Shown: piece after piece, positions 1 through 64,000 of the stretch
Layout of the letters: every line of letters begins with the position of its first letter
How positions within the stretch are numbered: the first letter of the stretch is position 1
Assembly (NCBI GenBank): GCA_009779195.1
Contig: WRET01000003.1
Coordinates: forward strand, 42,942 to 106,941
Reading direction: 5' to 3'
Source of the DNA: Micrococcales bacterium
Lineage (GTDB): Bacteria; Actinomycetota; Actinomycetes; Actinomycetales; Cellulomonadaceae
Length of the DNA: 64,000 nt
Position numbers and translations under genes: made by a program
Notes under the pieces: generated by a model
Told to the model about the DNA's origin: nothing
What the model saw: only the letters and a program-made list of their open reading frames with translations
Databases searched by the model: none

Positions 1-206
1 TGGAGGTCAAGACCCGGCGGTCGACCGCCTTCGGCACCCCTGCCGAAGCGGTGACGTGGCGCAAGCTGGCACGGTTGCGGCGCCTGGCCGCAGCCTGGCT
101 GTCGGCCCACGACGAGCACCCACAGTCGGTGCGTATCGACGTGGTCGCCGTCACGGTCCCGCGCCGCGGAGGCCCCCAGGTCGAGCACCTCAAGGGGGTG
201 GCGTGA
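1..206 (+). CDS. YraN/UPF0102 family endonuclease-like protein, C-terminal part (truncated by window edge)
   Basis: Frame 3 reads EVKTRRSTAFGTPAEAVTWRKLARLRRLAAAWL...RIDVVAV...EHLKGVA* directly upstream of comM; typical YraN C-terminus and synteny. Confidence 0.8.
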   Translation, partial: EVKTRRSTAFGTPAEAVTWRKLARLRRLAAAWLSAHDEHPQSVRIDVVAVTVPRRGGPQVEHLKGVA

Positions 207-1726
207 TGGCGCTGGGACGTACCTACGCGGTCGCGCTGGTGGGTATGCGTGCCCACCTGGTCGAGGTCGAAGCCCACCTGGCCGCGTCCATCCCCGCGTT
301 CAGCCTGGTCGGGCTGCCCGACACCGCCTTGTCGGAGGCCCGCGACCGGGTCCGGGCGGCCGTGGTCTGCGCAGGGCTGACCTGGCCCAACCGACGGATC
401 ACGGTGAACCTGTCACCAGCGACGCTGCCGAAGTCCGGGTCCGGGTTCGACCTGGCGGTAGCGGTGTCGGTCCTGGCCGGGGCTGGGCTGCTGGAAGCCG
501 GACGGGCCGCACCTGTGGTGCACCTGGGCGAGCTGGGGCTGGACGGACGGCTGCGGCCTGTGCGCGGGGTCCTGCCAGCGGTGGCGGGGGCTGTGGCAGC
601 CGGGCGCAGCTGTGTGGTCGTGCCCAGCGCCAACGCTGACGAAGCACGGCTGGTCCCCGGTGCGGACATCCGCCCCGCCGACCACCTGGCCCAGGTCGCC
701 GCCTGGTACGGCGCTGAGGTGGAGGTGCCTGACGTGATGGCTGTCGCGGACACCACCGTGTCACCGGTGACCCTGCCTGAGGCTGACCTCGCCGACGTCC
801 TCGGCCAGGACGAGGCCCGCCGCGGGCTGGAGGTCGCTGCCGCCGGGGGACACCACCTGCTGCTCGTCGGGCCGCCCGGCACCGGCAAGACCATGCTCGC
901 CCAACGTCTGCCCGGGTTGCTGCCCGACCTGGACGCCGACGCGTCGATCGAGGTCACAGCGGTTCATTCGGTCGCCGGGACGTTCGACGCTGCGCAGGGG
1001 CTTGTGCGCCGTCCGCCGTTCGAAGACCCGCACCACACAGCGACACCAGCGGCGATCGTCGGCGGAGGCTCTGGTGTGGCCCGCCCAGGAGCAGCCTCGC
1101 GCGCCCACCACGGGGTGCTGTTCTTGGACGAGGCGCCGCACTTTGCCGCGGCAGTCCTGCAGTCCTTGCGCCAGCCTCTGGAGCACGGAGAGCTCGTCCT
1201 GCACCGCTCAGCGGGCGCCGCGCGCTACCCGGCCCGGTTCCAGCTGGTGATGGCGGCCAACCCGTGCCCGTGCGGACGGTTCGCCGGCAAAGGCGTGGAC
1301 TGTACTTGCCGGGCCGAAGCCCGGCGGCGGTACTTTGCCCGGCTGTCTGGACCGCTGCTGGACCGTGTCGACCTGCAGTTAGAGGTCCCGCTGCCGCGCA
1401 GCGCCGTGGCACCAGGTGAGAGCAGCCGCCAGGTCGCTGGGCGTGTGTGCGCAGCCCGCGACCGGGCCCGCGCACGTCTGGGCGGCACACGCTGGCGGAC
1501 CAACTCCGAGGTGCCCGGTCCGTGGTTGCGCGGCCACATGGGCCGCAAGGACCCGGTGGCCACCGAGCTGGCCCACGCGGTGGACCGCCAGTGGCTGTCC
1601 CTGCGTGGCGCGGACCGTGTGCTACGTGTGGCCTGGACGATCGCCGACCTCGCCGGAGCCGAGCACCCCAGCGCAGAGCACCTGGGCGAGGCCATGGTGC
1701 TACGGACCCGGGCAGGTGTGCTGTGA
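206..1726 (+). CDS. comM: YifB/ComM family Mg-chelatase-like AAA ATPase
   Basis: ATG at 206 overlaps the yraN stop; Walker A GPPGTGKTML, GVLFLDEAP, ANPCPCG motifs. Confidence 0.93.
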   Translation: MALGRTYAVALVGMRAHLVEVEAHLAASIPAFSLVGLPDTALSEARDRVRAAVVCAGLTWPNRRITVNLSPATLPKSGSGFDLAVAVSVLAGAGLLEAGRAAPVVHLGELGLDGRLRPVRGVLPAVAGAVAAGRSCVVVPSANADEARLVPGADIRPADHLAQVAAWYGAEVEVPDVMAVADTTVSPVTLPEADLADVLGQDEARRGLEVAAAGGHHLLLVGPPGTGKTMLAQRLPGLLPDLDADASIEVTAVHSVAGTFDAAQGLVRRPPFEDPHHTATPAAIVGGGSGVARPGAASRAHHGVLFLDEAPHFAAAVLQSLRQPLEHGELVLHRSAGAARYPARFQLVMAANPCPCGRFAGKGVDCTCRAEARRRYFARLSGPLLDRVDLQLEVPLPRSAVAPGESSRQVAGRVCAARDRARARLGGTRWRTNSEVPGPWLRGHMGRKDPVATELAHAVDRQWLSLRGADRVLRVAWTIADLAGAEHPSAEHLGEAMVLRTRAGVL

Positions 1727-2934
1727 ACGCCGAACGCCAGGCCAGGGCTGTGTGGACGGTGATCGCCGAACCTGGCGACCTGGTGGCTGGCGAGCTGGTG
1801 TCATGGGTCGGCGGTGACCGTGCGCTGCGCTGGGTGCGTTCGGTGCGCGCCGGGCGTACCGACTGGTCGCTGCTGGTCGACGAGAGCGGACTGACGCTCA
1901 GCCCGCAGGTCCGCCGGGGTCTGGTCACCCGGGCCCAGACGTGGGCGCAGCGGCTCGAGGCTGCGTCTGCGGCGCTCGACGTCGCTGTCGCGATGGGTGT
2001 CGACGTGGTGGTCCCCGGCGACCCGCACTGGCCAGCAGGTCTGGACGACCTGGCCACGGCAGCTCCCCACGCGCTGTGGCTGCGTGGCAGCCTCGGACCG
2101 CCGCCGGTCACCACCGCGGGGTCGGTGGCGTTGGTGGGGTCGCGCTCGTGCACCGCCTACGGCGAGCGCACAGCCACCGAGCTGGCCGACGCTTTGGCGG
2201 CGCGCGGGGCGGTGGTCGTCTCTGGCGGGGCGTACGGGATCGACGCAGCTGTGCACCGCGGTGCGTTGTCCAGCGGTGTGACCTGGGCCGTCGTCGCTGG
2301 TGGGCCCGACCGCGACTACCCAGCCGGTCACCGCAGGCTGTTCAGGCAGGTCGTGGACGACGGGGGAGCCCTGCTCGGAGAGGCCCCACCGGGCGCAGTC
2401 CCGGCCAGGCACCGGTTCTTGCAGCGCAACCGGCTTATCGCGGCGCTCACAGCGGGAACGGTCGTCGTGGAGGCGGCCTGGCGGTCCGGGGCGCTTTCTA
2501 CGGCGAACCACGCCGCGGGATTGTTGCGTCCTGTCGGTGCGGTACCCGGACCGGTGACGTCGCCTGCTTCGGCCGGGTGCCACAGGCTCATGCGCGAAGG
2601 CGCTGCGGTGTGCGTCACAGACGCCGACGAGGTCGTCGAGCTGATCGGGCTGGCCGACGTTCGCGTTGGCGACCAGAGGGCAGTGGCGACCACACCTGCC
2701 GACGGCCTGGACACCGTGGCCCGGGCCGTCCACCAGGCCCTGTCGGCCCGTACCACCCGGACCCCCGCTGAGCTGGTCGAGCGCACCGGGGGCAGTCTCA
2801 GCGCCGTCCGTGCGAGCCTGGGACGGCTGGACCTCGCCGGTCTGGTGGTGCGCGACGGCGAAGGCTGGAGAGCCGTCGCTATCGGCGCCGCCCCAGGGGC
2901 TCAGAGGCACTCGGCGGGAGCAGCCCAGCATTGA
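1723..2934 (+). CDS. dprA: DNA-processing protein DprA
   Basis: GTG start overlaps comM stop; VALVGSRSCTAYGERTA, VSGGAYGIDAAVHRGAL motifs. Confidence 0.93.
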   Translation: MNAERQARAVWTVIAEPGDLVAGELVSWVGGDRALRWVRSVRAGRTDWSLLVDESGLTLSPQVRRGLVTRAQTWAQRLEAASAALDVAVAMGVDVVVPGDPHWPAGLDDLATAAPHALWLRGSLGPPPVTTAGSVALVGSRSCTAYGERTATELADALAARGAVVVSGGAYGIDAAVHRGALSSGVTWAVVAGGPDRDYPAGHRRLFRQVVDDGGALLGEAPPGAVPARHRFLQRNRLIAALTAGTVVVEAAWRSGALSTANHAAGLLRPVGAVPGPVTSPASAGCHRLMREGAAVCVTDADEVVELIGLADVRVGDQRAVATTPADGLDTVARAVHQALSARTTRTPAELVERTGGSLSAVRASLGRLDLAGLVVRDGEGWRAVAIGAAPGAQRHSAGAAQH

Positions 2935-3077
2935 ATCTATCAGGGGGTGAAAAAAGCGGACGGAACGGATTCGTGCCGCTAGTATTTTCGGACAAGGTCG
3001 GCAAAACAAGCGTGAGCTACATGGATGTCATTTGTCAGGCCCTTGCTCCGGGGCGCCGGAACGTTCATGGTTGATGC

Positions 3078-4007
3078 GTGGCGATGATCCAGGTGAGCAA
3101 AGACCGGGACCGAGAGGTCCTGAGGAGTGACTACGCGACCCATCTCGGGGTGGAACGTGGGCTTTCACCGCATACGGTGCGTGCGTACCTGGGCGACCTT
3201 GACCATATGCTCGACCACGCCGTGGGTATCGGGCTGACCCGCCTCGACCAGGTCGACGTGGCGGTCCTGCGCTCGTGGCTGGGTGCGATGGCCAAGGAGA
3301 ACCGGTCCCGTGCGACCCTCGCCCGCCGCACCGCTGCGGCCCGCACCTTCTTCGCATGGGCCGTGCACACCCACCGTGTGGACTCCGACCCGACGATCCG
3401 CCTGGCAAGCCCGCGCGTGACCCGGCCGCTGCCCACCGTGCTGCCCCAGGACGCGGCCAAGAGGCTGCTGGACACCGCCAGGGTCAACGCCGAGGACGAA
3501 GAACCGATGCGGCTGCGTGACTGGGCCGTCGCCGAGACCCTGTACGCCACCGGTGTGCGCGTGGGCGAGCTGTGCGCCGCAGACGTGGCCGACGTGGACC
3601 TGTCCGAGCTGACGCTGCGGGTCCAGGGCAAGGGTGAAAAGTCTCGCGTCGTGCCGATCGGCCGTCCCGCCGCTGACGCGCTGACCGCGTGGATCGAGAA
3701 GGGCCGCCCCCGCCTGGCCTCGTCGCGCACCGGCGACGAGCTGTTCCTCGGCGCCCGCGGCGGACGTCTCGACCAGCGCCAGGCCCGCACCGCCGTGCAC
3801 CGGCTGGCCACTGACGCTGGGGTGCCCGACATCGCGCCCCACGCCCTGCGGCACTCGGCCGCGACACACCTGCTGGAGGGTGGCTCTGACTTGCGCAGCG
3901 TCCAAGAGCTGTTGGGCCACGCGAGCCTGAACACCACCCAGCGCTACACCCACGTCTCGGCCGAACGTCTGCGCTCGGCCTTCGACCTGGCACACCCGCG
4001 CGCATGA
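3078..4007 (+). CDS. xerC: Tyrosine recombinase XerC
   Basis: Tyrosine recombinase motifs YATGVRVGELC, HALRHSAATHLLEGG, LGHASLNTTQRYTHV. Confidence 0.9.
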   Translation: MAMIQVSKDRDREVLRSDYATHLGVERGLSPHTVRAYLGDLDHMLDHAVGIGLTRLDQVDVAVLRSWLGAMAKENRSRATLARRTAAARTFFAWAVHTHRVDSDPTIRLASPRVTRPLPTVLPQDAAKRLLDTARVNAEDEEPMRLRDWAVAETLYATGVRVGELCAADVADVDLSELTLRVQGKGEKSRVVPIGRPAADALTAWIEKGRPRLASSRTGDELFLGARGGRLDQRQARTAVHRLATDAGVPDIAPHALRHSAATHLLEGGSDLRSVQELLGHASLNTTQRYTHVSAERLRSAFDLAHPRA

Positions 4008-4969
4008 AAGAGGAGCAAGGACACCCAGGCCACGCTAGCTCGGCCGGCAGCGCCGTCATGGAACGCGGTGCAGCGAACGAACACACAGTGATGGAACGGA
4101 GCGACGTCATGGAGACAGTCGAACGAATCGGGGCGACGCTGGTCCGGCGCTACCCCGCCCGCCGGGCCACGGTGGGGCGCGTCCCCACCCAGCGCCTGGC
4201 ACCAGATATCGACACCGTCGAGAGCCTGTGGGCCGCGTACAAGTTCGAGGGGTCGTCGTGGGCCCGCGAACAGCTGATCGTGCACTACCTGCCGCTGGTG
4301 ACCGCGGTGGCCAACCGGATCGCCTCACGCCTGCCCAGCTCAGTGGACAGCGCTGACCTGGTCTCTTACGGCACGTTCGGTTTGATCGACGCGATCGAGA
4401 AGTACGAGACCGACCGCGAGGTGCGGTTCGAGTCGTACGCGTCGTCGCGTATCCGCGGGGCGATCCTCGACGAGCTGCGTGCCCTGGACTGGGTACCGCG
4501 GTCGGTACGTTCCAAGTCCCGGGCCATCGAAAGGGCGTACTCCGAGCTGGAGGCCGAGCTGTCCCGCCGCCCCACCCAGGCCGAGGTCGCCGACCACATG
4601 GGTCTGACCAGTGCTGAGCTCTCCGGCGCTCTGGCCCAGGTGGCCACCGGTTCTGTGGCAGCCCTCGACGAGGTCATGACGACCGACAGCTCGGTGGGCG
4701 GCCAGCCGCTGAGCGAACGTCTCGCCGACGACGACGCCCTCGACCCCCTCGGCGAGGTCGAGTCCCAAGAGACCTCCCACCTGCTGGCCCGCGCCATCGA
4801 AAAGCTCACCGAACGCGAACGTCTCGTCGTGGTCCTCTACTACTTCGAACGCCGCACCCTCGCCCAGATCGGCCGCGTCCTCGGCGTCACCGAGTCCCGG
4901 GTCTCCCAGATCCACAACGCCGCCGTAGGCCGCCTCCGCGCCTACATGTACGAGGCCGAAGCCGCCTGA
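4004..4969 (+). CDS. FliA/WhiG family RNA polymerase sigma factor
   Basis: EQLIVHYLPLVTAVANRIASRLPSSVDSADLVSYGTFGLIDAIEKYE, RIRGAILDELRALDWVPRSVR, region 4 LTERERLVVVLYY; start uncertain (internal ATGs at 4091 and 4109 possible). Confidence 0.88.
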   Translation: MKEEQGHPGHASSAGSAVMERGAANEHTVMERSDVMETVERIGATLVRRYPARRATVGRVPTQRLAPDIDTVESLWAAYKFEGSSWAREQLIVHYLPLVTAVANRIASRLPSSVDSADLVSYGTFGLIDAIEKYETDREVRFESYASSRIRGAILDELRALDWVPRSVRSKSRAIERAYSELEAELSRRPTQAEVADHMGLTSAELSGALAQVATGSVAALDEVMTTDSSVGGQPLSERLADDDALDPLGEVESQETSHLLARAIEKLTERERLVVVLYYFERRTLAQIGRVLGVTESRVSQIHNAAVGRLRAYMYEAEAA

Positions 4970-4981
4970 CACCGTGCCCCA

Positions 4982-5503
4982 TCAGGGCTCAGGCAGCAGC
5001 ACGATCGGTCCGCCCAGCAACAACAGCGGGTCGATGTACTGCGTACCGCGCCGCACACCCCAGTGCAAGCACGTGGTCGGCGCGCAGTGCGACGCCGCCG
5101 ACTCCACGACCACCCCCACCGGCTCGCCGGGCACCACCTCGTCACCCACAGCGACGGAACCGACCACAGGCTCCACCGACGACTTCAACCCGTCCCAGCA
5201 CTCCACAGTCAGCAATGGCCGGTCCACCACCACCCCCACGAACGTCACCGTCCCGGCGCACGGCGCCAGCACAACCGTCCCCGCCCCACCGACCAGGTCA
5301 ACCCCCCGGTGCCCCGCCAACCACACCTGCGCAGGCGGGTCGAACGCCCGCACGAGCCTGAGCTCGGCCACCGGCGCCACCCACCCACCAGGACCAGGCG
5401 GATCATCCACAGGCGCCCCAACACCCCCCAGCACGACAGGCACAACAAGCACCGGCACAAGAGCAGACAGAACAACAGGCACAAGAGCCGAAAGAGTCCT
5501 CAC
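4982..5503 (-). CDS. M23 family metallopeptidase (LytM-like), secreted
   Basis: HRGVDL...APCAGTVTFVG...HCAPTTCLHWGVR pattern; N-terminal signal segment; GTG 5503 preferred over the ORF-track start 5548. Confidence 0.8.
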   Translation of the reverse strand: MRTLSALVPVVLSALVPVLVVPVVLGGVGAPVDDPPGPGGWVAPVAELRLVRAFDPPAQVWLAGHRGVDLVGGAGTVVLAPCAGTVTFVGVVVDRPLLTVECWDGLKSSVEPVVGSVAVGDEVVPGEPVGVVVESAASHCAPTTCLHWGVRRGTQYIDPLLLLGGPIVLLPEP

Positions 5504-5596
5504 ACCCCCACCCTGCCCCGAGACCCCCCACCCCAAACATCCCACCACTCCAACCCCATCACCCCCCTGGACTGTGGACGGTTCGCCTCCACCCCA

Positions 5597-5708
5597 CCCC
5601 TACTAAACATCCCATCACTGAAAGCTGACCTTTCCGGTGAGAGCTGACCTTGCGACGTCAGCTCTCACCGCCTGGCTCAGCTCTCAGTAATGGGATGTTT
5701 AGTAGGGG
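5597..5708. repeat. 112-bp nested inverted repeat (AGCTGAC x2 / inverted x2)
   Basis: Outer arms cccctactaaacatcccatcactga / tcagtaatgggatgtttagtagggg; inner perfect GGTGAGAGCTGAC-cttgcgac-GTCAGCTCTCACC. Confidence 0.85.
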
Positions 5709-5977
5709 GCGGGCGTTGGGGTGGTGGGGGAGAGGGGGTGGGGTTCGTGGGGTAGACTCGCGGGCGCGACTGGGGAGATCCGGTCGACTTCGCGCGTCTT
5801 GGCCGACTACCTCGGTGGTCGGGTCGCTGTCGCTGTGGTCTGGGGCTTGCCCTGGCGCGGTGGCGTCGGACGCCAGGGGTGGCGGTCACCTGACCGGCAC
5901 CGACAACCCGGATGCGGGCCGATGTGCCCGCTGAGCAGTGCGCACCGCTGTGGCCGTGCGCACCGGAAGGACGAGCC

Positions 5978-6985
5978 ATGGCCGTGGTGACCATGCGCCA
6001 GCTGCTGACCAGTGGGGTCCACTTCGGACACCAGACCCGGCGCTGGAACCCCAAGATGCGGCGCTTCATCCTCACTGAGCGCAACGGTATCTACATCGTC
6101 GACCTTGCCAAGTCGCTGTCGTTCATCGACGAGGCGTACGACTTCGTGGCCCAGACGGTGGCCCACGGCGGGACGATCTTGTTCGTCGGTACGAAGAAGC
6201 AGGCCCAAGAAGCGGTGGCCGAGCAGGCCACCCGGGTCGGTATGCCGTACGTCAACCAGCGGTGGCTGGGTGGGATGCTCACGAACTTCCAGACCGTCCA
6301 CAAGAGGCTCCAGCGCCTCAAGGAGCTCGAGCAGATCGACTTCGACGACGTGGCCGGCTCTGGTCTGACGAAGAAAGAGCTGTTGGTCCTGCGCCGCGAG
6401 AAGGACAAGCTGGCCAAGACCCTCGGTGGCATCCGCGACATGAACAAGGTGCCGTCGGCGGTGTGGGTGATCGACACCAACAAAGAGCACCTGGCCGTCG
6501 ACGAGGCCCGCAAGCTTGGCCTGCCGGTCATCGCGATCCTCGACACCAACTGCGACCCCGACCAGGTGGATTACCCCATCCCGGGCAACGACGACGCGAT
6601 CCGCGCCGTCGGCCTGCTCACCCGGGTGATCGCCGACGCCGTGGCTGACGGCCTGCTGCGCCGCCACGCCTCGCGTACCGGCGAACCCGACGGTGAGCAG
6701 ACCCCCGCTGAGGCCGAGCCGCTGGCCGAGTGGGAACGTGAGCTCCTGGCTGGTGACGTCAGTGCCACCCCAGCCGAAGCCCCGGCTGACGCGCCCGCCG
6801 AAGCCCCCGCTGCCGAAGCCCCGGCCGCTGAAGCTCTGGCGGAAACCCCGGCCGCTGAGACTCCGGCCGCTGAAGCTCCCGCCGAGGCCCCGGCCGAGCC
6901 GGTCGCCCCTGCGCAGGCTCCTGCCGAGGTTCCTGCTGAAGCCCCCGCTGCCGACGCCGCTGCCGAGACGGCTGCCGCCTCCTGA
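5978..6985 (+). CDS. rpsB: 30S ribosomal protein S2 with Ala/Pro/Glu-rich C-terminal tail
   Basis: [31 protein letters not shown]. Confidence 0.97.
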
Positions 6986-7023
6986 ACCCCCTGCACACCC
7001 CGACGAACGACGAAGGACTACTG

Positions 7024-7863
7024 ATGGCGAACTATTCGATGGAAGACATCAAGGTGCTGCGCGAGAAGACCGGCGCCGGGATCGTCAACGTCAAACGTGC
7101 ACTCGAAGAGGCTGACGGCGACCGTGCCAAGGCGATCGAGCTGCTGCGGATCAAGGGCCTGGAAGGTGTGGCCAACCGCGAAGGACGTTCGGCGTCCGAC
7201 GGTCTGGTCGTCGCTCACGCCGGCCCCGCCGATGGTGGCCAGGCTGGCGTGCTCGTCGAGCTCAACTGCGAGACCGACTTCGTGGCGAAGAACGCCGCGT
7301 TCATCGCCCTGGCCGACACGGTGCTGGCCGCTGCGGTAGCCTCCGGCGCCGCCGACGCCGAAGCGCTGGCCGCAGTCAAGACCGACGAGGGCACAGTGTC
7401 CGACGCGGTCGACACCGCCGCGGCGACCCTGCGCGAAAAGCTCGTCCTGCGCCGTGTGGCCCGGGTGGCTGGCGACCACGTCGAGGTCTACCTGCACAAG
7501 ACCGCCCCCGGGCTGCCGCCCAAGGTCGGCGTCATCGTGGCCACCGACGCCAAGGGTGCGTCCGTGGCGCACGACGTCGCCATGCATATCGCGGCCAAGA
7601 CCCCGCTGTGGGTCACCCGCGAAGAGGTTCCCGAGGACGTCGTGGCCACCGAGCTGCGCGTCGCTGAGGAGAAGGCCCGCGCTGAGGGCAAGCCCGACAA
7701 GATCTTGCCGAAGATCGTCGAGGGCCGTCTCAACGCGTTCTACAAGGAGAACGTGCTGGTCGACCAGGAGTTCGCCAAGGACCCGAGCAAGTCGGTCGCC
7801 AAGCTCCTCGCGGAATCTGGCGGCACGGTCGTGGCCATGGCGTCCTACCGCGTCGGGGTCTGA
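7024..7863 (+). CDS. tsf: Elongation factor Ts
   Basis: VLREKTGAGIVNVKRALEEADGD, LNCETDFVAKN. Confidence 0.97.
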   Translation: MANYSMEDIKVLREKTGAGIVNVKRALEEADGDRAKAIELLRIKGLEGVANREGRSASDGLVVAHAGPADGGQAGVLVELNCETDFVAKNAAFIALADTVLAAAVASGAADAEALAAVKTDEGTVSDAVDTAAATLREKLVLRRVARVAGDHVEVYLHKTAPGLPPKVGVIVATDAKGASVAHDVAMHIAAKTPLWVTREEVPEDVVATELRVAEEKARAEGKPDKILPKIVEGRLNAFYKENVLVDQEFAKDPSKSVAKLLAESGGTVVAMASYRVGV

Positions 7864-7866
7864 GCC

Positions 7867-8589
7867 GTGACGGCCGGGTCGGCACCACGCCGTGTGCTCC
7901 TCAAGCTCTCGGGTGAGACGTTCGGGGGTGGTGGTGTCGGCCTTGCCGTGGATGTCGTGCGGCGTATCGCTGACGAGGTCGCCGCTGCTGTGCGCAGCGG
8001 GGTCCAGGTGGCCATCGTCGTCGGTGGTGGGAACTTCTTCCGCGGTGCCGAGCTGTCGTCCGAGGGCATGGACCGTGCCCGCGCCGACTACATGGGCATG
8101 CTCGGGACGGTGATGAACTGCCTGGCCCTGCAAGACTTCCTGGAGCAGGCAGGTGTCACCACCCGGGTGCAGACCGCGATCACCATGGGCCAGGTCGCCG
8201 AGCCGTACATTCCTCTGCGCGCTATCCAGCACCTGCAAAAAGGCCGTGTGGTGATCTTCGGCGCAGGTGCCGGGATGCCGTATTTCTCCACCGACACCGT
8301 CAGCGTGCAGCGTGCCCTGGAGGTGCACTGCCAGGTGGTGCTCATGGGCAAGAACGGCGTGGACGGTGTGTACACCGCCGACCCGCGCACCGACCCCGAT
8401 GCCCAGTTCCTCGAGCACCTGACCTACACGCGGGCGCTGGTCGAGGGCCTGGCCGTCATGGACGCCACGGCACTGTCGATGTGCCGCGACAACGACGTCC
8501 CGATGCGGGTTTTCGGGCTCGAAGAGTCCGGTAACGTCACCAGGGCTCTCGAAGGTGAGAAGATCGGGACGTTGGTGACGTCATCATGA
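7867..8589 (+). CDS. pyrH: UMP kinase
   Basis: [32 protein letters not shown]-like [11 protein letters not shown]. Confidence 0.96.
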
Positions 8590-8638
8590 GCGGTATGCCC
8601 GCAATACTGGGACATCCATCAGTGACGAAGGAGCAACC

Positions 8639-9196
8639 GTGATCGACGAGATCCTCTTCGAAGCCGAAGAGAAGATGGACAAGACGGTCGAGCACGCCAA
8701 GGAGGAGTTCGCCGCGATCCGCACAGGCCGGGCGAACGCGGCGATGTTCGCCAAGATCGCAGCCGACTACTACGGCGCACCGACCCCTCTGCAACAGCTG
8801 GCGTCGTTCAACGTGGTCGAGGCGCGCACGGTGCTCATCACGCCGTACGACAAGTCCGCCGGCTCGGCGATCGAGAAGGCGATCCGCAACTCCGACCTGG
8901 GGGTGAACCCGACCTCCGACGGCGAGGTGATCCGTGTGTCGCTGCCTATGCTCACCGAGGAGCGGCGCAAGGAGTACGTCAAGCTCGCCAAGCACAAGGC
9001 CGAGGACGCCAGGATCGCGGTGCGCGCCGTGCGTCGGCACACCAAGGATTCCCTGGACAAGCTGGTCCGTGACGGCAAGTGCGGCGAGGACGAGGTCACG
9101 CGCGCCGAGAAAGAGCTCGACGCGCTGACCAAGAAGCACGTCGAGCTCGTCGACCACCTGCTGTCCGGCAAGGAATCTGAGCTGCTCGAGGTCTAG
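8639..9196 (+). CDS. frr: Ribosome recycling factor
   Basis: [39 protein letters not shown]. Confidence 0.97.
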
Positions 9197-9200
9197 GGGT

Positions 9201-10046
9201 ATGTCGACGACCACCACGACCCAGACCGGCCGTGACCTCCCGGTCGCGATCACCGTCGGCGTCGGTCTGCTCGTGCTGATCGGGGCGTCGCTGTACATCG
9301 TCAAGGAAGTTTTCGCCCTCGTCGCCATCATCGGGGTGTGCGCGGCGATGTGGGAGCTGGCTCTGGCGCTGCGCCGCAAAGACATCCACATCCCGGTGGT
9401 GCCGTTGCTCGTCGGGTCGGTCGGCATGATCGTCTCGTCGTACATCGCTGGGGCTGAGGCGCTGTTCGTGGCGTTCTTGCTCACCGTCGGCGGGGCGGTG
9501 GTGTGGCGGGTGCTCGACGGCAGCGGTGAACCTGCCCTGCGTGACGCCACCGCGTCGGTGTTCGCCGCAGCCTGGCTGCCGTTCCTCGCTGGGTTCGCCA
9601 TGCTCATGCTCCAGCCGTTGGACGGGGCGGACCGGGTCATGTTGTTCATCCTGGTCACCGTCGCCTCCGACACCGGCGGCTATGCCGTGGGGAGCCTGCT
9701 GGGCTCGCACCCGCTGGCCCCGAAGGTCAGCCCGGGCAAGACCTGGGAAGGGCTGGCCGGGTCGTTGGTCTTGGCATGTGTCATCGGTGTCGTGGGCACC
9801 AGCCCAGGTATCCCTGGCCTGATGAGCACCGAGCCGCAGGTCGGGGTGTTCCTCGGTGTCGCTGTGGTGATCACCGCGACGCTCGGTGACCTGGCCGAGT
9901 CCATGCTCAAACGTGACCTGGGTCTCAAAGACATGGGCCGGTTGGTGCCAGGGCACGGCGGGCTGCTGGACCGGCTGGACTCGTTGCTGCTCGCCGCCCC
10001 GGCGGCCTACCTGGTGCTCCACCAGCTTGTTCCGCCCGTGCTATGA
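9201..10046 (+). CDS. cdsA: Phosphatidate cytidylyltransferase
   Basis: [29 protein letters not shown] and C-terminal [33 protein letters not shown] signature. Confidence 0.95.
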
Positions 10047-11143
10047 GCGGACCTGGAGTTCGCGAGGGCCTGCTACCAGGTGTGCCGTTGCACTTGGCAG
10101 ACCTGACACCGCAGGGCCTGGTCGAGGTTGTCGCCGGGCTCGGCCAGCCAGCGTTCCGCGCCCGCCAGCTGGCCCGGCACTACTACGTCCACCTGACCTG
10201 CCAGCCGACGGACATGACCGATATCCCGCTGCCGGTGCGCCAGGTGCTCGCCGACGAGCTGGCGCCCACGCTGCTGACCGAGGTGCGCCAGAGCACCACC
10301 GACCGCGGCCGCACGCTCAAGACGTTGTGGAGCCTGGCTGACGGCGCCCGGATCGAGTCGGTGGTCATGCGCTGGCCGCGCCGTGCCACCGTGTGCGTGT
10401 CCACCCAGGTCGGCTGTGGTCTGGGCTGCACGTTGTGTGCCACGGGCGCTCTGGGGCTGACACGCAACCTGTCGACCGCCGAGATCGTCGAGCAGGTGCG
10501 TGCGGCAGCCCACGCGTTGGACGCCGGGGCGCTGGCCGGTGGTCCAGGGCGGCTGTCGCACGTGGTGTTCATGGGGATGGGTGAACCGCTGGCGAACTAC
10601 GCCCGGACGCTCGCGGCGGTGCGCGCCATCGTCTCGCCCGACGGGTTCGACATGGCCGCACGGCAGGTCACAGTGTCGACTGTCGGCCTGGTGCCCCAGA
10701 TCGACCGGCTCGCCGACGAGGGCGTACCGGTGACCCTCGCCTTGTCGCTGCACGCCCCCGACGACGAGCTGCGAACCGAGCTGGTGCCGGTCAACACCCG
10801 CTGGGACGTGGGGCAGGTGCTCGACGCTGGTCTGCGGTACTTCGAGGCGACCGGCCGACGGGTGTCGGTGGAGTACGCGCTCATCGGCGGCGTCAACGAC
10901 CAGCCAGCCCGTGCGGACCTGCTCGGCACACAGCTGACGCGGCGCGGGCGTGGCTGGGCGCACGTCAACCTCATCCCCGTCAACCCTGTGCGCGGATCAG
11001 CGTGGACCGCCCCCGACGCCAGCGCACAGGCACAGTTCGTGGCACGCTTACGTTCACGTGGTGTGCCCGCGACGGTGCGCGACACCCGTGGCAGCGACAT
11101 CGACGGTGCGTGCGGCCAGCTGGCCGGATCGGAGGACGAGTGA
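10043..11143 (+). CDS. rlmN: 23S rRNA (adenine2503-C2)-methyltransferase
   Basis: Radical [34 protein letters not shown]. Confidence 0.95.
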
Positions 11144-11694
11144 GCGGCACGATGTTCGCGACCGTACGCGGGTTCAAGCGCGGGTACGACCGTGACGAGG
11201 TCGACGAGTACTTCGCCCACGCTCGCCAGCAGTACGAGCACGCCCCGGCTGACGCGCTGAACAGCACCGACGTGCGGCGTGTGGGGTTCGACCTGGTCCG
11301 CGGCGGGTACGTCACCGGTGCGGTCGACGCTGCCCTCGACCGTCTGGAGCAGGCGTTCTTGGCCCGCACCCGCGCCGAGTTCGTCAACCGGTACGGCCAG
11401 AAGGCATGGATGGACCAGCTCGGCGAACAGGCTGGCACGTTGTACGGGCGGTTGCGCCGGCCCGACGGTGACCGCTTCTCACCGCCCCGCTACCGTGGCC
11501 AAGGTTACGAGCCAGCCGACGTGGACGCTTTGTGCCACCGTCTCATCGCCTACTTCGACAACGGCGCCAAGCTCAGCGCGGGGGAGGTGCGGTCGGCGAC
11601 GTTCCGTGCGCGGCGCGGCCAGAACGCCTACGACGAAGACTCGGTGGACGCATTCTTGGCGAGGGCAGTCGACGTGCTCCTCGGCGTGGAATGA
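11140..11694 (+). CDS. DivIVA domain-containing protein
   Basis: [31 protein letters not shown] start overlapping rlmN stop. Confidence 0.75.
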
Positions 11695-11701
11695 TGGCTA
11701 G

Positions 11702-12892
11702 GTGAGCCGCCGCAGCGTCGTCCTCCTTGGTTCGACCGGGTCCGTGGGGACCCAGGCCGTCGAGGTGGTGCTGGCCAACCCTGGACGTTTTGTCGTCACT
11801 GGTCTTGCGGCAGGTGGAAGCGACCCCCTGCGCCTGGCCATGCAGGCCGCCGCGCTGGGCGTGGGCTCCCTGGCCGTGGCCGACCCGACAGCTGTGGACG
11901 CGGTCCGTGACGCCCTCGAGCTGGTCAGCTCGCGCCACCACGGCTGGTCAGCCAAGTCCGTGGAGGTTCTCGCCGGTGCTGACGCCGCTTCCGAGCTTGC
12001 TGGTCGTCCTGCCGATGTGGTGCTCAACGCCGTCACTGGTGCCCGCGGCCTGGCCCCGACGCTGGCGGCGCTGGCCGCTGGTACGGTCCTGGCGCTGGCG
12101 AACAAGGAGTCGTTGGTCGTCGGTGGTCCACTGGTCCAGAGGGCCAGGGCCCGGCCCGGGCAGATCGTCCCGGTGGACTCCGAGCACTCGGCTATCGCCC
12201 AGTGCATGCGCGCAGGCACCCACTCGGAGGTGCGCCGGCTGGTCCTGACAGCCTCCGGCGGCCCGTTCCGCGGGTGGTCGACCCGTCAGCTGGCCGCCGT
12301 CACCCCCGCCCAAGCGTTGGACCACCCCACGTGGTCCATGGGTCCGGTTGTGTCGGTCAACGCTGCGACCATGGTGAACAAAGCGCTCGAGCTCATCGAG
12401 GCCCACCTGCTGTTCGACGTGCCGATCGAGAACATCGTGGTCGTCGTGCACCCCCAGTCCATCGTGCACTCGATGGTCGAGTTCGTCGACGGGGCGACGA
12501 TCGCGCAGGCGTCCCCGCCGGACATGCACCTGCCGATCGCCCTGGCGCTGGGCTGGCCAGACCGCGTCGACGACTCTGTGCCGCCGTGTGTGTGGTCTGA
12601 ACCGACCTCGTGGACTTTCGAACCCCTCGACGAGGAGGTCTTCAGCGCCGTGCGCCTGGGCCGTGCCGCCGCCGCTGCTTCGGCCACCCACCCTGCTGTG
12701 CTCAACGCGTCGAACGAGGTCTGCGTGGACGCGTTCCTCGCAGGGAAGATCGCTTTCTTGGACATCGTCGCGACGGTCGAACGGGTCCTGGCTGAGCACA
12801 ACGGCACCTCAGCGCGCTGGGTCACCCTCGACGACGTGCTCGGCGCCGACGCTTGGGCGCGGGCCCGGACTGCTGAGATCTTCGACCTGTGA
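11702..12892 (+). CDS. dxr: 1-deoxy-D-xylulose-5-phosphate reductoisomerase
   Basis: VVLLGSTGSVGTQAVEV, LANKESLVVGG, PVDSEHSAIAQC. Confidence 0.96.
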   Translation: MSRRSVVLLGSTGSVGTQAVEVVLANPGRFVVTGLAAGGSDPLRLAMQAAALGVGSLAVADPTAVDAVRDALELVSSRHHGWSAKSVEVLAGADAASELAGRPADVVLNAVTGARGLAPTLAALAAGTVLALANKESLVVGGPLVQRARARPGQIVPVDSEHSAIAQCMRAGTHSEVRRLVLTASGGPFRGWSTRQLAAVTPAQALDHPTWSMGPVVSVNAATMVNKALELIEAHLLFDVPIENIVVVVHPQSIVHSMVEFVDGATIAQASPPDMHLPIALALGWPDRVDDSVPPCVWSEPTSWTFEPLDEEVFSAVRLGRAAAAASATHPAVLNASNEVCVDAFLAGKIAFLDIVATVERVLAEHNGTSARWVTLDDVLGADAWARARTAEIFDL

Positions 12893-12900
12893 GCCGGTCG

Positions 12901-14742
12901 TCAGGGCGAGCTGGTCGGACGGTGGGTGCGGGTCGACATGGGGGTCGGTGTCGGTGTCGGCGACGGGGATGACGACGACTCTTCGGCCAGCTTGGCGGCG
13001 TCGGACTCTTCGATGACACCGTACTTGTCGCGGGTCTCGGGGGTGGTGACGATGCAGTACGGGACGTCTTTGTAGCAGTAGGTGGTCTTGCCGTCTTCGG
13101 TGTAGACCGTGCCCCGCTCGACACCGTCGACCGTCCAGGTAGTGGTCTCGGACTCTGGGCCCAGGCTCTCGGCGGCGGCCTCAGCGCTGGGGAAGCGCAG
13201 GATGACGCTGCCGTCGTCGTCGGCGGTGCAGGCAAACCGCTCGATATCGCCCTTGGAACCAGCAGCCGTCTCGGTGCAGGTCGGCTTGGCAGCGCCAGGC
13301 ACAGGGGGGAAGGCCCTCATCACTCCGTCGAGGCCTGTGAGCTTGGGATAGCTGACGTCGTGCATCGGCCCGTCCGAGGGGTCGACCATCGCCGGGGCGG
13401 TGGCGATCTGCGTGCCACCGCGAGGGTTGGCGTCGTAGTACCAGCTCGTACCGACAACACCCATGACCACGAGCGCCGCCGCAGCAGCCACAGGCACGCC
13501 CATGTGGTCGAACAGGGACGCGCGCCGCACGGGGCGAGGCTGCGCCCGCACGATCCGCAGGGTGGGGTCACCGGCCTCAGGGTCGGCCAACAGCATCGTG
13601 TCGGGGGTGCGCAGGGCGCCGGTGGCCACGACGAACTGGGGGTCGCGCAGGCAGGTCACGTCAGTCCCAGCAGCGTCGCGCACAGCGGCGACGACCGCGG
13701 GGGTGGCTGTTGCGCCGCCGGTGAGGTACACAGCGGCCGGCTCGTCGGTCCCTGCGGCAACCATGGTGTTGGTGACCAGGGCGGCGATACGGCGCGCAAG
13801 ACCAGCGACGAGGGTCTCGAACTCCTCGACGGTGATGGTGATGGTGATCTCGTCCCCGCCAGCAGGGGCGACACCGATCTGGGCGCTGGGCTCGGTCGAC
13901 AGGGCGTGGCGGGCAGCGCGTACCGCGGCGCGTACGGTGATGGCCGTGCCCAGGTTCTGCGGCTGGCGCAGCTGGCGGACCAGGTCGGTGTGGCCTGAGG
14001 TGACCAGCCGGTCGGTGGTCCACGAGTACAGCAGGTCGTCGAGGCGGTCACCGCCGACCCCGTCGTCAGACCCGTGGGCGATGACGACCGGTTCGTCGGC
14101 GACGGTGTCCACCACTGCCACGTCAGCGCTGCCAGCACCGACGTCCACAACCACCACAGGTGCGCCAGGCGTCAGCGGCGCAACACCCTGCGCATGCAGG
14201 ACCGCCACCGGCTCGGAGAGCACGAAGACCTGCTCAGGGGCGAGCCCTGCCAGGCGTGCGGCGTGCGTCAGCCCCCACACCTGCGCCCTGTTCCACCCCT
14301 GCGGGTGGGTGAGCACGACACACTTGGGGTTGGTGCCCCCCGCGGCGCGCATCGACCGTACGCACACGACGTCGAGCACCTGCGCGGCGATCTGCTCGGG
14401 GGTGACCAGGTGTTCACCGAGCACCAGCGGTTCTTGGCCCAGCCGGGCTTTGGGCGAACCGACGAAGGTGTTCGGGTGGAGCGCATGGGCGTCCAGAGAC
14501 ACCTGCCCGGCTTCCCACTGCCCTTCGGCCAGGAGCACCGCTGACGGCATCGTCTGCGACTCTACGTCGAGCTTGACCTTGTCCACGTCCCCTGAGGGCC
14601 ACCGGATCGCTGCCGCGGTGGTGGCCGTCCCGAGGTCGACCGCGAGGACCCAGTCCGCGGACTCGTCGAGCTCCGCAGCCAAGCCGTCGTACGGTCCCGG
14701 TCGTGCACCTGCGTCCACGACTGGACCAGGAGACTTCTTCAC
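12901..14742 (-). CDS. Hsp70 (DnaK-like) family protein with a transmembrane helix and C-terminal extracytoplasmic domain
   Basis: VLAVDLGTATTAAAIR, VVVDVGAGSADVAVVDT, LTGGATATPAV; TM GVPVAAAAALVVMGVVGTSWYY followed by ~160 aa Cys-containing tail; GTG 14742 preferred. Confidence 0.8.
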   Translation of the reverse strand: MKKSPGPVVDAGARPGPYDGLAAELDESADWVLAVDLGTATTAAAIRWPSGDVDKVKLDVESQTMPSAVLLAEGQWEAGQVSLDAHALHPNTFVGSPKARLGQEPLVLGEHLVTPEQIAAQVLDVVCVRSMRAAGGTNPKCVVLTHPQGWNRAQVWGLTHAARLAGLAPEQVFVLSEPVAVLHAQGVAPLTPGAPVVVVDVGAGSADVAVVDTVADEPVVIAHGSDDGVGGDRLDDLLYSWTTDRLVTSGHTDLVRQLRQPQNLGTAITVRAAVRAARHALSTEPSAQIGVAPAGGDEITITITVEEFETLVAGLARRIAALVTNTMVAAGTDEPAAVYLTGGATATPAVVAAVRDAAGTDVTCLRDPQFVVATGALRTPDTMLLADPEAGDPTLRIVRAQPRPVRRASLFDHMGVPVAAAAALVVMGVVGTSWYYDANPRGGTQIATAPAMVDPSDGPMHDVSYPKLTGLDGVMRAFPPVPGAAKPTCTETAAGSKGDIERFACTADDDGSVILRFPSAEAAAESLGPESETTTWTVDGVERGTVYTEDGKTTYCYKDVPYCIVTTPETRDKYGVIEESDAAKLAEESSSSPSPTPTPTPMSTRTHRPTSSP

Positions 14743-14904
14743 GTCTGTCCTTCGGTGGTGGCCAGTCTTCGAAACTGAGCCTACCTCGTGTATCAGGTCG
14801 TTGAAACGAGTTCGAAGGTCCTGTTTTCCCCAGTTACCCTTTCGTGTGATGCCGCAGGCCTGCGCAGAGCTTCGGGAGCAGGAGCTCTCCACTAGCGTGA
14901 CCAC

Positions 14905-15870
14905 GTGGACACTCAGCTCAAGGTTGGCGACACCGACGAAGACACGCTGGTGGCCTTGCTCACCGCGCACCTGCCACCAGGTGACAGCACTCTGGTCGGG
15001 CCAGGCGACGACGCGGCGGTCGTCGCCACCAGCGACGGGCGGTTTGTGGTGACCACCGACGTCTTGGTCGAGGGCCAGCACTTTCGCCGCCAGTGGTCTT
15101 CAGGCGCCGACGTGGGGGTGCGCGCCGGTGTGCAGAACCTGGCCGACGTCGCGGCGATGGGCGCCCGTCCGACGGCCCTCGTCGTCGCTGTGACGTTGCC
15201 GGGCGACCTGCCGCTGGAGTTCGTCACAGGTCTGGCCGACGGTCTGGCTCAGGTGTGCAGGCCGCTGGGGGTTGGTGTCGTCGGCGGGGACCTGTCAGCC
15301 GGCCCGGTGGTCACCGTGGCCGTGACCGCCCACGGTGACCTCGAAGGACGCGGACCTGTCCTGCGCAGCGGCGCCCGCGCCGGCGACGCCGTCGCCCACG
15401 CAGGTGTCGCAGGGTGGTCGGCCGCTGGCCTGGCTCTGCTCACCGCTGACCTCGCCGGACACGACCGTGAGCTGGTGGCGGCCTACCTGCGCCCGTCGTC
15501 GCCTCTGGCAGCCGGCCCCGCAGCAGCCAGGGGCAGTGCCACCTCCATGCTTGACGTGTCCGACGGCCTGGTCCGTGACGCACGCCGGATCGCCACCGCG
15601 TCGGGAGTCTGCCTCGAGCTCGACGACCCCGCAGATGTCTTCGCCGACGACCTGGCCCGCCTTGCCCCAGCCGCGACCAGGTTGAGTACCACCGCCACGA
15701 CCTGGGTCCTCGGAGGCGGAGAAGACCACGGCCTCCTGGCCACTTTCCCTCCCGGTCCGCTCCCTGACGGTTTCCGGAAGGTCGGGCGCGTCGTCACCGG
15801 CTCAGGTGTCACGGTCGCAGGCGCGCCGCCACCACCGTCAACTGCTGGCTGGGACCACTTCTCGCGCTGA
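14905..15870 (+). CDS. thiL: Thiamine-phosphate kinase
   Basis: VGPGDDAAVV, TTDVLVEGQHFRR, NLADVAAMGARPTALVV. Confidence 0.94.
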   Translation: MDTQLKVGDTDEDTLVALLTAHLPPGDSTLVGPGDDAAVVATSDGRFVVTTDVLVEGQHFRRQWSSGADVGVRAGVQNLADVAAMGARPTALVVAVTLPGDLPLEFVTGLADGLAQVCRPLGVGVVGGDLSAGPVVTVAVTAHGDLEGRGPVLRSGARAGDAVAHAGVAGWSAAGLALLTADLAGHDRELVAAYLRPSSPLAAGPAAARGSATSMLDVSDGLVRDARRIATASGVCLELDDPADVFADDLARLAPAATRLSTTATTWVLGGGEDHGLLATFPPGPLPDGFRKVGRVVTGSGVTVAGAPPPPSTAGWDHFSR

Positions 15871-16007
15871 ACGTCACCCGCTGTGGTGGGTGCGGGCGGT
15901 GACCGTCGGACCACAAACCCGGTATCGCTCTCGGACAGCAGGTGAAAACGTCGTAGAAGACCGCTCGTGTCGGCCAGGGGCCAGGGGCCAGGTGGACAGG
16001 CGTCGGC

Positions 16008-16199
16008 TCAGCCTGCCCGCTGGACCTTCCCGGCCTTGAGGCACGAGGTGCACACGTTCATACGCTTGCGGGTGCCGCCGACGATGACACGGACGCGCTG
16101 GATGTTGGGGTTCCAACGGCGCTTGGTCTTGACGTGCGAGTGCGAGACGTTGTTCCCGAAGGACGGGCGCTTGGCGCAGACGTCGCAGACGGCGGCCAT
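16008..16199 (-). CDS. rpmB: 50S ribosomal protein L28
   Basis: [38 protein letters not shown]. Confidence 0.97.
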
Positions 16200-16410
16200 G
16201 ATTACTCTCCAGTCTGTGCGCGCCACGTGTGCACGCGGCGGCGCGGCGCACGACGGCTCGCGCTGACGATTCGGATGCTGCCACGACGATGCTACGGGGC
16301 TGCGGACAACTGGGCGAGTCTAGCCCACCGGCGCGGGTACGCTCAAATGTGGGTGGTATGCGGCACAGTAGCCTCTGCCAGCGCAACCAACGAGCACCGG
16401 GAGGGACGGG

Positions 16411-17772
16411 GTGGGTCGCGAGACACGGCTCGACGGTGCCCTGGTGCACGCCTGGGCCGACGCGTGCGTGCACCGGCTGCGCGAGGTCGCGCCGCGGATC
16501 GACGCGCTCAACGTCTTCCCCGTCGCCGACGCCGACACCGGGCAGAACGTCACCTGCACCTTCGCCGGGGGCCTGGCTGCTGTCGCCGCGTCGCCAGGTG
16601 ACTTAGCTACTGCGGCGCGTGTGCTGGCCTCCGGTGCCCTGCGCCAGGCGCGGGGGAGCTCGGGGGTCATCATGTCGGGCTGGTTGGCCGGGCTCGCCGC
16701 CGGACTGGCACAGACCGCCCCCAGTGACGTCGCCCGCCTGGGCGCCGCGCTGGGGTCAGCAGCCGTCGGCGCGCGCAGGGCTGTGGCCGACCCCTGGGAG
16801 GGCACCATCCTGGAGGTCGCCGAACAGGTCGCCGCAGCGGTCGCCCAGCGCGCCCAGGACCCGCAGGTGGTGCTCGCAGACCTGTTGCCCGGCCCCCTGG
16901 ACGAGGTCCGCACAGCCTTGCCCGCCACATCTGCGCACCACCCGGTGCTGGCATCGGCCGGGGTCGTCGACGCCGGTGCGTGCGCACTGCTCGTCGTGCT
17001 GGAGGTGCTCGCCGCCCTGCTCGCCGGCGAACCGTGCGACCAGGCAGGGCAGTGGTTGCCGCCGCCAGCAGCGGTGCGCACCGACCACCACGACGAGTCC
17101 AGCGCGGCCTTCGAAGTCATGCTGCACGTCACGGTGGAGGTGGACTGCACCGAGCTTGCCACCACGGGGTCGGCCGCGGCCGTGACGGGGATGGGTGACG
17201 AGTGGCGCACCCACGTCCACACCGACGACCCGGCCACGGCGCTGGGGCTCGTCGCTCCCGACGAGCTGCGTCTTGGTGTGGTCAGGGCGATGACCACCGA
17301 CGGCACCGGGCTCGTCGTCGTGACGTCTGATGCTGGCCTGGCGGGTTGGTACGCCGACGCTGGGGCGGTCGTCGTCGTCCCCGGTGGGGCAGCCGTCCCT
17401 GGCCAGCTACGTACCTTGCTACGTGCCGCCGGACGCCACGTCCTGGCCACCGACCCGGGGCTCGCCGAAGCGGTCGGCGCCCGCACTGCCGACCCGGTAC
17501 GTGCCGCTGTCGCGTGTCTTGCCGCCGACACCGCCGAGGACGTCGCCGCCGTGCTGGACCGGGTGCGCACCACCATGACCGACGACCCCGACCCGACCGC
17601 CGCGCTGGCGGCCCTGTGCGGCGCGACCCCTGACGCTGAGGTGCTCACCGTCGTCCCGCGTGACGGGGCCGAGCTGGACCTGGTCCGTGACCTGGCTGAC
17701 GGCTATGCGATGGAGCTGGTGCTCGTCGGCCCTGCGACCACCGGCGCGTTGTGGCGCCTAGGGGTCGATTGA
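16411..17772 (+). CDS. DAK2 domain (DhaL/FakA-like) protein
   Basis: INVFPVADADTGQN, ARGSSGVIMSGWLAGLA; upstream of recG as in other actinobacteria. Confidence 0.85.
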   Translation: MGRETRLDGALVHAWADACVHRLREVAPRIDALNVFPVADADTGQNVTCTFAGGLAAVAASPGDLATAARVLASGALRQARGSSGVIMSGWLAGLAAGLAQTAPSDVARLGAALGSAAVGARRAVADPWEGTILEVAEQVAAAVAQRAQDPQVVLADLLPGPLDEVRTALPATSAHHPVLASAGVVDAGACALLVVLEVLAALLAGEPCDQAGQWLPPPAAVRTDHHDESSAAFEVMLHVTVEVDCTELATTGSAAAVTGMGDEWRTHVHTDDPATALGLVAPDELRLGVVRAMTTDGTGLVVVTSDAGLAGWYADAGAVVVVPGGAAVPGQLRTLLRAAGRHVLATDPGLAEAVGARTADPVRAAVACLAADTAEDVAAVLDRVRTTMTDDPDPTAALAALCGATPDAEVLTVVPRDGAELDLVRDLADGYAMELVLVGPATTGALWRLGVD

Positions 17773-20042
17773 TGGTCCGCGCGTCCGACGGTGTGGGGAC
17801 GGCCGACCTGCTGGACGAGCCGCTGACCAAACACCTCGCTCCTGGCACGGCCAGGGCGTTGGCGGCCCTGGGTCCCGTCACTGTCGGTGACCTGTTGCGC
17901 TTCTACCCACGCCGGTACGTCGACCCAGGCGTCGTGACCCCGCTGGCCGACCTCAAAGAAGGCGACCGGGTCATGGTCGTGGGGGAGGTGAAACGGGCCT
18001 CGATGCGCCGTACCGCCGCCCAGGGCAAGACGTTGTTCGAAGTGGTGATCGCCGACGCGCACGACGAGATGCGGATGGTGTTCTTCGCCAACAGCTCCCG
18101 GGCGCTGGGCTACCACCACAAGGTGCTCCAGCGCGGGTGCCGGGCGTGGTTCTCCGGCGTCGTCCACGCCCGCAGGGGTGCCATGGAGCTACGCCACCCC
18201 AAGTTCGAGGAGATGGGTGACCGCGACCTGGACCCGCGTGACACCTGGCCCAAACCGGTGTACCCGGCCAGCGCGGCCATCGACTCAGGCGCGGTCGGCA
18301 AGGCTGTGGCCACCGTGCTCGGGCCGTTGCACCCCGGGGAGGTCGACGACCCGCTGCCCGATGACGTGCGCACCGCTCGCGGTCTGATACCCCTGGTCCA
18401 GGCCCTGCGCCAGGTGCACGAACCGCACTGTGAGGCTGACTGGCGTACCGCCCGCGCACGTCTGCGCTTCGAAGAGGCGTTCGTCTTGCAGGCCGAGCTG
18501 GTCCGGCGTCGTGCGCAAGCCGCCGACCATGTCGCGACCGCCCGCCCAGCACGTGCTGGTGGTCTGCTCGACGCGTTCGACGCCCGGCTGCCCTTCACGC
18601 TCACCGACGGGCAGCGCCAGGTCGGTGCCGAGCTGGCCCACGAGCTGGGCCTGGCCACCCCCATGCAACGGCTGCTGCAAGGCGAGGTCGGCTCGGGCAA
18701 GACCGTCGTGGCCCTGCGCGCCATGCTCCAGGTCGTCGACGCCGGTGGCCAGGCTGCCTTGCTGGCACCCACGGAGGTGCTCGCAGCCCAGCACCTGGCC
18801 ACGCTGCGCACCATGCTCGGCGACCTGGCCCAGGCCGGTGAGCTGGGCGCCGCGGAGCACGCCACTTCTGTGACCTTGCTCACTGGCTCTTTGTCGGCAG
18901 CCGCACGCAGGCAGGTGCTCGCCGACGCTGCTGGCGGTGCCGCGGGGATCGTCGTGGGCACCCACGCCCTGCTCGGTGACCAGGTGCAGTTCGCCGACCT
19001 GGGCCTGGTCGTCGTCGACGAGCAGCACCGGTTCGGTGTCGAACAACGTGACGCGTTGCGCACCAAAGCCGCAACCGTCCCGCACACCTTGGTCATGACC
19101 GCCACCCCCATCCCGCGGACTGTGGCCATGACCGTCTTCGGAGACCTGGAGACCTCGACGTTGCGCGAGGTCCCCGCAGGCCGGTCAGCAGTCGTCACGC
19201 ATGCGGTGCACGCCGAGCGCCCCGCATGGATGGCCCGCACCTGGCAACGCGTGGCCGAGGCGGCACGTACAGGGGGCCGGGCGTACGTCGTCGCCCCCCG
19301 GATCGACGCGACCGACGAACCTGAGGACCTGGTGGCCATCGACGAGGAGACCGCTGAGACGCGCCCCCCGCTGTGCAGCGTCTTGGACGTGGCGGCCCAG
19401 CTCGCCGACGAACCCGCCCTGGACGGGGTGGGTATCGGTGTCCTGCACGGCCGTATAACCGGCGAGGCCAAGGAACGCGCTTTCGCCGACTTCGCCTCAG
19501 GCCGTGTCCCTGTGCTCGTCGCGACCACTGTCGTGGAGGTCGGCGTGGACGTCCCGGAGGCCACGGTCATGGTCGTGCTGGACGCCGACCGTTTCGGAAT
19601 CTCCCAGCTGCACCAGCTGCGTGGCCGGGTCGGCCGAGGCACGACACCGGGTCTGTGCCTCCTGGTCTCCCCGGTCCTCGACGACACCCCCGTCGTGGTG
19701 GACGCCAACCTCGACACCACCGACCCCGAACGCACCGTCTCTCCCATCCCTGCGGTCGCGCGCCTGCGGGCCCTGGAACGCACCACCGACGGTTTCGAGC
19801 TCGCCCGCCTGGACCTGGAACAACGCCGTGAGGGCGACGTCCTGGGTGCCGCCCAGTCCGGCACCGCCAACTCGTTGCGCCTGCTGCGTGTCACCCGCGA
19901 CGAAGCCGTCATCATCGCCGCCCGCACCCAAGCCCAGCGCATCCTCGCCGCCGACCCCGCCCTGTGCGCCCACCCCGCCCTGGCCAAAGCCATCGCCGAC
20001 CGCCTGGCCCAAGCCGACGACGAGTTCCTCGACCGCGCCTGA
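17772..20042 (+). CDS. recG: ATP-dependent DNA helicase RecG
   Basis: GEVGSGKTVVALRAML, DEQHRFGVEQR, LVMTATPIPRT, QLRGRVGRG. Confidence 0.95.
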   Translation: MVRASDGVGTADLLDEPLTKHLAPGTARALAALGPVTVGDLLRFYPRRYVDPGVVTPLADLKEGDRVMVVGEVKRASMRRTAAQGKTLFEVVIADAHDEMRMVFFANSSRALGYHHKVLQRGCRAWFSGVVHARRGAMELRHPKFEEMGDRDLDPRDTWPKPVYPASAAIDSGAVGKAVATVLGPLHPGEVDDPLPDDVRTARGLIPLVQALRQVHEPHCEADWRTARARLRFEEAFVLQAELVRRRAQAADHVATARPARAGGLLDAFDARLPFTLTDGQRQVGAELAHELGLATPMQRLLQGEVGSGKTVVALRAMLQVVDAGGQAALLAPTEVLAAQHLATLRTMLGDLAQAGELGAAEHATSVTLLTGSLSAAARRQVLADAAGGAAGIVVGTHALLGDQVQFADLGLVVVDEQHRFGVEQRDALRTKAATVPHTLVMTATPIPRTVAMTVFGDLETSTLREVPAGRSAVVTHAVHAERPAWMARTWQRVAEAARTGGRAYVVAPRIDATDEPEDLVAIDEETAETRPPLCSVLDVAAQLADEPALDGVGIGVLHGRITGEAKERAFADFASGRVPVLVATTVVEVGVDVPEATVMVVLDADRFGISQLHQLRGRVGRGTTPGLCLLVSPVLDDTPVVVDANLDTTDPERTVSPIPAVARLRALERTTDGFELARLDLEQRREGDVLGAAQSGTANSLRLLRVTRDEAVIIAARTQAQRILAADPALCAHPALAKAIADRLAQADDEFLDRA

Positions 20043-20138
20043 CCTCTCGCGACGCTGCCGATCCATCCCCGCTGTTGTGCTCCACATACCCAACGCCAGG
20101 CGTTTCCGCAGGTCAAGACGGGGTTGACCAGGTTGCCG

Positions 20139-20180
20139 TTTATCGATATTATCGAAGAACGATGTTACCGTAGAACGAGA
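20139..20180 (+). promoter_or_regulatory. Candidate operator/promoter of the DUF2975-XRE pair: tandem 16-bp direct repeat
   Basis: TTATCGAAGAACGATG (20149-20164) followed directly by TTACCGTAGAACGAGA (20165-20180), 12/16 identical, preceded by TTTATCGATA. Confidence 0.45.
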
Positions 20181-20194
20181 ACCTGGAGGTCGTC

Positions 20195-20929
20195 GTGCCG
20201 TTAGTGTTGATCATCGTTGCGTTACTCATCTTTGGCGGCGTCATCGGCGTCGCGTGGCGGTACAGGTCTGCTGGGAGCAAGGCGGTCGGGATCGTCCTTG
20301 AAGCCGTGGCCTGGTTGTTCATCGTGGTCCTGGTCGTGGCGCAAGTGGTGTCGCCGCTGCTCCGGCTGGTCAACCGCACCTACAACGAGTCGAGGGCCGA
20401 AGAAAAGCTCACCTGGCAGGTCGACGACCTCCCGGTCACGTTGAACGAGGCCGGGGTGGATGCGGTCTACGGCAAGGGTGTGACGCAGCAGGCCGAGGTC
20501 AACGGCTGGGCCGACGTGCACGGCGCCTACCTCACCGAGCCGCAGACCGCTGCACTGGTGAAGCTCCAGCACCCCAGCCCCGTCGACTTCATGGCGACGA
20601 CGGGGTCGACCATCATCGGCGGGCTGATCGTCGTCGCGGGTGTCGTCTTCCTGCTGCGTGTGCTCCGCACTGTCCGCCGGGGCACTCCCTTCGACCCCGC
20701 CAACGTCAAGTGGCTCTACAGCGCCGGTATCTGCTTCCTCGGCGCCGGCGCGTTCGTCTGGGTGAGCGCGTTCTTCACCTTCTTCTCCCTCGATCGCCTG
20801 TCAGACCACGTGTTCTGGGCTGTCGAGATCCCGCTGACCCCGTTGATCCTCGGGCTCGTGGTGATCGTGGTCGCCGAGGTCTTCCGCCAGGGTCTCAAGC
20901 TCAGCCGTGACACGGAGGGTCTGGTATGA
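20195..20929 (+). CDS. DUF2975-like multi-pass membrane protein
   Basis: Four hydrophobic helices; TPFDPANVKWLYSAGICFLGAGAFVWV; directly coupled to a small XRE regulator. Confidence 0.65.
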   Translation: MPLVLIIVALLIFGGVIGVAWRYRSAGSKAVGIVLEAVAWLFIVVLVVAQVVSPLLRLVNRTYNESRAEEKLTWQVDDLPVTLNEAGVDAVYGKGVTQQAEVNGWADVHGAYLTEPQTAALVKLQHPSPVDFMATTGSTIIGGLIVVAGVVFLLRVLRTVRRGTPFDPANVKWLYSAGICFLGAGAFVWVSAFFTFFSLDRLSDHVFWAVEIPLTPLILGLVVIVVAEVFRQGLKLSRDTEGLV

Positions 20930-21186
20930 CGCCGCGCGGAGACCAGGCCGATCCCGTCGAGGAATTCCCTCACGGCCGGATCCGGGTCCGCCTGGACCAG
21001 CTGCTCGAAGACCGGTCGATGACCATGACCGAGCTCGCCGAACGCGTCGACATCACCCTGGCCAACATGTCCGTCCTCAAGAACGGCCACGCCCGGGCTG
21101 TCCGCTTCTCCACCCTGACCGCCATCTGCCACATCCTCGACTGCCAACCCGGCGACATCCTCACCTGGGACCCTCCCGACCCGTGA
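20926..21186 (+). CDS. Small XRE/Cro-CI family transcriptional regulator (YozG-like)
   Basis: RIRVRLDQLLEDRSMTMTELAERVDITLANMSVLKNGHARAVRFSTLTAICHILDCQPGDIL. Confidence 0.85.
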   Translation: MTPRGDQADPVEEFPHGRIRVRLDQLLEDRSMTMTELAERVDITLANMSVLKNGHARAVRFSTLTAICHILDCQPGDILTWDPPDP

Positions 21187-21229
21187 CCTATCCTCACCTT
21201 CACCCTTTCGTGATGGCACTCTCACCGAG

Positions 21230-21289
21230 GTGCGAACAAGAACGCGTCGTGCGAACCAACACGTTCGCACGACGCAATCTTGTTCGCAC
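21230..21289. repeat. GTGCGAAC-quad repeat, full copy
   Basis: GTGCGAAC-11-GTGCGAAC-6-GTTCGCAC-11-GTTCGCAC; 27-bp arms with 2 mismatches. Confidence 0.85.
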
Positions 21290-21417
21290 GGCGCAAAAAA
21301 GGGGTTGGTGAGTGTGTGCTTCGTCCCAACCGGGAGCGCCGGGTCCGGGGGAAGAATCCTGGGTGCCGCACGGGGGCACCTTGGGGGGCTGGCCGTGGGG
21401 GGTTTAGGATGCTGCCC

Positions 21418-21945
21418 ATGAGCGCCGCACCCGAGGGGCCGCCCTACGGACAGCCCCCGGCCGAGGTGCTGCCGCACGCTGCCGGTGGTACCCAGGACGT
21501 TCCCGAGGTGCCGGCGTGGGGTACCCCCGAGGACACCCTGGGAGTTCCCACCGAACCTCTTCGGCCGATACGCAGCTCTCCTGGCTGGGACGAAGTGCGC
21601 AGCCGTAACTTGCTTCTCGCTTTCGACGGCCGGGTCTTGGAGATATTCGGAGAATTGTCCTGTGCCACCGAGGGCAAATTCAGCGATATTGAGTCGATGC
21701 GCTTCCACGTGGGGGTCCTCGCGCTGACGGTGCTGGAGGACGAGAAGACAGGCCGCTATCGGGTCGAGCTGGGTATCTCAAATGCTCGATATAGCTCACG
21801 CCGTGCGACGAACGAGCGGAAAGCTCCGGCGACTGGTAACCTCCTGTCTTTCAACGCCGAGGAGTGGGTCACCGTGGGTCCGTTCTTCTCCCGGGTCGCC
21901 GCTGCGGCCCTGCGTTGGGATGCCCGGCAAAACCGGGCTACCTAG
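21418..21945 (+). CDS. Hypothetical protein, possibly leaderless
   Basis: ORF MSAAPEGPPYGQPPAE...RATNERKAPATGNLLSFNAEEW...; TAGGAT-like -10 about 7 nt before ATG; stop codon lies in the MITE target TA. Confidence 0.55.
   Translation: MSAAPEGPPYGQPPAEVLPHAAGGTQDVPEVPAWGTPEDTLGVPTEPLRPIRSSPGWDEVRSRNLLLAFDGRVLEIFGELSCATEGKFSDIESMRFHVGVLALTVLEDEKTGRYRVELGISNARYSSRRATNERKAPATGNLLSFNAEEWVTVGPFFSRVAAAALRWDARQNRAT
21922..21938 (+). terminator. Small hairpin inside the 3' end of the hypothetical gene
   Basis: GCCCGG-caaaa-CCGGGC just before the stop codon; no T-tract. Confidence 0.3.
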
Positions 21946-22107
21946 TGTCCTGCGCCGGAAATTCGGTGGAGAAGTCGACGCCAGCCGCGGCACCTCGCGG
22001 CGTTGTCGTCAGTTGCGATAGCGCTGCTATCGCGCCTTCCTCCGCCTTGCGATGCACCACGTCTGACGCCGCCTTCTTATCCACCGAATTTCCGGCGCAG
22101 GACACTA
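21943..22107. mobile_element. 165-bp MITE, IS630/Tc1-mariner-like (TA target)
   Basis: 28-bp perfect terminal inverted repeats TAGTGTCCTGCGCCGGAAATTCGGTGGA (21943-21970 / 22080-22107), flanking TA, no transposase. Confidence 0.85.
21990..22056 (-). ncRNA. Candidate structured RNA core inside the MITE
   Basis: Minus strand: GCAUCGC-AA-GGCG-GAGGAAGGC-[GCGAUAGC agc GCUAUCGC]-AACUGACGACAA-CGCC-GCGAGGUGC. Confidence 0.45.
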
Positions 22108-22163
22108 GGCCGTGTTGCGACCCGGTGGCATCCTCCCACTCACCCTTTCGTGATGGCGTTCTT

Positions 22164-22171
22164 GTTCGCAC
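22164..22171. repeat. Partial GTGCGAAC-quad repeat (one unit plus shared flanks)
   Basis: Shares caccctttcgtgatggc and ttcttgttcgcacggcg-aaaa-ggggttgg flanks with the 21.2-kb copy. Confidence 0.55.
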
Positions 22172-22546
22172 GGCGTAAAAGGGGGTTGGGTTGGTGAGGC
22201 TCTGACGGCGCTGCTACGGGGTGTGGGGGGTCAAGGTGTTGACGGCGGCGATGACGCGCTGGAGGAGGGGGCCGACGGACGCCGGGAGGAGTGCCGTATG
22301 CGGGTACCGCAGACGGGGGCTGGTGGGAAATGGGCACAAGGCTCATGACCTCAGCGTAGAGCGCAGGTTGCGTGGGTGTTAGCGCAGGTGAGAAAGGGGA
22401 TCTGCTGCAACGGACGACGGTTGGTGTTGGTGGGTGGGATCAATGCCGGTTGCCGACCAGGCGACGCGGGTCGAGGCTAAGAGTCATGGGATGATACCTG
22501 GGCGGCGAGGTTGCCGGGCGGTCGCCGATGAAAGGGGAGGTCCGAC

Positions 22547-22933
22547 ATGGGTAGGGTCCTGACGAGCCCCATTGTGCTTCTGCTGCTGGTCGTTGTTGTT
22601 GCGGTCGCTGTTGTGGTGGTTGTCCTTGTGCGATCGGGCCGACGTGGGTCCAGCACCGTTTCTGCTGAGCCGCTGGCCGCCGGGGACGTCACAGACGCCC
22701 AGCCAGGTGGCCACCACACCAACGTCCTGGCGGTTGTGTCGCTGGTGTGCGGGCTTGTGGCCATGGGTCTTGTTGCGGTGGTGCTCGGGCATATCGCCCG
22801 GTCGCAGATCCGTCGCCACGGTGGAGAAGGTTCCGCGATGGCGCTGGCAGGGATCATCCTCGGGTACGTGCAGATCGGCGTGAGCGTCGTCGTCCTGGTT
22901 GTCACTGCGGTCCTGAGCATCGCCGCGTCCTGA
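22547..22933 (+). CDS. DUF4190 domain-containing small membrane protein
   Basis: [54 protein letters not shown]. Confidence 0.75.
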
Positions 22934-22953
22934 CCGGCCTTGGCTGTGGTCCC

Positions 22954-22991
22954 GTGCGGACCTCCACGTTCGTACGACGCGTTCTTCGCAC
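22954..22991. repeat. Degenerate GTGCGAAC-quad repeat (3 of 4 units)
   Basis: GTGCGGAC-ctccac-GTTCGTAC-gacgcgttctt-CGCAC. Confidence 0.55.
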
Positions 22992-23220
22992 GCGACGTTG
23001 GATGCCCGTGTGTGTGGACGAGGCACCGGGTGTCCCCGCCGATGGGGTGTTCGAGAAGCCGGGAGGTGCCCAGGTTGGGGTCGTCGCAGGATCGCTGGGC
23101 GGGCCGAGGTCCGTGGTGGGAGCGGATCTGACGTAGGATCGAGCGTCGCCAGTGTGCGCAGGCACGAACTGATGTCCCACCCGGCCCGCGACCGTCCCCG
23201 ACCTTGCAGGAGAACGTGAA

Positions 23221-24648
23221 GTGAAGAGCGCCATCGAGACTCTCGAGCCGACCAAGGTGCGGTTGACCGTCGAGGTGACCCTCGACGAGCTCAAACCGAG
23301 CATCGACCATGCTTACAAGCACATCGCCGGGCAGATCCAGGTGCCTGGGTTCCGCAAGGGGAAGGTGCCGCCGCGGATCATCGACCAGCGCGTGGGCCGC
23401 GCTGCGGTGCTGGAGCACGCGGTGAACGAGGCTCTGCCGGGGCTCTACGCCGATGCGGTGCGTGAGAACGGGCTGCACCCGCTGGCTCCGCCGGAGGTGG
23501 ATGTCACCGCGGTGCCTGGTCTGCCCGGCGACGACGAGACCGTCGCCGACGAGCTGCGGTTCTCCGCCGAGATCATGGTCCGTCCTGCCATCGAGCTGCC
23601 GGACCTGAGCACGTGGACCATCGACGTGGACGGGACCGAGGTCACCGACGGCGACGTCAACACCCGGCTCGACGCGCTGCGCGAACGGTTCGGCACCCTG
23701 GCCGCCGTGGACCGGCCCGCCGCCACTGGTGACTTCGTCACGCTGGACCTCGTCGCGAAGATCGACGACGAGCAGGTCGACCAGGTCTCAGGGGTCTCCT
23801 ACCAGATCGGGTCGGGCACCATGCTCGAGGGGATGGACGAGGCGTTGGCCGACCTGTCCGCGGGGGAGGCCACGACGTTCGAGACCACTCTCGCCGGTGG
23901 GGAGCGGGCGGGGGAGAAGGCGCAGGTGACCCTGACCGCCACTGCCGTCAAAGAACGCCAGCTGCCTGAGGCCGACGACGACTTCGCCGAAGAGGCTTCC
24001 GAGTTCGACACGATGGACGAGCTGCGTGCCCACCTGCGCGAACAAGCCGCGGCGGGCAAAGGCGGCGAGCAGGCGGCCCAGGCCCGTGACCGGCTGCTGG
24101 ACCGGCTGCTGGCCGAGGTGGACGTCCCTGTGCCGGCAGACCTCGTCGAAGCCGAGGTTGCCGAGCACCTGTCCGGCGAAGACCGCGACGACGACGACGA
24201 GCACCGCGCGGAGGTCGTCGCCGAGTCGACCGCAGCCCTGCGCCGCCAGATCCTGCTCGACACCCTGGCAGAGTCGTTGAAGGTCAAGGTCTCCCAGGAC
24301 GACATGCTGGAGTACATGCTCACCATGTCCCAGGGGTACGGCATGGACCCGACCACCTTCATCTCCACCATGTCTGAGCGTGGGCAGCTGCCGGTCGTCG
24401 CGGCCGAGGTCGCCCGGGGCAAGTCCGTGGCAGTGGCCCTGCGCCAGGTCAAGGTCGTCGGGCCGGACGGGCAGGTCGTCGACCTGACCAAGTACGTCGG
24501 GACTGACGCTGACGACGCGCCTGAGGAGAAGGCCGCCACCGTCGCGCCGATCGACGTCGAACCCGACTCCGACTCCGACGAAGGTGCTGGGGCCCCGCCG
24601 CTGGCCCCCTCGGGCAACTCGGCCTCGGATATCTCGTCGATCTTCTGA
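23221..24648 (+). CDS. tig: Trigger factor
   Basis: MKSAIETLEPTKVRLTVEVTLDELKPSIDHAYKHIAGQIQVPGFRKGKVPPRIIDQRVGR. Confidence 0.96.
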   Translation: MKSAIETLEPTKVRLTVEVTLDELKPSIDHAYKHIAGQIQVPGFRKGKVPPRIIDQRVGRAAVLEHAVNEALPGLYADAVRENGLHPLAPPEVDVTAVPGLPGDDETVADELRFSAEIMVRPAIELPDLSTWTIDVDGTEVTDGDVNTRLDALRERFGTLAAVDRPAATGDFVTLDLVAKIDDEQVDQVSGVSYQIGSGTMLEGMDEALADLSAGEATTFETTLAGGERAGEKAQVTLTATAVKERQLPEADDDFAEEASEFDTMDELRAHLREQAAAGKGGEQAAQARDRLLDRLLAEVDVPVPADLVEAEVAEHLSGEDRDDDDEHRAEVVAESTAALRRQILLDTLAESLKVKVSQDDMLEYMLTMSQGYGMDPTTFISTMSERGQLPVVAAEVARGKSVAVALRQVKVVGPDGQVVDLTKYVGTDADDAPEEKAATVAPIDVEPDSDSDEGAGAPPLAPSGNSASDISSIF

Positions 24649-24867
24649 CGACGGGCCCGACAGCTCTCCTGAGGCCGGCCTGACAGTTCTCCGCGGCTCA
24701 CCGGCCCGCCACGTGCACCAAGCGTGCCGCTTCGCCCTGCGTGCCAGGTGCCGGCGTGAGGGGCCCGGTTGGTGCGCCCATAGCGAAACGGGGTGTGGTG
24801 GGACGGCGAGGCCCGGACCTGCGGGTTAGGGTGCTTAAGGCATCACTGTCGCACGCTGGGAGGCGCC

Positions 24868-25515
24868 TTGAACACGCAGCATGCCAACACCCGGACCGAG
24901 GGTCCAGGGTTCGGGCTCAACGACCACATCTACACCCGGTTGCTGCGCGAACGGATCATCTGGCTGGGTGCGGAGGTCCGTGACGAGAACGCCAGCGCCA
25001 TCGCCTCGCAGATGATGCTGCTGGCTGCCGAAGACCCTGACAAGGACATCTGGCTGTACATCAACTCCCCGGGCGGTTCGATCACCGCGGGGATGGTGAT
25101 CTACGACGCCATGCAGTACATCGAGCCGGACGTGGCGACGATCGCCATGGGGATGGCCGCGTCGATGGGCCAGTTCCTGCTGTCGTCGGGCGCCAAGGGC
25201 AAGCGGTACGCCACACCCCACGCGCGGGTGATGATGCACCAGCCGTCCGGGGGGATCTCCGGGACGGCCACGGACGTGCGGATCAACGCCCAGCTGATCA
25301 TGCACATGAAACGCACCTTGGCCGAGCTCACCGCTGAGCAGACCGGCCAGCCGTTGGACAAGGTCTTGTCCGACGCCGACCGTGACCGGTGGTTCACCGC
25401 CAACGAGGCGATGGAGTACGGGTTCATCGACCATGTGGTCACCCAGGCCACGTCGGTCGCCGGTGGTGGGGGCACCAGCGGGTCGACCAAGGGCAACGGA
25501 CCGGCCAAGGGCTGA
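24868..25515 (+). CDS. clpP1: ATP-dependent Clp protease proteolytic subunit 1
   Basis: [50 protein letters not shown] start with GGGAGG RBS preferred. Confidence 0.93.
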
Positions 25516-25525
25516 GGAGACACCG

Positions 25526-26224
25526 ATGAGCACCAGCGCCCAGTACGCGCGCACCGCAGCCCGCCTCGCAGGGGGCCTCGCCCCGGCGTCCCCGGCCGGA
25601 CGCTACGTCCTGCCCCAGTTCGAAGAGCGCACCGCCTACGGGTTCAAACGCCAAGACCCGTACACCAAGCTGTTCGAAGACCGGATCGTCTTCCTCGGTG
25701 TCCAGGTCGACGACGCGTCGGCCGACGACGTCATGGCCCAGCTGCTCGTGCTGGAGAGCACCGACCCGGACCGCGACATCATCATCTACATCAACTCTCC
25801 CGGTGGTTCGTTCACCGCGTTGACGGCGATCTACGACACGATGCTGTACATCAAGCCGCAGATCCAGACCGTGTGCCTGGGCCAGGCGGCCTCGGCCGCT
25901 GCGGTGCTGCTCGCCGCAGGTTCGCCGGGCAAACGCCTGGCCCTGCCCAACGCCCGGGTGCTCATCCACCAGCCGGCCATGGAGGGCGGGTACGCCCAGG
26001 CGTCGGATATCGAGATCCACGCCAACGAGATGATCCGTATGCGCGAGTGGCTGGAAGAGACCATCGCCCACCACACCGGGCAGGAGGTGGACCAGGTGCG
26101 CAAGGACATCGAGCGCGACAAGATCCTCACTGCTCAGCAGGCGCTGGCGTACGGGATGGTCGACCAGGTCCTGACCAGCCGCAAAGGCGCTGCGCCGACA
26201 GTCGTGCCCGAGCAGCCGTCGTGA
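25526..26224 (+). CDS. clpP2: ATP-dependent Clp protease proteolytic subunit 2
   Basis: [49 protein letters not shown]. Confidence 0.93.
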
Positions 26225-26403
26225 GACTGCCGCGACACGCGTGCCGCAGTGCTCAGATCGGGCCCGGCTGCGGCAGACTCCTGGTGTGGGTACCCGGCGT
26301 GCCGATCGGTACGACAGGAACTCTCACCGCTGACCAGCACGCATCTGCGGGTGCAGTGTGCCATGGTTGGTACAGGGTTTGACCACAGAAGGGACACGAG
26401 CGC

Positions 26404-27678
26404 GTGGCACGGATCGGTGACGGGGCTGACCTGCTCAAGTGCTCGTTCTGCGGCAAGTCCCAGAAGCAGGTCAAAAAGCTCATCGCAGGGCCGGGGGTCT
26501 ACATCTGCGACGAGTGCATCGACCTGTGCAACGAGATCATCGAAGAAGAGCTGGAGACGCCTGAGGGCGCTGCGGTCACCGAGCTGCCCAAACCCCGGCA
26601 GATCTTCGCCTTCCTCGAGGACTACATCATCGGCCAGGAGCCGGCCAAGCGGTCGCTGGCGGTGGCGGTCTACAACCACTACAAGCGGATCGGTGCCGAC
26701 AAGACCTCCGGCGAAGAGAAGGTCGAGATCTCCAAGTCGAACATCTTGCTCATCGGGCCAACAGGGTGCGGCAAGACGTACCTGGCCCAGACCCTGGCCA
26801 AGATGCTCAACGTCCCGTTCGCCATGGCCGACGCCACTGCCCTGACCGAGGCGGGTTACGTCGGCGAGGATGTGGAGAACATCCTGCTCAAGCTCATACA
26901 GGCCGCCGACTACGACGTGAAGAAGGCCGAGACGGGCATCATCTACATCGACGAGGTCGACAAGATCGCCCGCAAGTCCGAGAACCCGTCCATCACACGC
27001 GACGTGTCCGGCGAAGGTGTGCAGCAGGCGCTGCTGAAGATCGTCGAGGGCACGACCGCTTCGGTCCCGCCGCAGGGTGGACGCAAACACCCGCACCAAG
27101 AGTTCATCCAGATCGACACGACGAACGTGCTGTTCATCGTGGCAGGGGCGTTCGCTGGTCTGGACGACATCATCGCCAACCGCTCCGGGCGCCACGGCAT
27201 CGGTTTCGGCGCACCCCTGCACGCCGCCGACGACGCCGACCTGCTGTCCGACGTCATGCCTGAGGACCTGCTGAAGTTCGGCCTCATCCCCGAGTTCGTC
27301 GGGCGGCTGCCAGTGATCACCACAGTGTCGCCGCTGGACCGCGAAGCCCTGGTGCGTATCCTCACCGAACCGCGTAACGCCTTGGTCAAGCAGTACCAGC
27401 GTATGTTCCAGATCGACGGGGTCGAGCTGGAGCTCACGCACGAGGCCGTGGAGGCTGTCGCCGAGCAGGCCCTGCTGCGCGGCACTGGTGCGCGGGGGCT
27501 GCGGGCCATCCTCGAAGAGGTCCTCCAGCAGGTGATGTTCGAGGTGCCCAGCCGTGACGACGTCGCCAAGGTCGTCGTGGACCGTGAGACGGTGCTGCAG
27601 AACGTCTACCCGACGCTGGTACCACGCACGATCGTGCGACCCGCGTCCAAACGGGCTCCCCGGGAGAAGTCGGCGTAG
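26404..27678 (+). CDS. clpX: ATP-dependent Clp protease ATP-binding subunit ClpX
   Basis: Zinc-binding [42 protein letters not shown]. Confidence 0.97.
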
Positions 27679-28001
27679 TGGACAACGTCCCCGCCGAGCT
27701 GCGCCGGCTGCGCGACTCTATCGACAATATCGACTCTGCGGTCGTCCACCTGCTCGCCGAACGTTTCAAGCACACCCAGCAGGTCGGGCTCCTCAAAGCC
27801 CGCACCGGTATGCCTCCGGCCGACCCGGAGCGCGAGGCCGAGCAGGTCGCCCGTCTGCGCGCCCTGGCCGACCAGGCCGGGCTCGACCCCGAGTTCGCCG
27901 AGAAGTTCCTGGCTTTCCTCGTCGCCGAGGTGATCCAGCACCATACCCGGTTGAGGCGAGAGGCGGACGAACTTGTTCGTCCGACTGAGCAGCTGTCGTA
28001 G
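27678..28001 (+). CDS. Chorismate mutase (AroQ type)
   Basis: LRDSIDNIDSAVVHLLAERFKHTQQVGLLKA...DPEREAEQVARLRALA. Confidence 0.88.
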   Translation: MDNVPAELRRLRDSIDNIDSAVVHLLAERFKHTQQVGLLKARTGMPPADPEREAEQVARLRALADQAGLDPEFAEKFLAFLVAEVIQHHTRLRREADELVRPTEQLS

Positions 28002-28046
28002 ACGAGGCAGCCGGTGTTGGTGGCACGGAAGCTGGTGGAGAGGAGA

Positions 28047-29885
28047 TCAGTGGGTGTCGCGGTCGTGCTCTGGACGGGTGTCGATATAGAGCTCGTCGAC
28101 CTGGGCAGCGAAATCGCGCAGGACGAGGCCGCGTTTGACCTTCGTCGACGGGGTGAGGTAGCCGTTGGCCTCGGTAAAATCGGTGTCGAGGACTTTGATC
28201 TTGCGGATCGACTCGGCCCGGGAGACCACCTCGTTGGTACGTTCCACGGCAGCGTCCAGGGCCGCGAGCACCCTCGGGTGGCGTGAGGCGACGGTCATGT
28301 CCATGGGCGGCAGGTCGTGTGTGGCCAACCAACCGGGCAGCATCTCGGCGTCGAGGGTGACCAGGGCGCCGATGAACGGACGTTTGTCGCCCACGACGAC
28401 GACCTGGCTGACCAACGGGTGGCCGCGCAGACGGTCTTCGAGCACGGCGGGGGCGACGTTCTTGCCGCCGGCGGTCACGATGATCTCTTTCTTGCGGCCG
28501 GTGATCGACAGGTAGCCGTCGTCGTCGAGGGTGCCCAGGTCACCGGTGGCGAACCAGCCGTCGACGAGGACTTTCTTCGTCGCCTCGACCTCGTTGCGGT
28601 ACCCGCGGAAGATATGCGGGCCTTTGGCCCAGACCTCGCCGTGCTCGTCCACACGCACCCAGCACCCGGGGAACGCCGGGCCGACCGACCCGACCTTGGT
28701 CAGCCCCGGCAGGTTCACCGAGGTCGGGGCCATGGTCTCGGTCAGGCCGTACCCTTCCATGATCGTCACGCCGATCCCACGGAAGTAGTGCCCGAGACGT
28801 TCGCCCAGAGGCGCCCCACCCGAGATCGCGTACTCCAGCTGGCCGCCGAACGCCGCCCGCACCTTGCGGTACACCAACCGGTCGGCGATCTGGCGTGCGG
28901 CGCGCAGCCGTGCGTTCGGCCCGCGTTTGGTGTCCAGGGCGCGTGAGTAGGTGATGGCGACTTTCGCCGACCACCGGAAGATCCGCCGCGACATCCCGTG
29001 CCCGGCTTTCTGGTCCGCCGAGTTGTAGACCTTCTCGAACACCCGCGGCACAGCCAGGATGAATGTCGGGCGCACGGCGGCGAGGTCTTCGAGCAGGTGG
29101 TGGGTGTCGGGGCAGTGCGTGAGCACCGCGCGGCCCACGAAAGAGACGATCTGGATGTACCGGGCGAACACGTGCGCCAGCGGCAAGAACAAGATCGTGC
29201 GTGCCTGCGGCTCGACCTCCAGCAGCACGCGCATGGCCGAACGTGCGCCGTTGTAGGCGTGGGTGACGAGGTTGCCGTGCGTGAGCTCGACACCTTTGGG
29301 GCGGCCGGTCGTCCCCGAGGTGTAGATCACGGTCGCGAGGGTGTCGGACTGGGTCAGTGCCGAACGCCCGGCGATCTCGGCGTCGTCGACCTGTGCGCCA
29401 CGGGCCTCGAGGGTGGCTACCGCGCCTTCGTCGATCGTCAGGACCTCGAGCAGGCCGGGCAGGTCGTCGCGGACCTCGTCGACACGTGCGGCGTGCGCAG
29501 GTGTTTCGACGACGACGAGCCGCGCACCAGCGTCGGCGCAGATCCAGCGGACCTGCTCAGCCGACGACGTCTCGTACACCGGCACGCCGACTCCACCAGC
29601 CGCCCAGATGGCGAAGTCCAGCAGCGTCCACTCCCAGCGGGTGGGGCACAGGATCGCCACACGGTCACCGACGTTGATCCCTGAGGCCACCAGGCCTTTG
29701 GCGACGGCTCTGACGCGGCGGTCGAACTCGCCGGTGGTCATCTCGTGCCAGACGCCTTCGGTGTCCTTGTGCTCGATACACACCCGGTCGGGGTTTTCGG
29801 CGAGCAGGTCGGCCAAGAGCTGGGGGCCGCAGCGGGTCGGGTCGTCGGGGATCGGTGCCGGGGTGTGCACCGGGTCGCGTCTCAT
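28047..29885 (-). CDS. AMP-dependent synthetase / long-chain fatty-acid-CoA ligase (FadD15-like)
   Basis: YTSGTTGRPKGVELTHGN, EGYGLTETMAPTSVN, WFATGDLGTLDDDGYLSITGRKKEIIVTAGGKNV. Confidence 0.93.
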   Translation of the reverse strand: MRRDPVHTPAPIPDDPTRCGPQLLADLLAENPDRVCIEHKDTEGVWHEMTTGEFDRRVRAVAKGLVASGINVGDRVAILCPTRWEWTLLDFAIWAAGGVGVPVYETSSAEQVRWICADAGARLVVVETPAHAARVDEVRDDLPGLLEVLTIDEGAVATLEARGAQVDDAEIAGRSALTQSDTLATVIYTSGTTGRPKGVELTHGNLVTHAYNGARSAMRVLLEVEPQARTILFLPLAHVFARYIQIVSFVGRAVLTHCPDTHHLLEDLAAVRPTFILAVPRVFEKVYNSADQKAGHGMSRRIFRWSAKVAITYSRALDTKRGPNARLRAARQIADRLVYRKVRAAFGGQLEYAISGGAPLGERLGHYFRGIGVTIMEGYGLTETMAPTSVNLPGLTKVGSVGPAFPGCWVRVDEHGEVWAKGPHIFRGYRNEVEATKKVLVDGWFATGDLGTLDDDGYLSITGRKKEIIVTAGGKNVAPAVLEDRLRGHPLVSQVVVVGDKRPFIGALVTLDAEMLPGWLATHDLPPMDMTVASRHPRVLAALDAAVERTNEVVSRAESIRKIKVLDTDFTEANGYLTPSTKVKRGLVLRDFAAQVDELYIDTRPEHDRDTH

Positions 29886-32485
29886 GACGTGACCAGCTCG
29901 GCTTCTGCGACCGCAGTGGCCACATCGCCAGGGAGCAGCTCCAGCTCGCCGACGACACGCCCGGCGGACCGCACGTCGGCGACAGCAGTGCGCACCGCGT
30001 CAACGGTGCCGGTAGGGACGGTCAGTCGCACACAGCTCACCTGGGTACGCATCGACACTTTCGCCTCGGACTTGACCTTTCGCAGGGCAGCGAGCGCTTG
30101 GCCTGCCGCAGTGACGACCGCCGCGGGGGTGTCGCCTGCCGCTGCGCGCAACGGTTGTGCGTCGGGCCACCCCTGGCGGTGCACCGAGCCTTCACGCCAC
30201 CACGACCACACCTCTTCGGTCGCGAACGGCAGCACCGGTGCGAACAGGCGCAGCAGCACGTCCAGCGCCATGGCCAGGGCTGTGCGGGCTGAGGCTGCCC
30301 CTTGCGGGTCGGTGTCCACGGCGTAGGCGCGGTCTTTGACGAGCTCGAGGTAGTCGTCGCAGAACGTCCAGAAGAACGTCTCGGTGACTTCCAGGGCCCG
30401 GGTGTGGTCGTAGGCCTCCAACGCAGTGGTGGCCTGGTCCACGACGGTGGCCAGCCCCGCCAGGACCGCCCGGTCCAGCTCGGTGGTCACCGCCGACGGG
30501 TCCAGGCTCACCTGCGAGCCTTCGTGGAACGACAAGGCGAACTTGGACGCGTTGAGGATCTTGATCGCCAGGCGGCGGCCGATCTTCATCTGCCCTTCTT
30601 CGAACGCCGCGTCGGTGCCGAGCTTGGCCGACGCCGCCCAGTACCGCACCCCGTCAGCCCCGAACTTGTCCAACGAACCGCTGGGTGTCACCGCGTTGCC
30701 GGTGGACTTGCCGATCTTCTTGTGGTCCCGGTCCACGATCCACCCGGAGATCGCCGCGTCGGACCACGGCAGCGACCCGTGCTCGAGGTGGGAGCGCAAG
30801 ACGGTGGAGAACAGCCAGGTGCGGATGATGTCTTGGCCCTGGGGCCGCAACGACATGGGGAACAGCTTGGCGAACAGCTGTGGGTCTTCACGCCACCCGG
30901 CAGCGACCTGCGGGGTCAGCGAGCTCGTCGCCCAGGTGTCCATGATGTCGGGGTCGCCGACGAACCCGCCGGGAACGCCGCGCTGGTCAGCGGTGTAACC
31001 CTCGGGCACGTCAGCCGAAGGGTCGACGGGCAAGGCGTCTTCGGAGGGTGTCAGCGCAGCGTCGTAGCGTGGGTTGCCGTCGCCGTCCAGCGGGTACCAC
31101 ACGGGGAACGGCACCCCGAAGAACCGCTGGCGGGAGATGAGCCAGTCACCGTTGAGCCCGCCGACCCAGTTCTCGTACCGCACCCGCATGAAGTCGGGGT
31201 GGAACCCCAGTTGTTCGCCGCGCCGCAGCAGGGCTTCGCGCAGCGCCTCGTCTTTGCCGCCGTTGCGGATGTACCACTGGCGCGAAGAGACGATCTCCAG
31301 AGGTTTGTCGCCCTTTTCGTAGAACCCGACGGTGCGGCCAGGCTCGGTGGGTCTGGGGTCGCCCACCAGGTCGCCGGAGGTACGCAGGGCGTCGACGACG
31401 GCTGCCCGCGCCGAGAACGTCGTCTTGCCCGCCAAGGTGGCGTACAGCTCGGCACCAGGGCCGACCAGCCATTGCGGTGTCGTGCGTTCCAGACGCCCGT
31501 CACGGCCCACCACCGACCGGTTGGGCAGGTCCAGCTCACGCCACCAGGTCACGTCGGTGAGGTCACCGAACGTGCAGCACATGGCGATACCCGCGCCTTT
31601 GTCTTTCTCTGCGGCCCAGTGTGACATTACCGGCAGCTCGACGTCGAAGAGCGGCGAACGCACCGTCGTGCCGAACAGCGGTTGGTAGCGCTCGTCGTCG
31701 GGGTGGGCGACCAGGGCCACGCACGCAGGCAACAGCTCGGGACGGGTGGTCTCGATATGCACCGGTCCGTCAGGGCCGTGGAAGGCGACGCGGTGGTAGC
31801 TGCCCGGCGACTCTTTGGCCACGACCTCGGCCTGGGCGACGGCGGTCTGGTAGGTCACGTCCCACAGGCCCGGGGCGAGCTGTTGGTACGCCTCACCGCG
31901 GGCCAGGTTGCGCAAGAACGCCTGCTGGGCCACCGCACGGGCTGAGGCGGAGATGGTCTGGTAGGTGCGGGACCAATCGACTGACAACCCCAGCTGGCGC
32001 CACAGCTGCTCGAACTGCGCCTCGTCGGCCACGGACAGCTTCTCGCACAGCTCGATGAAGTTCGGACGTGAGACGGGCACCTGGTCAGCGGGTTTGACCG
32101 CCTTGCCGCCACTGTGCGGGGGCACGAAGGCCGGGTCGTAGGCCAGCGTCGGGTCGCAGCGCACCCCGTAGTAGTACTGGACGCGCCGTTCGGTGGGCAG
32201 GCCGTTGTCGTCCCAGCCCATGGGGTAGAACACCTCGTGCCCGCGCATACGCCTGTAACGGGCCACCACGTCGGTGTGGGTGTAGCTGAACACGTGCCCC
32301 ACGTGCAGCGAACCAGACACTGTCGGCGGTGGTGTGTCGATGGAGTACATACGCTCGGCGGGAGCGGACGGGTCGAAGCGGTACGTGCCGTCCGCCTCCC
32401 AGACTGCTCCCCAGCGGTCCTCCAGACCGTCGAGCGTGGGGTTCTCCGGGACCTGTCCGGTGGTGGTCGGCGATGCGGTGCTCAT
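29882..32485 (-). CDS. valS: Valine-tRNA ligase
   Basis: PPTVSGSLHVGHVFSYTHTD, GWDDNGLPTERRVQ, KIGKSTGN. Confidence 0.95.
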   Translation of the reverse strand: MSTASPTTTGQVPENPTLDGLEDRWGAVWEADGTYRFDPSAPAERMYSIDTPPPTVSGSLHVGHVFSYTHTDVVARYRRMRGHEVFYPMGWDDNGLPTERRVQYYYGVRCDPTLAYDPAFVPPHSGGKAVKPADQVPVSRPNFIELCEKLSVADEAQFEQLWRQLGLSVDWSRTYQTISASARAVAQQAFLRNLARGEAYQQLAPGLWDVTYQTAVAQAEVVAKESPGSYHRVAFHGPDGPVHIETTRPELLPACVALVAHPDDERYQPLFGTTVRSPLFDVELPVMSHWAAEKDKGAGIAMCCTFGDLTDVTWWRELDLPNRSVVGRDGRLERTTPQWLVGPGAELYATLAGKTTFSARAAVVDALRTSGDLVGDPRPTEPGRTVGFYEKGDKPLEIVSSRQWYIRNGGKDEALREALLRRGEQLGFHPDFMRVRYENWVGGLNGDWLISRQRFFGVPFPVWYPLDGDGNPRYDAALTPSEDALPVDPSADVPEGYTADQRGVPGGFVGDPDIMDTWATSSLTPQVAAGWREDPQLFAKLFPMSLRPQGQDIIRTWLFSTVLRSHLEHGSLPWSDAAISGWIVDRDHKKIGKSTGNAVTPSGSLDKFGADGVRYWAASAKLGTDAAFEEGQMKIGRRLAIKILNASKFALSFHEGSQVSLDPSAVTTELDRAVLAGLATVVDQATTALEAYDHTRALEVTETFFWTFCDDYLELVKDRAYAVDTDPQGAASARTALAMALDVLLRLFAPVLPFATEEVWSWWREGSVHRQGWPDAQPLRAAAGDTPAAVVTAAGQALAALRKVKSEAKVSMRTQVSCVRLTVPTGTVDAVRTAVADVRSAGRVVGELELLPGDVATAVAEAELVTS

Positions 32486-32533
32486 GACCACACATCTTGG
32501 CAGAACCTTGCCGGTGGGGCGGACACGATGGTG

Positions 32534-32556
32534 GGACGTGCCTGCGAGGCACGTCC
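32534..32556 (-). terminator. Hairpin downstream of the LCP gene
   Basis: Perfect 9-bp stem GGACGTGCC-tgcga-GGCACGTCC between the LCP stop and valS start. Confidence 0.5.
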
Positions 32557-32563
32557 GCCTGCG

Positions 32564-33721
32564 CTACCTGCGGTCCTTTTTGGCGATCACGTCGGACACC
32601 GGTGTGTCGTCGCGCAGCGCCGTCCACACGGCGTCGGCCTCGTCAGCCCAGCGCACCCGGTTGGGGTTGGACGGGTCCGGGCGCCAGGGGATGGTGGCGA
32701 AAACCACGTCGGAACGAGAGACCGACCGCAGGGAGTAGGCCAGGGCTGTCGTCGTGCTCGCCGACAGGTCTTTGTCGACGGTCAACGAGGCCGACACCGC
32801 GCCGACCAGCTTGGTCAGCTTGGCTGCGTCCGACAATCCCGAGTCCATGACCTTCTCGGCCAGGGCCCGCAAGAGCATCTGCTGGTGGGTGATACGGGTG
32901 ATATCTGAACCGTTGGTGCCGGTCACGTGCCGGGCGCGGACGAAATCGAGCGCCTGGCGCCCGTTGAGGTGGTTCTTGCCGGCGGGCAGGTCCAGCGCTG
33001 TGGACTTGCCGGTGTCGCGCATCGGTTCGTCCAGGTAGATATCCACCCCGTTGACAGCGTTGACCATCTGCTCGAACCCCGCGAAGTCGATGAGAGCGAC
33101 GTGGTCGATATGCAGACCGGTCGCCGAGGCGACGGTGGTCCACGCACAGGCCGCAGCCGAGGCGAGGTCGCCGCCTTGGGTCCACCCCCGGGAGAACGCC
33201 GCGTTGATCATGGTGTCCGGCGACGGTGGGATGGTCTTTCCGCTGGTGGTCTTGCACGCCGGGATATCGACCAGGGAATCGCGGGGGATCGAGACCAGCT
33301 CGACCCGGCCGCGGTCGGCTGACACGTGCACGACGATCGTGGTGTCCGTGCGCATCCCGTCGTTCTTGCCGCCCAGACGCTGGTTGTCGTCGCCGAGCCG
33401 GCTGTCAGAACCGAGCAGCAAGACATTCACCGCTCGTCCACCGTTGGGGTCTGCGGGGGGCCGTGGACCCTGCTCGACGAGCCCGTCGACGTCGATCTGG
33501 GTCATGGCCCGCTGGTTGTAGGCCAGCACCGCGCCGACCGCCGAGGCCATCGTCAGCACCGTCACCACCATGACCGTGACCACCACCGGCACGACCCATC
33601 CCGCGGCGGGTGGACGCCCGTGCCGGGTGAGCCCAGGTGTGACGTCGGGACCGTGGCACAGCTCGTCGAGGTCCAGGCGCACGGGAGCGTCGGTCTCGGT
33701 CGGCCCGGTCGGGGTGGTCAT
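32564..33721 (-). CDS. LCP (LytR-CpsA-Psr) family protein
   Basis: VNVLLLGSDSRLGDDNQRLGGKNDGMRTDTTIVVHVSADRGRVELVSIPRDSLVDIP; N-terminal TM. Confidence 0.92.
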   Translation of the reverse strand: MTTPTGPTETDAPVRLDLDELCHGPDVTPGLTRHGRPPAAGWVVPVVVTVMVVTVLTMASAVGAVLAYNQRAMTQIDVDGLVEQGPRPPADPNGGRAVNVLLLGSDSRLGDDNQRLGGKNDGMRTDTTIVVHVSADRGRVELVSIPRDSLVDIPACKTTSGKTIPPSPDTMINAAFSRGWTQGGDLASAAACAWTTVASATGLHIDHVALIDFAGFEQMVNAVNGVDIYLDEPMRDTGKSTALDLPAGKNHLNGRQALDFVRARHVTGTNGSDITRITHQQMLLRALAEKVMDSGLSDAAKLTKLVGAVSASLTVDKDLSASTTTALAYSLRSVSRSDVVFATIPWRPDPSNPNRVRWADEADAVWTALRDDTPVSDVIAKKDRR

Positions 33722-33817
33722 ATTTCCACGGTACGACCGCTGTGTCCGGGTTTGGTGGTGTGTGCCCGAATGGCGGTGCAGTATTCCCCGGGGGCTGCGC
33801 CGTTAGGGTGTATGGAA

Positions 33818-35395
33818 TTACGGCAGCCCGTTCTCCGGTGTCTTGGCAGGACGCTCGGTCCCGTCGTACCACGCGGCCAGCAGGCCGGTCAGGTCGACGG
33901 GGGAGTACTGCTGGGCCATCGCACGGAAGTCGTCCAGGGAGTGTGGACCCTTCTGGGCTGCCCACGCCTTGATGAAGGTATAGAACGCCTCGTCGCCCAT
34001 ACGGTTGCGCAGGGCTTGCACAGCAGCCCCGCCACCGTCGTAGACCTTGGTGGAGAACGTGTCCATACCCGGCCCCGGGTCAGACAGCTTCTGCTTCCAC
34101 ACGATGCCGTAACCGTCGTAGACCACGTCGAGGTATTCGCCGGGCAACATAGACCGCCCGGTGATGTCGGCCTCGTATTCGCAGTACGAGGCCAGTCCTT
34201 CGTTGATGACGATGTCGCGCTGGCGGGCCAACGTGATGGTGTCGCCGAACCAGAAGTGCGCCAGCTCGTGCGTCAGCACTGAGTCTTGGTATCCGATGAA
34301 CCCCGGGTCGTAGATAGGCCGGCCGTGCGTCTCCAGGGCCCAGCCTGTCGCCATGGGTGGCACCAGGCCCCCGAGGGAGGACATCGGGTAGTCCCCGACG
34401 AACTTCGTCAGCTCGTCAGCCGCCTTGACGGAATTGGCGAGCCAGGCGAGCGTGGCCTGCGGGTCGCGGTGTGACTGCGACGCGGCGGCCAGGTACTGCA
34501 CTGTGCGCCCGCCGACCGTCACGTCCCGGGGGCCGTCGATCTCGTACTGGCCGACGGCGAGCATGATCGTGTAGCCGATGACCGGCTCGTCCGGCTGCCA
34601 GACCCACAGGTCACGGTTGGGGTCGTTGGGGTCTTGGCCCTGGGAGACCAACCGTCCGACGCTGATGGCCTCTACACCGTGGGGAGCCGAGACCTCAGCG
34701 CGGAACTTCGCTGGGTCAGACGGGTGGCCGTTGAGCGGCACCCAGGTCACTGCTCCGGCCGGCTGGTCGGCCAGCACCAGCTCGTCGCCGACGTGGTGCA
34801 CGGCGTTGCCCATGTCTGACTCCAGGCTCGGGATCCCGGCGTAGTCCACGCCGATGGTCACCGTCTGGCCGACCGTGGCGTTCGTGCGAACGGCCAGGTC
34901 CATCTTGTCGTGCACGAACTGCGCCGGACGGCCGTCGACGGTGACAGCGCTCGCAGGCAGGACCAGGTCGAGGTGGACAGCCTCGATGGCCTCGGTGATC
35001 GCCACAGTCACGTCCGCGTGGGCGCTGATGTACGCCGTGGACGGTTCGACGCTCGCCTTGACGTCGTAGGACAACGCGTCGTACCCCGAACCCCCAGCCC
35101 AGCACAGGTAGGGGTCACCTGCTGAGGCCTCCCCGGTGTTGGGCCCGGTCTCCCGCTCGTCGCACGGGTCGAGCACGGACAAGGCCGTCGTGCGGGCGGT
35201 GGTTGCCGGTGCGCTGGTGCTCGTCGAGCGGCTCGCCGTCCCGTGGTTGCGCACCAGGGCCCACACCCCGACCACGACGAGGCACACCGCCACCACCGCG
35301 GCGATGAGGCTCGCAGCCACCACAGGGCTGCGGCGGCGTGTCGGCCGTGGGTGCGGCGGTGGGGACGGGGGCTGGTACGGCGGCGCGACAGACAT
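33818..35395 (-). CDS. M1 family metallopeptidase, membrane-anchored or secreted
   Basis: HELAHFWFGDTITLARQRDIVINEGLASYCEYE zinc site; N-terminal TM. Confidence 0.9.
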   Translation of the reverse strand: MSVAPPYQPPSPPPHPRPTRRRSPVVAASLIAAVVAVCLVVVGVWALVRNHGTASRSTSTSAPATTARTTALSVLDPCDERETGPNTGEASAGDPYLCWAGGSGYDALSYDVKASVEPSTAYISAHADVTVAITEAIEAVHLDLVLPASAVTVDGRPAQFVHDKMDLAVRTNATVGQTVTIGVDYAGIPSLESDMGNAVHHVGDELVLADQPAGAVTWVPLNGHPSDPAKFRAEVSAPHGVEAISVGRLVSQGQDPNDPNRDLWVWQPDEPVIGYTIMLAVGQYEIDGPRDVTVGGRTVQYLAAASQSHRDPQATLAWLANSVKAADELTKFVGDYPMSSLGGLVPPMATGWALETHGRPIYDPGFIGYQDSVLTHELAHFWFGDTITLARQRDIVINEGLASYCEYEADITGRSMLPGEYLDVVYDGYGIVWKQKLSDPGPGMDTFSTKVYDGGGAAVQALRNRMGDEAFYTFIKAWAAQKGPHSLDDFRAMAQQYSPVDLTGLLAAWYDGTERPAKTPENGLP

Positions 35396-35594
35396 GGCTC
35401 CTATTGTCCAGGTTCCGCGCCTCGATGTGTCGAAGGTCGGCCTGTGGCACCAGATCGGCGTGCCACCCGGGGGCAGCAAAAGGAGGACGACACCGGTGCA
35501 CGGACCTCCGGGCGGCACCGCAACCACTAGGATCCGAGTCAGGCGGTGCCGTCCTTCTGCCCGCTTCGTTCGGGTTGGTCTCGGGAGGTGCGTC

Positions 35595-37595
35595 ATGGGC
35601 TGGGCCCTGACGATCGACTTCGGGACGGTCAACACTGCTGCGGCCTGGCGCCGCGACGGACAGGTCGAGAAGGTCGTCCTCGAACCCGGGTCGGACACCA
35701 TGCCGTCGGCAGTGGTGCGTACCGGCTCGTTGTGGCGGGTCGGCCAGGCGGCGGTCAACGCCCGTCGCGGTAATCCCGACACGTTCGTCGCCTCGCCCAA
35801 AGCCCACCTCGGCCAAGAGCCGGTCGTCCTGGGCGACGAGACGGTCACCCCTGCCGAGCTGGTCTCGCACGTGCTCAAGGCTGCGCGGGAGCGGGCGGTG
35901 CGGTCAGTCGACGGGACCGAACCAGACCAGCTGGTCTTGACCCACCCTGAGCACTGGGAGCCGACCCGTCTGGCCGCCCTGCACGAGGCCGCCCGGCTCG
36001 CCGGGTTCCGCGACGAGCAGGTCCTCACGCTCCCCGAGCCGGTCGCGGCGGTGCACGGGCACACTGTTCCTGCGTCGCTGCCTGCAGGGTCTCGGATGGC
36101 GGTCGTCGATGTCGGTGGAGGTACGTGTGACGTGGCCGTCGTCGAGACCACCCACGACGCTGTGGTGGTCGTGGCGCGCGAGGGCGACGAGCAGCTGGGC
36201 GGCAACGACCTGGACGCGTTGCTGTACCGGTGGGTCACCGACCAGCTGAGCCAGGCTGGCCGTGACGACATCCTCGAGGCGCTCGACGAGCCCAAGAACC
36301 TCGCCATGGTCTTGACCTTGATGGATATCATCAACGGTGCCAAGCACGACCTGTCCGACCACGTCGACGCACCGATCGCGGTCTCGGCGGGCCCTGGTCG
36401 CGAGGTGGCTCTGACCATCACCCGTACCGAGTACGAGGAGGTCATCGCCGAGCCGGTCGGGCGTGTCGCCGCGCTCGTGACGTCGGCCCTGCGGTCTTCT
36501 GGCACCGAAAAGATCACCCACCTCTTCCTGGCTGGTGGTACCGCCTACACCCCCGTCCTCGCCCGCGCTCTGGAACCTGTGACAGGTATCCTCGCAACCT
36601 CGTACGGCAACCCGAAGCTCGTCACCGCCCTCGGTGCCCTGCGCGCCACCGACACCCGCGCCGTCCCCCCGGCCACCGTGGCACCACCTCCCGTGGCACC
36701 ACCACCCGCAGATGCCCCGCTGGAGGCACTCCCGCAGGAGGGGTTCCCGCAGGAGGGGTTCGGTCAGGAGGGGTTTCGGCAAGAGGCGCCTTTTCAGGTG
36801 TCCCCGCCGCCACCGGACCTGCCGCCACAGCCGCCCTCACCGCCTGCGCAAGAACAGACGGAGCCGCAGGTCGCTCCTGCGGGGGCACCGTTGGCGTACG
36901 GGTACCAGCTCGTGCCTGCTGGCGCCGTCGCCGTGGTGGATGGCCAGTATGTCGTCGCAGGTCAGTACGGTATGTATCCGGCGCCACCGCCCAAGCGGCG
37001 GTCACCGGTCGTGGCGGTGGCTGTGGTGCTCATCGTCGTGGTGCTCGTCGCCACGGGTCTTTTCGCCCTGCGTGGCCGCCTGTCCGGCAACGACGGTGCT
37101 GGTGTTGTCGCCACGGGGTCCGAGGATGTGCGCACTTCTCCGGACACCGACGTCGACCAGGTGCGTCGCCTGGTCGACGTCCTCACCGAGTCGTCGTCGG
37201 CGCGTGCGAGCCTCGGCCCGGCTGTCACCGCGGTGCGCGAGTGCAACGACGTTTCTGCCCAGATCCTTGTCATCTCGTCCGTGGCGGACAACCGCCGCGA
37301 GCTCCTCGCCACCCTGGACGCCGTGCTAGTCGACCAGATCCCCGGCGGCACGGCCCTGCTCTTAGAGCTCCAGGACGCCCTACGTGCAGCTCTCGGCTCG
37401 GACGAGGCGTACCTGGAATGGGCCCGTGAGATGGTCTCCACCGGTTGCGCCGTCGGCACCACCAGCACCCACTGGGCCGACGGCCAGTACTACGACGAGC
37501 TGTCCGGGACGACCAAGAGGACCTTCGTCAACAACTGGAACACGAATATCGCCCCCCGGTACGACGTCCCCACTTTCACCCGCGACCAGATCTGA
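35595..37595 (+). CDS. Hsp70 (DnaK-like) family protein with Pro/Gln linker, TM helix and extracytoplasmic C-terminal domain
   Basis: WALTIDFGTVNTAAAWRR, VVDVGGGTCDVAVVET, LFLAGGTAYTPVL; QEGF repeats; TM SPVVAVAVVLIVVVLVATGLFAL; GGGAGG RBS before ATG 35595. Confidence 0.85.
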   Translation: MGWALTIDFGTVNTAAAWRRDGQVEKVVLEPGSDTMPSAVVRTGSLWRVGQAAVNARRGNPDTFVASPKAHLGQEPVVLGDETVTPAELVSHVLKAARERAVRSVDGTEPDQLVLTHPEHWEPTRLAALHEAARLAGFRDEQVLTLPEPVAAVHGHTVPASLPAGSRMAVVDVGGGTCDVAVVETTHDAVVVVAREGDEQLGGNDLDALLYRWVTDQLSQAGRDDILEALDEPKNLAMVLTLMDIINGAKHDLSDHVDAPIAVSAGPGREVALTITRTEYEEVIAEPVGRVAALVTSALRSSGTEKITHLFLAGGTAYTPVLARALEPVTGILATSYGNPKLVTALGALRATDTRAVPPATVAPPPVAPPPADAPLEALPQEGFPQEGFGQEGFRQEAPFQVSPPPPDLPPQPPSPPAQEQTEPQVAPAGAPLAYGYQLVPAGAVAVVDGQYVVAGQYGMYPAPPPKRRSPVVAVAVVLIVVVLVATGLFALRGRLSGNDGAGVVATGSEDVRTSPDTDVDQVRRLVDVLTESSSARASLGPAVTAVRECNDVSAQILVISSVADNRRELLATLDAVLVDQIPGGTALLLELQDALRAALGSDEAYLEWAREMVSTGCAVGTTSTHWADGQYYDELSGTTKRTFVNNWNTNIAPRYDVPTFTRDQI

Positions 37596-37610
37596 ACCTG
37601 GGTCCAGGTG

Positions 37611-38606
37611 TCAGTGCGCCACAGCCAGGTTGCCGTGGACAAAGCTGTGATAGCTGTCGGTGAGCCATGGTTCGACGGTCTCGGCCTGCGAGGTCGGGTA
37701 CAGCCACCACATGGCGTTGAGCGAACCGGTCCCGACCCAGCAGGCGAGGTAGAACACCTGACCGTCGCTCTGGTACCCCGAGACGACGTAGAACGTGTCC
37801 GTCGAACGTTGGTACGTGACGTCCTCGCCTGCGGCGGTGCGTTCGGCGACATCCTGCTCGAGCATCTGCTTGGCAGTCGCACCGCTGGTGTTGTTCGACC
37901 CGTAGACGGCCAGGTGCACCTGCCCGTCCGGCGACGTCCACATCCGTCCGTCACCGTTGTCAGACTCCGGCTGCGCCACGAGGGCTGTGGGTACGTCCAG
38001 CGCGAACCCGAACCGACCGTTCGAGTACGGCTCCCATTCGCGCTGCGCAGGTGTCACCGCCTGGGCAGGTCGCGTCCCCTGCTCGACAGTGCGGTAGGTA
38101 CCGGCCGGCGCCACGGCCGGCGTCGTGCCGACCTCCCCAGAAGCAGTCCCCGAGCCACCTGACAAGAGCACCCAGGCCACCAGCCCTGCGATGCACACCA
38201 GCGCCACGACACCGGCCACCACAGGCAGCACCGGCGTGCGCGCAGGCTGCGGGTACACCGGCTGCCCCACCACCACCATCGCCGGCCCCACGCCCTGGGC
38301 TGGTGGCTCCGGTGGTTGCTCGCTGGGCGCAGGTGGAGAAGGTGGCATGGACGCCGCTGGCGCGGACCCGGCCTCAGGCGTGGCCCTCGGACGCGTCTTG
38401 TCTCGTGTGCGCCGGGCCGCCGCCGCGACCGCAGGGTCGCCAAAGGCCTCCAGCCAGTCCAGCAGCCCTGGGTAGACGTTGGGGTGTGCGACCACCAAGA
38501 CCTGCAAGCTCGGGTGCTGGTGCGCGATAGCAGCCAGGTCGGAAGCCGACGTCGTGGGGTCGAGCACCGCCTGCCCCGCCACCGTAGGGTCCGAATGGTC
38601 TGCCAT
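37611..38606 (-). CDS. Membrane protein with N-terminal variant leucine-rich-repeat-like domain
   Basis: AVLDPTTSASDLAAIAHQHPSLQVLVVAHPNVYPGLLDWLEAFGDPAVAAAARR; central TM; C-terminal extracytoplasmic domain. Confidence 0.65.
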   Translation of the reverse strand: MADHSDPTVAGQAVLDPTTSASDLAAIAHQHPSLQVLVVAHPNVYPGLLDWLEAFGDPAVAAAARRTRDKTRPRATPEAGSAPAASMPPSPPAPSEQPPEPPAQGVGPAMVVVGQPVYPQPARTPVLPVVAGVVALVCIAGLVAWVLLSGGSGTASGEVGTTPAVAPAGTYRTVEQGTRPAQAVTPAQREWEPYSNGRFGFALDVPTALVAQPESDNGDGRMWTSPDGQVHLAVYGSNNTSGATAKQMLEQDVAERTAAGEDVTYQRSTDTFYVVSGYQSDGQVFYLACWVGTGSLNAMWWLYPTSQAETVEPWLTDSYHSFVHGNLAVAH

Positions 38607-38683
38607 GGCAAGCACTCTCCTCGCCCGCCTCCCCCCGGTCAACAGCCACCCGTCGGCCCCAACCTCTTTCACCCCTGCCTAAG

Positions 38684-38749
38684 GCAGGACAGTGGGCCAG
38701 CGAAGGCAGGACAGTGGAGACGGTTCCTTGCAGGGCAGCAGGACAGTGG
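38684..38749. repeat. Three short direct repeats GCAGGACAGTGG
   Basis: Exact copies at 38684-38695, 38706-38717 and 38738-38749. Confidence 0.7.
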
Positions 38750-38750
38750 G

Positions 38751-39431
38751 TCAGCGGCCGGGTTCGGCGCGCCAGCCTGCGTGTTTGCGGGCGGCGACCC
38801 AGGCGGCGACCTGGGTACGGCGCTGCAGGCCCATCTTCGCCAGCAGTGACGTTATGTGGTTCTTGACCGTCTTCTCGGCGACGCCGAGACGTTCGGCGAT
38901 CTCCCGGTTGGACATGCCTTCGCCGATGAGGTCGAGGACCTTCAGCTCGCTGGGGGTGAGGTTCTCGGTGGGGTCTTCGTGCCCGGCGCGACGACGGGTG
39001 ACAGTGCGGTCGTCGAGCAGGGTCCGCCCGACGGCGACCGCACGGATGACGTCGGTGATCTCGGCCCCTCGGACCGATTTCAGCAGGTAGGCGGAAGCAC
39101 CGGCGTCCAGGGCGGCAGCCAGGGCGTCGTCGTCGTCGAAGGATGTGAGCACGATGGCCCGGGCGCTGGGCAGCGCTTCACGTACCGCGTGCATGAGGTC
39201 GATACCGGTGCCGTCGGGCAGCTGCAGGTCGACGAGCATGACTTTGGGGCGTACCAGCGAGGCGCGACGGATCCCGTCGGCCACCGAACCCGCTTCGGCG
39301 ACGACGGTCATCCCGTCAGCGCGTTCGACAACTTCGGCGATGCCCCGGCGGACCACCTCGTGGTCGTCGACGATCATCACGGAGATGGGGCCGGGCCGCT
39401 CAGCGGCGGGTGTCTGGCCGGTGTGGGTCAT
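38751..39431 (-). CDS. NarL/LuxR-family (DevR-like) response regulator
   Basis: ISVMIVDDHEVVRRGIAEVVE, LVDLQLPDGTGIDLM, LTPSELKVLDLIGEGMSNREIAERLGVAEKTVKNHITSLLAKMG. Confidence 0.93.
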   Translation of the reverse strand: MTHTGQTPAAERPGPISVMIVDDHEVVRRGIAEVVERADGMTVVAEAGSVADGIRRASLVRPKVMLVDLQLPDGTGIDLMHAVREALPSARAIVLTSFDDDDALAAALDAGASAYLLKSVRGAEITDVIRAVAVGRTLLDDRTVTRRRAGHEDPTENLTPSELKVLDLIGEGMSNREIAERLGVAEKTVKNHITSLLAKMGLQRRTQVAAWVAARKHAGWRAEPGR

Positions 39432-39518
39432 TTCCGCATAGTAACGACTTCTCTGTGTTCAATGATCCATGTCCCCCTTGTGGCGCACCGTGAATCTTGC
39501 TCAAATTTCCGTCATGGG

Positions 39519-40205
39519 TCAGTCGTCCTCGGCGAGCCTGCGGTAGGCGTCCTCGGCGGCGCGCTGCTCGGCGACCTTCTTGGCAGGGCCGACACCTGAG
39601 CCGTACGGCTTGCCTGACAGCAGCACCTGGGCTGTGAACACCCGCTGGTGGTCAGGACCTTCGCCGGTGACGTGGTACGACGGAGACCCCAGGTCGTGGC
39701 TGGCCGCCAGCTCTTGCAGCGACGTCTTCCAGTCCAGGGCTGCGCCCATGTCCGTGGCGGCACGGACCTTCTCGCCGACGAGGCGCAGCACCAGCTCGCG
39801 CGAGGTGCCCAGCCCGTGGGCGAGGTAGACCGCTCCGAGCACCGCTTCGAGGGTGTCGGACAAGATCGAGTCCTTGTCAGGACCGCCCGTGCTCAGCTCA
39901 CCTTTGCCGAGCAGCACAAACGACCCGAGGTCCAGGTCGCGCGCCACCTGCGCCAACGCGCGCTGCGAGACTGTGGCGGCCCGCATCTTCGCCAGGTCGC
40001 CCTCAGTGTTGGTCGGCAAGATCGTGTACAGGTACTCGGTGACCACCAGCCCCAGCACCTGGTCACCGAGGAACTCCAGACGTTCGTTGGTCGGCAGGCC
40101 GCCAGCCTCGTGCGCGAACGACCGGTGGGTCAGGGCGAGCACCATCAGCTCGGGGTCGAGGTCGACCCCGAGCCGGTCCAGCAACACCGCGCTGCCAGGA
40201 CCCAT
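39519..40205 (-). CDS. rnc: Ribonuclease III
   Basis: NERLEFLGDQVLGLVVTEYLY, SDTLEAVLGAVYLAHG; dsRBD C-terminus. Confidence 0.95.
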   Translation of the reverse strand: MGPGSAVLLDRLGVDLDPELMVLALTHRSFAHEAGGLPTNERLEFLGDQVLGLVVTEYLYTILPTNTEGDLAKMRAATVSQRALAQVARDLDLGSFVLLGKGELSTGGPDKDSILSDTLEAVLGAVYLAHGLGTSRELVLRLVGEKVRAATDMGAALDWKTSLQELAASHDLGSPSYHVTGEGPDHQRVFTAQVLLSGKPYGSGVGPAKKVAEQRAAEDAYRRLAEDD

Positions 40206-40216
40206 GACAACCCGGT

Positions 40217-40414
40217 TCAGTAGGTCTCGTGTCCGCTGCGCACAGCCTGGGGCACGGTGCGGGCGCCGTAGGCACCGCACGCCGGGCACGCCACATGCGG
40301 GCGACGGGCCGCACCGCAGCGCGGGCAGGTGCTCAGGGCGACCGGGGTGGTCTTCCACTGCGAGCGGCGCGCACGGGTGTTGGCTCGTGACATCCTCCGC
40401 TTGGGAACCGCCAT
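40217..40414 (-). CDS. rpmF: 50S ribosomal protein L32
   Basis: [22 protein letters not shown]...[23 protein letters not shown]. Confidence 0.96.
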
Positions 40415-40415
40415 G

Positions 40416-41000
40416 TCAGCCTTCTTCCTTGTTCTCGTCAGGTGCCGTTGTCGGGACCAGCCCCGACAACGCCGCCCAACGCGGGTCTGTCGTCTCATGC
40501 GCGTGGCCCGGGTCGTCCGCCAGCCTCACCCCGCACTGGGCGCACAGGCCCGGGCAGTCGGTTCGGCACAACGGACGGAACGGCAACGCCGGGACGACTT
40601 CGTCCCGCAGGGCGGGTTCGAGGTCGGCCAGGTCACCGTCGAGCTCACGCAAGCCCTCGTCGTCGTCACCGTCGGCGACCGCTGCCGCCTGGCGTTCGGG
40701 GTACACGTACAGCTCCTGCAACCGGACGACGACGTTCTCGTCGACCCGGTCCAAGCAGCGCACGCACTCTCCGACCGCCCGGCCACGGACGTCGCCGGTG
40801 ACCAAGACGCCCTCCGTGACTGCCTCGAGCCGCAAGTCCAGCTCGAGGTCCGTCCCGGCGGGGATACCGATGACATCCGTCCCGAAATCGTCAGGGGTGG
40901 CCACGACCCGTCGTACCAGCCTCGTCGACCCCGGCTGACGCCCCAGGTCGTGCATGTCCAGCACCAGGGGCGAGCGATGATCGAGGTGGACCGGGCGCAC
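40416..41000 (-). CDS. DUF177 (YceD-like) domain protein
   Basis: [26 protein letters not shown]...[10 protein letters not shown]; adjacent to rpmF. Confidence 0.9.
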
Positions 41001-41278
41001 GTCAGGCTCTCCTCATCGATCTCGGTCCGCACCTCGCTCGGCAGGACCAGCGCACGAGTCTACGCGACCGCGCCCCACGTGAACAATCTGCCCGTCTTGT
41101 GTACCAGCCCGTCTCACCGCCGTGGCCCTGTTGACCGACGGGCCGGCGAGCAACATCACCCCGTCGAGGTGAAGCCCCGCATGACAATGGCGGCTCGCCC
41201 CCTGGTAGCGTCACGGTAGGCAGTGATGTTTGGCAGGCACCGTCGCCGACGATGCCTCGGGGCAAGGGGTGAGGGTCC

Positions 41279-42190
41279 GTGGACGACAGAGGGGACAAGG
41301 GGACGACCGCAGCCAAGAGATTGGTGGTCTTGGGCATTCTTGGGGCGTTGGTGCTCGTGGGGTGCAAGCATGACGTGCAGCCCACTGGGGCCATGAGCAC
41401 GAACAGTCCCAGTGCCGGGTTGTGCGACACCTTCGTGGTCCCGCCGACGCCCACCCCGGCACCCACCTCGGCAGGGACGTACGAGACGACCAGCCACACT
41501 TTCACTGTGAGGGGCCTGAACCCAGACCCAGGGTATGGCTGGACGTGGTGGGACGTGACCATCACGGTGGGGCCCTGGTTGCCCGGTTCAGAACCGGCAG
41601 CGCTGGACGACGCCTGGCAGCAGGTGTCCCGACGAACCCCAGTGCCGCTGACCAGCGGGAAGCACCAAGAACTGGGACGCTCGACGAGAGGTTTCGACCC
41701 GCTCGACCATCTTCCGTCCCAGTGCCTGGACTCCTCACAGGCGGCCTTCCTGTTCGGCACCATCGCGTTCGACAGGTCCGAACGTGGTGAGGTGTCGCCA
41801 GAACGCCGCGAGAACCCTCCACACTGGCTGAGTGAAGAAGTGCCACAGGCGTCCTTGCTCATCGATCCCGACACACCAGGAAGGGTGGTGTTCGTGTGCT
41901 ACACCGACGACCTGTGTGGCTACACCGAGACTGGTCCTGGAGACAAACGCGAACCGTTCGAGCCGGGCATCATTCTGGGTGATTCGGTTTTTCACCTGTC
42001 TGTCTCTGCGGTGCATCCGTTCGTCGTTGCGGTTCCTGACGTCATGCGGTCTCCCGACGGGTACGCCCAGCTGTCGGGTTTCACCTTCCTCCTGGAAGCT
42101 TTCGCTGGGATCGAACCGTGTGAACCCACAGGTTGGTGCGGAAAAACCCGTGCGCCCATCCCGACCCAGGTCGGCTGGGAGCAGCCGTAG
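41279..42190 (+). CDS. Hypothetical lipoprotein
   Basis: GTG start; signal peptide with lipobox LVLVGC; no recognised domain. Confidence 0.65.
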   Translation: MDDRGDKGTTAAKRLVVLGILGALVLVGCKHDVQPTGAMSTNSPSAGLCDTFVVPPTPTPAPTSAGTYETTSHTFTVRGLNPDPGYGWTWWDVTITVGPWLPGSEPAALDDAWQQVSRRTPVPLTSGKHQELGRSTRGFDPLDHLPSQCLDSSQAAFLFGTIAFDRSERGEVSPERRENPPHWLSEEVPQASLLIDPDTPGRVVFVCYTDDLCGYTETGPGDKREPFEPGIILGDSVFHLSVSAVHPFVVAVPDVMRSPDGYAQLSGFTFLLEAFAGIEPCEPTGWCGKTRAPIPTQVGWEQP

Positions 42191-42197
42191 CGCAAGG

Positions 42198-43886
42198 TCA
42201 GGGGCGTAGGGGGGCTTGCCAGGCCAGGAGGGTGCCCAGGCCGTCGGGGGAGGGGGTGAGGGAGAAGGAGCCGCCGTGCTTGTGGGCGCGGGAGGCGAGG
42301 TTGCCGGTGCCGGAGCGGCGGGCGTTGTCGGGGGGAAGACCACGGCCGTCGTCGCGCACCTCGATGCTCACGGTGCCCCAGGGGCACAGGCCGGTGACCG
42401 AGACGCGGACTGTCACCGACGAGGCGTTGGCGTGGCGGGCAGCGTTGGCCAGCCCTTCGCGGACGACCGCCACGACGTCGTCGTTGAGGCTGGAGGAGAT
42501 GCGGTCGTCGAGGATCTCCTCGTCGATGACCAGACCCTCGCCAGACTCGCGTTCGTCGACGACTTCGCCGTCGAGCTCGAGCACCAAAGACGGGGCAAAA
42601 CCCAGGCCGGTGCGCGCCAAGGACGCTTCCCTGCGCAGGCGTTCGACCAAGGATGTCGCCTCGTCGGGGTCGCGCAGGGCGTGGACGATCCCGCGGATCT
42701 CGCGCACCGACTCGTCGACGTTGTCCAGGGCCTGGTCGAGGATGTCGCAGACCTCTGCAGGGTCCAGCCCCCCGACGACTGCCTTCAGGCGCGCAGACTC
42801 CAGCTGCATACCGGTGGCGAACAGCTGTTGGATCGCCAGGTCGTGCAGGTCACGGGCGATACGTTCGCGTTCGTCGAGCAGGGCGGCGATGTCCTGGGCG
42901 TGACGGGCCTCGGCCAGGACGAACGCCATGGCAGCCTGGGCGGCGAACGACTCGGCAGTGACCAGGTCGTCGTCGTCGAACGGCTGCTGCCCGAGCCGGC
43001 GCAACAAGACGAGCACCCCCACCCCGCGTGCACCGGTCTGCATCGGTGCGTACATGGCCGGGCCGAACGGGCGCAGGGCGTCGACCGGCGAGTCCGACAA
43101 CGACCGCAGCAGAATGCCGCGCTGTTCGGTCAGCACCGCAGAGGTCCGCCCGTCGGCGGGCATGACCTGGCCCAGCAGGGTGTCGGCCGCGTGACCGTCC
43201 GCGAGCTCGACGAGCAGCTCGCCGTCCACGCCTGGCATGACCAGGGCGACAGTGTCGGCCAGGGCGACCTCACGGGCTTTGCGGCCGATGTAGGACAGGG
43301 CCTCCTCTTCGTCGAGGCCCTCCAGCAGCATGGTCGCGATCTCTTGGGCGGCTTTTTGCCAGCGTTCGCGGCGTTCAGCCTCGGCGTACAGCCGTGCGTT
43401 GGCCACCGCCACGCCGGTCGTGGCTGCCAGGCGCAGCACCCGCTGCTCGTCGCGTTCGGTGAACCCGCCAGGTTTGTCGGCGAGGTACACCTGGCCGAAC
43501 ACGTGGTCGTCGACCCGCACAGAAGCCCCCAGGAACGTGCCCATATGCGGGTGGTGGTCGGGCCATCCGCCGAACGAGGGATGGTCCTCGACCCTGTCGA
43601 GGCGCATCGCTCCCACCGCGGGGATCTGCGACAGGACCCCGTTGCCCCGGGGAGCCTTGGTGACAGCACCGGGAGGCTGGCCGATACGTATGGCGGTCTC
43701 GGCGTCGACCCCGCTCTGCACGAAAGCGATCGAGTGGTCGTCGTCGAGGATGTTGATCGCCGCGTACTGGGCGCCGGTCAACGTGGTCGACGCTTGGACG
43801 AGACGGTCAAGCACCGCGGGCAGCTCCAGCTGTCCGGCGATGGCCAAGATGGCGGTCATGAGCTCGTCGAAATCGTCTTGGCTCAT
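42198..43886 (-). CDS. GAF-domain sensor histidine kinase (DevS/DosS-like)
   Basis: Two GAF-like regions; RERIARDLHDLAIQQLFATGMQLE; ATPase EVRDDGRGLPPDNARRSGTGNLASRA. Confidence 0.9.
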   Translation of the reverse strand: MSQDDFDELMTAILAIAGQLELPAVLDRLVQASTTLTGAQYAAINILDDDHSIAFVQSGVDAETAIRIGQPPGAVTKAPRGNGVLSQIPAVGAMRLDRVEDHPSFGGWPDHHPHMGTFLGASVRVDDHVFGQVYLADKPGGFTERDEQRVLRLAATTGVAVANARLYAEAERRERWQKAAQEIATMLLEGLDEEEALSYIGRKAREVALADTVALVMPGVDGELLVELADGHAADTLLGQVMPADGRTSAVLTEQRGILLRSLSDSPVDALRPFGPAMYAPMQTGARGVGVLVLLRRLGQQPFDDDDLVTAESFAAQAAMAFVLAEARHAQDIAALLDERERIARDLHDLAIQQLFATGMQLESARLKAVVGGLDPAEVCDILDQALDNVDESVREIRGIVHALRDPDEATSLVERLRREASLARTGLGFAPSLVLELDGEVVDERESGEGLVIDEEILDDRISSSLNDDVVAVVREGLANAARHANASSVTVRVSVTGLCPWGTVSIEVRDDGRGLPPDNARRSGTGNLASRAHKHGGSFSLTPSPDGLGTLLAWQAPLRP

Positions 43887-45712
43887 CAGTCTTCCTCTGG
43901 TTCGACCAGCTCGCGGCGTGCAGCGGCGGCGTATCCCGGCGCGGTCGCCAGGAGGTCATCGTGGTGGCCGCGTGCGGCGACGGTGCCGTGCTCGATCCAC
44001 AGGACCTCGTCGGCGGCGGCCAGGGGGGTGATGCGGTGGGTGACGACCAGCACACCACGGTCCGCACGGGCGGTGAGCAGGTCGGTGATGACGTGGTCGG
44101 CGGAAGCAGGGTCGAGGTGCTCGCCGGGTTCGTCGACCAGCAGCAGGGGGGCGTGGACCAGCAGCGCCCTGGCCAGCAGCAACCTGCGTCGTTCGCCGCC
44201 GGAGACGGTACGTGCGTCGGGGCCCAGCAAGGTGTCGAGGCCGTCGGGCAGCGAGGCCAACCATGGGGCGAGTCCGACGTCGGCCAGGGCTGAGCGGGCC
44301 TCGTCGGCGGTGACGTCCCCACGGGCTACCCGCAGGTTCTCCAGGACGGTCGTGCCGAACACGTGCGCGTCCTCGGTGGTGGCGACCACAGCCCGCACCA
44401 CGTCGGCACGGTCGAGGGCAGCCAGGTCGTCGTCGCCGAGCCTCAGGTCCCCGTCGCGCACAGGCAGCAGTCCGGCGAGGGTGAGCAGCAGCGTCGTCTT
44501 GCCCGCGCCCGACGGTCCGGCGACCGCCAGTGTGCGGCCCACCGCCAGCTCCAGGTCGACCCCGGTGACTGCTGGGTCCCGACCGGTCCACCCGCACACC
44601 AGCCCCGTGGCACGCAACGACGGCGCAGGGTGGGTCTGGTCGTCCTCGTCGGGCCCGGCGTCCGTCGTCGCGTCGGTCGCGCCCTGCGTCGTCCCCCGGG
44701 GCGCCGTGGGGGAGACGACAGCAGCGGAGTCCAGGAGGGTGAGGATACGGGCGGCAGCAGCGCGGGAGCGCTGGAGCTGGATGGCTGCGTTCGGCAATGC
44801 CTGGGTGGCCTCGAAGGCTGCCAGCGGGGTCAGGACGACCACAGCGAGGGTGGTGGGGGCCAAGATGCCCTGCTGGACCGCGGGGACACCGGTGACCAGA
44901 GCGACGACGACTGCGGCGGCCTGGGCGAGCAGGCCCAGCCCGGAGGCCAGGGCAGCGGACAGAGCCGACGCGTCCACGGCGCGGGCGATGTCGTCGTCGG
45001 CGTCTTTGAGCCTGGTCGTCTCGGTGCCGGTGCGCCCGGCGACGGTCATGGGCCCGGCGTCGTCGAGCATGCCCAAGGCGATGGCGTTCATACGGGCGCG
45101 GGCGGCCGAAGCCCGTTGCTCGGCGCGGCGCACCGACATGGCGGTGAGCATCGGGGCCACCCACCCGGCGACCAGCAGGCACACCGCCAAGGCGACACCC
45201 GCCGGGAGCCACAAGATGGCGACGACGACACTTGTGCCCACACCGAGGGTGATCGCCACGCCGAGGGGGACCAGAGCCCGTACGACCAGGTACCCGACCT
45301 CGTCCACGTCGGCGCCCACACGGGCGAGCAGGTCGCCGCGGCGCACTCGCAGCACAGCCTCAGGGGCACCTTCGGCGAGCCGGGCGTAGACCTGCGTCCG
45401 CAGGGTCGTCATCCCGCCCAGAGCGGTGTTGTGCGAGACCAGACGTTCGAGGTACCGGAACACCCCGCGGCCCAGGCCAAAAGCCCGCACCCCGGTCGCC
45501 GCCACGGTCAGCGCGGCAGCGACCGGCTGTTGCGAGGCCCGGGCGATGAGCCAGGCCGAGACTCCTCCGAGGGCGACCGCGCACCCCAGGGCGAGCGTCC
45601 CCAGGCTGACCGACGCAGCCACCTGCGTCGGTTTCACCCCGGTCAGCCGCACGGCCCGGACGAGGGTGCTGCGGGCCGCCGGGTTGGTCCGCGTGGACGT
45701 CTGCGCGCTCAT
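43886..45712 (-). CDS. cydC: Thiol reductant ABC exporter subunit CydC
   Basis: Exporter TMD + ABC: VAGPSGAGKTTLLLTLAGLLPV, VSGGERRRLLLARALL; overlaps cydD and the HK gene. Confidence 0.88.
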   Translation of the reverse strand: MSAQTSTRTNPAARSTLVRAVRLTGVKPTQVAASVSLGTLALGCAVALGGVSAWLIARASQQPVAAALTVAATGVRAFGLGRGVFRYLERLVSHNTALGGMTTLRTQVYARLAEGAPEAVLRVRRGDLLARVGADVDEVGYLVVRALVPLGVAITLGVGTSVVVAILWLPAGVALAVCLLVAGWVAPMLTAMSVRRAEQRASAARARMNAIALGMLDDAGPMTVAGRTGTETTRLKDADDDIARAVDASALSAALASGLGLLAQAAAVVVALVTGVPAVQQGILAPTTLAVVVLTPLAAFEATQALPNAAIQLQRSRAAAARILTLLDSAAVVSPTAPRGTTQGATDATTDAGPDEDDQTHPAPSLRATGLVCGWTGRDPAVTGVDLELAVGRTLAVAGPSGAGKTTLLLTLAGLLPVRDGDLRLGDDDLAALDRADVVRAVVATTEDAHVFGTTVLENLRVARGDVTADEARSALADVGLAPWLASLPDGLDTLLGPDARTVSGGERRRLLLARALLVHAPLLLVDEPGEHLDPASADHVITDLLTARADRGVLVVTHRITPLAAADEVLWIEHGTVAARGHHDDLLATAPGYAAAARRELVEPEED

Positions 45713-47457
45713 GCGAGCTCCTCGGCAGCGTCGGGTGCGGTGGCTTCGGGGTCGGTACCTGCGTCGTCGGCACCTGCGTCGGCCGGGGCGCCGGTGACGG
45801 TGACCACCTCGTCGGCGGTCGCCACCAAAGAGGCACGGTGGGCCACGAGCAGGACCGCTGAACCTGCCTCACGCAGGGCGGCGACAGTGTCCAGCACCAC
45901 GGACTCGCCGTGGGCGTCCAGGTGGGCGGTCGGCTCGTCCAGGACGACCAGCGGGGCGTGCGTCAGCAGGGCCCGGGTCAGGGCGACGCGTTGGCGCTGG
46001 CCGACTGACAACCCGGAGCCGCCACGGCCCAGGTCGGTGTCCCACCCGTCGGGCAGGCCCGCGACGACGGTGTCCAGACCGGTCAGCGCTGCGGCCCGGT
46101 CACGGTCGGCAGGCTCGGGGTCACCTAGCAGAGCCTGGAGAGGGCCAGGTTCCAGGAAAGGCCGCTGGGGGAGCCAGGAGACCTGGTCCCAGTAGGAGCG
46201 CAGGTCGACATCGGCCAGCGGGTACGTCTGGTCGCACTGGATGGTCGCTGTGCCGCGGTCGGGGCGCAGCAGGCCCAGCACCACGTCGACAGTGGTGGAC
46301 TTGCCGGTGCCCGACGGCCCCACGAGGGCGGTGACCCGTCCAGGGGCCAAGGTCAGGCTCACCGCGTCGGGGGTCCAGCCCCCGACGGACCGCACACCGA
46401 CCCCTGCCAGCACCACAGCCGCCGTGCGCAGGTCGGGGCACGGTGTGGTCCCTGGTTCGCCGACAGGGGTCTCGAGCACGGCGAAGGCTGCCTCCGCGGC
46501 GGCCACACCGTCGGTCGACGCGTGGAACTGGGTGCCCACCTGGCGCAACGGCACGAACACCTCGGGGGCCAAGATGAGCACTGTCAGCGCGGTGACCAGG
46601 TCCGTGTTCCCGGCCTGCAGCTTGAACCCGATGAACACCGCGACGAGCGCCACGCCGAACGTCGCGAGGAGCTCCAGGACCATTCCGGACAAGAACGCCA
46701 CCCGTAGGGTCGACATCGTAGCTGAGCGGTGGGCGTCGCCGAGCTGGCGGACCCGTCCGGCCGGACCTGCCTGGCGGCCGAACATCCGCAGGGTGGGCAG
46801 CCCGGCGACGAGGTCGAGCATCTGGGCACCGAGCCGTTTCATCACGGCCAGGCCTTTGGCCGCGCGTCCTTCGGTCATCTTGCCGATGAGGATCATGAAC
46901 ACCGGGATGAGCGGTACGGCGACAGCCACGAGCAGGGCGGAGAACCAGTCGACGGACAGCACGACGATCCACGTCAAGGGGGTGAGGGTCGCGGCGAGCA
47001 CCAGCTGGGGAAGGTAGCGCACGAAGTATGGTTCGAGGCTGTCCAGCCCCCGGGTGGCCAACGTCACCAGCCCTGGGCCTTCGCCGGAGGCGAGCCAGCG
47101 CGGCCCCAGCGCGGTCCCGTGGGTGACCAGACGTTCGCGCAGCTCGTTGACCGCGGCGGTGGCAGCACGGTGCGCGAAACGTTCCTGCACGGTGATGACG
47201 GCGGCACGGACGACCATGACGACCGCCAGCCACACGACCATGGTGACGACCGCAGACAACGGGACCGGGTCGGGTGCCCGGAAGATACCGGGCTCGTCGG
47301 TCCCGGCGGCGAAGATGACCTGGCCCAGGACGTGCCCGAGCAGGACGGCCTGTGCGATGACGAGGCCAGCGGTGACCAACCCCGTCGCGACGGTCAAGGC
47401 CAAGTACCCGCGGGCTGCCCGCGCGTACGTGAGCAGCCGGGGATCGAGTGGCTTCAC
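45709..47457 (-). CDS. cydD: Thiol reductant ABC exporter subunit CydD
   Basis: MKPLDPRLLTYARAARGYLALTV; VGPSGTGKSTTVDVVLGLL, LSVGQRQRVALTRALL. Confidence 0.9.
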   Translation of the reverse strand: MKPLDPRLLTYARAARGYLALTVATGLVTAGLVIAQAVLLGHVLGQVIFAAGTDEPGIFRAPDPVPLSAVVTMVVWLAVVMVVRAAVITVQERFAHRAATAAVNELRERLVTHGTALGPRWLASGEGPGLVTLATRGLDSLEPYFVRYLPQLVLAATLTPLTWIVVLSVDWFSALLVAVAVPLIPVFMILIGKMTEGRAAKGLAVMKRLGAQMLDLVAGLPTLRMFGRQAGPAGRVRQLGDAHRSATMSTLRVAFLSGMVLELLATFGVALVAVFIGFKLQAGNTDLVTALTVLILAPEVFVPLRQVGTQFHASTDGVAAAEAAFAVLETPVGEPGTTPCPDLRTAAVVLAGVGVRSVGGWTPDAVSLTLAPGRVTALVGPSGTGKSTTVDVVLGLLRPDRGTATIQCDQTYPLADVDLRSYWDQVSWLPQRPFLEPGPLQALLGDPEPADRDRAAALTGLDTVVAGLPDGWDTDLGRGGSGLSVGQRQRVALTRALLTHAPLVVLDEPTAHLDAHGESVVLDTVAALREAGSAVLLVAHRASLVATADEVVTVTGAPADAGADDAGTDPEATAPDAAEELA

Positions 47458-47513
47458 GTCGTCAGTATCCCAGGTGGATCAGGTGGGTATGGACACGAAG
47501 GACAAAGACAAGA

Positions 47514-47540
47514 CCCCCCGCTCCGGTCGGGAGCGGGGGG
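47514..47540 (-). terminator. Strong GC-rich hairpin downstream of cydB
   Basis: CCCCCCGCTCC-ggtcg-GGAGCGGGGGG between cydB and cydD. Confidence 0.7.
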
Positions 47541-47556
47541 CCTTGGCTCAGACGTC

Positions 47557-49725
47557 CTACTTGGCGGGCTCCAGGCCAGCTTCGGCAGGGATCCGCTCGG
47601 CGCTGATGCGCTTGCGGAACGTCCAGATGCTCCAAGCCTGGTAGGCGAGGACGATCGGGGTGAGCAGGACCGCAACCCAGGTCATGAGAGTCAGCGTCAA
47701 GTTGCTCGACGCGGAGGTCATCATGGTCTGGCCGGTAACCACATCGCCCTTGTTGAACGGCTCAAGCGGCGTGAAGGTACCGTCGAGGAAGCCGAGGACG
47801 TGCAGCGCCTGGAGGGCGCCGTTGGCGTTCTCGATCCTCGGGTTGAGGTTGGCCAGGCCGAGGTCGGAGTCCCAACCCTTGACCTCGCCGATGAGGATGT
47901 CGGTCAGGTCCATACCGGTGTCGAAGACCACGACATCAGTGGTGGGGACCGCGTTCAGCGTGGCAGGCAGGGAGTCCACGACAACCTGGACCGACAGGTA
48001 CAGCTGGCCGATGGCCGCCTGGACGGTCTTCTCGACTTCGCCGACCACGGCGTTCTTGGACAGACCGGCCACTGGCCAGCTGTCGTTCTGGATGGCTGCC
48101 ACCACGGCGCCGACGGTGTCGGCGTCGGTGGGCAGGTCGTTGCGGGCCAGCGTGATCTGCACAGCCGTCACGACGTTCTCGTACGAGACGACCCCGGCGA
48201 CCGGGTTGGTCTCGGTGAGGGACTTGTCAGCGATCGCACCGACGATGGCTGCGGTGAGCGCCTTCGCCTCGGGCCCAGGCTCCGCGGTGATGTCGGTGTA
48301 GTTGACAGCGCCACTGGCCAGCAGGGCGCCGACACGCGCGAACGTGACGTCGACTGCTGCCTTCGTGCTGGACATCGAGCACGGCCCGTAGGCTTCTCGC
48401 TGCTCTTGGGAGGTTGGTTCGGTCCCAAGGACAGCCGCGGAGCCAGCCGGCCAGTTCCCGGCGAGCACGTCGCCGAGGACCGCGTCGGTCAGTGCGACGG
48501 TCACCGGGCCGGCTTCGACGCCTTCCACAGCCTCCGGCTTGGTCAGGCCTTCGCCGAACAACGTCACTGTGGCGTCCACGACGCTCGACACCGTGGGAGC
48601 CCTGCCGCCTTCTTTGACAGGGATACCGGTGGTGTCGTCGACGTTGGTCAGGACGAAGTAGCCCACGATCGGGTCGGAGAGGTCGACGACGGTCTTGCCG
48701 TCCGCGTCCGCCACGACACCGTTCTTGAGCGTCACAGCCGAACCGTTGATGACGTTCGGGAACAGGGCCCCGAAGATGATCACAACGGCTGCGATGAGTG
48801 CCACCGTGGTGCCGGTGAAGGCGACCCCGAACTTCTTGCGGGCCGAGGAGAACAACGAGAGCACCAGGGCGAGGGCTGCCACGACGATACCGCCCCACAC
48901 CAAGATGGTGAGGTGGTTGTGACCAGCGAACTTGAAGCCGAGCCAGACCACCCAGACGGCGGCGACGACAGTGGCGACACCAGTGAGGAACGGAGCCGCC
49001 TTCTCGGCGCGCTCGCGCACGATGCCGTCAGTCTTGAGCGACAAGAAGTGCGAGCCGTGGGCCATGAACAGCACCGCGGTGGTCAGGCCACCGAGGAGCA
49101 AGAACCCGTTGTGGTCGAGCACGAGGTTCCAGAAGTTGCCGTCGTAGACGATCTTCGACGGGCCGATCTGGTTCACGTCCAGGGCCGCACGGGCACCGGC
49201 GACGAGGTTGGCGAACGCCACACCCCACAGGACCGCGGGGATCCACGAGCCGAGGATGATGCACCAGTCCCAGACCGAACGCCATCCAGGGCTGTTGACC
49301 TTGCCGCGGTACTCGAAGCCCACTGCACGGACGATGAGGCCGAGCAGGATCAGGAACAGGGCCAGGTAGGCCGCGGGGAACAACGTGGCGTACCACTCGG
49401 GGAACGCTGCGAAGGTGGCGCCACCAGCGGTGAGCAGCCAGACCTCGTTACCGTCCCACAGCGGGCCGATGGTGGACAGCGCAGCCCGGCGCTCTTCGTT
49501 CTTCTTCCCGACGAACGGCAAGAGCATGCCGACGCCGAAGTCGAAGCCTTCGAGCACCAGGTACCCAGACCACAGAACGCCGATGAGGCAGAACCATACG
49601 ATCTGCAGCGCGCTGGGGCTGGCGGTCATGTTGTGCAGCAGGCCGACCAGGGCCTGGGCGGTTCCCTCGGTGACGGCGGGGTCAACGTCCGCAGCCAGAG
49701 GGGCGATGATTGTGTCAATCAACAT
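47557..49725 (-). CDS. cydB: Cytochrome d ubiquinol oxidase subunit II with a ~340-aa insertion
   Basis: LQIVWFCLIGVLWSGYLVLEGFDFGVGMLLPFVGK, GNEVWLLTAGGATFAAFPEWYAT; C-terminal SSNLTLTLMTWVAVLLTPIVLAYQAWSIWTFRKRI. Confidence 0.93.
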   Translation of the reverse strand: MLIDTIIAPLAADVDPAVTEGTAQALVGLLHNMTASPSALQIVWFCLIGVLWSGYLVLEGFDFGVGMLLPFVGKKNEERRAALSTIGPLWDGNEVWLLTAGGATFAAFPEWYATLFPAAYLALFLILLGLIVRAVGFEYRGKVNSPGWRSVWDWCIILGSWIPAVLWGVAFANLVAGARAALDVNQIGPSKIVYDGNFWNLVLDHNGFLLLGGLTTAVLFMAHGSHFLSLKTDGIVRERAEKAAPFLTGVATVVAAVWVVWLGFKFAGHNHLTILVWGGIVVAALALVLSLFSSARKKFGVAFTGTTVALIAAVVIIFGALFPNVINGSAVTLKNGVVADADGKTVVDLSDPIVGYFVLTNVDDTTGIPVKEGGRAPTVSSVVDATVTLFGEGLTKPEAVEGVEAGPVTVALTDAVLGDVLAGNWPAGSAAVLGTEPTSQEQREAYGPCSMSSTKAAVDVTFARVGALLASGAVNYTDITAEPGPEAKALTAAIVGAIADKSLTETNPVAGVVSYENVVTAVQITLARNDLPTDADTVGAVVAAIQNDSWPVAGLSKNAVVGEVEKTVQAAIGQLYLSVQVVVDSLPATLNAVPTTDVVVFDTGMDLTDILIGEVKGWDSDLGLANLNPRIENANGALQALHVLGFLDGTFTPLEPFNKGDVVTGQTMMTSASSNLTLTLMTWVAVLLTPIVLAYQAWSIWTFRKRISAERIPAEAGLEPAK

Positions 49726-49750
49726 AGGAGTTGGTCCTCATGTTCCTGAC

Positions 49751-51274
49751 TCAGTAGGAGAAGGTCAACGGCTTGGACTCGTCCAAGTCGGCCTTTTCCT
49801 CGGGGACGGACTCTTCAATGTTCAGGCCCTTGGCCGTGTAGCGCTTCATCAGGTAGAACCACGCGATGGCCAGGATCAGGTAGACGAGCGTGAGCCCGAT
49901 GACGGTGATCGCCACCGAGGGGACGCCGACGACCGAATCGGGAGAGACAGCGATGTTGGTCGGCAGTGCCAGACCGTTCGGGGCCAGCCCTCCTGTACCC
50001 AGAGCAGGGTCTGTGTCACTCTGCGGGTACAAAGGAGCGACGATCCACGGCTGACGGCCGAGCTCGGTGAACAGCCACCCGGCTGCAGCGCCGAGGAACG
50101 GCATGGGCAGCGACAGCACGGCGAACTTCGCCAGGCCCGGCGACGTCGCGATCCTTCCGCCACGCAGGGACCACAGGCCCCACAGCGCCAGGAGGAAGGA
50201 GAAGCAGCCGAACACGATCATCAGGCGGAAGGTCCAGAACACTGGCATCACCGGCGGGACGTAGTCGTCGACCGTGTCAGCGCCGAACGCTTCTTCGAAC
50301 TCTGTACGCAGAGTGTCCGCGCCCTTGACCGTGGCTGAGGTGTCACCCTCGGCCAGGAAGGACAGCATGCCGGGGATCGTCACGATGTGCGAGACCCCGT
50401 CGTTGCCCTTGCCCGGTGCGCAGTTGCCGAACGCTGCGATGGTGAAGCCAGCGCCATCGCCTTCTGGCGGCGTGACGCACAGCGCCTCTGCAGCGGCCAT
50501 CTTGGCCGGCTGGATCCTCGTCATGAGGACGGCCTGGTTGTGACCAGAAGCCAGGATCGAGATGGAGGCGACGGCCAGAGCCACGAGGCCGACCATGGCA
50601 CCCCTGCGCCACACACCGCGAGCCTGGTCTTCGTCGCCAGCCTTCGATGCCTTGACCATCCACCAGATGGAGATGCCAGCCATGAAGGTACCGGCCACCA
50701 AGAAGGCGGTCGAGATCGTGTGCCACAAGGTCGACATCGAGAGCTCGGAGAACAGCACCGAGGGGAGGCTGTCCATCTCGGCCCGAGCAGTCTCGGGGTT
50801 GATCTTGGCGCCGACCGGGTACTGCATGAAGCTGTTGGCGGCGAGGATGAAGAAGGCAGACATGTTCGTGGCGATACCGACCAACCAGACGGTCAGGAGG
50901 TGGACTCCTCTGCTGAGGCGACCCCAGCCGAAGATCCAGATGCCGAGGAACGTCGACTCGATGAAGAAGGCGGCGAGCGCCTCCATCGCGAGCGGCGCAC
51001 CGAAGATGTCACCGACGAAGCGGGAGTATTCAGACCAGTTCATTCCGAACTGGAACTCCTGCACGATACCGGTGACGATTCCGAGAGCGAAGTTAATCAG
51101 GAGAAGTTTCCCGAAGAACCTCGTCAGGCGGAACCACTCGTCCTTGCCGGTCTTGTACCAGAATGTCTGGAGTACAGCGACCAGCAAGGAGAGGCCGATG
51201 GTGAGGGGCACGAAGATGAAGTGGTAGACGGTGGTGATTCCGAACTGCCACCGTGCCAAGGTGAGGTTGTCCAC
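49751..51274 (-). CDS. cydA: Cytochrome ubiquinol oxidase subunit I
   Basis: LARWQFGITTVYHFIFVPLTIGLSLLVA, GIVTGIVQEFQFGMNWSEYSRFVGDIFGAPLAMEAL. Confidence 0.96.
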   Translation of the reverse strand: MDNLTLARWQFGITTVYHFIFVPLTIGLSLLVAVLQTFWYKTGKDEWFRLTRFFGKLLLINFALGIVTGIVQEFQFGMNWSEYSRFVGDIFGAPLAMEALAAFFIESTFLGIWIFGWGRLSRGVHLLTVWLVGIATNMSAFFILAANSFMQYPVGAKINPETARAEMDSLPSVLFSELSMSTLWHTISTAFLVAGTFMAGISIWWMVKASKAGDEDQARGVWRRGAMVGLVALAVASISILASGHNQAVLMTRIQPAKMAAAEALCVTPPEGDGAGFTIAAFGNCAPGKGNDGVSHIVTIPGMLSFLAEGDTSATVKGADTLRTEFEEAFGADTVDDYVPPVMPVFWTFRLMIVFGCFSFLLALWGLWSLRGGRIATSPGLAKFAVLSLPMPFLGAAAGWLFTELGRQPWIVAPLYPQSDTDPALGTGGLAPNGLALPTNIAVSPDSVVGVPSVAITVIGLTLVYLILAIAWFYLMKRYTAKGLNIEESVPEEKADLDESKPLTFSY

Positions 51275-51875
51275 GCGGTTCTCCGTGGTCTACGAGGCGT
51301 TGACTGGGCGACATGCGCTCCCAGCGGGCACCGCCTGCTGCCGAGGCAAGACAGTCGGAGTGCTGGTCGCACAGGGAAAACCTAGGCTGGCAGGTGCCGA
51401 AGGCCGGGGACCTTCGTCCCGAGTTCTGACACAGCGTGCGCATCGTGGCAGGTCGCAGCCTCGGCGCGAACGCCAAGGTCGCGAGCCGTTTCACGCACAG
51501 GCAGCAGTCCGGTCACGCACAGTCAGTGTCTTGCGACAAAAATCCGCCGGAGAAGCTGGCGCGCCCGCGGGCCCGCTCGTGCCCCGTCGTGCTCGTGTGA
51601 GATACTGACAACTGGCTCCGGTCGACCACACCGGCCGGACCCCGAGGGCCAGCAGGTGCCGCGCAGCGAGACCGCCGGTCGCCGCCCGAACCAGGTCGTC
51701 CACGACGCCCAGGTCAGCCGGGCTGGTGACGGGCTCCGCCGACCGGTATCGCGGCCCACGACTGACGACTTCCGTCGCCGCTGACGTACCTGTCTATGCA
51801 CCGGTGGTGACGAACGGACTACGAGCGGACCTGTGGTGCGTGTGGGATCCGGGCTCCGCCATTCAGGAGCGCTCA

Positions 51876-54620
51876 GTGAGCACATCAGGTGACAACGCCC
51901 CCGACAAGGGCCTCGACACACCTCTCGACGAATCGGTCGCTGACACGGCCCCACGCGACGAAGCCCCGCGCGACGAATCCCCGCGCAGGCGTCGCAGGTC
52001 CGTCACCGACGAAGACACCGCGGTCCACGGCATTGCCCAGGTCCCCGTCGTCGCAGACGACCAGACCGACGACCAGCTCGACGACCAGGGCAGCGACGAC
52101 GACCCCCCACGCCGTCCCAAACGCCGTTCCCGCCGGGTCACCCGTGCGGTGATGACCCCTGAGACCGCTGGTGACGCACCCCTGGACGTCCTGGCCGAGC
52201 TCGCCGAGCTGCGTGCTGCGCCGGCGCTCAACACCTCCGGCGAACGTATGCGGCTGGCCTCGACCGCTGTGCTCTTCCAGGCCCCAGACCTGTCCCAGCG
52301 GCCCCGCCGCCGCCGGGTCCAGTCACAGGCCGGGTCGCCAGAGGAGATCTCCGAGGCAGCCCGCTCGGCACGCGACGACGAGGACGACGAGCCAGCCCCG
52401 GCAGAGCACGCCCCGGCGCACGTGCGTCGGCGCCGCTCGCGTTCCGCCGCGCCCGAGGCGCCTGCGGACGCGACCGAGGACGTCGAGACGCCCATACCCG
52501 AACCCCAGACCCCTGGGGCGGACGACACCGACGACGAGAAAGGCGGCCGTCGCCGTCGTCGCCGTCGTGGCCGTCGCTCCCGTGGTGACAAGTCCGACGA
52601 GGGCCAGGAGGCCGCAGCCGACGACACGTCGGCCGACGAGCCCGAGTCCGACGAACCGTCCGACGACGCCTCGGACAAAGAAGACGGCTCCAGCACCCGT
52701 CGTCGTCGTCGCCGTCGTCGTGGTTCGCGCGGTGAGGGTGCCTCTGAGCCGCGCGGTGACGAGGTCACGGCCCTGCGTGGGTCGACCCGCCTGGAGGCCA
52801 AACGCCAGCGTCGGCGCGACGGGCGCGAGTCGGGCCGCCGCCGCCAGATCATCACCGAGGCTGAGTTCCTGGCCCGGCGCGAGTCGGTCGAACGCCAGAT
52901 GGTGGTGCGTGAACGCGAAGGCCGCACCCAGATCGCCGTGCTGGAGGACGGGGTCCTCGTCGAGCACTACGTGTCTGACCAGGCGCAGACGTCCATGGTC
53001 GGCAACGTGTACCTGGGCCGTGTGCAGAACGTGCTGCCGAGCATGGAAGCGGCGTTCGTCGACGTCGGCAAAGGCCGTAACGCTGTGCTGTACGCCGGGG
53101 AGGTCAACTGGGACGCCGCAGGTGTCGACGGCCAGCCGCGGCGGATCGAGCAGGCCCTCAAGTCTGGTGACACTGTGCTGGTGCAGGTCACCAAAGACCC
53201 CATCGGGCACAAGGGTGCCCGGCTGACCTCACAGGTCACCCTCGCCGGGCGGTACCTGGTGCTCGTCCCTGGTGGCGGGATGACCGGTATCAGCCACAAG
53301 CTGCCTGACGCTGAGCGCAACCGCCTGAAGAAGGCGCTGCGCTCGATCGTCCCCGACGCTGCTGGTGTGATCGTGCGCACCGCCGCCGAGGGTGCCAGCG
53401 AGGCCGAGCTCGCTGCGGATATCGCACGTCTGCAGGGCCAGTGGGACGCCATCGAGGCTGCCGCGCGCACCGCCGCAGCCCCCGCGTTGCTCCAGGGCGA
53501 ACCAGACCTGGCGACCCGGGTGGTCCGCGACGTGTTCAACGACGACTTCGCCGGGTTGGTCGTCTCCGGCGACCAGGCGTGGACGACGGTCTCGCAGTAC
53601 GTCGGCGAGCTCGCCCCCGACCTGTCGGCGAAGGTCACCCAGTGGACCGGGTCCGCCGACGTGTTCGCCAAGTACCGGATCGACGAACAGCTCGCCAAAG
53701 GTATGGACCGCAAGGTCTGGTTGCCGTCGGGCGGGTCGCTCATCGTCGACCGCACCGAGGCTATGACCGTCATCGACGTCAACACCGGCAAGTTCACCGG
53801 TTCGGGCGGCACCCTGGAAGAGACGGTGACGCGCAACAACCTGGAAGCTGCCGAAGAGATCGTGCGCCAGCTCAGGCTGCGCGACATCGGCGGGATGATC
53901 GTCGTGGACTTCATCGACATGGTCCTGGAGTCCAACCGGGACCTGGTGCTGCGCCGCCTCGTCGAAGCCCTGGGCCGGGACCGGACCAAGCACCAGGTGG
54001 CCGAGGTCACGTCGCTGGGGCTGGTCCAGCTCACACGCAAACGTGTCGGCCAGGGCCTGGTCGAGGCGTTCTCCGAGACGTGCGAGCACTGCCACGGACG
54101 CGGTTTCCTGGTCAGCACCGAACCGGTCGGGGCTGTGCGGGCCGAACCGGGCCCAGCCGACGACCCGGCGCCGCGGCGTGGGCGTCGACGCTCGGCCGAC
54201 ACGTCGGTCCCGGTGCTGCCCGAGGCGCGCGAGGCGGTCAACGCCACCCTCGCGACGATCGCCGCCGCTGCTGCGCAGGCGCATGGGCAGTCCGACCCCC
54301 AGACCAAGGGCAAGGGGAAGAAGGCCAAGAAGGCGTCCGAGGAGCCAGCACCTGGCGCCGAGGATGCGGTGCCCGACGCTGCCGCAGCCGAGGACGCCTC
54401 TCAGGACGCTCCCGACGACGCCCCTGCTGGTCTGCCCGCCGAGGACGCACCGGCCCAGGACGCGCCCGCTGACGGTGCGCCCGTCGATCCTCGTGCCGAC
54501 GACGTCCCGGCCGACGACGCTCCTGCCCAGGACGCACCGGCCGACGAGCCTGCCCCCGACACCCCCGCCGAGTCCAGCGAAGACTCCGACGGTTTGACCG
54601 GGGGTGTGGCGCAACCGTAA
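51876..54620 (+). CDS. Ribonuclease E/G family protein
   Basis: [77 protein letters not shown] 51876 with AGGAG RBS preferred. Confidence 0.92.
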
Positions 54621-54660
54621 CCTTGACGGTCGGCACGCCTGTGGGCGCGCCCTGTGATCT

Positions 54661-54678
54661 GCCCGCCACCTGGCGGGC
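54661..54678 (+). terminator. GC hairpin in the rne-rplU spacer
   Basis: gcccgc-cacctg-gcgggc followed by aaac. Confidence 0.4.
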
Positions 54679-54751
54679 AAACCCCAAGCCAATAACAGTC
54701 CGAGCAGGTCCCGTCATGGGCCAGGTGGCCCGAGCAGAAGTGAGCAGCCCC

Positions 54752-55063
54752 GTGGTATATGCGATCGTCAAGGCCGGCGGCCGTCAGGAGAAGGTCAACG
54801 TCGGTGACGTGCTCGTCGTGGACAGGGTCACCGCCGGGCCGGGTGAGTCCGTCCAGCTGCCCGCGCTGCTGCTCGTCGACGGTGACAAGGTGACGTCGGA
54901 CGCCGACGCGCTGGCGAAGGTCTCGGTCACGGCCGAGGTCGTCCGCGACGACAAAGGTCCGAAGATCACCATCATGAAGTTCAAGAACAAGACCGGGTAC
55001 CGCAAGCGTCAGGGGCACCGGCAGAAGCTGACCCGTCTCAAGGTCACCAAGATCTCAGCCTAG
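54752..55063 (+). CDS. rplU: 50S ribosomal protein L21
   Basis: [24 protein letters not shown]...[13 protein letters not shown]-type C-terminus. Confidence 0.95.
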
Positions 55064-55078
55064 GGAGCCTCGAAAGAC

Positions 55079-55336
55079 ATGGCACACAAGAAAGGCGCGA
55101 GCTCTTCGCGCAACGGTCGTGACTCCAACGCCCAGCGTCTGGGGGTCAAGCGGTTCGGCGGGCAGAGCGTGCGTGCCGGAGAGATCCTCGTGCGCCAGCG
55201 CGGCACGCACTTCCACCCGGGCAACAACGTCGGCCGCGGCAAGGACGACACGCTGTTCGCGCTCAGCGACGGCGCTGTGGAGTTCGGCACCCGCCGGGGC
55301 CGCCGGGTCGTCGACGTGGTGGCCGCTGAGCTCTGA
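55079..55336 (+). CDS. rpmA: 50S ribosomal protein L27
   Basis: [29 protein letters not shown]. Confidence 0.97.
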
Positions 55337-55339
55337 GTC

Positions 55340-56860
55340 GTGGCGACGTTCGTCGACCGGGTCGTGGTGCACGCCACGGCCGGTGACGGTGGGCACGGTT
55401 GTGCGTCGGTCCGCCGCGAGAAATACAAACCGCTGGCCGGTCCCGACGGGGGTAACGGCGGGCATGGTGGCTCTGTCATCCTTGTTGTAGACCCGCAGGT
55501 CACCACGCTGCTGGACTACCACCACGCACCTCACCGCACGGCCGCGTCCGGCACCCAGGGGATGGGTGACAACCGCTGCGGCGCGTGCGGGGGCGACCTG
55601 GAGCTGGCGGTGCCTGACGGCACTGTCGTGCTCACACCCGACGGCACTGTGCTCGCCGACCTGGTCGGGCCTGGGACGCGGTTCACTGTGGCCCTAGGGG
55701 GCCGTGGCGGGCTGGGAAACGCAGCGCTGGCCTCTCCGCGCCGTCGGGCCCCGGGTTTCGCCCTGCTCGGCGAACCGGGGGAGTCGGCGGATGTCGTCCT
55801 CGAGCTCAAGACCGTCGCCGACGTGGCCCTGGTCGGTTTTCCCAGCTCGGGCAAGTCCAGCCTCGTCGCCGCTATGTCCGCCGCGCGCCCCAAGATCGCC
55901 GACTACCCGTTCACGACCCTCGTGCCGAACCTCGGGGTGGTCCAGGCCGGCTCCGCCCGGTACACCGTCGCCGACGTGCCCGGCCTCATCCCTGGTGCCT
56001 CGCACGGCAAGGGCCTGGGGCTGGAGTTCTTGCGGCATGTCGAACGGTGCGCGGTGCTCGTGCACGTCCTGGACTGTGCCACTCTCGAACCGGGCCGTGA
56101 CCCCGTCAGCGACCTGGACACGATCGAGACCGAGCTCGCAGCCTATTGCGCCGACCTGGACGAACGCTGGGGCCGCACACCGATGGCCGAGCGTCCCCGG
56201 GTGGTCGTGCTCAACAAGGTCGACGTGCCCGAGGCTGCCGAGCTCGCCGAGCTGGTCCGCACCGACCTGGAGGCCCGCGGCCTGCCGGTCTTCGACGTCT
56301 CCGCCGTGGCCCACACAGGCCTGCGCGCCTTGACCTTCGCCCTTGCCGAACATGTCGCCGCAGCCCGTGCTGCAGAACCTGTCCCCGAACCGACCCGTGT
56401 GGTGCTGCGCCCCGTCGCCGTGGACGACGCTGGTTTCACCGTCACCCGTCGCGAGCAGGGCACGCTCGTGTGGTTCGCCGTACGTGGCGACAAACCCGAA
56501 CGCTGGGTCCGCCAGACCGACTTCGCCAACGACGAAGCCGTCGGCTACCTCGCCGACCGTCTGGCCCGCCTCGGCGTCGAAGACGCCCTCGTCACCGCCG
56601 GCGCCGTGGCTGGCGACGAGGTCCGCATCGGTCCCGACACCAACGCGGTGGTCTTCGACTGGGAACCCACGTTGACCACCGGAGCCGAGCTCCTGGGCGC
56701 CCGGGGCACCGACCCGCGCATCGACCCGGCCACCCGTCCTTCGCGCCAGGACCGCCGCCGCGCCCACCACGACCGTATGGACGCCAAAGCCGCTGCCCGT
56801 GCCGAGCTGGCCACCGAACGTGACCACGGCCTGTGGACCGAACCCACCGAGGCCCCATGA
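55340..56860 (+). CDS. obg: GTPase ObgE/CgtA
   Basis: [76 protein letters not shown]-terminal OCT domain. Confidence 0.96.
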
Positions 56861-56917
56861 CCCCCTTCGTGAACTGTGCCCTGGTCGCTGCCATGTCCGC
56901 GACCAGCACCTGAGCCC

Positions 56918-58051
56918 ATGACCACGCTCGCGAACCGAACCTTGCTGCCCGCCGCCGCGCGGATCGTGGTCAAGGTGGGCTCGTCGTCGCTCACCGACGG
57001 TTCGGGGCACCTCGACGCTGGGCGGTTGACCGACCTGGCTGACGTCGTCGCCGAACGCTGGGCGGCGGGCCAGCAGGTCGTGCTGGTCTCCTCCGGGGCT
57101 ATCGCCGCGGCGTTGGGCCCGTTGGGGTTGGGCGACCGTCCGCGGGACCTGCAGACCCAGCAAGCCGCCGCGTCGGTGGGCCAGGGCCTGCTCGTCGCCC
57201 ACTGGTCCACAGCGTTCGCCCGCCACGACCTGCGTGTCGGCCAGGTGCTGCTCACCGCTGACGACGCTGTGCGCCGCGGCCACTACCGCAACGCCAGCCG
57301 CACCCTCGAGCGCCTGGTCGCCCTGGGTGTCGTGCCCGTCGTCAACGAGAACGACGTCGTGGCCACCGACGAGATCCGCTTCGGTGACAACGACCGTCTC
57401 GCCGCCATGGTCTCCCACCTGGTGCGCGCCGACGCTCTGGTGCTGCTCACCGACGTCGACGCTCTGTACACCGGCCCCCCCGACCGCCCCGGCTCCGAAC
57501 GTGTCCCGTTGGTCCTGGGCCCCGAAGACGTCGCCGGTATCGACGTGTCCCGCCGTGGTTCGGCGATCGGCACCGGCGGTATGGTCACCAAGCTCGACTC
57601 GGTGGCCATCGCCACCGGCTCGGGGATCCCCGTGCTGCTCACCAGCGCCGCCAACGCCCGGCCCGGCCTGGCCGGCGAAGACGTCGGCACCTGGTTCGCC
57701 GCCACCGGCCGACGCACCTCCGTCCGCCTGTTGTGGCTGGCCCACGCCGCCCGCACCCGTGGCCGCCTGACCATCGACGACGGTGCTGTCAGAGCCCTCC
57801 GCGACCGCGGGACGTCTCTTCTGCCCGCAGGTGTGGTCGCCGTCTCCGGCCACTTCAAAGCCGGTGACCCGGTGGAGATCGCCGCTGGCGACGGCACGGT
57901 GGTCGCCCGCGGCCTGGTCGCCTACGACGCTTGCGAAGTCCCCGCCATCCTCGGCCGCCAGACCACCGACCTGGCCGCCGAGCTAGGCCCTGCCTATGAC
58001 CGCGAGCTCGTCCACCGCGACGACCTGGTGATCGTCCAACCCCAGGGCTGA
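56918..58051 (+). CDS. proB: Glutamate 5-kinase
   Basis: VVKVGSSSLTDGSGHLD, VSSGAIAAALGPLGL, NENDVVATDEIRFGDND, RRGSAIGTGGMVTK. Confidence 0.94.
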   Translation: MTTLANRTLLPAAARIVVKVGSSSLTDGSGHLDAGRLTDLADVVAERWAAGQQVVLVSSGAIAAALGPLGLGDRPRDLQTQQAAASVGQGLLVAHWSTAFARHDLRVGQVLLTADDAVRRGHYRNASRTLERLVALGVVPVVNENDVVATDEIRFGDNDRLAAMVSHLVRADALVLLTDVDALYTGPPDRPGSERVPLVLGPEDVAGIDVSRRGSAIGTGGMVTKLDSVAIATGSGIPVLLTSAANARPGLAGEDVGTWFAATGRRTSVRLLWLAHAARTRGRLTIDDGAVRALRDRGTSLLPAGVVAVSGHFKAGDPVEIAAGDGTVVARGLVAYDACEVPAILGRQTTDLAAELGPAYDRELVHRDDLVIVQPQG

Positions 58052-58054
58052 CCC

Positions 58055-58075
58055 GAGCGAACAAGACCGCGTCGT
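58055..58075. repeat. Partial GTGCGAAC-family repeat
   Basis: GAGCGAACaagaccgcgtcGT immediately after the proB stop; matches left half of the 21.2-kb copy. Confidence 0.45.
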
Positions 58076-58130
58076 CTGTCTCACAGGGGCCGCCGCGGTG
58101 TTCCATGCGGAGTCCAGGTAGGCTCGTTCA

Positions 58131-59747
58131 GTGAACAGCGAGGTGGTCGAGACGCTCTCGCCCAGCGGGACGAAGGACCAGCCGCGTGAAGAGGTCCGGG
58201 GTGTGCCGCAGGCGGCCATATCAGTACGGCAGGTGCTGACGCGCCCTCGGGTGCGGCGTTGGGGGCCGCCGGCGCTGGTCGCACTGGTGGCGCTCGTCGT
58301 GCGGTTCCGGGCTGCGGGCTGGTTGACGGGCCTGTACGGGATGCACCGGTACGACGACGGGGTCTACTTCACCGCGGCGGCGGCCCTGGTGCACGGGCGG
58401 ATGCCGTACCGAGACTTCATCTTTTTGCACCCGCCGGGGATCGCAGTGGTGCTCGCTCCCTTCGCGGCGCTGGGGAGGTGGATCGGCGACGCCGACGCGC
58501 TCGTCGGAGCCCGGGTCGCGTTCATCGTGCTCGGGGCGGTCAGCGCTTTGCTCGTCTACCGGCTCGCCGCCCGGTGGGGAACGGCGGCGGCGGTGTTCGC
58601 CGGAGGGGCGTACGCGTTGTCCCCGGCGGCGGCGTTCGACGAGCGCGTCACGAGCCTGGAAGCGCTCGGGACCGCCACGGTGCTGGCTGCGGTGCTGCTG
58701 CTCGTCCGTGTGCCGGCCGTCACCACCACCGCCGCGGTGCGGCGGTCGGTGCTGGTCGGGGTATGGACCGCCGGCGCGCTGCTGTCCTTGGCTGCGCTGA
58801 CCAAGATCTGGAACGTGGTACCGGTGCTGGTCGTGACGGGCTGGTTCGTCTACACCCGGCGCGGGCGGGCGCTGCGGCACTTCCTCGGTGGGGCTGCGGT
58901 CAGCGCTGCTGCGCTGGTGGTGCCGTTCGCGGTGGCAGCTGGGCCGACGATGTGGCGGATGGTCGTTCTTGACCAGATCGGGCGCCAGAGCATGCCGGTC
59001 CCACGGCTCGACCGCCTGGTGGCTGTCGTCGGGCTCGAGATCGCCACCGGTAGAGCACCCCAAGACGCGACGGTCGCGCCCTTCGTGATCTGGGGGCTCG
59101 TCATCCTCGGCGCGCTGCTCGCCTGGCGGGCGCAGCGTGGCCGGCTGTGGGTCGTCATGGCCGTCGGCCAGGTGGCTGTGCTCATCGGGTCGCCGACGTT
59201 CTACGGCAACTATGCCGCGTTCGCGGTCCCTGCTCTGGTCCTCGTGCTGGCGGCGGGAGCGTCGAGCCTGCCTCGACCAGGGGCGACCGTCGTGGGGGCG
59301 GTGACCTGCACGGTGTTCGCCGCCCAGTCGGTTGTCAGCCCGCTGGTCGCCGAACGGTTCCCGGGCGACCAGATCGCCGCTGCTCTGCCCGCCGACGGGT
59401 GCGTCACCGCTGACGCCCCGGGGACCCTCGCGCTGGCCGGTGTGCTCAGCCGCAACCTGGAACGAGGCTGCGCGCTGCCCGTCGACCTGTCCGGGTTCTC
59501 GATGGACGTCGGCGCACGCCAAGACGGGCACCGGGTGAGACGGATCCAGAACTGCTACTGGCAGGAATTCGCGTGGGACCACCTCTCCAGCGGTTCGGCG
59601 GTGATCCTCTCCCGCAAGACCGGCAACGGGTTCACCCCTGCCGTCTGGGACCGGTTCGACCGGATGGAGACCCTCGTCGACTCCGACGGCGTGCGCCTGC
59701 TCGAACCAGATCCGGTTGGCCCCCAGCAACCGTTGTGCACCCGCTAG
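58131..59747 (+). CDS. Multi-pass membrane glycosyltransferase (GT-C / family 39-like)
   Basis: MHRYDDGVYFTAAAALVHGRMPYRDFIFLHPPGIAVVLAPFA; ~10 hydrophobic segments. Confidence 0.75.
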   Translation: MNSEVVETLSPSGTKDQPREEVRGVPQAAISVRQVLTRPRVRRWGPPALVALVALVVRFRAAGWLTGLYGMHRYDDGVYFTAAAALVHGRMPYRDFIFLHPPGIAVVLAPFAALGRWIGDADALVGARVAFIVLGAVSALLVYRLAARWGTAAAVFAGGAYALSPAAAFDERVTSLEALGTATVLAAVLLLVRVPAVTTTAAVRRSVLVGVWTAGALLSLAALTKIWNVVPVLVVTGWFVYTRRGRALRHFLGGAAVSAAALVVPFAVAAGPTMWRMVVLDQIGRQSMPVPRLDRLVAVVGLEIATGRAPQDATVAPFVIWGLVILGALLAWRAQRGRLWVVMAVGQVAVLIGSPTFYGNYAAFAVPALVLVLAAGASSLPRPGATVVGAVTCTVFAAQSVVSPLVAERFPGDQIAAALPADGCVTADAPGTLALAGVLSRNLERGCALPVDLSGFSMDVGARQDGHRVRRIQNCYWQEFAWDHLSSGSAVILSRKTGNGFTPAVWDRFDRMETLVDSDGVRLLEPDPVGPQQPLCTR

Positions 59748-59782
59748 CGTCCTGTACCGTCCGCGTCGTCAAACCCCAAGGC

Positions 59783-59837
59783 GCGCGAACCAGCTGCGTC
59801 GTACGAACCTGGACGTCCGCACGACGCTGGTTCGCAC
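59783..59837. repeat. Diverged GTGCGAAC-quad repeat between convergent genes
   Basis: GCGCGAAC-cagctgcgtc-GTACGAAC-ctggac-GTCCGCAC-gacgctg-GTTCGCAC. Confidence 0.65.
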
Positions 59838-59866
59838 CGCACGGTGTTCGCGCTTCGCGCGGCGGT

Positions 59867-60937
59867 TCACGAACCGGTGTCGAGAAGGTCCCAGAGCCAC
59901 CGGGGGCCGACGGCAGCGATGTCGCCGAGGCGGTCGCGCAGACCGCGGTCAGCGGTGACGACGAGGGCGGGTTCGTCCAGGGCTGTCGCGACCTCGACGA
60001 TCGTGGTGTCGGCGTCGCGTGGGGCACGGACCACCTCGACCCCGGGTGTGTCGGCCACTGCCGTCGCCTGGCCCTCGACCACGGCGACGACCCGTGACAC
60101 CTGGCCTGAGCTGGTGGCCCGCCCAGGCAGCGTTGCCAGCTTGGCGAGCAGCCGCGTCGTCGCCCCGACACGGTCGCGCCACCACCCGTCAGCCCGTGAC
60201 CCCACGACGTTCGCCGCGTCCACCACCAGCACCACACCGGGCTGGTCGTCGGGCAGCGGAGCCACATCCGGCACCGCAACGACGGTGTCGGGACCTGGAC
60301 GATCACCGAGGTCGAGCGCTGCCAGGTCGACGACCTGGTCGGCCAGGTCGCGGGCCAAAGCGACCCGTACGGCGTTGGGCTGGTCCACCGCCTGTTCCCA
60401 CACCCGCGCGACCTGCGGCCCTTTGCCGAACTGCTCATGCCGTGCGACCAGCCGAGGCCTGCGCACGCCGTCGTCGAGATGCACGTACCAGGTCTCGTCG
60501 AGCAGACCCGCGACCTGGTCCCACGGTGGTTCGTCGTCCAGCAGGTAGTTACCCTCGGTGACCACCAGGCGAACATCCGGCGGCACCGCCACAGCCCCTG
60601 CCACCGCCTGTTCCAGCTCCCGCTCGAACGCTGGCACGTACACGGTGTTGGCAGTCTCGGTCCGTAGACGTCTCAGCAACGCCACGTACCCGTACCCGTC
60701 GAACGTGTCGATCGCCCCCTTGCGCTCGTGCCGTCCCAGCCGCTCGAGCTCGGCGTCCGCCAGGTGGAACCCGTCCATCGGCACCAGCACGGCCGCATCC
60801 CCCACATACCGCACCACTGCCTCGGCCAGGGTCGACTTACCTGCCCCCGGCTCTCCTACGATCCCCAGCAGCACCCGTCGGCGCTCGCCGAGCACCGAGT
60901 CGACTGCTGTGCACACCTGTTCCCACGTCGAGATCAC
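59867..60937 (-). CDS. Nucleoside/nucleotide (uridine-kinase-like) P-loop kinase fused to a C-terminal NYN/PIN-like domain
   Basis: N-terminal LLGIVGEPGAGKSTLAEAV...LVPMDGFHLADAELERLGRHERKGAIDTFDGYGYVALL; C-terminal VVLVVDAANVVGSRADGWWRDRVGA...VVVTADRGLRDRL. Confidence 0.8.
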   Translation of the reverse strand: MISTWEQVCTAVDSVLGERRRVLLGIVGEPGAGKSTLAEAVVRYVGDAAVLVPMDGFHLADAELERLGRHERKGAIDTFDGYGYVALLRRLRTETANTVYVPAFERELEQAVAGAVAVPPDVRLVVTEGNYLLDDEPPWDQVAGLLDETWYVHLDDGVRRPRLVARHEQFGKGPQVARVWEQAVDQPNAVRVALARDLADQVVDLAALDLGDRPGPDTVVAVPDVAPLPDDQPGVVLVVDAANVVGSRADGWWRDRVGATTRLLAKLATLPGRATSSGQVSRVVAVVEGQATAVADTPGVEVVRAPRDADTTIVEVATALDEPALVVTADRGLRDRLGDIAAVGPRWLWDLLDTGS

Positions 60938-60987
60938 CCCCCGACGATACCTGTGCCCCGTCGGGAACTGAGACTCGCCCAGTTCGT

Positions 60988-61497
60988 TCAGGTGCGCACA
61001 GGCACGGTGGCCATGACGTGCCAGATGACGTCTGGCCAGGTCAAGGTCGCGACGCAGCCATCAGGGATGGGGCCCTTCTGGGGGCCGAACAGGTAGCGGT
61101 GCGTGACCAGGCCAGCCAAAGCGACATGGACGTCACGGCGGTCGTCGACGAAGTGGGTCAGGCGCAGCTGCCGGGCGTGCAGGGCCTTGTCGGGCCGGGC
61201 GCGGCAGAAGCGCACCTGGGCCGGGTTGAGCCCGGTACGGGTGTACACGTCGTTGCCCGACAGCCAGCGCAAGGTGCGCTGTTCGATGCGCGGGCCGCAC
61301 TTGGAGACCAACCAGACCCGTCCGTCGAACTGGTCGACCAGCCAGGCCAAGCCTTCGAGGGCGCCAGCGACTGCTGGGGTGGCGACGAGGTCGTCGTCGT
61401 CGCCAGTGAAGAACGAGGTGTCGGCTCCAGGGACCAGGCCTTCGACGAGGACCCGTCCGACATCGACTCCTATGCGGGGTTCGGTGAGATGTTTCAT
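60988..61497 (-). CDS. HAD-like hypothetical phosphatase
   Basis: IGVDVGRVLVEG N-terminus and late HFVDDRRDVHVAL acidic motif; ATG at 61497. Confidence 0.55.
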   Translation of the reverse strand: MKHLTEPRIGVDVGRVLVEGLVPGADTSFFTGDDDDLVATPAVAGALEGLAWLVDQFDGRVWLVSKCGPRIEQRTLRWLSGNDVYTRTGLNPAQVRFCRARPDKALHARQLRLTHFVDDRRDVHVALAGLVTHRYLFGPQKGPIPDGCVATLTWPDVIWHVMATVPVRT

Positions 61498-61566
61498 GTT
61501 TCCAGAGTGACGCCTGGGTGCTCTCGGCGGAACTATATTTGTGCGCATCAGCTATAGGATCAAACT

Positions 61567-61692
61567 ATGAGATCTGCGCACCCGACCAGCCTGGAGGCCG
61601 ACGCCGTCCACGCCTTCGGGGTGTTCGCCGAGCACCTCAACTTCACCGCCATCACGGATGTGAGCCGATGGACAGTGAACGCCCACGCCTGA
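61567..61692 (+). pseudogene. N-terminal remnant of a LysR-family regulator
   Basis: ATG frame MRSAHPTSLEADAVHAFGVFAEHLNFTAITDVSRWTVNAHA*; AF.VFAEHLNFT resembles the LysR HTH N-terminus, truncated at 41 aa. Confidence 0.5.
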
Positions 61693-62375
61693 CGAGCGTC
61701 GACGATAGCGGCAGCCTGGACAGTCTCCGCAGCAGCTTTGTCGACTCGGCGCAAGAACATGCCGAGGACCGGCAGTCGGCCTACCGGCTGTGGGACGAGG
61801 TCGAAGCTCACTACCGTGAACCCGCCCGGTACTACCACACCCTGGACCACCTGGGGTACATGTGGGCGGAGTACTGGCGGCACGGCGAGTACGACGAGAA
61901 GGGACGCTGGCGGTTTTTCCTGCAGGAGCAGGTGCAGGACGAGCAGGCGTTCTGCTTTGCGTTGTGCTATCACGACGTCGTCTACGACCCGGAGCGGAAG
62001 GACAACGAGGCCCGCAGCGCCGACCTGGCCCGGGCACGGCTGACAGAGATCGGGTTTCCCGCCGAACGCACCGACAAGGTCGTCGCGATGATTCTGGCGA
62101 CCGCCACCCACCCACAGACCGACGACCCCGACACCGCCGCTCTGCTCGACACCGACCTGGCGATCCTCGGGGCCGACCCCGACGTCTACCGCGACTATGC
62201 CGACAAGATCCGCCGCGAGTACCAGATGTTCTCTGACGCTGAGTACCGGGCAGGCCGCAGCGCAGTCCTGCGACACCTGCTGGCCTCACCACGGCTGTTC
62301 CGCACCACCACATACCGTCCGCTGGAGACCCAGGCTCGCGAGAACCTCGCCGCCGAGCTCACGACCCTCCGTTAA
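61668..62375 (+). CDS. HD-superfamily predicted metal-dependent phosphohydrolase
   Basis: EPARYYHTLDHLGYM...FALCYHDVVYDPERKDNEARSADLA...ILATATH...LDTDLAILGAD. Confidence 0.82.
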   Translation: MDSERPRLTSVDDSGSLDSLRSSFVDSAQEHAEDRQSAYRLWDEVEAHYREPARYYHTLDHLGYMWAEYWRHGEYDEKGRWRFFLQEQVQDEQAFCFALCYHDVVYDPERKDNEARSADLARARLTEIGFPAERTDKVVAMILATATHPQTDDPDTAALLDTDLAILGADPDVYRDYADKIRREYQMFSDAEYRAGRSAVLRHLLASPRLFRTTTYRPLETQARENLAAELTTLR

Positions 62376-62490
62376 GCGCACCTGCCTCGGCCTTGTCGGC
62401 AAGAGTCACCCGACGGTCGCAGGACTCCCTCCGTCGTCCGCTCGCGTGGAAGTGTGCGTGGAACGATGGCACTCGCTGGCCGTCGCCGCA

Positions 62491-62817
62491 TCAGGCAGCA
62501 TCGGGGGTCGCGCTGCGCAGGACGAGCTGGTCGTCACCGAAGACGGCAGCAACCTGGAGCTGGCCTCCAAGGGCAGCGACATATCGAGCGACGTCGACGG
62601 TGGAAACGTCCCCACGTTCGATCTGCGAGATCCGGTTCTTGGTCACCCCCATCCGCTCCGCCACGTCGGACTGCGTCAGACCGAGCCTCGCACGACGTCC
62701 AGCGAGCCGGTGCGCGTCGATGTACGCCTGGGTGCGTCCGGCTGCCTGGGTCATCGCTTCTGGACCAACCCGGTCCACGACCTGAGCCCGCACGTCTTTT
62801 CACGTATGGGTCACCAT
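62491..62817 (-). pseudogene. HigA-like XRE antitoxin with in-frame stop near its native start
   Basis: RBS GGAGGA + ATGGTGACCCATACG-TGA-AAAGACGTGCGG; downstream frame VRAQVVDRVGPEAMTQAAGRTQAYIDAHRLAGRRARLGLTQSDVAERMGVTKNRISQIERGDVS. Confidence 0.65.
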
Positions 62818-62945
62818 CGCTGCTCCTCCTCTCGTCCGCTCGACCGGATCTCAGTCGCCCCGACGACGCAGGCCGCAGCTCTTTCATGTTGTGCACCGCA
62901 CGGGACAGTCCCTGGGCTTGACGGAACGTGCGCGGCTCGAAGGTC
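62818..62945 (-). pseudogene. Degenerate HigB-like toxin fragment
   Basis: GLSRAVHNMKELRPASSG in one frame, GATEIRSSGREEEQRW* in another; HNMKELR..S.G.TEIR is a HigB/Gp49-like C-terminal signature interrupted by a frameshift. Confidence 0.45.
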
Positions 62946-63630
62946 ACCGAACGCCGCGGTCGTCGTGGGTGTGGTTGTGCGATGGGGGTGCCAGAGCGCT
63001 GATGGTGTGGCTGGGTGCGCGTTCGCTGCGTGCGAGGGTCCGTAGCACCGAGAGCCATCCGTGGCGGACCACAGCCACGTCGACCAGCAGGTGGGCCAGA
63101 GCCTCCTGCGCTGCTTGCGGCAGTGGGGGAGTGGGGACTGCGACGCTGCACGCCAGGTCGTCGGTGTGCGCGGCGATCTCGAGCAGCCGCATGGTGAGGT
63201 AGTCGTCGAAGCCCAACGACACCCCCTCGGCCGGGAACCCGACCCGACGGTCCGGGTCTTGCGCCTCGACGAGGTCTCGTACCTGCCCCGTTGCGGCACG
63301 CACCCTGGCGGCGACCGCGCCCGGCCCGCCTGCCGCCGCTTCGTGCGCCCACCCGCGGATCTCGGTGTTGGCCGACGAGTGGGGCCCAGTGGTTGCCCAC
63401 GCAAGCCCCGCCAACCGCTCACATGCGCTCACAGCCTTGCCCTCCTGCGGATAGGCCAGGAACGTCGGTGTCAACGTCACCGCCCGCCCCAGGTGCGCTG
63501 CCAGGTCTCCCACCGTCATACCGTCCAGCACGGACGGCTCGTCCCACCGGTCTGCCACCTGCGGGGCCTCCAGGAGACCCACCACCGCTGCGAAGGTCTC
63601 CACGTATGCCTGCGCCACAACACTGCTCAC
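62944..63630 (-). CDS. Maleylpyruvate isomerase N-terminal / DinB-like (TIGR03083-type) protein
   Basis: DGMTVGDLAAHLGRAV...GFDDYLTMRLLEIAAHTDDLA. Confidence 0.75.
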   Translation of the reverse strand: MSSVVAQAYVETFAAVVGLLEAPQVADRWDEPSVLDGMTVGDLAAHLGRAVTLTPTFLAYPQEGKAVSACERLAGLAWATTGPHSSANTEIRGWAHEAAAGGPGAVAARVRAATGQVRDLVEAQDPDRRVGFPAEGVSLGFDDYLTMRLLEIAAHTDDLACSVAVPTPPLPQAAQEALAHLLVDVAVVRHGWLSVLRTLARSERAPSHTISALAPPSHNHTHDDRGVR

Positions 63631-63713
63631 AGCTCGACCCTACGGGTTTGTCACTCAAGACGCCGGTCGTTGCGCGGAGGCTGTCTGTGGTCTGGACACC
63701 TGAATCTCACCTG

Positions 63714-63783
63714 ACGATGTCGTTCAGAAATCACGAGATCGTTCACCGCTCTGAACGATCTCGTGATTTCTGAACGACATCGT
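63714..63783. repeat. Perfect 32-bp inverted repeat with 6-nt loop
   Basis: acgatgTCGTTCAgaaatcacgagaTCGTTCA-ccgctc-TGAACGAtctcgtgatttcTGAACGAcatcgt. Confidence 0.95.
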
Positions 63784-63859
63784 GGTGGAGCCCAAGAGTC
63801 GTCCTATGGTCTACGGGTCCCCCTGAGAGGTCCAGGTGCCGTGATGGTCGACGCGTAAA

Positions 63860-64000
63860 CTAGGGCGTGTCTCTTAACCCCCCGCACGCCGTGGCGCGCC
63901 CGGCACGCACGCTGGCGGCGTTGTCGTCGTCGGCAGCACCTCCAGTGCTGCTCTCCTCCTCCGCCTTGCCAGCGCACGCACCGGACACGCCACGCTCGCA
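63860..64000. mobile_element. Left end of an IS (possibly IS5-like) or MITE, truncated by the window
   Basis: CTAG then GGGCGTGTCTCTTAA terminal-repeat-like sequence, followed by an imperfect palindrome with the same core as the 22-kb MITE. Confidence 0.5.
63911..63973 (-). ncRNA. Candidate structured RNA core, second instance
   Basis: Minus strand: GCUGGC-AA-GGCG-GAGGAGGAGA-[GCAGCAC uggag GUGCUGC]-CGACGACGACAA-CGCC-GCCAGC. Confidence 0.45.

Follow-up and report, generated by a model that had tools for sequence, protein, structure and literature searches.

Bacterial MITEs such as the palindromic ERIC, RUP, BOX and Correia elements are short, non-coding and multi-copy, have inverted terminal repeats and target duplications, and are able to fold into RNA hairpins. 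Structured non-coding modules are also found in other mobile DNA, namely the omega-RNA/HEARO systems (IscB/TnpB), the IS110 elements with their bridge or seek RNA, and group II introns. The REP/BIME sequences mobilised by RAYT are strand-specific imperfect hairpins located between genes, and 4-bp YTAR targets are used by elements of the IS5 or IS701 families.

The elements analyzed here are MITEs by their form, and the new part is a covarying core that they share. Unlike in the ERIC, RUP, BOX and Correia elements, one internal core is common to families with different terminal inverted repeats (TIRs) in several phyla, and it shows strand-specific covariation and conserved internal loops. A structured non-coding module in mobile DNA is shared with omega-RNA/HEARO, IS110 RNA and group II introns, but no nuclease, recombinase or reverse transcriptase gene recurs alongside, the ends resemble those of DDE-type elements, and Rfam holds no match. 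The strand-specific imperfect hairpins between genes resemble REP/BIME, but the elements carry TIRs of approximately 20-30 bp, duplicate CTAG/YTAR and showed no GTAG-hairpin unit. The CTAG/YTAR target is shared with IS5 or IS701, but there is no DDE_5 (IS701-type) match in the source genome, and the one DDE_Tnp_1 IS that was inspected has different ends. No description of the motif or of such a MITE family was found in the open-access literature searched.

Two MITEs in the window carry the same core

The window, i.e. the whole stretch of 64,000 nucleotides that was analyzed, contains two of these elements, MITE-A and MITE-B (Table 1). MITE-A is approximately 168 bp long with CTAG copies at 21942-21945 and 22105-22108, the left of which supplies the TAG stop codon of an ORF at 21280-21945. 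The source genome has two more near-complete copies of it (93-99%) and five copies at contig edges. MITE-B looks incomplete because the end of the window is also the end of a draft contig (C3:42942-106941 of a contig of 106,941 bases), and complete copies of approximately 167 bp are present elsewhere in the genome. Read on the minus strand, the cores run from 22050 to 21999 in MITE-A and from 63969 to 63917 in MITE-B, with a layout of approximately 70 nt that can be written GC-AAGGCGGAGGA-(P2 hairpin)-CGACAACGC-N-GC. Beyond these two cores, the next match of model R2 in the window reached only E=2. The arms of MITE-A contain 50 paired positions, with 5 G.U pairs on the core strand, none on the other strand and 3 transversions; the arms of a complete MITE-B copy from the source genome contain 46, with 10, none and 1, respectively.

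Table 1 Features of the two MITEs in the window.
Feature	Position	Strand	Remarks
MITE-A	21942..22108	minus	terminal inverted repeats of 34 nt (97% complementary); CTAG at either end
Structured core of MITE-A	21989..22060	minus	model R2, 79.8 bits, E=1.5e-17
Conserved 5' internal-loop strand AAGGCGGAGGA of MITE-A core	22038..22048	minus	
Conserved 3' internal-loop strand GACGACAACGCC of MITE-A core	21999..22010	minus	
P2 hairpin GCGAUAGC-AGC-GCUAUCGC of MITE-A	22015..22033	minus	pairs covary strongly among homologues
MITE-B (TIR CTAGGGCGTGTCTCTTAA)	63860..64000	minus	truncated by contig end
Structured core of MITE-B	63907..63979	minus	model R2, 78.4 bits, E=3.3e-17

A first-pass annotation, made from sequence alone, had described one structured core inside two unrelated mobile elements, a MITE and an IS-like element at the right edge. 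Its coordinates and sequences for the cores held, and so did the stems P0 and P2 as it described them. The IS-like element did not hold; it is a MITE of approximately 167 bp cut by the contig end, and not an IS, since complete copies of that length exist elsewhere in the genome. The claim that the two elements are unrelated held in part, as their terminal repeats and inner arms differ, yet both belong to one set of CTAG/YTAR-inserted MITEs.

Other repeats lie close by. Directly adjoining MITE-A, CTAGGCCGTGTTGCGA (window 22105-22120) matches the terminal repeat of MITE family C and could be a remnant of that family or a nested insertion site. Two diverged direct repeats (CTTGTTCGCACGGCG..., 81-85% alike) at 21190-21314 and 22130-22196 flank the MITE-A region; together with further TTCGCACGACG-like copies in inverted orientation they represent another repeat family. 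At 63714-63783, 77 bp from MITE-B, a 6-nt loop separates the two halves of a perfect 32-bp inverted repeat (ACGATGTCGTTCAGAAATCACGAGATCGTTCA / complement).

The fold of the core is conserved and bound to one strand

The consensus from 31 diverse sequences consists, from the outside, of the P0 arm, GC pairs, AAG opposite one free base, and GCG/CGC; then of GA opposite GACAA (a tandem G.A with a CAA bulge), a G-C pair and a second tandem G.A; and at the tip of a variable, mostly paired position followed by the P2 hairpin. One Streptomyces class has Watson-Crick pairs in place of the second G.A tandem, and this region of locus L299 is a 15-bp helix.

It is clear that base pairing in the core is under selection and that the fold is conserved, on one strand. 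Double-changed cells numbered 148 where 51 were expected from shuffles, and the covariation score was 0.595 compared with 0.168 after shuffling and at most 0.11 in slid controls. When 100 alignments simulated on the ML tree were used as a phylogenetic null, 8 of the 22 pairs were found at E<=0.05, and the 155 double-changed cells compare with a maximum of 58 in any simulation. Columns 31-35 of P2, paired with columns 44-48, are at E<=0.05 against the simulated alignments. Six invariant pairs are uninformative on covariation in either direction, and at columns 5/76, a varying position, U.G occurs more often than any other pair.

Wobble pairs could be scored in 47 of 63 clusters of distinct elements, those with arms of sufficient quality. 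Arm mismatches in these 47 clusters form G.U pairs on the core strand in 135 cases and on the other strand in 27, and the core strand was favoured in 39 elements and the opposite strand in none. With RNA parameters, the core strand was also the more stable one in 62 of the 63 clusters (median difference 13.6 kcal/mol); with DNA parameters, it was so in 61 of 63 (difference 5.6). These asymmetries in wobble and stability tie the fold to one strand and argue against neutral palindrome correction, but leave undecided whether RNA or ssDNA is the folding molecule.

A search of Rfam 15 gave no core match above the gathering threshold, and a permissive search returned only low scores, from long-hairpin miRNA models far below threshold, and nothing credible. 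A standard k-turn was rejected by reasoning, the polarity of the bulge and the order of the G.A pairs being wrong.

The first-pass annotation had proposed that the core covaries and that its wobble pairs lie on one strand, and had matched it to no named RNA family, and all three points held: covariation in further copies is strong, also against the phylogenetic null, the wobble pairs are not split equally between the strands, and no family in Rfam matches at the gathering threshold. Its label of ncRNA keeps candidate status only, as a strand-specific ssDNA structure is not excluded and there are no transcription data.

One core, many terminal repeats

The first covariance model gave 54 matches in the source genome, i.e. 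at least 54 copies of the core, which excludes chance as the origin of the shared core. Judged by their terminal repeats the copies fall into at least six families (CTAGTGTCCTG, CTAGGGCGTGTCTC, CTAGGCCGTGTTRCG, CTAGTGGGGCGTARTCG, TATGGCRCTCCCAGAACAAG and CTAGTGTCGCGTGYACG), so the two elements of the window are not simple relatives with the same TIRs. The insertion target is CTAG/YTAR, and the direct flanks CTAG..CTAG and CTAA..CTAA represent the target duplication. Three families have one inner body in common while their outer approximately 30 bp differ, which means that terminal repeats have been swapped while the interior stayed constant. What looked like locus-specific palindromes around solo copies turned out to be more TIR families with one inner body, and this explanation was rejected.

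Some derivatives have lost the core and kept both terminal repeats: L063 (C5:17314) and L047 (C11:12224) in the source genome, and L503 from 3001, with H85 also core-less. Since such derivatives with intact TIRs exist, neither a single transposition nor persistence strictly depends on the core.

Distribution in other genomes

A pattern search of GTDB genomes returned at least 120 loci, the majority in Streptomyces and others in Kitasatospora, Nocardia, Gordonia, Nocardioides, Rathayibacter and Pseudonocardia. Outside Actinomycetota, matches were found in Lachnospiraceae, Blautia and Anaerobium, and on two beta-proteobacterial MAG contigs. Wide recurrence in actinobacterial mobile elements, as had been suggested from the window, thus held and extends beyond actinobacteria. 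The pattern fixes AGGCGGAGGA and CGACAACGCNGC, and the invariance of those bases is partly ascertainment; likewise most bases of AAGGCGGAGGA and GACGACAACGCC were fixed beforehand by the pattern used for collecting homologues. Model R2 recovered more divergent members, e.g. GCAAGGCGCGAGGAG...CGACGAGCAACGCAGC, with an extra C-G pair after the CAA bulge.

The distribution is patchy, with hits in 2 of 61 genomes of the genus (first covariance model), 11 of 297 genomes of the order (model R1) and, with model R2, 23 of the 399 genomes sampled from Actinomycetota, or 13 of 239 genera. As many as 37 copies are present in a single Streptomyces genome, and up to 54 per genome among the genomes examined; similar elements occur on 48 Streptomyces plasmids. 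None of the phage records carried the element; among 2.9 million viral contigs, 3 match the main pattern and one further contig matches a variant pattern. In three contigs of the viral collection (L510, L511 and L513) the core is bounded by TIRs of new kinds, e.g. TATAGTCRACRCACTTGA, which might point to hosts outside those examined.

Mobility and gene context

The elements have terminal inverted repeats, no transposase gene and many copies, and thus meet the criteria for MITEs. ORFs at the element belong to no recurring family except translations of the element itself, and blastp clustering of the ORFs within 2.5 kb of 130 loci revealed no recurrent family among neighbouring genes. No autonomous partner was found in TIR scans of the source genome, six Streptomyces-type genomes, G641, G651 and G048, which gave only single ends or element-length pairs separated by no more than a few hundred bp. 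Since MITEs often lack a known partner, the MITE form stands, and the mobiliser is not identified. An IS701 mobiliser was rejected on the missing DDE_5 match. No matching ends were found for the source genome's two DDE_Tnp_1 genes either: the IS at L300 has other ends, and no clear repeat pair was seen at L301.

Insertion is illustrated by two Streptomyces coelicoflavus-type plasmids that are 98.8% identical: in one the element sits exactly at the stop codon of fabG, and the other has a bare CTAG. The outer bases of the target duplication differ in this pair by one substitution per side, and there is also an extra upstream indel. The right end of the element supplies a stop codon in 54 of 138 cases and the left end in 24 of 138, as expected from the CTAG/YTAR target; the contrast between right and left is not a clean orientation test, the left arms being more variable in length.

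Elements of different families were observed just downstream of similar genes at L115, L187 and L204 (and L253 by clustering), three of them having an FKBP-type isomerase-like C-terminus before the element. This could reflect either a recurrent insertion site or ancient retention. Core elements with short arms were seen to abut stop codons in the Microbacteriaceae-like genome G211 (L279, L289, L293 and L295-L299) and in Rathayibacter (L175 and L214), at housekeeping-like genes that resemble guaA, nrdH, ccsB and transporter genes. L175 and L279 lie at the same gene, as do L214 and L289, and within each pair the arms have changed with the pairing kept.

Orientation relative to replication

Of 112 copies from six genomes, 77 have the core strand as the leading-strand template (77:35, p=9e-5). 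By genome the ratios are 14:2, 19:5, 25:12, 8:3, 7:9 and 4:4, so that two of the six show no bias. These genomes consist of one or few contigs each, and origins were placed by GC skew in G641, by gene direction in G746 and G748, and by assuming the middle of the linear chromosome in the other three. The p value is approximate because copies in one genome are kin. In three genomes the bias was 9:2 for copies with flanking genes in the direction of the core and 19:2 for those against it; gene direction was rejected as the cause, as the bias is alike for both. A possible cause is the loss of copies with the stronger hairpin on the lagging-strand template.

Discussion

The reading that we put forward, and consider as likely to be right as wrong, is that the core is a structured module not known before, probably an RNA, which moves about inside MITEs and re-arms itself with new ends; its transcription and function are inferred. 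On this reading the core is a strand-specific, conserved folded module, most likely RNA, that caps a long imperfect hairpin and alone stays constant throughout a superfamily of MITE-like elements that are non-autonomous, with transposases supplied in trans presumably acting on the terminal repeats. Upon transcription, a hypothetical factor, a widely conserved protein or RNP, would recognise the AAG/N and GA/GACAA internal loops; such recognition may help the element to persist or spread, and selection would keep the core for that reason. Copies with the stronger hairpin on the lagging-strand template would be lost, leaving an orientation bias. Three points favour RNA: U.G pairs are common, and in one column even prevail over all others; the two strands differ more in stability when RNA energies are used; and structured RNAs typically have internal loops of conserved sequence within a helix that covaries. 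Against this reading, no transcript, promoter or bound protein has been shown, and the orientation bias, absent from two of the six genomes, is not predicted by a pure RNA function. The core-less derivatives with intact TIRs also speak against it.

The core may instead act as ssDNA that folds on one strand in replication and is recognised by the mobilising machinery, resulting in oriented insertion, which remains a possibility. This would fit the replication-linked orientation, kept for both directions of the flanking genes, and the near symmetry of the TIRs, which makes the core the evident source of asymmetry; the one-sided wobble is compatible with G.T pairs in ssDNA as well, and the core strand is the stabler one with DNA parameters too. 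However, the better-folding strand is on the leading-strand template, whereas ssDNA is usually exposed on the lagging-strand template, no recognising enzyme was found, and differential loss of the stabler lagging-strand hairpin would yield an equal bias. It appears less likely that a 3'-end element such as a terminator or mRNA stabiliser, domesticated or merely carried, forms the core and renders insertion at stop codons harmless or useful. The coincidence of element ends with stop codons speaks for it, and so do the short-arm copies of G211 and Rathayibacter, whose orthologous arms differ yet pair. In these very copies, however, the strand whose fold is under selection is antisense to the gene that they abut, the CTAG/YTAR target preference already accounts for the stop-codon sites, and a plain terminator needs no sequence-conserved internal loop; nor was a U-tract seen.

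We regard it as highly improbable that the elements are ordinary MITE relics with a neutral core and an unselected fold, their arms being kept complementary by palindrome correction and recombination. Palindromes do correct themselves and no autonomous partner was found, but neutral palindromes should not show a 39-to-0 excess of strand-specific wobble, and neither internal loops conserved across phyla nor the replacement of G.A by Watson-Crick pairs would be expected. The wobble asymmetry and the covariation against both shuffles and the simulated null already disfavour this explanation.

A bolder reading is also conceivable, in which the selfish unit is the folded nucleic-acid module itself, undescribed so far and conserved across phyla. 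If so, the core would be retained while TIRs are swapped to exploit different transposases, and a strand-specific fold, in RNA or ssDNA, would couple mobility or survival to replication or transcription.

MITEs are generally viewed as passive IS debris and are defined by their terminal sequences. Here it is the folded interior that is conserved while the ends vary, and the conservation of this interior across Actinomycetota and Firmicutes (including some gut Firmicutes) implies a recognised structure in non-coding elements. The covariance model provides an annotation tool for a family that is absent from Rfam, and the finding makes it testable whether non-autonomous elements carry a functional RNA or ssDNA signal of their own.
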